IMG/VR virus record: IMGVR_UViG_3300050821_001792
Location: 1 to 22,923 of that record
Strand: one strand, 5' to 3'
DNA from: a virus
Length of the DNA: 22,923 bases
Shown here: positions 1-22,923 of the stretch, piece by piece
Layout: each line of letters opens with the position of its first letter
Position numbering within the stretch: position 1 is the first letter of the stretch
The notes under the pieces: model-generated
The model's database searches: none
What the model was told of the DNA's origin: nothing
What the model saw: only the letters and a program-made list of their open reading frames with translations
Position numbers and translations under genes: made by a program

Positions 1-54
1 CTCACGACCTTATTTCCCCCCCCTGGCCGCGATCCGGCGGCGATCGGCCAGCTA

Positions 55-1809
55 ATGCCGCACTCGGCTTTCGGCTCCGCGTATCAACGAATTCGGGCGC
101 AAATGCTCGACCCGCCCGTGCCGTGCGCACACTGCCAACGGCGGGTCGCGACGACGTTGGACCACGACCCGCCGTTAGCGATGCACGTGCACCGGGAAGG
201 CGCCGGGTGCTGTCGGCTCATTCCGTCTTGCGATGAATGCAACCGCCGCGGCGGGCTAATGGTCGCCAACGGCACCTGGCGCCCGGGGGTGGAGTTGGCC
301 GGCACCGAACCGGAGGCCGAACCGGGCGGGATCGACGCCGGCGACCCGCGGTGGCGGGCGCGGTGGTTGCGAGAACTGATTGAGCGGATGCCGGCCGACG
401 CGACGTGGCCGCGGCTAATGAGCGCACCGCACGCCCGGGCCCGCGGCACCCTCGGCCCCGAATTCGTGGAGTGGTCCAACGTCCGGTCGGGCGGACAGTT
501 GCGTTGGTGGCAAGAGTTGGTCGCCTACCGGCTGTTAGAGATCGACGCCGACGGCCGGTTGGTTTGGGAGGCCGCGCTGATCTCGACCGCCCGGCAGGTT
601 GGCAAGTCGTGGTTGCTACGCGAACTGGCGTTGTGGCGGATACATCAGGGCGACCGGTTCGGCGAACCGCAAGACGTTTTGCACACCGGTAAGGACCTTG
701 CGATTTGTAAGGAGGTGCAACGCCGCGGGCGGATGTGGGCCAAAGCCCAACCCGAGGTTTTCGCGGTCCGGGAAGTCAACGGACAGGAGCAAATCGAACT
801 GCTCGCCGACGGGTCCCGATGGTTGTTGCGCGCCAAAGAAGCGGTGTACGGCTACGGCGCCAGTGTTGCGATGGTCGACGAAGCGTGGCGGGTGCGGGCG
901 TCCGCCGTCGATGAAGGGCTAACGCCGACGATGGCTGAGCGGGAGCAACCGCAACTAATCCTCTTTTCGACGGCGCACCGGCGGGCTACGTCGCTAATGC
1001 TCGACCGCCGGCGGGTTGCGCTCGACACGTTGGAAGCCGGCGACGGAGACTTGCTTATCGAGTGGTCGGCGCCGCCGACCGCCGACGATGACGACCCGGC
1101 CGGGTGGCGGCAAGCGTCGCCGTATTGGACTGGTCGCCGCGAACGGTTGGTAGCCGGCGTGCACGACCGCATGTTGTCCGGCGAGTTGGAAGACCCCGAC
1201 GAACCCGACCCGGTCCAATCGTTCCGGGCCCAGTGGTTGAACCGGTGGCCGCGCCGGCGGGCCGACCCGTCGGGCCCGACCGAACCGCTGCTCCCCGAGG
1301 GCGTCTGGGAAGCGCTCGCGGAAGAGGGCGTCGAAGCCACCGGCCCGGTGTGGGTTGCGATCGAAGACGATTACGGGTTGGGTGCCGCGGTCGCGTGCTG
1401 CCGGTTGACCGATGACGACCGGATCGAGGTTGACGGGTGGCTACGCGGCGACTGGGACTCGGCCGTCGCCGACGTCGTCCGATTGACCGACGCCTACACC
1501 GTGCGCCGGGTTGCGGTCGGCGCGTCGATGGTCGACCGGGTCCCGGCCGGGTTGCGGTCGATCGCGGAGCCGCGGGCCGGCGCCGCGACCCGCACCGGTC
1601 TGGCGTTGTTGCGGGATCTCGCGACCGGTGGCCGGTTGGTGCACGACGTCACGACCGACGAACTGGACCAAACCGTCGGCATGGCGTTGGTTCGCGAAGC
1701 CCCGTCTGGCCTGTTTCTGCTTTCCAAAGGGCCGACGCATTTGGTTCGCGCTCTCGTCTGGGCCCTCTCTGAGGCCCACAAGCCCGCGAGAGATCCCGCC
1801 ATCTTCTAA
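55..1809 (+). CDS. terL: Terminase large subunit with N-terminal HNH module
   Basis: ATP-driven DNA-packaging motor and headful/cos nuclease of a tailed phage. Residues about 24-67 look like an HNH nuclease: C24-x2-C27, then DHDPP (36-40), then C59-x2-C62 followed by N63 and GG. The terminase core follows: Walker A TARQVGKS at 178-185, Walker B VAMVDEAW ending near 278, and the coupling motif LILFSTAH near 301. The C-terminal third (from about 430, with an acidic pair in AIEDD) fits the RNase H-like nuclease. At 584 aa it is about 90-100 residues longer than a plain TerL of this type, which matches the extra HNH module. An in-frame ATG near 388 could also start a terminase without HNH. The frame is open upstream to the window edge, so the true start might lie further left. 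No small terminase is recognisable upstream in the window. Confidence 0.93.
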   Translation: MPHSAFGSAYQRIRAQMLDPPVPCAHCQRRVATTLDHDPPLAMHVHREGAGCCRLIPSCDECNRRGGLMVANGTWRPGVELAGTEPEAEPGGIDAGDPRWRARWLRELIERMPADATWPRLMSAPHARARGTLGPEFVEWSNVRSGGQLRWWQELVAYRLLEIDADGRLVWEAALISTARQVGKSWLLRELALWRIHQGDRFGEPQDVLHTGKDLAICKEVQRRGRMWAKAQPEVFAVREVNGQEQIELLADGSRWLLRAKEAVYGYGASVAMVDEAWRVRASAVDEGLTPTMAEREQPQLILFSTAHRRATSLMLDRRRVALDTLEAGDGDLLIEWSAPPTADDDDPAGWRQASPYWTGRRERLVAGVHDRMLSGELEDPDEPDPVQSFRAQWLNRWPRRRADPSGPTEPLLPEGVWEALAEEGVEATGPVWVAIEDDYGLGAAVACCRLTDDDRIEVDGWLRGDWDSAVADVVRLTDAYTVRRVAVGASMVDRVPAGLRSIAEPRAGAATRTGLALLRDLATGGRLVHDVTTDELDQTVGMALVREAPSGLFLLSKGPTHLVRALVWALSEAHKPARDPAIF

Positions 1810-1810
1810 C

Positions 1811-1823
1811 CCCCGCGCCGGGG
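1811..1823 (+). terminator. Short GC hairpin just after terL
   Basis: CCCCG and CGGGG pair around a three-base loop, immediately after the terL stop codon. There is no T-tract, so this is at best a weak terminator or mRNA-end structure. It lies 30 bases before a larger hairpin. Confidence 0.25.
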
Positions 1824-1852
1824 CGTCGGATAGCCTCCACGGGGCTTAGGAT

Positions 1853-1904
1853 GGCTCAGGGGCCCATGTTCGCGTTCCCTGGCGTCGGACATGGGCCCCG
1901 AGCC
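1853..1904 (+). terminator. Large hairpin between terL and the next gene
   Basis: GGCTC, one unpaired A, then GGGGCCCATGT (1853-1869) pair with ACATGGGCCCC then GAGCC (1889-1904). This gives 16 base pairs with one bulge. Inside the loop, CGC (1871-1873) can pair with GCG (1882-1884). There is no T-tract downstream. It ends 28 bases before the next start codon, so it could be a terminator/attenuator, an mRNA-protection element or a processing site between terL and the downstream genes. Confidence 0.5.
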
Positions 1905-1932
1905 GAACAATCCAATCCAGGGAGATGGACAA

Positions 1933-2403
1933 ATGGACGACGCAACCCAGAACGGCGCCGGTATCGACGCCGAAGACGCGGCACTAGTCGCCGGGGTGCA
2001 ACGCAGGATCGAACGTCGCCGCCGGCGGATCGAAGAGCTAGAGGCCGAGCTAGCCGACCAACGGCCGCAACTAAAACGCGACGAGCGGGTGATAGCGCTG
2101 CTCACCGGCGTCGAACCAACCGGCGCTAAACCCGGCCCCAAAACCAAAGCGACGAACCTATCTCGGGTCGGGCCCGAAACGTTGGCCACGATCGAGGCCG
2201 CGATACGCAACTACGCCGTCGACCACGAAGAGTTTCGCCAAGTCGACATACGCAAAATGCCAAACGCCCCCGTCGACAAATCCAGCCAAATGGCCGTCGC
2301 GTTCGAGCAACTACGAGAGCGCAACGTGATCCGGTTCGTACGCCAAGACGGCAACGCGAAAGTGTTCCGGCTCACCCGCGAAGCCGCGACCGTGAGCGAG
2401 TAA
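1933..2403 (+). CDS. Coiled-coil plus winged-helix-like phage protein
   Basis: 156-aa protein, function not recognised. The start at 1933 is chosen over an in-frame ATG at 1891 because GGGAG (1920-1924) lies 8 bases ahead of it, whereas 1891 lies inside the stem of the preceding hairpin. The N-terminal part (about residues 15-55) is a highly charged, arginine- and glutamate-rich helix that should form a coiled coil. A basic linker (GAKPGPKTKAT) follows. The C-terminal 75 residues look like a small winged-helix fold ending in a beta-hairpin (VIRFVRQDGNAKVFRL). The next gene follows immediately (TAA then ATG). Coiled coil plus DNA-binding fold next to terL would suit a small terminase or packaging accessory protein, but that is only inference. 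Confidence 0.8.
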   Translation: MDDATQNGAGIDAEDAALVAGVQRRIERRRRRIEELEAELADQRPQLKRDERVIALLTGVEPTGAKPGPKTKATNLSRVGPETLATIEAAIRNYAVDHEEFRQVDIRKMPNAPVDKSSQMAVAFEQLRERNVIRFVRQDGNAKVFRLTREAATVSE

Positions 2404-2850
2404 ATGTCGGCCCGTCGCAACGGACGCCGAAGCGGGCAAATCGATCTAAGCCTGTTCGGCATGTCCGACACCGAACTGTTGGAACGCGTCAACGACCTTG
2501 CCGACGATGACGGGTGGACCTCAACTCTCGCCGTGCGGTTGGCGATCGGCGAGAACCCCGACGAAGCCGACCCGAACTTCCATTCCGGCGCCGGCCCGCG
2601 ACTGGCATGGATGAAACGCTACGGGTGGTTAGAGCAACACCCCGACCACCGCAACCTATGGCGACTCAAAGCCATGGGCCACGCCATCCTCGACAACCCC
2701 GAGCTGAGCCACTCGATACAAACCGCGCTCGAAAAGCTCAACCCGGCGCAACGGCTCAAACTCACCCGTGAGATCTCCGCGTCGGGTGCCGCTAGTGCCG
2801 AGGAGATCAAGACGGCGCTACGCCGCGAATGGCGCAGGAACATTCGCTAG
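2404..2850 (+). CDS. Small winged-helix-like phage protein
   Basis: 148-aa protein with no recognised family. It starts directly after the stop of the preceding gene, so the two are probably translationally coupled. The N terminus is basic (MSARRNGRRSG). The middle (about 55-95) reads as a helix-turn-helix/winged-helix segment with MKRYGWLEQHP, followed by a strand-like NLWRLKAMG. The C-terminal 45 residues are helical and basic (LNPAQRLKLTREI). The same fold type is suspected in the preceding gene, so the pair may act together on DNA, perhaps in packaging or late regulation. It sits between terL and the portal, where phages often carry small accessory genes. Confidence 0.78.
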   Translation: MSARRNGRRSGQIDLSLFGMSDTELLERVNDLADDDGWTSTLAVRLAIGENPDEADPNFHSGAGPRLAWMKRYGWLEQHPDHRNLWRLKAMGHAILDNPELSHSIQTALEKLNPAQRLKLTREISASGAASAEEIKTALRREWRRNIR

Positions 2851-3107
2851 CCCTATGGTCGATCCGCCCGTGCCAAGTGTGCGGGCGATCGGTCAAATGC
2901 GAACCGGGGTATCTGGCCAACATTCGGGTTGTTTGTTGGCGGTGTATCGGCGATGGATTCGCAAAAACCCGAGCTATGGGCTACAAATTGCGCAACGATG
3001 AAGCTCCGGAGTATCCGCCCGGGGGGCGTGATCCCGAACCCCAACGATCCGGCGGACGTCCCGCCGGCAACCGTAGGACCGCCCGAAGCTCGGCCGGGCG
3101 ATCCTAA
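2829..3107 (+). CDS. Small zinc-ribbon protein overlapping the portal start
   Basis: 92-aa reading frame overlapping the end of the previous gene by 22 bases. Residues 15-39 carry C15-x2-C18 and C36-x2-C39, with another Cys at 24, a convincing zinc-ribbon layout. The C-terminal half is low-complexity, rich in Arg, Pro and Gly, and lies on top of the portal N-terminal coding region in another frame, so its real functional length may be only about 55 residues. There is no clear ribosome-binding site; translation probably depends on coupling to the upstream gene. Function unknown; DNA or RNA binding is the usual role of such ribbons. Confidence 0.55.
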   Translation: MAQEHSLALWSIRPCQVCGRSVKCEPGYLANIRVVCWRCIGDGFAKTRAMGYKLRNDEAPEYPPGGRDPEPQRSGGRPAGNRRTARSSAGRS

Positions 3108-4245
3108 CGGCGTCGAAATCATCGGCACCGGCATACCGTCGGTGCCGCCGCCGCGGATCACGGCGTCCGCGTGGTCGGGGTGGCCGGGCGAATGGTGGCC
3201 ACCACTATGGGGCGGGCAGCTAACCCAACTGACCGACACCGCATGGGCGTGTCTGGACCTCAACAGTTCCGTGCTCGCGACGATGCCGCCATACCTAGTC
3301 GGCAACGCCGCGTCGATCGACACCGCATGGATGCGAAACCCCGACCCCGACACCTACACATCGTGGGACGAATTCGCAAAACAACTGTTCTGGGACTACC
3401 AACTAGGCGAGGTGTTCGTAATCGCAACCGCGTGGTATGCCACCGGCTACCCCGCCCGCTTTCACGTCGTCCCGCCATGGGTGGTCAACGTCGAAATGAA
3501 CGCCGGCACCCGGTCCTACACAATCGGAAGCCTCGACGTCACCGCCGACATACTCCACATCCGTTACAAGTCGACAGTCGACGACTGCCACGGCCACGGG
3601 CCACTGGAAGTCGGCGCCAGCCGCATGGTTGCCGACCAACTGTTGAGCCGCTACGCCCAAGGATTCGCCGCCGCCGGCGGCGTGCCAACGTCGGTGTTGA
3701 CGCACCCCGACAAACTCACCGAAACGCAAGCGACCGACCTAAAGGCCCAGTGGGTAGAGGCCCGGCGAAGCGCGATCGGCGAACCGGCCGTCTTGTCCGG
3801 CGGGGTGACCTGGCAAGCAACCCAAATCAACCCCAAAGACATGGCGTTGGTGGAGTTGAGCCAACTCACCGAATCGCGGATAGCGGTGCTGCTCGGCGTC
3901 CCGCCATACCTAGTCGGACTCCCCACCGGCGCCGATCAATCGATGACCTACACAAACGCAAGCGGACTCTTCGACTATCACTGGCGGGCCGGGCTACGCC
4001 CCAAAGCCCAAGCGGTCATGTCCGCGCTCTCGGAATGGGTGCTCCCGCGCGGCACCGCCGTCGAGATCAACCGCGACGCTTACGTCGAGCCTGAGCCTTA
4101 CCAGCGAGCCCAGACGGCTCAAATCTTGAACAACATTCGCGACCCGCAAGGAAACCCCGTTCTAACCGTCGATGAGATTCGGTCCATAGAGCGGTTCGCG
4201 GTCGCCGGCACGTCGGGGATACCGGAGGTTGTGACCGATGAGTGA
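2998..4245 (+). CDS. Portal protein (HK97/lambda-type)
   Basis: Dodecameric channel at the head vertex through which DNA is packed and ejected. The reading matches the HK97-family phage portal (Phage_portal): TDTAWACLDLNSSVLATMPP near the N terminus, the central GHGPLEVGASRMVADQLLSRYAQGF-like helix region, then ESRIAVLLGVPPYLVG and QSMTYTNASGLFDYHW in the clip/stem part. The start is uncertain: ATG at 2998 is preferred because the codons after it look coding; ATG at 2953 and TTG at 2929 are possible in the same frame. None has a good ribosome-binding site. About 415 aa, normal for the family. The first 50 residues are proline-rich and probably disordered. It overlaps the protease gene by 8 bases. 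Confidence 0.92.
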   Translation: MKLRSIRPGGVIPNPNDPADVPPATVGPPEARPGDPNGVEIIGTGIPSVPPPRITASAWSGWPGEWWPPLWGGQLTQLTDTAWACLDLNSSVLATMPPYLVGNAASIDTAWMRNPDPDTYTSWDEFAKQLFWDYQLGEVFVIATAWYATGYPARFHVVPPWVVNVEMNAGTRSYTIGSLDVTADILHIRYKSTVDDCHGHGPLEVGASRMVADQLLSRYAQGFAAAGGVPTSVLTHPDKLTETQATDLKAQWVEARRSAIGEPAVLSGGVTWQATQINPKDMALVELSQLTESRIAVLLGVPPYLVGLPTGADQSMTYTNASGLFDYHWRAGLRPKAQAVMSALSEWVLPRGTAVEINRDAYVEPEPYQRAQTAQILNNIRDPQGNPVLTVDEIRSIERFAVAGTSGIPEVVTDE

Positions 4246-4864
4246 GCTAGAGCTAGAGCCCACCGAAGACGCGCCCGAGCGTCCCGCCGGCCAGCCATGG
4301 CTACGCCACGCCGAAGTGCGCGACGTTTCCTTCCCCGGTCGCACAATCGAACTTGTCGTCATGCCATACGAAACGCCGGCGATGGTCGCCTATGACGGGC
4401 GCATGGTGCAAGAGGTGATCGACCGGGCCGCGTTCGCAGGGATCGAACGTCGCGCCAACCGGGTGCGAGTCAACCGCGAACACGAGGTGTTGCACACCGT
4501 CGGGCGGGCCGTCGCATTCCACCCCAACCGTGACGAAGGGTTGGTCGCCGAGCTACGGATTGCGCGCACCCCGATGGGCGATGAAACGTTGACGCTCGCC
4601 GCCGACGGCGACCTTGACGCAAGCGCGGCGTTTCTGCCGATGGACGGCGGGTTGAAATGGGAAACGCGCTCGGCCTACCGGATCACCAAAGCATGGCTTG
4701 GACACATCGCGATGACCTCGGACCCCGCCTACCCCGACGCCCGGGTGCTGGCCGTCCGTAACGCCGACGCGGAGCCGAACCTGTCACCAACACCCAACCT
4801 CGACGTTGTCCGCGGGTGGCTGTTGGCGGACTCTGTAGCATCCGACCCGAACTTGAACCGCTGA
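4238..4864 (+). CDS. Prohead maturation protease (HK97 family, U35-like)
   Basis: Serine protease that removes the scaffold domain from capsid subunits during head maturation. The 208-aa length is usual for the family. Visible landmarks: the beta-strand segment RTIELVVMPYETPAMV near residues 35-50, the catalytic-His region NREHEVLHTVG (His82), and the Ser region LDASAAF (Ser129), followed by RITKAWLGHIAMTSDPAY, the typical end of the core. The last 40 residues are variable. ATGAG at 4238 overlaps the portal stop, so the two are translationally coupled. Position between portal and capsid is the canonical order. Confidence 0.9.
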   Translation: MSELELEPTEDAPERPAGQPWLRHAEVRDVSFPGRTIELVVMPYETPAMVAYDGRMVQEVIDRAAFAGIERRANRVRVNREHEVLHTVGRAVAFHPNRDEGLVAELRIARTPMGDETLTLAADGDLDASAAFLPMDGGLKWETRSAYRITKAWLGHIAMTSDPAYPDARVLAVRNADAEPNLSPTPNLDVVRGWLLADSVASDPNLNR

Positions 4865-4956
4865 ACTACCAGCCGTTGTAGACCGCAGGGCGGGCCGGCT
4901 GTCGCGGGGGACGCGCGTTCGATGCAAAACATCGACGCTGAAAGGACCCCGCAACC

Positions 4957-6165
4957 ATGGGCGCCACCGATGCCCTGCTCGCCCGACTACAGGGCGAGAT
5001 CGAAGAGCGTTCGAGCTTTCTCAACAACCTAGTTGAGGGAGCCGAAGCCGATAAACGCGACCTGACCGAGCAAGAAATGACGCTGCTCGCACGCACCCGC
5101 GAGCGCATCCAAGCGATCAACGAACAGGTTGGGCCGCTGCAAGCCGCCGCCAAGATCGCGGCGGACTCCCACAAACGCACCGCGGAGATCGCCCGCGAAT
5201 TCGCCGAGGCCCGCGACCCCGGCGCCACCAAGCCGCTGGAATACCGGTCCGCCGGCCAATACGCCGTCGACATGTGGCGGGCCGGACTCGGCAACGATGA
5301 GGCCCGGCAACGGCTCGAACTGTTCAACCGGGCCGCGGCACACCAGACAACCGGCGACAACCCCGGTTTGCTCCCCGAGCAAATCTTGGGGCCGGTGGTC
5401 AATTTCATCGACGCCGCACGACCGCTCGTGAGCGCGCTCGGACCGCGCCAGTTGCCCGCCGGCAACTGGTCCCGCCCGCAAGTCATCCAACACACGCAGG
5501 TGGGCCCACAGACGGCAGAAAAAGCCGAGTTGGTGTCCCGCAAAATGACGATCAACAACGTTCCGGTAGCCGCCAAGACCTATGGCGGATACGTGAACGT
5601 TTCGCGGCAAAACATCGACTGGTCACAACCCGCGGTCATGGACATCGTGATCAACGACCTGGCCGCGCAATACGCGCTCGAAACCGAGAACGTCACCGGC
5701 GCCGACCTCACCGCCGCGGCAACCGCCGGGCCGACGCTCCCGGCCACCCCGACCAACGCCGACGTTGCCGCCGCGGTCTGGGCCGCGGCCGGGTTGGTGT
5801 ACGCCGCCACGAAGGGCCAAGGGCGACTCTTGCTCGTCTGTTCGCCCGACATGCTCGGCCTGATCGGACCGCTGTTCGCCCCCGTCAACCCGACCAACGC
5901 CCAGTCGACCGGTTTTACCGCCGGCAACTTTGGCCAAGGTGCCATGGGCGCGATCTCCGGAATTGCGGTGATCGTTTCCGCCGGCCTAGCCGCCGGCACC
6001 GTGCTCGTGCTCTCAACCGCCGCCGCGGAGGTGTACGAAGACCGCATCGGCGCGTTGCAGGTAGTCGAACCGTCGGTGTTGGGTGTGCAGGTTGCCTATG
6101 CCGGCTACTTCGCCGACCTGCCGTTGGCGCCGGCCGGGATTATCAAAGTGTCGGTGACGCCATGA
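4957..6165 (+). CDS. Major capsid protein (HK97 fold)
   Basis: Structural subunit of the icosahedral head, 402 aa. AAAGGA at 4941-4946 lies 10 bases before the ATG, in a 92-base gap that also holds a GATG/CATC mini-hairpin. Residues 1 to about 75 form a charged helical region (GEIEERSSFLNNLVEGAEAD and onward) that serves as the scaffold/delta domain removed by the neighbouring protease. The HK97 core follows, with LLPEQILGPVVNFIDAARPL (N-arm/E-loop side), VPVAAKTYGGYVNVSRQNID, and the C-terminal P-domain and A-domain strands. Ala and Gly stretches near 240-260 are typical of actinophage capsids. No separate scaffold gene is needed. Confidence 0.93.
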   Translation: MGATDALLARLQGEIEERSSFLNNLVEGAEADKRDLTEQEMTLLARTRERIQAINEQVGPLQAAAKIAADSHKRTAEIAREFAEARDPGATKPLEYRSAGQYAVDMWRAGLGNDEARQRLELFNRAAAHQTTGDNPGLLPEQILGPVVNFIDAARPLVSALGPRQLPAGNWSRPQVIQHTQVGPQTAEKAELVSRKMTINNVPVAAKTYGGYVNVSRQNIDWSQPAVMDIVINDLAAQYALETENVTGADLTAAATAGPTLPATPTNADVAAAVWAAAGLVYAATKGQGRLLLVCSPDMLGLIGPLFAPVNPTNAQSTGFTAGNFGQGAMGAISGIAVIVSAGLAAGTVLVLSTAAAEVYEDRIGALQVVEPSVLGVQVAYAGYFADLPLAPAGIIKVSVTP

Positions 6166-6374
6166 TGGCCGGCGAAGTCTGGGACGCCCCGAACCAACAG
6201 ACGGTGAGGCCCGACGAATCGCCGCCGTGGGCAGAGGGCGACGGCGCCGGCGGTGACGTCGACGGAGAACCGGGCACCCCGCTGCCCGACCCCGAGCCGC
6301 CCGACCCCGAAGAGCCGCCGCCCGACCCGCCGCCCGAAGGTGGCGTCAAGACGACGCGAGCGAAAGGCAAGTAG
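6162..6374 (+). CDS. Acidic proline-rich small protein
   Basis: 70-aa protein starting in an ATGATG that overlaps the capsid stop. The middle is almost pure Asp/Glu/Pro/Gly (PLPDPEPPDPEEPPPDPP), surely disordered, and the C terminus is basic (TTRAKGK). No domain recognised. Its position directly after the capsid and before the connector suggests a head-associated or decoration-linked peptide, but nothing in the sequence proves a role. A second protein of similar composition lies at 21836-21976. Confidence 0.7.
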   Translation: MMAGEVWDAPNQQTVRPDESPPWAEGDGAGGDVDGEPGTPLPDPEPPDPEEPPPDPPPEGGVKTTRAKGK

Positions 6375-6697
6375 TGGCATACGCGACGGTTGACGAGCTG
6401 GCCGCTGCGTTGCGAATCACCGTCACCGCGGCGAACGAGGCAAGCCTCCAAGCTTGCCTCGACGCCGCGGCAACGGAGATCGACGCCGCGATGGACCGCA
6501 CCGACACGCTCGACCCCGACGACGCGTTGGCGAACCGGGTGAACGTGCTCCGCGGCGTCGAATGGTTCAAAGGTCAAGACGCCGCGTTCGGTGTGATCGG
6601 CATGTCCGAAACGGGTGCGCTCAGAGCACCCGCCGACGGATTCGCCCGCCACTACGTCACCCTACTGCCCAACAAACAGAAATTCGGGGTGGCATAG
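6374..6697 (+). CDS. Head-tail connector (gp6-like adaptor)
   Basis: 107-aa, largely alpha-helical protein matching the phage gp6-like head-tail connector pattern: YATVDELAAALRI at the N terminus, then a helical stretch AASLQACLDAAATEIDAAM-like, LDPDDALANRVNVLRGVEW and KGQDAAFGVIG. It forms the ring attached to the portal. GTG start (6374) shares its G with the preceding TAG stop, with an AAAGG ribosome-binding site at 6364-6367. A strong 45-base hairpin lies inside its coding sequence at 6426-6470. Confidence 0.78.
   Translation: MAYATVDELAAALRITVTAANEASLQACLDAAATEIDAAMDRTDTLDPDDALANRVNVLRGVEWFKGQDAAFGVIGMSETGALRAPADGFARHYVTLLPNKQKFGVA
6426..6470. repeat. 18-bp interrupted inverted repeat in the connector gene
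   Basis: CCGCGGCG (6426-6433), AA, CGAGGCAAGC (6436-6445), six-base loop, GCTTGCCTCG (6452-6461), A, CGCCGCGG (6463-6470). All 18 pairs are perfect, interrupted only by AA opposite A. In the protein it falls on a variable helical stretch rich in Ala. Confidence 0.85.
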
Positions 6698-7114
6698 GTG
6701 TCGGTCGCGACGCAACTAGTCGACCTGACCGCGCTACGCGACGCACTCGGCGCCGTGCTCGCACCCGTCAACGAAGACGACCCGCCGGTGTTGGTCGACG
6801 TCGTCGATGCGCTCACCCCGCCGGCGCTAATGCTGATATGGGGCGACCCGTGGCTAGAGCCCGGCACCGGTCGCCCGACCATGGGCCCGTGCATCTGGAC
6901 CGCCCGGCTACAGGTACTGGCCGTCGCCAGCCGGCTAGAGCCCGGGCCCGGCATTCGCACCCTGGAAAGTCTCGTCACCCAAGTTGTCGAGCGCACCAAA
7001 GCGGACGTTTACACCTGGAAGCTCGACGGTGTATCCGGGCCGCGGGTGTTCGACATCGCCGGCCTGTCATATCTCGGAGCCCGCGTCACCTACCTAGTGC
7101 CAACCGCTGTGTAA
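6698..7114 (+). CDS. Putative head-tail joining or tail terminator protein
   Basis: 138 aa, GTG start directly after the TAG of the connector gene. Contains LRDALGAVLAPVNEDDPPVLVD, a WGDPWLEPG loop, and a mixed beta region ending in FDIAGLSYLGARVTYLVP, which suits the small alpha/beta fold of tail terminators and head-closure proteins. Not a clear match to a named family by eye. Position (after the gp6-like adaptor, before the tail tube protein) is the main support. Confidence 0.65.
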   Translation: MSVATQLVDLTALRDALGAVLAPVNEDDPPVLVDVVDALTPPALMLIWGDPWLEPGTGRPTMGPCIWTARLQVLAVASRLEPGPGIRTLESLVTQVVERTKADVYTWKLDGVSGPRVFDIAGLSYLGARVTYLVPTAV

Positions 7115-7127
7115 AGGAAACGGAGAA

Positions 7128-7634
7128 ATGAGCGTCACTACAACCGAACCAATGCCGCTAATCCTGACCGACGCGAGCATAAAAATCGGCGGCACCGAAC
7201 TGGCGTGCGTCGCGAATCACATCGAGCTATCGCCCGACACCGCCGTAACGACCCTCGACACAATGTGTGGGTCGCGCGACTACCCTGGAACCGTCAAATG
7301 GTCGCTAGTCGCGACGCTCTACCAGTCGTTCGACACCGGCGCCACCGAAGACACGCTCTCCGCCGCCGTCGCCGCCTACCGGGTCGACGGCACCCCGGTG
7401 GACTACGTCGTCGCCGGCTACAAAGACCGCCCCATCGGACCCGACAACCCGTCATGGAGCGGGCAGGCGATCCCGAAGGATTACTCGCCGATCAACGGCG
7501 ACGCCGGCGACGCGTCAACGATCGATCTCGAATGGTCGTGCACCGCACCGCCCACCAAATCGGTCACCCCCGAAAACGGTGGCGTCACATTCTCAACACC
7601 CGCCGCCGGCGGTGACGAAACCGGCGACGCGTGA
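7128..7634 (+). CDS. Major tail protein (tail tube)
   Basis: 168-aa protein predicted to polymerise into the non-contractile tail tube. AAAGGAAACGGAGAA directly before the ATG gives a strong ribosome-binding site, as expected for an abundant structural protein. The sequence has alternating beta strands (LTDASIKIGGTELACVANHIEL, TVKWSLVATLYQSF, VDYVVAGYKDRP), the pattern of tube proteins, then a disordered tail rich in Pro, Gly and Thr. It precedes the chaperones and tape measure, as usual. Confidence 0.8.
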   Translation: MSVTTTEPMPLILTDASIKIGGTELACVANHIELSPDTAVTTLDTMCGSRDYPGTVKWSLVATLYQSFDTGATEDTLSAAVAAYRVDGTPVDYVVAGYKDRPIGPDNPSWSGQAIPKDYSPINGDAGDASTIDLEWSCTAPPTKSVTPENGGVTFSTPAAGGDETGDA

Positions 7635-7643
7635 GGCCAGCCG

Positions 7644-8060
7644 GTGGCCGAACCGGCTATCACGAGCGACGTTCGCGGGCTAGCTGAACTGGCGCGCGGC
7701 ACCCGACGACTGTTCGACAAGATCGACGAGCACGCCGACAAAGCCTTTCTGTCGACGGCCGATCAAGTCGCAACGATGATCGCCAATAAGCAACCGGTGC
7801 TAACCGGGCGTCTGGCCGCTAGTGCAACGTCGAGCGGAACCGACAAAGGCGCCGACGTTTCGCTAGGCGGGCCCGGCGTCCCGTATGCCGGGTGGATTGA
7901 ATTCGGCGGCACCCGCGGGCGACCCTACATACCCGCCGGCCGATCGGTCTACCCCACCGCCGATGAATCCAAATCCATGTTCACCCAAGCGGGCCAGCGG
8001 GTGGTCCGCGATCAAATCGAGGTAATGACATGGCCGAAGCCGAGCGCAAACCCGTTGTGA
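7644..8060 (+). CDS. HK97 gp10-like head-tail/tail protein
   Basis: 138 aa, GTG start, preceded by GAGG. The central VLTGRLAASATSSG and PYAGWIEFGGTRGRPYIPAG are hallmark segments of the HK97 gp10-like family (head-closure/tail-completion). The N-terminal half is helical (GLAELARGTRRLFDKIDEHA). Here it follows the tail tube gene; in many phages it comes before, so this is a small order difference. Its end overlaps the chaperone leader by 31 bases. Confidence 0.82.
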   Translation: MAEPAITSDVRGLAELARGTRRLFDKIDEHADKAFLSTADQVATMIANKQPVLTGRLAASATSSGTDKGADVSLGGPGVPYAGWIEFGGTRGRPYIPAGRSVYPTADESKSMFTQAGQRVVRDQIEVMTWPKPSANPL

Positions 8061-8104
8061 CACTCCCGCGAGCGCTACCCGCCGAAATCGTTATCGGGGC
8101 CTAG
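8030..8104 (+). CDS. Upstream part of tail assembly chaperone, ending in amber
   Basis: 24 codons from ATG 8030, with GAGG (8019-8022) 7 bases upstream. The peptide reads MAEAERKPVVTLPRALPA then EIVIGA and meets TAG at 8102-8104. The next frame (8105-8332) continues without a break in the same frame. A one-base change of TAG to GAG would join them into IVIGAELTPNEMRAL. So the true chaperone could be 100 aa made by readthrough, by restart at the adjacent TTG, or the amber may be a mutation or sequencing error. Confidence 0.5.
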   Translation: MAEAERKPVVTLPRALPAEIVIGA

Positions 8105-8332
8105 TTGACACCCAACGAAATGCGCGCGCTCAAAGCACAAACCGGTCGCACCCTGCAAGACCTGATCGGCGGTGACGCCGAAGACATGGACAAAGCACCG
8201 GACCGGTTGCAATCGCTCGTGTGGGTTGCGCTACGCCGCGCCGGATATGAGGGCGTTACGTGGGACGACGCCGGCGACGTCGCCGCGATCACGGAGACAC
8301 CCGAACCGGACCCTACGCCGATCGCCAGCTAG
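8105..8332 (+). CDS. Tail assembly chaperone (gpG-like)
   Basis: 75 aa from TTG 8105: a helical protein (LTPNEMRALKAQTGRTLQDL, RLQSLVWVALRRAGYEGVTW) with a Thr/Pro/Glu-rich end (ETPEPDPTP). It lies directly before the tape measure, together with an overlapping frame -1 downstream, the classic gpG/gpGT arrangement of long-tailed phages. TTG with no Shine-Dalgarno directly after an amber codon argues that the natural start is ATG 8030. The products coat the tape measure during tail assembly and are not in the virion. Confidence 0.75.
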   Translation: MTPNEMRALKAQTGRTLQDLIGGDAEDMDKAPDRLQSLVWVALRRAGYEGVTWDDAGDVAAITETPEPDPTPIAS

Positions 8333-8484
8333 AGCAACTAATCCGATTCTGCCGGTTCTGGCGAATGCACCCACGCGAAGTCGATCAACTCCAACCCGAC
8401 GAATATGCCGCGATGGTCACCTACGCGCTACGTGAACAACGCGAAGAAAAGCGCGCGATAAAGCGTGCACAGGCTAGGCGATGA
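8314..8484 (+). CDS. Tail assembly chaperone frameshift extension (gpT-like)
   Basis: Open frame -1 relative to the gpG-like gene, entered near 8300-8316 and ending at TGA 8482-8484. It encodes YADRQLEQLIRFCRFW then RMHPREVDQLQPDEYAAMV and a strongly basic C terminus. There is no good internal start with a ribosome-binding site near its sensible beginning, so a programmed -1 frameshift from gpG is the natural reading, giving a fusion with the PEPDP linker. The slip point is not a perfect X-XXY-YYZ heptamer; the best candidates are the CCC codon at 8300 or GGACCCT at 8308-8314. It overlaps the tape measure start by 4 bases. Confidence 0.72.
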   Translation, partial: YADRQLEQLIRFCRFWRMHPREVDQLQPDEYAAMVTYALREQREEKRAIKRAQARR

Positions 8485-10514
8485 ATAACCCGCAAGTCAT
8501 CGTTGACTTTGTCGCGAACACCGAAGGGCTAAACCGTGGCCTGTCAAAAGCCGGCGACGGTGCGCAAGGACTCGGCGGCAAGCTCAAGGGAATGGCCAAA
8601 GGTGCCGTTATCGCGGCCGGCGCCGCGGGGCTTGCCGCGCTCGGCGCCACACTCAAAATCGGCATTGACGAATTCTCCGACTCGGCCAAGGTCGCCGCGC
8701 AAACCCAAGCGGTGATCAAGTCGACCGGTGGCGCCGCGGGAGTGACCGCGAAACAGGTAGGGAAGCTCGCGACCGCGCTAATGACAAAAAGCGGGGTTGA
8801 CGACGAAAGTATCCAGTCGGGCGAAAACCTGCTGTTGACGTTCCGCAACATTCAAAACCAAACGGGCAAAGGCAACGACATCTTTACCCGTGCCACAAAG
8901 ACCATGCTGGACATGTCGGTCGCGCTTGGGGAAGACACTTCGTCCGCGGCGATGCAACTAGGCAAAGCGCTAAACGATCCGATCAAAGGTGTAACCGCTC
9001 TGCAACGTGTCGGTGTGACTTTCACCGATGGCCAAAAAGATCAAATCAAGGCGCTAACCGAGAGCGGTCACACAATGGAAGCCCAAAAGATCATTTTGGG
9101 TGAGCTGAACAAAGAGTTTGGCGGGTCCGCCGAAGCGGTCGGCAAAACCTTGCCCGGGCAAATCAACATTCTCAAAGAGTCATTCAAAAACCTGGCGGGT
9201 GAGATCGTTGGCGCGTTGGCGCCGGCGTTCCAAACGATCGCCACATTTTTCGTGGAGAATCCCGGGCTTGCAAAGGCCCTGACATTCGCGGTGCTCGGAC
9301 TCGCCGCCGCCATGGTTGTACTCAACGCCGCGCTAGCCGTGAGCGCTGCCCTGACCGCCCCCTATACCCTGACCATTCTCGCGGTGGTCGCCGCGATCGG
9401 CGCATTCATCGCAATCATTGTCCTGCTCATAAAAAACTGGAACAAAGTCACCGGTGTTTTGGAAGACGGTTTCGACGCGATCAAGAAAGCCGCGCTTGCA
9501 GTATTCAACTGGCTCAAATCCAACTGGCCATTGATACTCGGCATTTTGTCCGGTCCGATCGGAACCGCGGTCGCGTTGATTATCACCCATTGGACCGCGG
9601 TGAAAAACGCGACGTCCGACGCGTTCGACGCGATCAAAAACGTTGTGTCAAACGTGTGGGCGTCCGTTAGCAAAATCATCTCCAACGCCGTCGACGCCGT
9701 CTCCGACAACGTTACCGGCGCATGGAACGCGATTAAGAAAGCCACCTCAAACGTTTGGGGTGATATCAAATCGGCGATTAGCACCCCGATCGGCGCGATA
9801 CGAGACATTGTCTTCGATGGGGTGCACGCGATTCAGGACAACTTTAGTGCCGCATGGAATGCCATAAAAACGGTCACCTCCACGATATGGGGTGACATTC
9901 GCGGTGTGGTTAGTAGCGTGATCGACGCGGCAAAGGGAATTGTCCAGGGATTCGCGAGTTTCCTAAGCGGGATCGCTAACGGGCCGATCGCCGCCGCGCT
10001 GCATGGCATCCAAAACGTGTTTCATTGGATCGCCGACGGCGCCCGCGACGCGGTCGGCGCCGTCAAGGGCGTAATCAACGGAATGATTGGGTGGCTATGG
10101 CGAATCGTGAATGACGTAAAGAACGTGGCCGGCGCGATTGCCGGCGCGATCAAAGCACCAATCAACGCGGTGTTGTCCGCATGGAACGGCATTCACATTC
10201 CCGGGTTTGGCATCAACATAAAAATGCCGGGCCCGGTCCCAGACATTCACTTCAATTGGGGTGGGATTGGACTTCCCAACATTCCGCTGCTCGCGAAAGG
10301 CGCCGTGGTCGACTCGCCGACCCTGGCGGTGGTTGGCGAGAAGGGCCGAGAGTTGGTTACCCCCGAGGCCCTGCTACGGCAAATGCTGGCCGAGCAAACG
10401 CCGAGCGTGCGTGTGTACATCGGCGAAACGGAACTGACTGACATTGTGCGAACCCAAGTCGATCACGCCGGCACCAGCTTGGCGCGGTCGCTGATCGCCG
10501 GCGGGGTGGGATAG
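8481..10514 (+). CDS. Tail tape measure protein
   Basis: 677-aa protein whose length sets tail length. N-terminal helical region starts VDFVANTEGLNRGLSKAG and carries Gly/Ala-rich helices, and the 60-240 region resembles the TMP core of many siphophages (QLGKALNDPIKGVTALQRVG, a highly typical motif). Residues about 265-316 are strongly hydrophobic, with two to three membrane-like helices (VVAAIGAFIAIIVLLI). From about 374 to 494 there are repeated Trp-containing units (AFDAIKNVVSNVWASVSKII, AWNAIKKATSNVWGDIKSAI, AWNAIKTVTSTIWGDIRGVV). The C terminus contains GEKGRELVTPEALL, common at TMP ends. Base composition is somewhat AT-richer than neighbours. Confidence 0.95.
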   Translation: MNNPQVIVDFVANTEGLNRGLSKAGDGAQGLGGKLKGMAKGAVIAAGAAGLAALGATLKIGIDEFSDSAKVAAQTQAVIKSTGGAAGVTAKQVGKLATALMTKSGVDDESIQSGENLLLTFRNIQNQTGKGNDIFTRATKTMLDMSVALGEDTSSAAMQLGKALNDPIKGVTALQRVGVTFTDGQKDQIKALTESGHTMEAQKIILGELNKEFGGSAEAVGKTLPGQINILKESFKNLAGEIVGALAPAFQTIATFFVENPGLAKALTFAVLGLAAAMVVLNAALAVSAALTAPYTLTILAVVAAIGAFIAIIVLLIKNWNKVTGVLEDGFDAIKKAALAVFNWLKSNWPLILGILSGPIGTAVALIITHWTAVKNATSDAFDAIKNVVSNVWASVSKIISNAVDAVSDNVTGAWNAIKKATSNVWGDIKSAISTPIGAIRDIVFDGVHAIQDNFSAAWNAIKTVTSTIWGDIRGVVSSVIDAAKGIVQGFASFLSGIANGPIAAALHGIQNVFHWIADGARDAVGAVKGVINGMIGWLWRIVNDVKNVAGAIAGAIKAPINAVLSAWNGIHIPGFGINIKMPGPVPDIHFNWGGIGLPNIPLLAKGAVVDSPTLAVVGEKGRELVTPEALLRQMLAEQTPSVRVYIGETELTDIVRTQVDHAGTSLARSLIAGGVG

Positions 10515-11345
10515 ATGGCGCTAACTGCCACGATTGAACCGAACGTCAATAACGTGCGGCTCGACTACATCATGCCGGCCGACGGGTTGCGAGTAAGTTT
10601 CACCCGCGTCGGTCCGTCGGGCGTGCCCGCCGGCGTTCGCGGTTGGGTTGACCAACCGGCGTCGCCGGGCGAGGTGATCGCCCGGGATTTTGAGCCGCCG
10701 ATCGGTGTTGAGATCACCTACACCGTGCAAGCGTTCGACGCCGCCGGAACCGTGCTCGACATGCAAACGGTGACGCTCACCATACCGTCGGACGGGTGCT
10801 CGGACACTTGGCTAAACGACCTGGCGAGAGTCACGAACACGCTTCAAATCGTGATCGAGGAACTACCGGAACTTGAATACGTCGTGCCGACAACCACCCA
10901 CGAAGTGATCGCCCGCCGCGACCCGATCGTATCCAGCGATATTGCGCACACCCCGAGTTTTGAACTGTCGTTTATCACCGACACCCTCGCCCAACGCGAT
11001 CAAGCGCGCGACCTGCTCGGCAACGGCGTTCCGGTACTGCTACGCACACCGCCCGAGCACGGTATCGGCAACCTTTACTTTGCGGTGACCGACTACAAAG
11101 AGCAACGGATTGTGACATCCGGGACGATGCCGGCGCGGGTGTTCGTGGTCGACGGGCGGCAGGTGCAACGCCCCGACCCGACGTTGTATATCCCGCTCGG
11201 CGTCGCTACCTATCAACACGTAAAAAGCACGTTTGCGACCTATGCCGTGCTAGTGACCGAGCGGGCGTCTTATGACGCGGTGCTTTATGACTGGGCCGGC
11301 GCCGAGCCGACCGACATTGTGCCGTGGCTACCTGACGACGTCTGA
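10515..11345 (+). CDS. Minor tail protein after the tape measure
   Basis: 276 aa. The first 95 residues look like a fibronectin-III-like/beta-sandwich domain (LRVSFTRVGPSGVPAGVRGW, TYTVQAFDAAGTVLD). The rest is mixed alpha/beta with THEVIARRDPIVSSDIAHTP and a beta-rich C terminus ending WLPDDV. The location directly after the tape measure is the slot of distal-tail proteins, but no named family is clearly visible. ATG starts 3 bases after the TMP stop codon; the gene ends in TGATG, overlapping the next start by one base. Confidence 0.8.
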   Translation: MALTATIEPNVNNVRLDYIMPADGLRVSFTRVGPSGVPAGVRGWVDQPASPGEVIARDFEPPIGVEITYTVQAFDAAGTVLDMQTVTLTIPSDGCSDTWLNDLARVTNTLQIVIEELPELEYVVPTTTHEVIARRDPIVSSDIAHTPSFELSFITDTLAQRDQARDLLGNGVPVLLRTPPEHGIGNLYFAVTDYKEQRIVTSGTMPARVFVVDGRQVQRPDPTLYIPLGVATYQHVKSTFATYAVLVTERASYDAVLYDWAGAEPTDIVPWLPDDV

Positions 11346-12526
11346 TGCAACCCGCGTCCGATCAATTCCTAAAGTCGCTGAGGTTTTCGCATGTGATCGC
11401 GGCGGCGTGCGAGTTGATCTTTCCCGGCGAAACAATCACCTATCCGGTGCCCGTCGAAGCCGGCACCGTCACGATCGACCGCACCGCCCAATTCCGACGC
11501 ACCGGCACGATCCAAATTCCGTGGTCGCTAGAGGCCGGCGAAGACTTAGGGATCGACATTCGCACGTTGCCACTCGGCGGATACGCGTTGGTGCACCGCG
11601 GGTTGCGCTACGCCGACGGGTCCACCGAACTGATTCTGTTGGGCCGGTTGCGCGTCGAGTCGGTCACGTGGGACACACTGGCCGCTAGCGCTTCACTGGA
11701 GCTATCAGACCGCTCCGCGCAGGTTGCAGACGAACCCTTCGCCGCGCCGTACGCCGCGGCCGGGCAGAGCCCCGCAGGTGCCGCCGTGGGGATTATCCAA
11801 GAGGTGTTTGGCGATTCGATCGACTACCTAACGCCGTTCAACCCGCCCGGGACGCTCGGCGATATCACATACACCGGACAACGCACCGACGCGATCTCCG
11901 ACCTGGAGCAATCGTGGGGAGCGGAAACGTATTTCGACTCAAACGGAGACTTTGTTTTCGCCGCGAAACCCGGCGACGCCGAACCGATCGTTTGGACAGT
12001 CGACGCCGGCGCGACCGGGGTAATGGTCAACGCCCAAGAAAGCCTCGACCGCACCGGCATTTACAACGGCGTGTTGGTCACCGGCCAAGCGGACGCCGAC
12101 ACCCCGCCCGTCACCGGTCTGGCGGTGTTCGACGACCCGACAAGCCCGGTTCGGTGGGGCGGACCCTTCGGCAAGGTTGCGCTACTGGCCGACTCGACCT
12201 CGGCGACAACCGACGATCAAGCCGCCGCCACCGCCCGGTCGCTGTTGAACCTACGGCTAAAGCAAACGCGGTCGTTGGAGCTGACCGCGGCACCGAACCC
12301 CGCGTTAGAGGCCGGCGACACGATCGAGGTTGACTTCCCCGACGGACGCTCCGAAGTGCATCTGATCGACGCGACGACCATCGACCTGGCGACCGACGAT
12401 CAAACAATCACGACCCGCACCCTGTTCGCACCCGGGACACTCGGCGCTGTCCCGATGGTCGACCGGTTGTACATGGGCCGGGAGGCTTGGCAGCAAGCCG
12501 CCGACGCGGCGTTGGTGGCGGCGTGA
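11345..12526 (+). CDS. Tail tip protein, DUF5047-like
   Basis: 393 aa. The opening [20 protein letters not shown] and the following strand-rich region resemble DUF5047-type proteins found after the tape measure in actinophages. The C-terminal half ([52 protein letters not shown]) resembles the barrel-like hub domains of tail tip proteins that dock on the tape measure. It probably forms the hub that opens at infection. Coupled to the next gene by GTGA. Confidence 0.75.
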
Positions 12527-12996
12527 GCGTCCCAACGACCCGCACGCTTGGGAGCGTGCTACGGCGGGCGTTGGACACCGGCTCGCCGTTGCGAATCCTG
12601 CTTGGGGAGTACGCCGGCCCGAGCGACGATCCGCGTTACGCCAACGTCGAATTGTCCGGCACCGTTTATCGGGTGCCGCAGCTAAACGGCATGGACCCGC
12701 AACCGGCCGGGGCGCCGGCCTACGTGCTTTCGGACGGGTCGCGAATGTGGGTGCTCGGCACCGTTACCGAAATTCCGTCGGCGGGCGGGCCACCCGGCCC
12801 GCAGGGGCCGACGGGCGCAACCGGCCCGAGCGGGCCGACGGGTCCCGCCGGCGCCATGGGTGCCACTGGGCCGGCGGGCCCGGCCGGGCCGACTGGACCG
12901 ACTGGCGCCGCCGGGCCGGCCGGTGCGACTGGCGCGACCGGTCCGCAAGGCCCGCCCGGAACTGGCCCGTTTATCTACTCTCAATTGCATAGTTAG
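12523..12996 (+). CDS. Collagen-like tail fibre protein
   Basis: 157 aa, GTG start at 12523 chosen because it overlaps the preceding TGA. Residues 1-85 form a beta-rich head ([25 protein letters not shown]), the anchoring part. Residues about 89-146 are 19 consecutive Gly-X-Y triplets ([15 protein letters not shown]...), which should fold as a collagen triple helix, so the protein is probably a trimer. The C terminus is a short non-collagen tip (FIYSQLHS), with no foldon-like trimerisation domain visible. A tail-tip fibre or spacer is likely. Confidence 0.88.
12787..12957 (+). repeat. Gly-X-Y collagen-like coding repeat
   Basis: 19 consecutive 9-base units encoding Gly-X-Y, dominated by GGN-CCN and GGN-GCN codons with Thr or Ala in the third place. 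The units differ at synonymous sites, so this is a diverged tandem array. Confidence 0.9.
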
Positions 12997-13009
12997 AAAG
13001 GCCCGCCCA

Positions 13010-13648
13010 ATGGGAAACACGCCAACATTTCAACTGCCATACCCTGAGCAAAACGACACCGCCGACGTTCCGCGCGACATCAAAGCGCTAGCCACAAAGC
13101 TCGACGGTATCCCCGGACTCGCCGGCGGACTTGTGACCGCGCTCCCGGCTAGCCCCATTGACGGCCAAGAAATCTATTTCGTGGCGAATGCGGCAACTGG
13201 CGTCGTCTGGCATTTGCGTTATCGGGCCGCGTCGGCGAGTGCCTATAAATGGGAGTATGTCGGCGGTGAAAGTCTTCTAAGCGAAATCGTCACGCAGGAA
13301 GGGTTAGGCGTTAGTGCCGCCTACGGAAACTTTCCGACGATCGGACCGCAAGTACCAATCCCGTTGTCCGGCGATTACCGGTTGCATTACGCCGCCTATA
13401 TGACCACTGGTATTACCACGAACGCCAAGGTGTTTGTTTCGATTCATCTTGGGGTCGGGGTTGCGAGCGATGACGACGCGTTGGTGATAATCACCCCGGC
13501 CAACGGCGGGTTGGGTGCATCGTGCGCTCGCGAAGCTCGCAAGACCTTGACCGCCGCTCAGACGCTGACAATGCAGGGTCGATCCGATGTCGACCTTGGC
13601 TCGGCCGGCCGGCGGGTGCTCGGCTTAGTTCCCTTCCGCGTCGGCTAG
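13010..13648 (+). CDS. Fibre-like or receptor-binding tail protein
   Basis: 212 aa. The start at 13010 has AGAAAGG about 9 bases upstream, 14 bases after the collagen-like gene. The N terminus, FQLPYPEQNDTADVPRDIKA, is a motif seen at the start of many actinophage minor tail and fibre proteins (PYPxxxDxADVPxDI) and probably attaches to the tail tip. The rest is predicted beta-rich with VWHLRYRA, QVPIPLSGDYRLHYAAYMT and VFVSIHLGVG, suiting a jelly-roll head that binds host surface. It is the last structural gene. The end overlaps the convergent small gene by 24 bases. Base composition is slightly AT-richer than neighbours, common in receptor-binding genes. Confidence 0.75.
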   Translation: MGNTPTFQLPYPEQNDTADVPRDIKALATKLDGIPGLAGGLVTALPASPIDGQEIYFVANAATGVVWHLRYRAASASAYKWEYVGGESLLSEIVTQEGLGVSAAYGNFPTIGPQVPIPLSGDYRLHYAAYMTTGITTNAKVFVSIHLGVGVASDDDALVIITPANGGLGASCAREARKTLTAAQTLTMQGRSDVDLGSAGRRVLGLVPFRVG

Positions 13649-13810
13649 TCGATCGACGCGGCGTTGGTCGCCGATGGTCCGCGCGAGCGTTTGTACGAAT
13701 GCCTCGATAGTTGACGCCTGAAACCGGCGCATTGCCTCTAGCTCTGCCTGTAGCTGCGCGATTTCGCGATCGCGGTTCGCAAGTAGTGCTCTTAGTTCGT
13801 CTTCGGTCAT
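13625..13810 (-). CDS. Small coiled-coil protein, minus strand
   Basis: 61 aa: MTEDELRALLANRDREIA is followed by a heptad-like helix (QLQAELEAMRRFQASTIEAF). The start at 13810 is preferred over an in-frame start at 13846 because AGGG lies about 8 bases upstream. It converges on the fibre gene, overlapping its end by 24 bases, and is oriented away from the control region at 13811-13884. Apart from the integrase this is the only minus-strand gene. Function unknown; position near the regulator suggests a lysogeny-expressed or regulatory peptide, which is inference. Confidence 0.55.
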   Translation of the reverse strand: MTEDELRALLANRDREIAQLQAELEAMRRFQASTIEAFVQTLARTIGDQRRVDRLADAEGN

Positions 13811-13844
13811 CGGCGGCACCCTATCGAGCGCGCGCACAGTTCGC

Positions 13845-13884
13845 AAAGGTTGCCTTTACATCGCCGTATGGCGGGGTTTAGTAT
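13845..13884 (+). promoter_or_regulatory. Rightward early promoter with two palindromes
   Basis: TTTACA at 13855-13860, an 18-base spacer and TAGTAT at 13879-13884 match a sigma-70-type promoter (5 and 4 of 6). AAAGG-TTG-CCTTT (13845-13857) is a perfect 5-bp palindrome overlapping the -35 box. CGCC-GTAT-GGCG (13862-13873) is a second palindrome inside the spacer. Both are well placed to be operators for the XRE-type regulator encoded just downstream. Confidence 0.6.
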
Positions 13885-13900
13885 CCGCGCGCCGACCACA

Positions 13901-14000
13901 AAGAGGAGTGGCCGGAACCGGCCGGGGGCGGGCGATGCCCGGGAGCCAACCCGGTACCAGGGAAAAGGATCACCCGGGCAAGAGGGGGAGGACCTCGGCC
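13901..14000 (+). other. GC-rich, hairpin-rich leader before the regulator
   Basis: The transcript leader can form several small hairpins: GGCCG/CGGCC (about 13909-13922), CGGGC-GAT-GCCCG (about 13930-13942), and a GCCCGGG to CCCGGGC pairing. It ends in a strong ribosome-binding site, GGAGGA at 13987-13992. In one frame the region is open from GTG 13908, so a longer regulator is possible. It may be a structured regulatory leader. No known riboswitch could be matched by eye. Confidence 0.35.
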
Positions 14001-14405
14001 ATGCCGCCATTTGTGGACGGATCCCGCACGCCCGACGGGCCCCGGCGCTTTTTCATCTCACATAAGCCGCAAAGACCGCCTTTGCCGCAAAACAAAGCGT
14101 TGAATGCAAAGGAATCAGGTGCGTGCCAAATCGACGCTTATGTGCAAGCGTGGAAGTCGATGACCGCCGCGGTAAACATCGACCCCGTTGCACAGTTAAT
14201 TGGTGAGCACGTAAAGCGGATTCGCGAGCAACACAACTGGACTCAAGACGACGTCGCCGAGCGATTCGACCCGCCGAAACACCGCCAACACATTTCAATG
14301 TGGGAGAACGGCGTGCGACCCCGAGGATTCAACCTCTACCAACTCGCCGACGCACTCGGCGTCAAATGGACCGACCTACTCAAGCCGATCGAGCCCGACG
14401 AATGA
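14001..14405 (+). CDS. XRE-family helix-turn-helix regulator
   Basis: DNA-binding protein with an XRE/Cro-CI-like HTH: IGEHVKRIREQHNWTQDDVA, then HRQHISMWENGVRPRGFN, then LYQLADALGVKWTDLL, a full-length 55-60-residue domain. The domain occupies the last 80 residues. Start at 14001 (134 aa) is chosen for the strong GGAGGA 9 bases ahead, but ATG 14160 (81 aa) is a serious alternative because the N-terminal 53 residues look non-conserved and their codons are less biased. Expressed from the promoter at 13855-13884. Likely the repressor or Cro-like switch of the phage; no other repressor is visible. The stop overlaps the next ATG. Confidence 0.8.
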   Translation: MPPFVDGSRTPDGPRRFFISHKPQRPPLPQNKALNAKESGACQIDAYVQAWKSMTAAVNIDPVAQLIGEHVKRIREQHNWTQDDVAERFDPPKHRQHISMWENGVRPRGFNLYQLADALGVKWTDLLKPIEPDE

Positions 14406-14620
14406 CGTTCGCGTTTGTCATCGCCGCATTGACATTCGGCTTAGGAATATGTGTCGATCGCCTATTGATCGCCACCCGTGAACTGAAACGATCGCACCGG
14501 CGTCGGCGAGAAATCGAAACGCACGGCGCCGACGCCGTCGAATCGTGGCTAGAGGCCACCGACTGGACCGCGCTACGCCCGAGCAACGGAACACCGTTCC
14601 AAGGTGAGCCGGCCGAATGA
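14402..14620 (+). CDS. Small single-pass membrane protein
   Basis: 72 aa. Residues 2-21 (TFAFVIAALTFGLGICVDRL) form one transmembrane helix, followed by a strongly basic patch (RELKRSHRRRREIE) and an acidic, Trp-containing tail. This predicts an N-out, C-in membrane anchor. Start ATGA overlaps the regulator stop. No family recognised. Superinfection exclusion is a common role for such proteins near phage regulators, but that is a guess. Confidence 0.68.
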   Translation: MTFAFVIAALTFGLGICVDRLLIATRELKRSHRRRREIETHGADAVESWLEATDWTALRPSNGTPFQGEPAE

Positions 14621-14982
14621 GCGTCGCCGCGCACCCCGACACCGGAGAGTTGCGCGGCAACCTCGCCGAGCAAGACCCCGAATGGCTAGCCGAAGCGCTA
14701 GCCGCAATCCGGGCCCGGCAAGCGCAATTCGATGAATGGGCGTCCGCGCTCGAATACGAATTGCGCCGGCGACTCGGCACCCACAAATTCGCGGTCTACG
14801 GCGACTGGGAAGTGTGGAAAAAACCAAGCCGGCGCCTGACTGTCACCAAATCCGTTCAACTCCCCGCGGCGGTTGTGGAGACTCCGTCGAATTCCGTGAC
14901 TGCCACAACGTCCAAAACAGACGTGCCGGCGACGGAGTCTCCACAACCGCCGCGGCTAAACGCCGAGGAGCTATTTAGATGA
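14617..14982 (+). CDS. Unknown early protein with a coding inverted repeat
   Basis: 121 aa, ATGA-coupled to neighbours at both ends. The N-terminal 70 residues are helical (QDPEWLAEALAAIRARQAQF) followed by a two-strand motif (KFAVYGDWEVWKKPSRRLTV). The C-terminal 40 residues are low-complexity Thr/Ser/Pro/Val, and are exactly where a perfect 26-bp inverted repeat with a 40-base loop lies (14864-14955). No family recognised. The next gene is a putative recombination protein, so a recombination accessory is possible, unproven. Confidence 0.75.
   Translation: MSVAAHPDTGELRGNLAEQDPEWLAEALAAIRARQAQFDEWASALEYELRRRLGTHKFAVYGDWEVWKKPSRRLTVTKSVQLPAAVVETPSNSVTATTSKTDVPATESPQPPRLNAEELFR
14864..14955. 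repeat. Perfect 26-bp inverted repeat inside a gene
   Basis: The arm at 14864-14889 (begins CCGCGGCGGTTGTGG) is the exact reverse complement of 14930-14955 (ends CCACAACCGCCGCGG). A 40-base loop separates them and contains a second small stem, ACGTC/GACGT (14908-14912 and 14920-14924). No target-site duplication is seen outside the arms. The arms encode low-complexity, probably linker, residues. Confidence 0.92.
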
Positions 14983-15860
14983 GCACCGACCTGGCGCCGG
15001 CACCGACCCGAGCACCCGTAACCCTGTTCAACGGCGCGACGCCCGACGACATAACCACCGCCGCCCGCGACGTCGCGAACCGGTTTTCGGACATAGTCAA
15101 GCAACAACGCCTATACAAACGAATAGGTGACCGCGACCACATACTGATCGAGGCATGGCAAACGATCGGCACGCTAACCGGCGTGTTCGCAACCGAGGCC
15201 GGCGGTGTTCGCGAATTGCCATGGCCAGACGTCGAGAGAATGGTTTGGCTTGACGATGAGCCACCGCACCCCGGCCCCGAGCCGCGCGACCGCAACACCG
15301 ACGATTGGCACACCTGGCGGGCCGCAGACGAGCTACGCAAAACGTTCGACCACCAAAACATGCTCATTCGATCGCACGCACTCGGCCGATCGTTTGGATT
15401 CTCGGCGGCGTTCCGCGCCGTCAAAGACGGCCGCGAAGTCGGGTGGGGGGAAGGACGCGTCGACCGGTCAGAGCGCACGTGGGCCGGCCGTGACGACTAC
15501 GCCCTAGCGTCAATGGCTCAAACCCGCGGCCAGTCTCGCGCTCTGGGAGCCCCGCTACGGTTCATTGTCAAGCTCGCCGGCTACGAACCCACGTTGCCCG
15601 ACGACATGCCACCGGAGGCCGCGCAGAGCCCCACGGGGCCCGTTTTGCCGTGGGGGCCGGTAACCGACAAAGACGAAGACCTGAAAGGCGCCGCCGAGTC
15701 CGTCAAACACATAACCGGGATTGACGGGGAGTCGTTTGTAATCGCCATGGGCGACCGGTTCGACGGGGTCCCGGAAGCGTGCCTAATCATGCTCCGCGGC
15801 CTAGCCAAATTCGTTGCCCGGTCGCAACCGACCCCGACCGAAACGGAGGCCACCGAATGA
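14979..15860 (+). CDS. Putative phage recombination/ssDNA-annealing protein
   Basis: 293 aa. DHILIEAWQTIGTLTGVFAT (about 54-73), SFGFSAAFRAVKDGREVGWG (about 138-157) and DYALASMAQTRGQSRALGAP then LRFIVKLAGYE (about 172-203) form a conserved-looking core, similar in style to phage ERF/Rad52-like annealing proteins, which often show an SMAQTRAxSRALR stretch. The C-terminal 90 residues vary. Location directly before the SSB-like gene supports a recombination role. The family assignment is not certain. A small CCCCACGG/CCGTGGGG hairpin lies at 15629-15655 in the linker part. Confidence 0.55.
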   Translation: MSTDLAPAPTRAPVTLFNGATPDDITTAARDVANRFSDIVKQQRLYKRIGDRDHILIEAWQTIGTLTGVFATEAGGVRELPWPDVERMVWLDDEPPHPGPEPRDRNTDDWHTWRAADELRKTFDHQNMLIRSHALGRSFGFSAAFRAVKDGREVGWGEGRVDRSERTWAGRDDYALASMAQTRGQSRALGAPLRFIVKLAGYEPTLPDDMPPEAAQSPTGPVLPWGPVTDKDEDLKGAAESVKHITGIDGESFVIAMGDRFDGVPEACLIMLRGLAKFVARSQPTPTETEATE

Positions 15861-16318
15861 GCGTCGACAACGAATTTGCGGCGTTTAAAAACGCCGCCGA
15901 CGAAGGTGACCGCACCGAACCGCCCGACGGCAACCACACCGCCACGTTGGTGGTCGCCAAAGTTGGACGCTCCAAAGCCGGCGATCCGCTCGTAATCCTC
16001 GAATGGCAAACCGAAGATTTCGCGTTTTACTGGACCACCTTTCACGGTGTTGGCGGGCAAGCTGCCGCGCACACCGACCGGTTGTTAGGTGACCTCGGCA
16101 TCGACACCGGCGAAATTCAGAGCTTTAGTGAACTGTCCGACGAGCTAGCCGCCGCCGAGGGTCGCACGTTCATTGTCAACGTCAAGCGCAACGGCACCTG
16201 GCTCAACCTGAAAGTGTTGGAGCGACCGACCGAGGTGCAAACGCAAATCAAAGTGGCGCCGCCGCCGGCCGAGAAGCCGCGCAACGCGATCTTTGACGAT
16301 GACGACGTGCCATTTTGA
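15857..16318 (+). CDS. SSB-like protein with acidic C-terminal tip
   Basis: 153 aa from the ATG at 15857, which overlaps the preceding stop. The body is beta-rich (NHTATLVVAKVGRSKAGDPL, FAFYWTTFHGVGG, TFIVNVKRNGTWLNLKVLER), compatible with an OB-type fold. It ends in DDDDVPF, the hallmark acidic tip by which SSB proteins recruit replication and repair partners. The middle, EKPRNAIF, is a flexible linker. Role: protects ssDNA in phage replication and recombination. Position between the recombination-type gene and the primase fits. Alternative: a DUF669/gp2.5-type ssDNA-binding protein. Confidence 0.78.
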   Translation: MSVDNEFAAFKNAADEGDRTEPPDGNHTATLVVAKVGRSKAGDPLVILEWQTEDFAFYWTTFHGVGGQAAAHTDRLLGDLGIDTGEIQSFSELSDELAAAEGRTFIVNVKRNGTWLNLKVLERPTEVQTQIKVAPPPAEKPRNAIFDDDDVPF

Positions 16319-16321
16319 GCG

Positions 16322-16579
16322 ATGCCTTACCGGTCGGAGGATCACGCGCACACGAATTGGCTACGGAACGTTCCGCCCGCGGGGCGAGTCCCAATTCGGC
16401 GGATTATCGAGAGTGTGGAGGGCGAGGACCGAACCCACCGGCGTACACACCTGTATTACCGGTGGTCAGTTCTGCTCACTCCGAGCGTTGGCATGGCCCG
16501 CGACGTCGAACTGATCGCCCGCACCGGCGACCACCGCGAGCACCGGTGGCACATCATGCAAAGCGGACGGGTGGTCTAA
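16322..16579 (+). CDS. Small basic protein of unknown function
   Basis: 85 aa, rich in Arg and His, with a beta-strand region (RRTHLYYRWSVLLTPSVGM) and a C terminus ending HRWHIMQSGRVV. No motif for enzyme activity. It begins 3 bases after the stop of the SSB-like gene and ends directly before the primase start. The contents do not allow a functional call. Confidence 0.7.
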   Translation: MPYRSEDHAHTNWLRNVPPAGRVPIRRIIESVEGEDRTHRRTHLYYRWSVLLTPSVGMARDVELIARTGDHREHRWHIMQSGRVV

Positions 16580-17362
16580 ATGGTCACGTTGCGCTATGCG
16601 ATCGAATACGCCCGCCACGGGTGGCCGGTGCTCGTCACCGAACCGGCCGGAAAGCTCCCGCTCACCCGGCACGGCGTCAAAGACGCCACGATCGACCCGC
16701 ACCAAATCGAACGATGGTTCGCCCGGTGGCCGCGGGCGAACCTCGCGGTTGCGACCGGTGCTCCCGGTCCGCAAGTACTCGACATTGACGATTTGGACGC
16801 CGCCGCCGGCACCCTCTCGCAACTGTCCGACGTGCCATGCGTCGCGACCGCCCGAGGGCGACACTATTGGTTCGCCGGCGTCGGCGAACGCACAATCACG
16901 CTCGGCTATGGGGAGCTACGCGGCCGCGGTTCGTATGTGATCGCCCCGCCGTCGATCCACGAAACCGGCACCGAATACGTGTGGCTGTTGGCGCCGCACG
17001 GACCGCTACCGGCGCCGCCGGCGATCCGCGGCACCTACGCCGGCACCGGCACCCACCACCCGCCGCCGAAACCGATCGTTGCCGGCGAAGGCCGGTGGCC
17101 ATATTTGCGCGACTTCGCGGTGCGATTGGTCCGCGCCGGCGTCACGGACCGCGGGCGGATCGCCGCGCACCTACGCACCGAATTCGAGGTGTCGTGCGAA
17201 CCGGACCCGCCGGCGTCACCCGGTGCGCTCGACGCCCTGGCGGAATGGGCCGCACGCTCCCAAATCGCCGATCGAGAGCGTGCCGTCGATCACTTCGAAA
17301 CCCGGATACGAAACTGGAGAGAAACCGATGGCAGACAAGACCCTGCCCGACCTGCCGCGTAG
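16580..17362 (+). CDS. Bifunctional primase-polymerase (Prim-Pol)
   Basis: 260 aa with the N-terminal Prim-Pol (AEP primase) layout. GKLPL and HGVKDATIDP (24-40), the WPRANLAVATG segment (50-60), the metal-binding VLDIDD with Asp68/Asp70/Asp71, the nucleotide-binding ATARGRHYWF with Arg94/His95 (89-98), and the RGRGSYVIAPPSIH loop with Arg116, Ser125 and His127. This is a catalytic domain only: no helicase domain follows. It makes primers, and possibly DNA, for phage replication. The start has no strong ribosome-binding site but abuts the upstream stop. It overlaps the next gene start by 35 bases. Confidence 0.88.
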   Translation: MVTLRYAIEYARHGWPVLVTEPAGKLPLTRHGVKDATIDPHQIERWFARWPRANLAVATGAPGPQVLDIDDLDAAAGTLSQLSDVPCVATARGRHYWFAGVGERTITLGYGELRGRGSYVIAPPSIHETGTEYVWLLAPHGPLPAPPAIRGTYAGTGTHHPPPKPIVAGEGRWPYLRDFAVRLVRAGVTDRGRIAAHLRTEFEVSCEPDPPASPGALDALAEWAARSQIADRERAVDHFETRIRNWRETDGRQDPARPAA

Positions 17363-18245
17363 GACCGACACCGTCGAGCGTTGGTGCGCTTGGGCAACAA
17401 CCGCGCTCCACGCCGAGGAAATCCCGATCGTTGGCGTCTATTCGTTGACGTCTGACGACGGCGCCGAGGCCGCGATCGTTATCCAGTTGGCCAACCGTCA
17501 TGAGATCCTGATTTGCCCGGCCCGGACATTGGCGTCCCGGCGAATCTCTGACGAATTCGTTGTGCTCGGATGCCCGGTGCCGTATTACTCGCCGGCGCAA
17601 ATCCAGGTGATCGCGACCGCTATTGGAACGATCGCCCGTCGGTCGCGCATCGAGCAAAACGAAACGCGGTCCTACGTCGAGTTTTCGAGCTTGGGCGCCG
17701 AGTGGATCGAACGGTGCCGGCGCCACTCCCCGATCATCGAGCTAACCGGCCGTGACGGGCCGGCGGTGCGCTCGGCGATCTCCCGGGTGCGGTCAACGAC
17801 CGCTGAGCGCGACGTCGACCGGTTGGGCCCGCCGTCGATCATTCACGACCTCGCCGCCGACGAACTGTTGATTTGGACGACCCCATTTCGGCGGTATGTG
17901 AGGGAGCGTCGGGGGACGACGTCAGACGACCTGTTGGGCGTTCAAATGCAACGCGCCGGTTGGCGTCGGGTGAGGCTTGCGGCGAGGCCCGGACCGGGCC
18001 AAAAAGGCACCGTCGAGATGCCGGTTTGGAGCGTTCCCAACGGTTTCCAGGGATCGAACCTCGAAAACACGTCGTTTCCAGGGATTTTGCAAGCCGACTC
18101 CGAAAACGTTGTAGATCGTTCGGACCTCTCTACGTACGTGCGTACACACGCACACGGGCTTAATAGAACGGTCTACAACGCCCAACGCGATCAAGACGAC
18201 TGGCAGACGTTCCGCCACGCCGTCGCCGGCGAGATCCAGATATGA
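17328..18245 (+). CDS. Unknown replication-region protein
   Basis: 305 aa; ATG 17328 chosen because GGAGA (17316-17320) lies 8 bases before it. No Walker A or other enzyme motif is visible. The N-terminal 140 residues are alpha/beta (VERWCAWATTALHAEEIPIV, LANRHEILICPARTLASRRI). Around 200-240, TSDDLLGVQMQRAGWRRVRL looks like a winged-helix-type segment, as seen in C-terminal parts of some primase-helicases. The C-terminal 60 residues are encoded by a sequence full of repeats (18043-18180). It may be a helicase loader or origin-binding partner of the adjacent Prim-Pol; this is inference. Confidence 0.75.
   Translation: MADKTLPDLPRRTDTVERWCAWATTALHAEEIPIVGVYSLTSDDGAEAAIVIQLANRHEILICPARTLASRRISDEFVVLGCPVPYYSPAQIQVIATAIGTIARRSRIEQNETRSYVEFSSLGAEWIERCRRHSPIIELTGRDGPAVRSAISRVRSTTAERDVDRLGPPSIIHDLAADELLIWTTPFRRYVRERRGTTSDDLLGVQMQRAGWRRVRLAARPGPGQKGTVEMPVWSVPNGFQGSNLENTSFPGILQADSENVVDRSDLSTYVRTHAHGLNRTVYNAQRDQDDWQTFRHAVAGEIQI
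18043..18180. other. Candidate replication origin: direct and nested inverted repeats
   Basis: GTTTCCAGGGAT occurs twice (18043-18054 and 18074-18085), each followed by a CGAAAAC motif. CGTTGTAGATCG (18107-18118) faces CGGTCTACAACG (18169-18180), an inverted repeat matching at 11 of 12. Its centre holds GTGCGT-ACAC-ACGCAC (18138-18153). Local composition is AT-richer than the surrounding gene. Repeats of this kind next to a primase gene are typical of phage origins. Confidence 0.45.
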
Positions 18246-18421
18246 GATCGCCCGCTGAACGTGAGCTACATGCCGCCGCCGCTCTCGTGGTCGAAATCAT
18301 CGAGGCCCGCGCCGCCGGCGACGTCGACGAAAACCATGGCAATAGCGACGATGACCTACTCGCTGCGATCGAAGCGCTAGAGCGGGCAATCCCCGAATGG
18401 GAGGAGGAGGCCAGCCAATGA
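18242..18421 (+). CDS. Short acidic helical protein
   Basis: 59 aa, missed by a 60-residue length cut. ATGA couples it to the upstream gene and CAATGA to the next. Sequence: MRSPAERELHAAAALVVEII, then an acidic segment, then LLAAIEALERAIPEWEEE. Entirely helical and acidic; no family recognised. The gap-free, ATGA-linked placement on both sides supports it being real. Confidence 0.72.
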   Translation: MRSPAERELHAAAALVVEIIEARAAGDVDENHGNSDDDLLAAIEALERAIPEWEEEASQ

Positions 18422-18699
18422 CCGCCGTCGAACGCAAATACGCGCTCACCAAGATCGGCGAGGGCGACTGGCTGTTGCCGTCCAACAACGCCGAAATCAT
18501 CTGGCGGATCCATCGGCCCCGACTCACCGGCCAAACGCATGCTTGGCAACTACACACCATTCCGGTGTTGAGCTTTCAACGCATCCTGGATCGCAACTGG
18601 GAAGACCCCCGCGAATGGGCCCACTGGGATTACGATTCGGGCGGATACCGCACCCGACGCGAAGCGATCGACGCCGCCATGGGAGCCGAGGCACCGTGA
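18418..18699 (+). CDS. Small unknown early protein
   Basis: 93 aa, preceded by a strong GGGAGGAGGAGG ribosome-binding site. Contains a beta-rich middle (WLLPSNNAEIIWRIHRPR, AWQLHTIPVLSFQRI) and several Trp residues (W43, W61, W67, W70 or so). No catalytic motif is visible. Linked to the next gene by GTGA. Confidence 0.75.
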   Translation: MTAVERKYALTKIGEGDWLLPSNNAEIIWRIHRPRLTGQTHAWQLHTIPVLSFQRILDRNWEDPREWAHWDYDSGGYRTRREAIDAAMGAEAP

Positions 18700-19022
18700 G
18701 CCGCGTCGAACGCGCCAAAGGTGCCGCCGGCGAACGCGAAGTGATCGCGATCTTTCACGCCGCCGGGTGGCCGCACGCCGAGCGGTCAAGCAACGGACGC
18801 CAACAAATCGGCCGCGGCGACATGCTCGGCGGGCCCGAGGGATGCCACATCGAGATCAAACGCCAAGAGAAGCTCAACGTGCCGAAAGCGCTCTCCCAGA
18901 CGATCGCCGACGCGCACCCGCTTGACGTTCCGATCTTGATTCACCGCCCGTCAAGGCACGATTGGATGGCGACCCTTCCGTTAGACGACCTGCTCGACCT
19001 GCTCGCACTGAGGGACATATGA
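18696..19022 (+). CDS. PDDEXK-type nuclease, Holliday junction resolvase-like
   Basis: 108 aa, GTG start overlapping the previous TGA. Pattern: KGAAGEREV with Glu13, QIGRGDMLGG with Asp42, then HIEIKRQ with Glu53 and Lys55. The E...D...ExK arrangement and size suit a small PDDEXK nuclease of the Hjc/phage resolvase kind, which cuts branched recombination intermediates. Position at the end of the replication block supports this. A phage VRR-NUC-like nuclease is an alternative. Confidence 0.75.
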   Translation: MSRVERAKGAAGEREVIAIFHAAGWPHAERSSNGRQQIGRGDMLGGPEGCHIEIKRQEKLNVPKALSQTIADAHPLDVPILIHRPSRHDWMATLPLDDLLDLLALRDI

Positions 19023-19267
19023 CCAACTTTGACGCTATCCGCTCTCGGGACAAGACGCCGACTGGACAAGCTTGCCGGGTTTGCGGAAAACCTAATGGTG
19101 GCTATGTCCAAATAAGGCTTACGTCCAATAATCCGGCTAGCCCCAAGGTAAACGGCGCAACGGTGGCTACCGCTGCCGTCACGCTTTGCGAGGAGCACGC
19201 TAGTGACCTGTTTTTGCAATTAGAGGAAAAAATCGATGCCGTTCGTGTGGGGGGGTGGAGAGAATGA
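19019..19267 (+). CDS. Small zinc-finger-like protein, AT-richer than neighbours
   Basis: 82 aa, ATGA-coupled. C19-x2-C22 (QACRVCGKPNGGYVQIRL) and C57-x2-H60 (VTLCEEHASDLF) predict a zinc-binding knuckle. Codon choice and base composition are clearly AT-richer than the flanking genes (TTT, TTA, AAT, ATA and GGT codons are frequent), suggesting later acquisition or expression-related codon differences. No function assigned. Confidence 0.78.
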   Translation: MTNFDAIRSRDKTPTGQACRVCGKPNGGYVQIRLTSNNPASPKVNGATVATAAVTLCEEHASDLFLQLEEKIDAVRVGGWRE

Positions 19268-19578
19268 CCCTGCTCGCAACGGTGCTCGCGACGATCGCCG
19301 CGCACCCAATGCAAACCGCCGTCGCATCGTGGTATGACGAACACGGGCCCGGTGCGTGCAACCTCGGCCCCGACGTCCAAACCGGCTACCGGTTCGCGTC
19401 GCTAATCCTCCGATGCGGCACCCGCGTCCGATTCTGCCGCGGCGACCGGTGCGTCGTCGCGACAATGGCCGACCACGGGCCCTACGTCGCCGGCCGCACG
19501 TTCGATCTCAACTGGCGGTTGCATATGGCGATCGACTGCCCCGGCGTGTGCGTCGTCCGATGGCAGGTGATCACGTGA
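19264..19578 (+). CDS. RlpA-like double-psi beta-barrel protein, exported
   Basis: 104 aa. ATG 19264 is the chosen start (GAGAGA upstream; overlaps the preceding TGA). Residues 1-20 (MTLLATVLATIAAHPMQTAVA region) form a short signal peptide with a likely cut before SWYDEHG. The mature part matches the RlpA/DPBB fold: ASWYDE at the start, LRCGTRVRFC in the middle, then DHGPYVAGRTFDL and VRWQVI. Six Cys in the mature part could form disulfides outside the cell. RlpA domains bind or cut peptidoglycan. A DPBB protein among replication genes is unusual; it may modify the cell wall or exclude other phages. Confidence 0.72.
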   Translation: MTLLATVLATIAAHPMQTAVASWYDEHGPGACNLGPDVQTGYRFASLILRCGTRVRFCRGDRCVVATMADHGPYVAGRTFDLNWRLHMAIDCPGVCVVRWQVIT

Positions 19579-19895
19579 GCGAAGACGACACACGCCGAGT
19601 GATCGAGTATCACGTCTTGCCCGCTTTGCCCGGAACCCGTGCGTACATCTACGCCGGCACTCCCGAGCCATGGATTGCGGACGTGCACGCTTGGCTATTC
19701 GTTGTCGACGTCTATATAGACACCGGCGATGACTACGGCCGAATTCCCGACCTAAGTTGTTGCCGGGGGCAACCATTGGTCGTGAGAAGTGCCGATCTCG
19801 TTGTGACCGACTGGGTTGTGTTAGAGGTGCTAGACCCCGGAATGGAGCCGAGCGACGAATTGCGGCAAGAGCATCGGAGCCTGCACGAAAAATGA
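19575..19895 (+). CDS. Small unknown protein
   Basis: 106 aa, GTG start overlapping the previous TGA. Beta-rich with aromatic residues (AYIYAGTPEPWIADVHAWLF, VVDVYIDTGDDYGRIPDL) and a polar helical C terminus (DELRQEHRSLHEK). It probably belongs to the ATGA/GTGA-linked early operon. No family recognised. Confidence 0.72.
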   Translation: MSEDDTRRVIEYHVLPALPGTRAYIYAGTPEPWIADVHAWLFVVDVYIDTGDDYGRIPDLSCCRGQPLVVRSADLVVTDWVVLEVLDPGMEPSDELRQEHRSLHEK

Positions 19896-20089
19896 CTGTC
19901 CCGCTTTCGATCCGCGATCGGGTGCGCCAAGCCGTGCTCGACGCAATCACCGAAGGACTACGCCGCGAGCGTCCCGGCCACGAAATCACCGTCGTCAAAC
20001 CACCCGACCCGCTCGGCGAGTTGAGAGCGACCCGGCGACAACCGCAACGTCAAACCGTCCGCCGCGAGAATCCCAAGAGCACGCTGTAA
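19892..20089 (+). CDS. Small basic protein overlapping the integrase end
   Basis: 65 aa from an ATGA overlapping the preceding stop. It begins MTVPLSIRDRVRQAVLDAIT, a credible helix; the rest is basic and low in structure. Two-thirds of its length (from 19958) lies antisense to the 3' end of the integrase gene, so it is either a true convergent overlap or a truncated or partly spurious frame. Confidence 0.45.
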   Translation: MTVPLSIRDRVRQAVLDAITEGLRRERPGHEITVVKPPDPLGELRATRRQPQRQTVRRENPKSTL

Positions 20090-21304
20090 CTTCACGTCGT
20101 CGCCAAGCTCCTCAGCGGCCGGAAACAGTTCAAACGCCCCCGCTTGCGACGACAGGCGCCGATACTCGGCCCGGGCGTCCGACACCCGTTGTTCGTGCAT
20201 CGCCGCACCCTCGGCCCACGCCGACGGATCGCTGAGGCCGGCGACCGCAAGCGCGTAGTTCCGCTGATCGGTTTGGGCACGCTCCAACTCTTCGCGGGCT
20301 TTATCGACGCCGGCCGGCAACAACCGGTCGCGAATCTCGTCACGCTCAACCACCGAACGCAATTCTGCGCGCACCAACGCGTCGAGCGCATCGGCGTTGC
20401 ACGACGTGTGGCCATCCGCGCACCGGTAGCGGCGAAGTTCATACGCCCGGTCGGTGTACGCCTGCCGTTGGCCGATCAACGTCGCCCCACACGAGCACCG
20501 CACCAACCCCGAAAGCAGATACTCGCCGTTAGCGCGACGTGACCGCGGCGAATGCTGAGCCAACGACCACGTTGGTTCGTCAATCAACGCCGGATGCGGT
20601 TTGTAGCCGTCAAGACCGCGGCCGGCGTGCTCGCCGAGATACGTTCGCGACGCCAACAGTTTGCGAACCATGTCCGTGCGCCACTTCCGCTCGTCTGGCG
20701 CGACGTCGCGCAGATACTCGACCGCGGCTTGCCAACCGTCGCGTGCCGCCCGCCGAAACGTTTCGGTCACGATCGGCGCCCACCGCGGGTCGGGGATCAA
20801 CGCACCCTTTCGCTTCGCGTAGCCAAACGGCGTGATGCCGATGAACTTGCCCGCCGCTAACGCGTCGCGTTTGTTGAGCCGTTGGCGCTCAGACGCCTTA
20901 TTCCACATCGACCGGTTCATTTGCAACCGAAATACGAGCATGTCTTCGACGTTGGGGTCCGCAAGGTCGATCGGTTCGTCGCTCCAGTCGGCGGCGACCA
21001 ACGCGCCACCGTCGCCGACCAACTCGCGAACGAACGTCATCGACTCTTCGATGGGCGCCCGGCCGAGCCGATCGAGGTAGGCGACCAACACACCGTCGGT
21101 CGCGCCGCCGCGAACCCGGGCCCTGACTTCGCGAAGTGCTGCCCGGTCCATTGTCTTGCCCGATTCGCTACGCCCCGAGTCGTGCACCGTCGCGATCTCG
21201 TGGCCGGTGCGCCGAGCGAAATCGTCTGCGATTCGCCGCTGTTGGCCGGGGCTGATTGCGTCGCGTTTGCGATGGCTTGTACGGATGACTAGATCAAGGC
21301 GCAT
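19958..21304 (-). CDS. int: Large serine integrase
   Basis: 448 aa site-specific recombinase that integrates and excises the phage. Catalytic domain: LVIRTS with nucleophile Ser10, then PGQQRR, and AYLDRLGR with Arg79 and Arg82. The recombinase DNA-binding domain spans about 140-255 (GKFIGITPFGYAKR, MVRKLLASRTYLGE). A zinc ribbon lies at CSCG (C270, C272) with C295 and C302. A coiled-coil segment of about 335-385 (KAREELERAQTDQRNYALAV) is the part that controls direction in Bxb1-like integrases. The start at 21304 is preferred to GTG 21349, which would put 15 extra residues before the catalytic core and overlap the attP-like site. TATACA on the minus strand at 21345-21340 is a possible -10. 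No separate excisionase is recognisable. Confidence 0.95.
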   Translation of the reverse strand: MRLDLVIRTSHRKRDAISPGQQRRIADDFARRTGHEIATVHDSGRSESGKTMDRAALREVRARVRGGATDGVLVAYLDRLGRAPIEESMTFVRELVGDGGALVAADWSDEPIDLADPNVEDMLVFRLQMNRSMWNKASERQRLNKRDALAAGKFIGITPFGYAKRKGALIPDPRWAPIVTETFRRAARDGWQAAVEYLRDVAPDERKWRTDMVRKLLASRTYLGEHAGRGLDGYKPHPALIDEPTWSLAQHSPRSRRANGEYLLSGLVRCSCGATLIGQRQAYTDRAYELRRYRCADGHTSCNADALDALVRAELRSVVERDEIRDRLLPAGVDKAREELERAQTDQRNYALAVAGLSDPSAWAEGAAMHEQRVSDARAEYRRLSSQAGAFELFPAAEELGDDVKLQRALGILAADGLTLRLSPGRSQLAERVGWFDDGDFVAGTLAA

Positions 21305-21340
21305 TGGTGGTCCATTTCGGTCGGGGTGCGTCCCAGAAGT

Positions 21341-21388
21341 GTATACCACTAAGCGAAAGGCATGTGTGACATTCGCCTAAGCGTATAC
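21341..21388. other. attP: Candidate attP site
   Basis: 48-bp imperfect dyad beginning and ending with GTATAC. Left half positions 1-18 against the reverse complement of the right half agree at 13 of 18. Inner arms carry AAGCGAA and TTCGCCT. The exact centre (21364-21365) is GT. It lies 37 bases upstream of the integrase start. Size, symmetry, location and a GT centre are all as in Bxb1-type attP sites. Confidence 0.7.
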
Positions 21389-21394
21389 AGCGGG

Positions 21395-21422
21395 TTGTGG
21401 GGGCCCTGACCGCCCGTACAAT
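21395..21422 (+). promoter_or_regulatory. Promoter for the lysis genes, probably leaderless
   Basis: TACAAT at 21417-21422 (5 of 6 to TATAAT), with TTGTGG 16 bases upstream at 21395-21400. The holin ATG (21432) starts 10 bases after the -10 box, where transcription should begin, and no ribosome-binding site precedes it. This suits a leaderless or nearly leaderless mRNA. Confidence 0.55.
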
Positions 21423-21431
21423 CCCCTGCTA

Positions 21432-21650
21432 ATGCAGGCAAACCGGGCCACCGTGATAAGTCTCGTGGTCCTAGGCGTCGCCCTAATCGGCGTCGTTGCC
21501 GGCCTAGTCATCCTCGGCAAACAAGACGACGCCGTGCAAGACGCAATCACCGGTCTGGCAACCATCGGCGCCGGCCTAACCGGCGGACTCGCAGGATGGT
21601 TCGGACGCGGCGTCGCATACCACGACAACGGGCCGGCGGATGACAAATGA
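21432..21650 (+). CDS. Holin-like membrane protein
   Basis: 72 aa with two hydrophobic helices: ISLVVLGVALIGVVAGLVIL (residues 9-28) and a second Gly-rich one, DAITGLATIGAGLTGGLAGW (about 37-56). The C terminus is charged and acidic (HDNGPADDK). Small size, two membrane spans and placement in front of the endolysin fit a holin that times lysis. It begins 10 bases after a promoter -10 box without a Shine-Dalgarno sequence. It overlaps the next gene by 11 bases. Confidence 0.78.
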   Translation: MQANRATVISLVVLGVALIGVVAGLVILGKQDDAVQDAITGLATIGAGLTGGLAGWFGRGVAYHDNGPADDK

Positions 21651-21852
21651 GATCGCCCGAGCATGGCCAGTAGTCCGCCGCGTAACCACGTTCGCGCTCG
21701 GCGTCGCCGTGATCATCGACGACCTGGCGCAAACACACACCGACGTCGCCGTCCTAATTGTCGGGCTAATTCTCGTCGGTGTGCTGCCCGTCGAAGACCT
21801 GCTGGACCTACTCAACCGACACCGGAGGCAAGACGATGACCACCGACCCTGA
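21640..21852 (+). CDS. Second small membrane protein of the lysis block
   Basis: 70 aa, overlapping the holin-like gene. Two hydrophobic stretches: TTFALGVAVIIDDLAQ (about 16-31) and DVAVLIVGLILVGVLPVEDL (about 35-54), followed by a basic/acidic tail (RHRRQDDDHRP). Could be a second holin, an antiholin or a pinholin partner; tandem small membrane genes before endolysins are common. The GGAGG inside its end serves the next gene. Confidence 0.72.
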   Translation: MTNEIARAWPVVRRVTTFALGVAVIIDDLAQTHTDVAVLIVGLILVGVLPVEDLLDLLNRHRRQDDDHRP

Positions 21853-21976
21853 ACCAATGACCACCGACCCCGACCCCGACAACCCGGAAGGCAACCCGCC
21901 GACCGACCCGCCGCCCGACGAGATCACCGAAGTGCCCGACACGACACCTGAGCCCGACGAACCCGACGCCGACTAA
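21836..21976 (+). CDS. Acidic proline-rich peptide
   Basis: 46-codon gene with GGAGG about 7 bases before ATG 21836. Sequence begins MTTDPEPMTTDPDPDNPEGN and ends in a run of Pro, Glu and Asp; fully disordered and very acidic. Similar in style to the protein at 6162-6374. It sits between membrane proteins and the endolysin, so it might be a spacer or a regulator of lysis. No function can be given. Confidence 0.7.
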   Translation: MTTDPEPMTTDPDPDNPEGNPPTDPPPDEITEVPDTTPEPDEPDAD

Positions 21977-22725
21977 TGCCGACGCTCGCGCTCTCCGCAC
22001 AGCAACAAACGCAAGCGCGCAACGCCGCCGTCCAAGCCGCGACGCTCGGCTACCAACACGAACCCTCACTCCACTACACCCAAGGCGCACAACGGTGGCA
22101 AGGGATCGACCAACGCAAGATCGCAAGCCAAGGCCAATATCCGAACTACGCCGACTGTTCGTCCTACGTCACGTGGTCCATATGGAACGGGCTATATCTG
22201 CTGTTCGGCATGGACGACGTCGTCAACGCGTCATCGTGGGCCGCGGGCTACACCGGCACAATGCTCGCCAACGGCACGTCGCTAAGCCGAGCGTCCGACA
22301 TGCTGTCCGGCGACGCCGTTATCTACGGCACACCCGGCTCAACCGGAGCGCACACCGCGATCGTTGTAGCCGCCGGGTCGGTGCCCACCGTCATAAGCCA
22401 CGGCTCAGAGAACGGGCCCTACCGCGTCGCCTACAACTACCGGTCCGACATCCAATCGTTGCGCCGATACATCGACGGCCGGCCACACAACGTGATCACC
22501 GGCGGCGTGGCACCAACACCGCCCACACCGCAACCACCAAAGGAAGAGGACATCGTGGCGATAGCAACCGGGACCAACAACGGCGGGGCGTTCCATGTCT
22601 TCGTTGAAGCCAAAGACGGGTCCGTTTGGTACACCTGGCAAAAGAAGGGGGAGTCTGCGTGGCAGGGCGGCAAGCAAGGCGTGAGCGTGGCCAAGCTCCA
22701 ACCATTCGCCCCCGCCCCCAAGTAG
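21976..22725 (+). CDS. Endolysin, NlpC/P60-like peptidase with C-terminal binding module
   Basis: 249 aa. TAATG overlap with the preceding stop. Catalytic residues: Cys61 in NYADCSSYVTWSIW, His126 in GAHTAIVV, and His142 in VISHGSENGPY, the Cys-His-His pattern of NlpC/P60-like peptidases that cut peptidoglycan peptides. SGDAVIYG supports this. A proline-rich linker (PTPPTPQPPKEED, about 178-190) joins a C-terminal module IVAIATGTNNGGAFHVFVEA then KDGSVWYTWQKKG, resembling one blade of a PLL/fucolectin-like propeller repeat that may bind cell-wall sugars. No signal peptide, so it needs the holin. Confidence 0.85.
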   Translation: MPTLALSAQQQTQARNAAVQAATLGYQHEPSLHYTQGAQRWQGIDQRKIASQGQYPNYADCSSYVTWSIWNGLYLLFGMDDVVNASSWAAGYTGTMLANGTSLSRASDMLSGDAVIYGTPGSTGAHTAIVVAAGSVPTVISHGSENGPYRVAYNYRSDIQSLRRYIDGRPHNVITGGVAPTPPTPQPPKEEDIVAIATGTNNGGAFHVFVEAKDGSVWYTWQKKGESAWQGGKQGVSVAKLQPFAPAPK

Positions 22726-22787
22726 CACGAAAGCCTGCCCGCTCGTCCGGTCCATGCGAGCACGGCGGGGGAGGTGCGCCGGCCGCG

Positions 22788-22883
22788 ATGAGCGATCGGC
22801 CGCCCGACTCAACCGGCCGGCCACCCACCCCCGACCCTGGCCCACCCCACGCTCAACCCACACCAACACACACAAAGGGGTAG
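22788..22883 (+). CDS. Possible tiny proline-rich protein
   Basis: 31 codons, from ATG 22788 to TAG 22881-22883, mostly Pro/Thr/Gly/His. GGGGGAGG lies at 22766-22773, 14 bases ahead, further than usual. Low complexity and the G/C-rich context make it possible that this is not a gene. It would be the only coding piece in the final 198 bases. Confidence 0.2.
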   Translation: MSDRPPDSTGRPPTPDPGPPHAQPTPTHTKG

Positions 22884-22898
22884 GGGGGCCCGCCCCCC
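22883..22898 (+). terminator. G-tract/C-tract hairpin near the right edge
   Basis: GGGGGG (22883-22888) and CCCCCC (22893-22898) flank CCCG. It lies downstream of the endolysin in a non-coding stretch with no T-tract. Could be a terminator or part of a packaging (cos) region. The rest of 22726-22923 contains only small inverted repeats (GCTCG/CGAGC at 22741-22761, GGCCG/CGGCC at 22781-22801). Confidence 0.35.
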
Positions 22899-22923
22899 CT
22901 GCACCCACGGCGCCACACCCCCC

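Follow-up and report, generated by a model that had tools for sequence, protein, structure and literature searches.

A hairpin kept by base pairing rather than by sequence inside the coding linker of an early gene in related soil phages

The closest described counterparts of the element reported here are the hairpins of selective RNA processing and stabilisation (SRPS), known from cggR-gapA and glnR-glnA of B. subtilis and from cip-cel of Clostridium cellulolyticum, in which a strong hairpin likewise lies between two operon genes. In the B. subtilis cggR and glnR operons, a stabilising hairpin is located downstream of an RNase Y cut made after the first gene (PMC11780869), and SRPS stem-loops set operon stoichiometry (PMC4423207). 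The phage locus shares with these cases a stable hairpin at the boundary of co-transcribed genes (here with an ATGA overlap), a structure that can persist while its sequence changes, and an arrangement that would permit unequal expression of co-transcribed genes. However, the phage hairpin overlaps a coding linker almost entirely, has longer and nearly perfect stems, and belongs to early operons of phages whose hosts are probably actinobacterial, with cleavage and stability being predictions here. Another parallel is the pRN1-type origin of Prim-Pol plasmids, proposed also for phage BIP-1, in which a stem-loop of ~100 nt likewise lies near a Prim-Pol gene and, as at this locus, is conserved in structure and not in sequence. 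The pRN1-type stem-loop is positioned directly 3' of the Prim-Pol gene, whereas the phage repeat lies ~1.6 kb upstream of that gene, inside an open reading frame (ORF) and ahead of a putative recombinase gene; a second hairpin found in relatives fits the pRN1 description better. The origin of phage lambda, which has an inter-domain location in gene O, is likewise a cis-acting element hidden in a replication-module gene, but it consists of repeated iterons with conserved sequence, whereas the phage element is one long hairpin in a gene whose product is not a known initiator. Rickettsia palindromic elements (RPEs) and MITEs are dispersed repeats, with the palindrome read in frame inside a gene; the phage hairpin, in contrast, is single-copy and vertically conserved by structure. 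No described hairpin of such a kind in phage coding linkers was found in the literature searched.

The window (the whole stretch of DNA analysed, a 22.9-kb viral contig) carries terminase and structural genes at its left, followed by an early operon encoding, in order, a Cro/C1-type regulator, a small ORF, the product of the hairpin-bearing gene (hereafter the hairpin gene), a 293-aa protein, an SSB-like protein, a Prim-Pol, a replication-module protein, and a RusA-like or PDDEXK nuclease (Table 1). The phage is probably temperate, since a large serine integrase is present. The 293-aa gene is a candidate single-strand-annealing (ERF-like) recombinase, its placement in the operon before the SSB-like gene being the one feature that points to this role. 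The 3' end of the hairpin gene (...GAGGAGCTATTTAGATGA) contains both the Shine-Dalgarno sequence and the start of the 293-aa gene, giving the order hairpin, Shine-Dalgarno, and overlapping start codon. A frameshift or fusion with the next gene was rejected, as a TAG stands just ahead of its ATG in the same frame. The conserved EELF end is largely the Shine-Dalgarno sequence read in frame (GAGGAG CTN TTC ... ATGA), so the apparent protein conservation of the C-terminal EELF(A/K/R), encoded at 14965-14982, may in fact be conservation of the ribosome-binding site.

Table 1. Coordinates of the hairpin, its operon and the second stem-loops of relatives (window positions unless a contig is named)
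Feature	Position	Strand	Description
Hairpin gene	14617-14982	+	121 aa; weakly related to PHROG 2480 (unknown function)
Left arm	14864-14889	+	26 nt, CCGCGGCGGTTGTGGAGACTCCGTCG; begins one base into the linker, directly after the conserved LTVTKSVQL motif
Loop	14890-14929	+	40 nt; length not conserved, 9-51 nt in homologues
Right arm	14930-14955	+	26 nt, CGACGGAGTCTCCACAACCGCCGCGG; codes for the segment that ends in SPQPP(R), homologous to the P-x-[QE]-x-P of relatives
Shine-Dalgarno GAGGAG of next gene	14965-14970	+	9 nt past right arm; in-frame reading gives the conserved C-terminal EELF
293-aa downstream gene	14979-15860	+	start overlaps stop of hairpin gene (ATGA); weak match to PHROG 19042 (unknown function)
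SSB-like protein	15857-16318	+	acidic tail DDDDVPF; PHROG 378, weak
Prim-Pol (archaeo-eukaryotic primase)	16580-17362	+	same operon; PF09250, E 1e-31
Replication-module gene	17328-18245	+	second large stem-loop directly 3' in relatives; window without one
Large serine integrase	19958-21349	-	
Second stem-loop	L136:7746-7850		
Second stem-loop	L138:8559-8656		
Second stem-loop	L140:7888-7995		
Second stem-loop	L141:5342-5453		
Second stem-loop	L142:8542-8645		
Second stem-loop	L149:5903-5995		

Within a low-complexity stretch of the 121-aa ORF (PAAVVETPSNSVTATTSKTDVPATESPQPPR), the two arms are complementary at 26/26 positions, forming exact reverse complements around a 40-nt spacer, just as an earlier note made from the letters of the window had described. 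This repeat (14864-14955) is the sole long perfect one in the 22.9 kb. The longest perfect arm (loop <=100) in 60 first-order Markov replicas of the window reached 16 at most (mean 11.3), bearing out the view of that note that chance was very unlikely. It is also the best-scoring hairpin of the window by a custom script (score 71; runner-up 50), with fold z values of -7.1 as RNA and -9.3 as DNA relative to dinucleotide shuffles. Inversion of the loop, as in a phase-variable segment, would leave the ORF open in the window, an observation confined to one contig; the loops of relatives differ in length and sequence. An intrinsic terminator was rejected, because no T run is found 3' of the stem, where CTAAACGCCGAGGAG stands instead. 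Rfam 15 yielded no match above the gathering score for the hairpin (nine sources searched), and a 15-mer core gave 119 scattered matches to genome contigs from unrelated phyla, a pattern too short to be informative. The direct repeats of the window amount to ordinary coding similarity at low identity, and its lowest folding energies occur, by composition alone, in the collagen-like G-x-y repeat region of a tail protein (12779-12934).

For comparison, ten genes were assembled, that of the window and those of nine IMG/VR contigs, all metagenomic. The proteins of the relatives (about 180-215 aa) begin with a helical N-terminal region and finish with a short EELFA-like sequence; between these come an ~80-aa middle domain, a TVTRSVxL motif and a linker that varies. 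AlphaFold predicted folding as far as residue ~152 and disorder in the linker at residues 155-176. The window protein lacks the whole ~80-aa middle domain, which is present in all nine relatives, while retaining the N-terminus, the linker hairpin and the C-terminal end, indicating that the window gene has lost this domain yet kept the best hairpin. PHROG 2480 was weakly matched by six of nine family members, and structure comparison placed phage proteins annotated as RecB-like exonuclease, PD-(D/E)XK or Gp157 as fold neighbours, whereas a PDB fold search returned no significant match and no Pfam family was matched. Named phages in the collection contained no detectable homologue of the 121-aa protein or of the recombinase-type protein. 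A prophage homologue was not found in the actinobacterial genomes (~1,190 draws, some repeated), the sole match (L144) being discarded as a CobU/CobT-like host gene, and PHROG 2480 itself had no match in this genome set or the controls. The gene 3' of the hairpin gene belongs to at least three types (L137, L139 and L140; L142 and L143; the window, L136 and L141), while the hairpin gene stays unchanged. The junction between the two genes thus appears to be a module boundary for swapping recombinase-type genes.

The linker hairpin is present in nine of the ten homologues, at a variable and disordered linker flanked 5' by the conserved domain and 3' by the last few codons with the Shine-Dalgarno sequence and the ATGA overlap. 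It starts 1-15 nt past the conserved domain, and its right arm is usually separated from the next Shine-Dalgarno sequence by about 9-20 nt (about 50 nt in L137). Ranked against the best stems anywhere in each fetched stretch (6-23 kb), the hairpin came first in six genomes (the window, L136, L137, L138, L139 and L143), second in L149, fifth in L142 and twelfth in L141. It is absent from L140/L129 and weak in L141/L128, and is therefore not indispensable, one homologue having no hairpin and one a weak hairpin only. Shuffling the codon order of each linker gave p<=0.001 for the hairpin in 8/10 genes, and synonymous resampling of the linker gave the same in 7/10, whereas in the neighbouring recombinase and SSB-like genes the final 40 codons, which are also variable, reached p<=0.01 in 0/17. 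Windows of the last 40 codons truncate the hairpins of L137, L138 and L143, for which the linker codon shuffle is the proper test. Given these shuffles and neighbouring-gene controls, the hairpin cannot be put down to base composition or to an absence of constraint.

Both arms are formed by homologous codons, the left from an A-T-E-like motif and the right from a P-x-[QE]-x-P motif, and can therefore be aligned by protein without using the pairing. Two registers were analysed separately, one shared by five genomes and the other, differing by one codon, found in the window and L136. With their own arms, the five same-register genomes formed 86/110 Watson-Crick cells, whereas right arms swapped between them gave a mean of 59.5 and a maximum of 67, the true assignment being the best of 120 permutations. 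An independent pair counter applied to the five-genome register found 82.7% standard pairs, with 12 of the 22 pairs changed on both sides; by a statistic that ignores kinship, covariation was 0.505, compared with 0.230+-0.046 after shuffling (0/500) and <=0.18 in slid registers. The window and L136 retained 42/46 pairs, with five double changes. Pairing is complete in the upper stem (pairs 12-22; 55 cells), where the four exceptions to Watson-Crick are all G.U, with no A.C; mismatches in the lower stem fall where protein constraint is visible (Thr and Glu codons). The register is kept although the family proteins are only ~50-60% identical. These compensatory changes, together with the neighbouring-gene controls, indicate that the pairing is under selection, although neutral template switching keeps a small probability as the cause. 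Considering the conserved position, the compensatory changes, and the control genes without excess, sequence comparison identifies the repeat as a structure-conserved element overlapping coding sequence rather than an insertion, an artefact or a product of chance.

A mobile palindromic element of MITE or RPE type, inserted in frame, would explain long perfect arms in a low-complexity linker, and the earlier note, which had placed the repeat correctly in such a linker, thought it looked as if inserted and might be a tiny MITE. However, a linker of comparable length occupies this position in the homologues, most of which have a hairpin there, and their arms differ in sequence at the same codons, with no empty site among them; in addition, the element is single-copy in the contig, a search of 2.9 million viral contigs found its full arm in none, and no convincing target-site duplication is found, leaving this origin barely credible. 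Neutral palindrome growth, in which inverted repeats in a linker free of constraint are continually created and repaired by template switching as the DNA replicates, would leave a functionless hairpin; it fits a variable and disordered linker, and the mechanism would itself yield apparent compensatory changes. We nevertheless regard it as quite unlikely, as hairpins are not in excess in the C-terminal regions of the neighbouring recombinase and SSB genes, which vary just as much, the register survives such protein divergence, and mismatches at protein-constrained codons (Thr ACT vs Pro; Glu vs Glu) persist in several genomes. Frequent copying between arms would have erased these mismatches, while the flanking pairs have changed on both sides. 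The repeat is thus probably a working control element in a flexible coding stretch. The earlier note had suspected something functional and had held that homologues without conserved pairing would refute this; the comparison gave the opposite result, with compensatory changes keeping the pairing.

Tentatively, the likeliest role is that of an mRNA processing or stabilising hairpin that sets the expression of the downstream recombinase and SSB-like genes, and the last ~40 codons of the hairpin gene appear to act mainly as a translated intergenic region. The hairpin would act in the polycistronic early mRNA in the manner of SRPS, with endonucleolytic cleavage (by RNase III acting on the duplex of 22-28 bp, or by an RNase E-like enzyme beside the hairpin) splitting the message and separating the upstream gene from the downstream recombinase-SSB-primase message. 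The hairpin could then protect one end of the cleavage product, and the phage would produce more of its ssDNA-binding proteins, which are required in large amounts, than of the accessory protein encoded upstream. We infer RNA as the acting form, and with it cleavage, stabilisation and a shifted expression ratio; an mRNA element is favoured because the hairpin lies near the next Shine-Dalgarno sequence, the upper-stem exceptions are G.U only, and sense folding is more extreme than antisense in 8/10 genes (mean z -3.7 vs -2.6). However, the antisense strand folds at least as extremely as the sense strand in the window and L136, and over whole stems A.C mismatches are no rarer than G.T (11 vs 8), neither of which favours RNA. 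In addition, translating ribosomes would melt a hairpin in the linker.

The earlier note had listed an RNase III-type processing site and a translational brake among its candidates; the position just upstream of the next Shine-Dalgarno sequence is compatible with both, their mechanisms being predictions. A stem that holds up ribosomes where the folded domain ends, or that blocks independent entry so that the next gene needs coupling, would suit a hairpin that begins 1-15 nt past the conserved domain and ends a few codons ahead of the next Shine-Dalgarno sequence, and in the predicted fold of the window the stem is extended by pairing of CUCC (14860-14863) with the GGAG of that sequence. However, this pairing is not consistent in the folds of relatives, the distance to the Shine-Dalgarno sequence varies (about 9-50 nt), and in the window the hairpin has outlasted the middle domain of the protein, so that pausing or coupling seems quite improbable. 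The recombination or replication signal also proposed in the earlier note survives as a DNA-level reading, in which the single-stranded or supercoiled repeat folds as a hairpin or cruciform and is recognised by its structure, by the phage primase-polymerase, the single-strand-annealing protein (SSAP) or the product of the hairpin gene, serving as an origin or priming site within the gene. The operon encodes a Prim-Pol, structure without sequence conservation is reported for the ~100-nt pRN1 origin stem-loop behind the Prim-Pol gene, some phages having stem-loops like it (PMC4234260), mismatches over the whole stem lack a wobble bias, and PMC6022878 offers a precedent for an origin inside a gene, ori-lambda within gene O. 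A DNA role gains credibility because the same phages, six relatives in all, have a second structure-conserved stem-loop (22-28 bp) directly after the replication gene that resembles a DNA origin. However, the linker hairpin lies upstream of the recombinase gene rather than behind that of the primase, it accompanies the upstream gene across differing types of downstream gene, the hairpins share no common motif or loop, and folding is mostly stronger in the sense strand. We consider the DNA-level reading the chief competitor of the mRNA reading, albeit a rather unlikely one. With similarly modest likelihood, the repeat may represent a previously undescribed kind of cis-acting stem-loop, preserved through its shape alone and concealed within the linker-coding part of a recombination-module gene, which would start replication or regulate its own operon and whose folded ssDNA (or RNA) would be recognised by the single-strand-annealing, SSB-like or Gp157-like proteins of the phage.

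The window repeat appears to be the strongest example of a hairpin that related soil phages have kept at the same place inside a gene adjoining one of putative DNA-recombination type, its letters changing among relatives while the pairing is preserved. The disordered protein linker looks like a by-product, the stretch apparently being retained for its pairing and for the ribosome-binding site that serves the next gene, even in a protein that has lost most of its folded domain. Should the mRNA reading be true, uncultured soil phages would set the ratio of their recombination proteins via a hairpin written in the previous gene; should the DNA reading be true, a replication or recombination signal recognised by shape would be hidden inside a gene. 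Under either reading, searches restricted to conserved sequence, or to the spaces between genes, would miss the hairpin.

Two further structures were observed in relatives. In L138, a second strong hairpin (5552-5590) with a 12-bp ungapped stem directly follows the first within the linker. In addition, whereas the window has no second stem-loop after the homologous gene, six related contigs carry a second large stem-loop just past the stop codon of the replication-module gene, resembling a pRN1-type origin; the stems differ in sequence and enclose loops of 37-56 nt, and the motif TACTCCGTAG occurs in 4/6.
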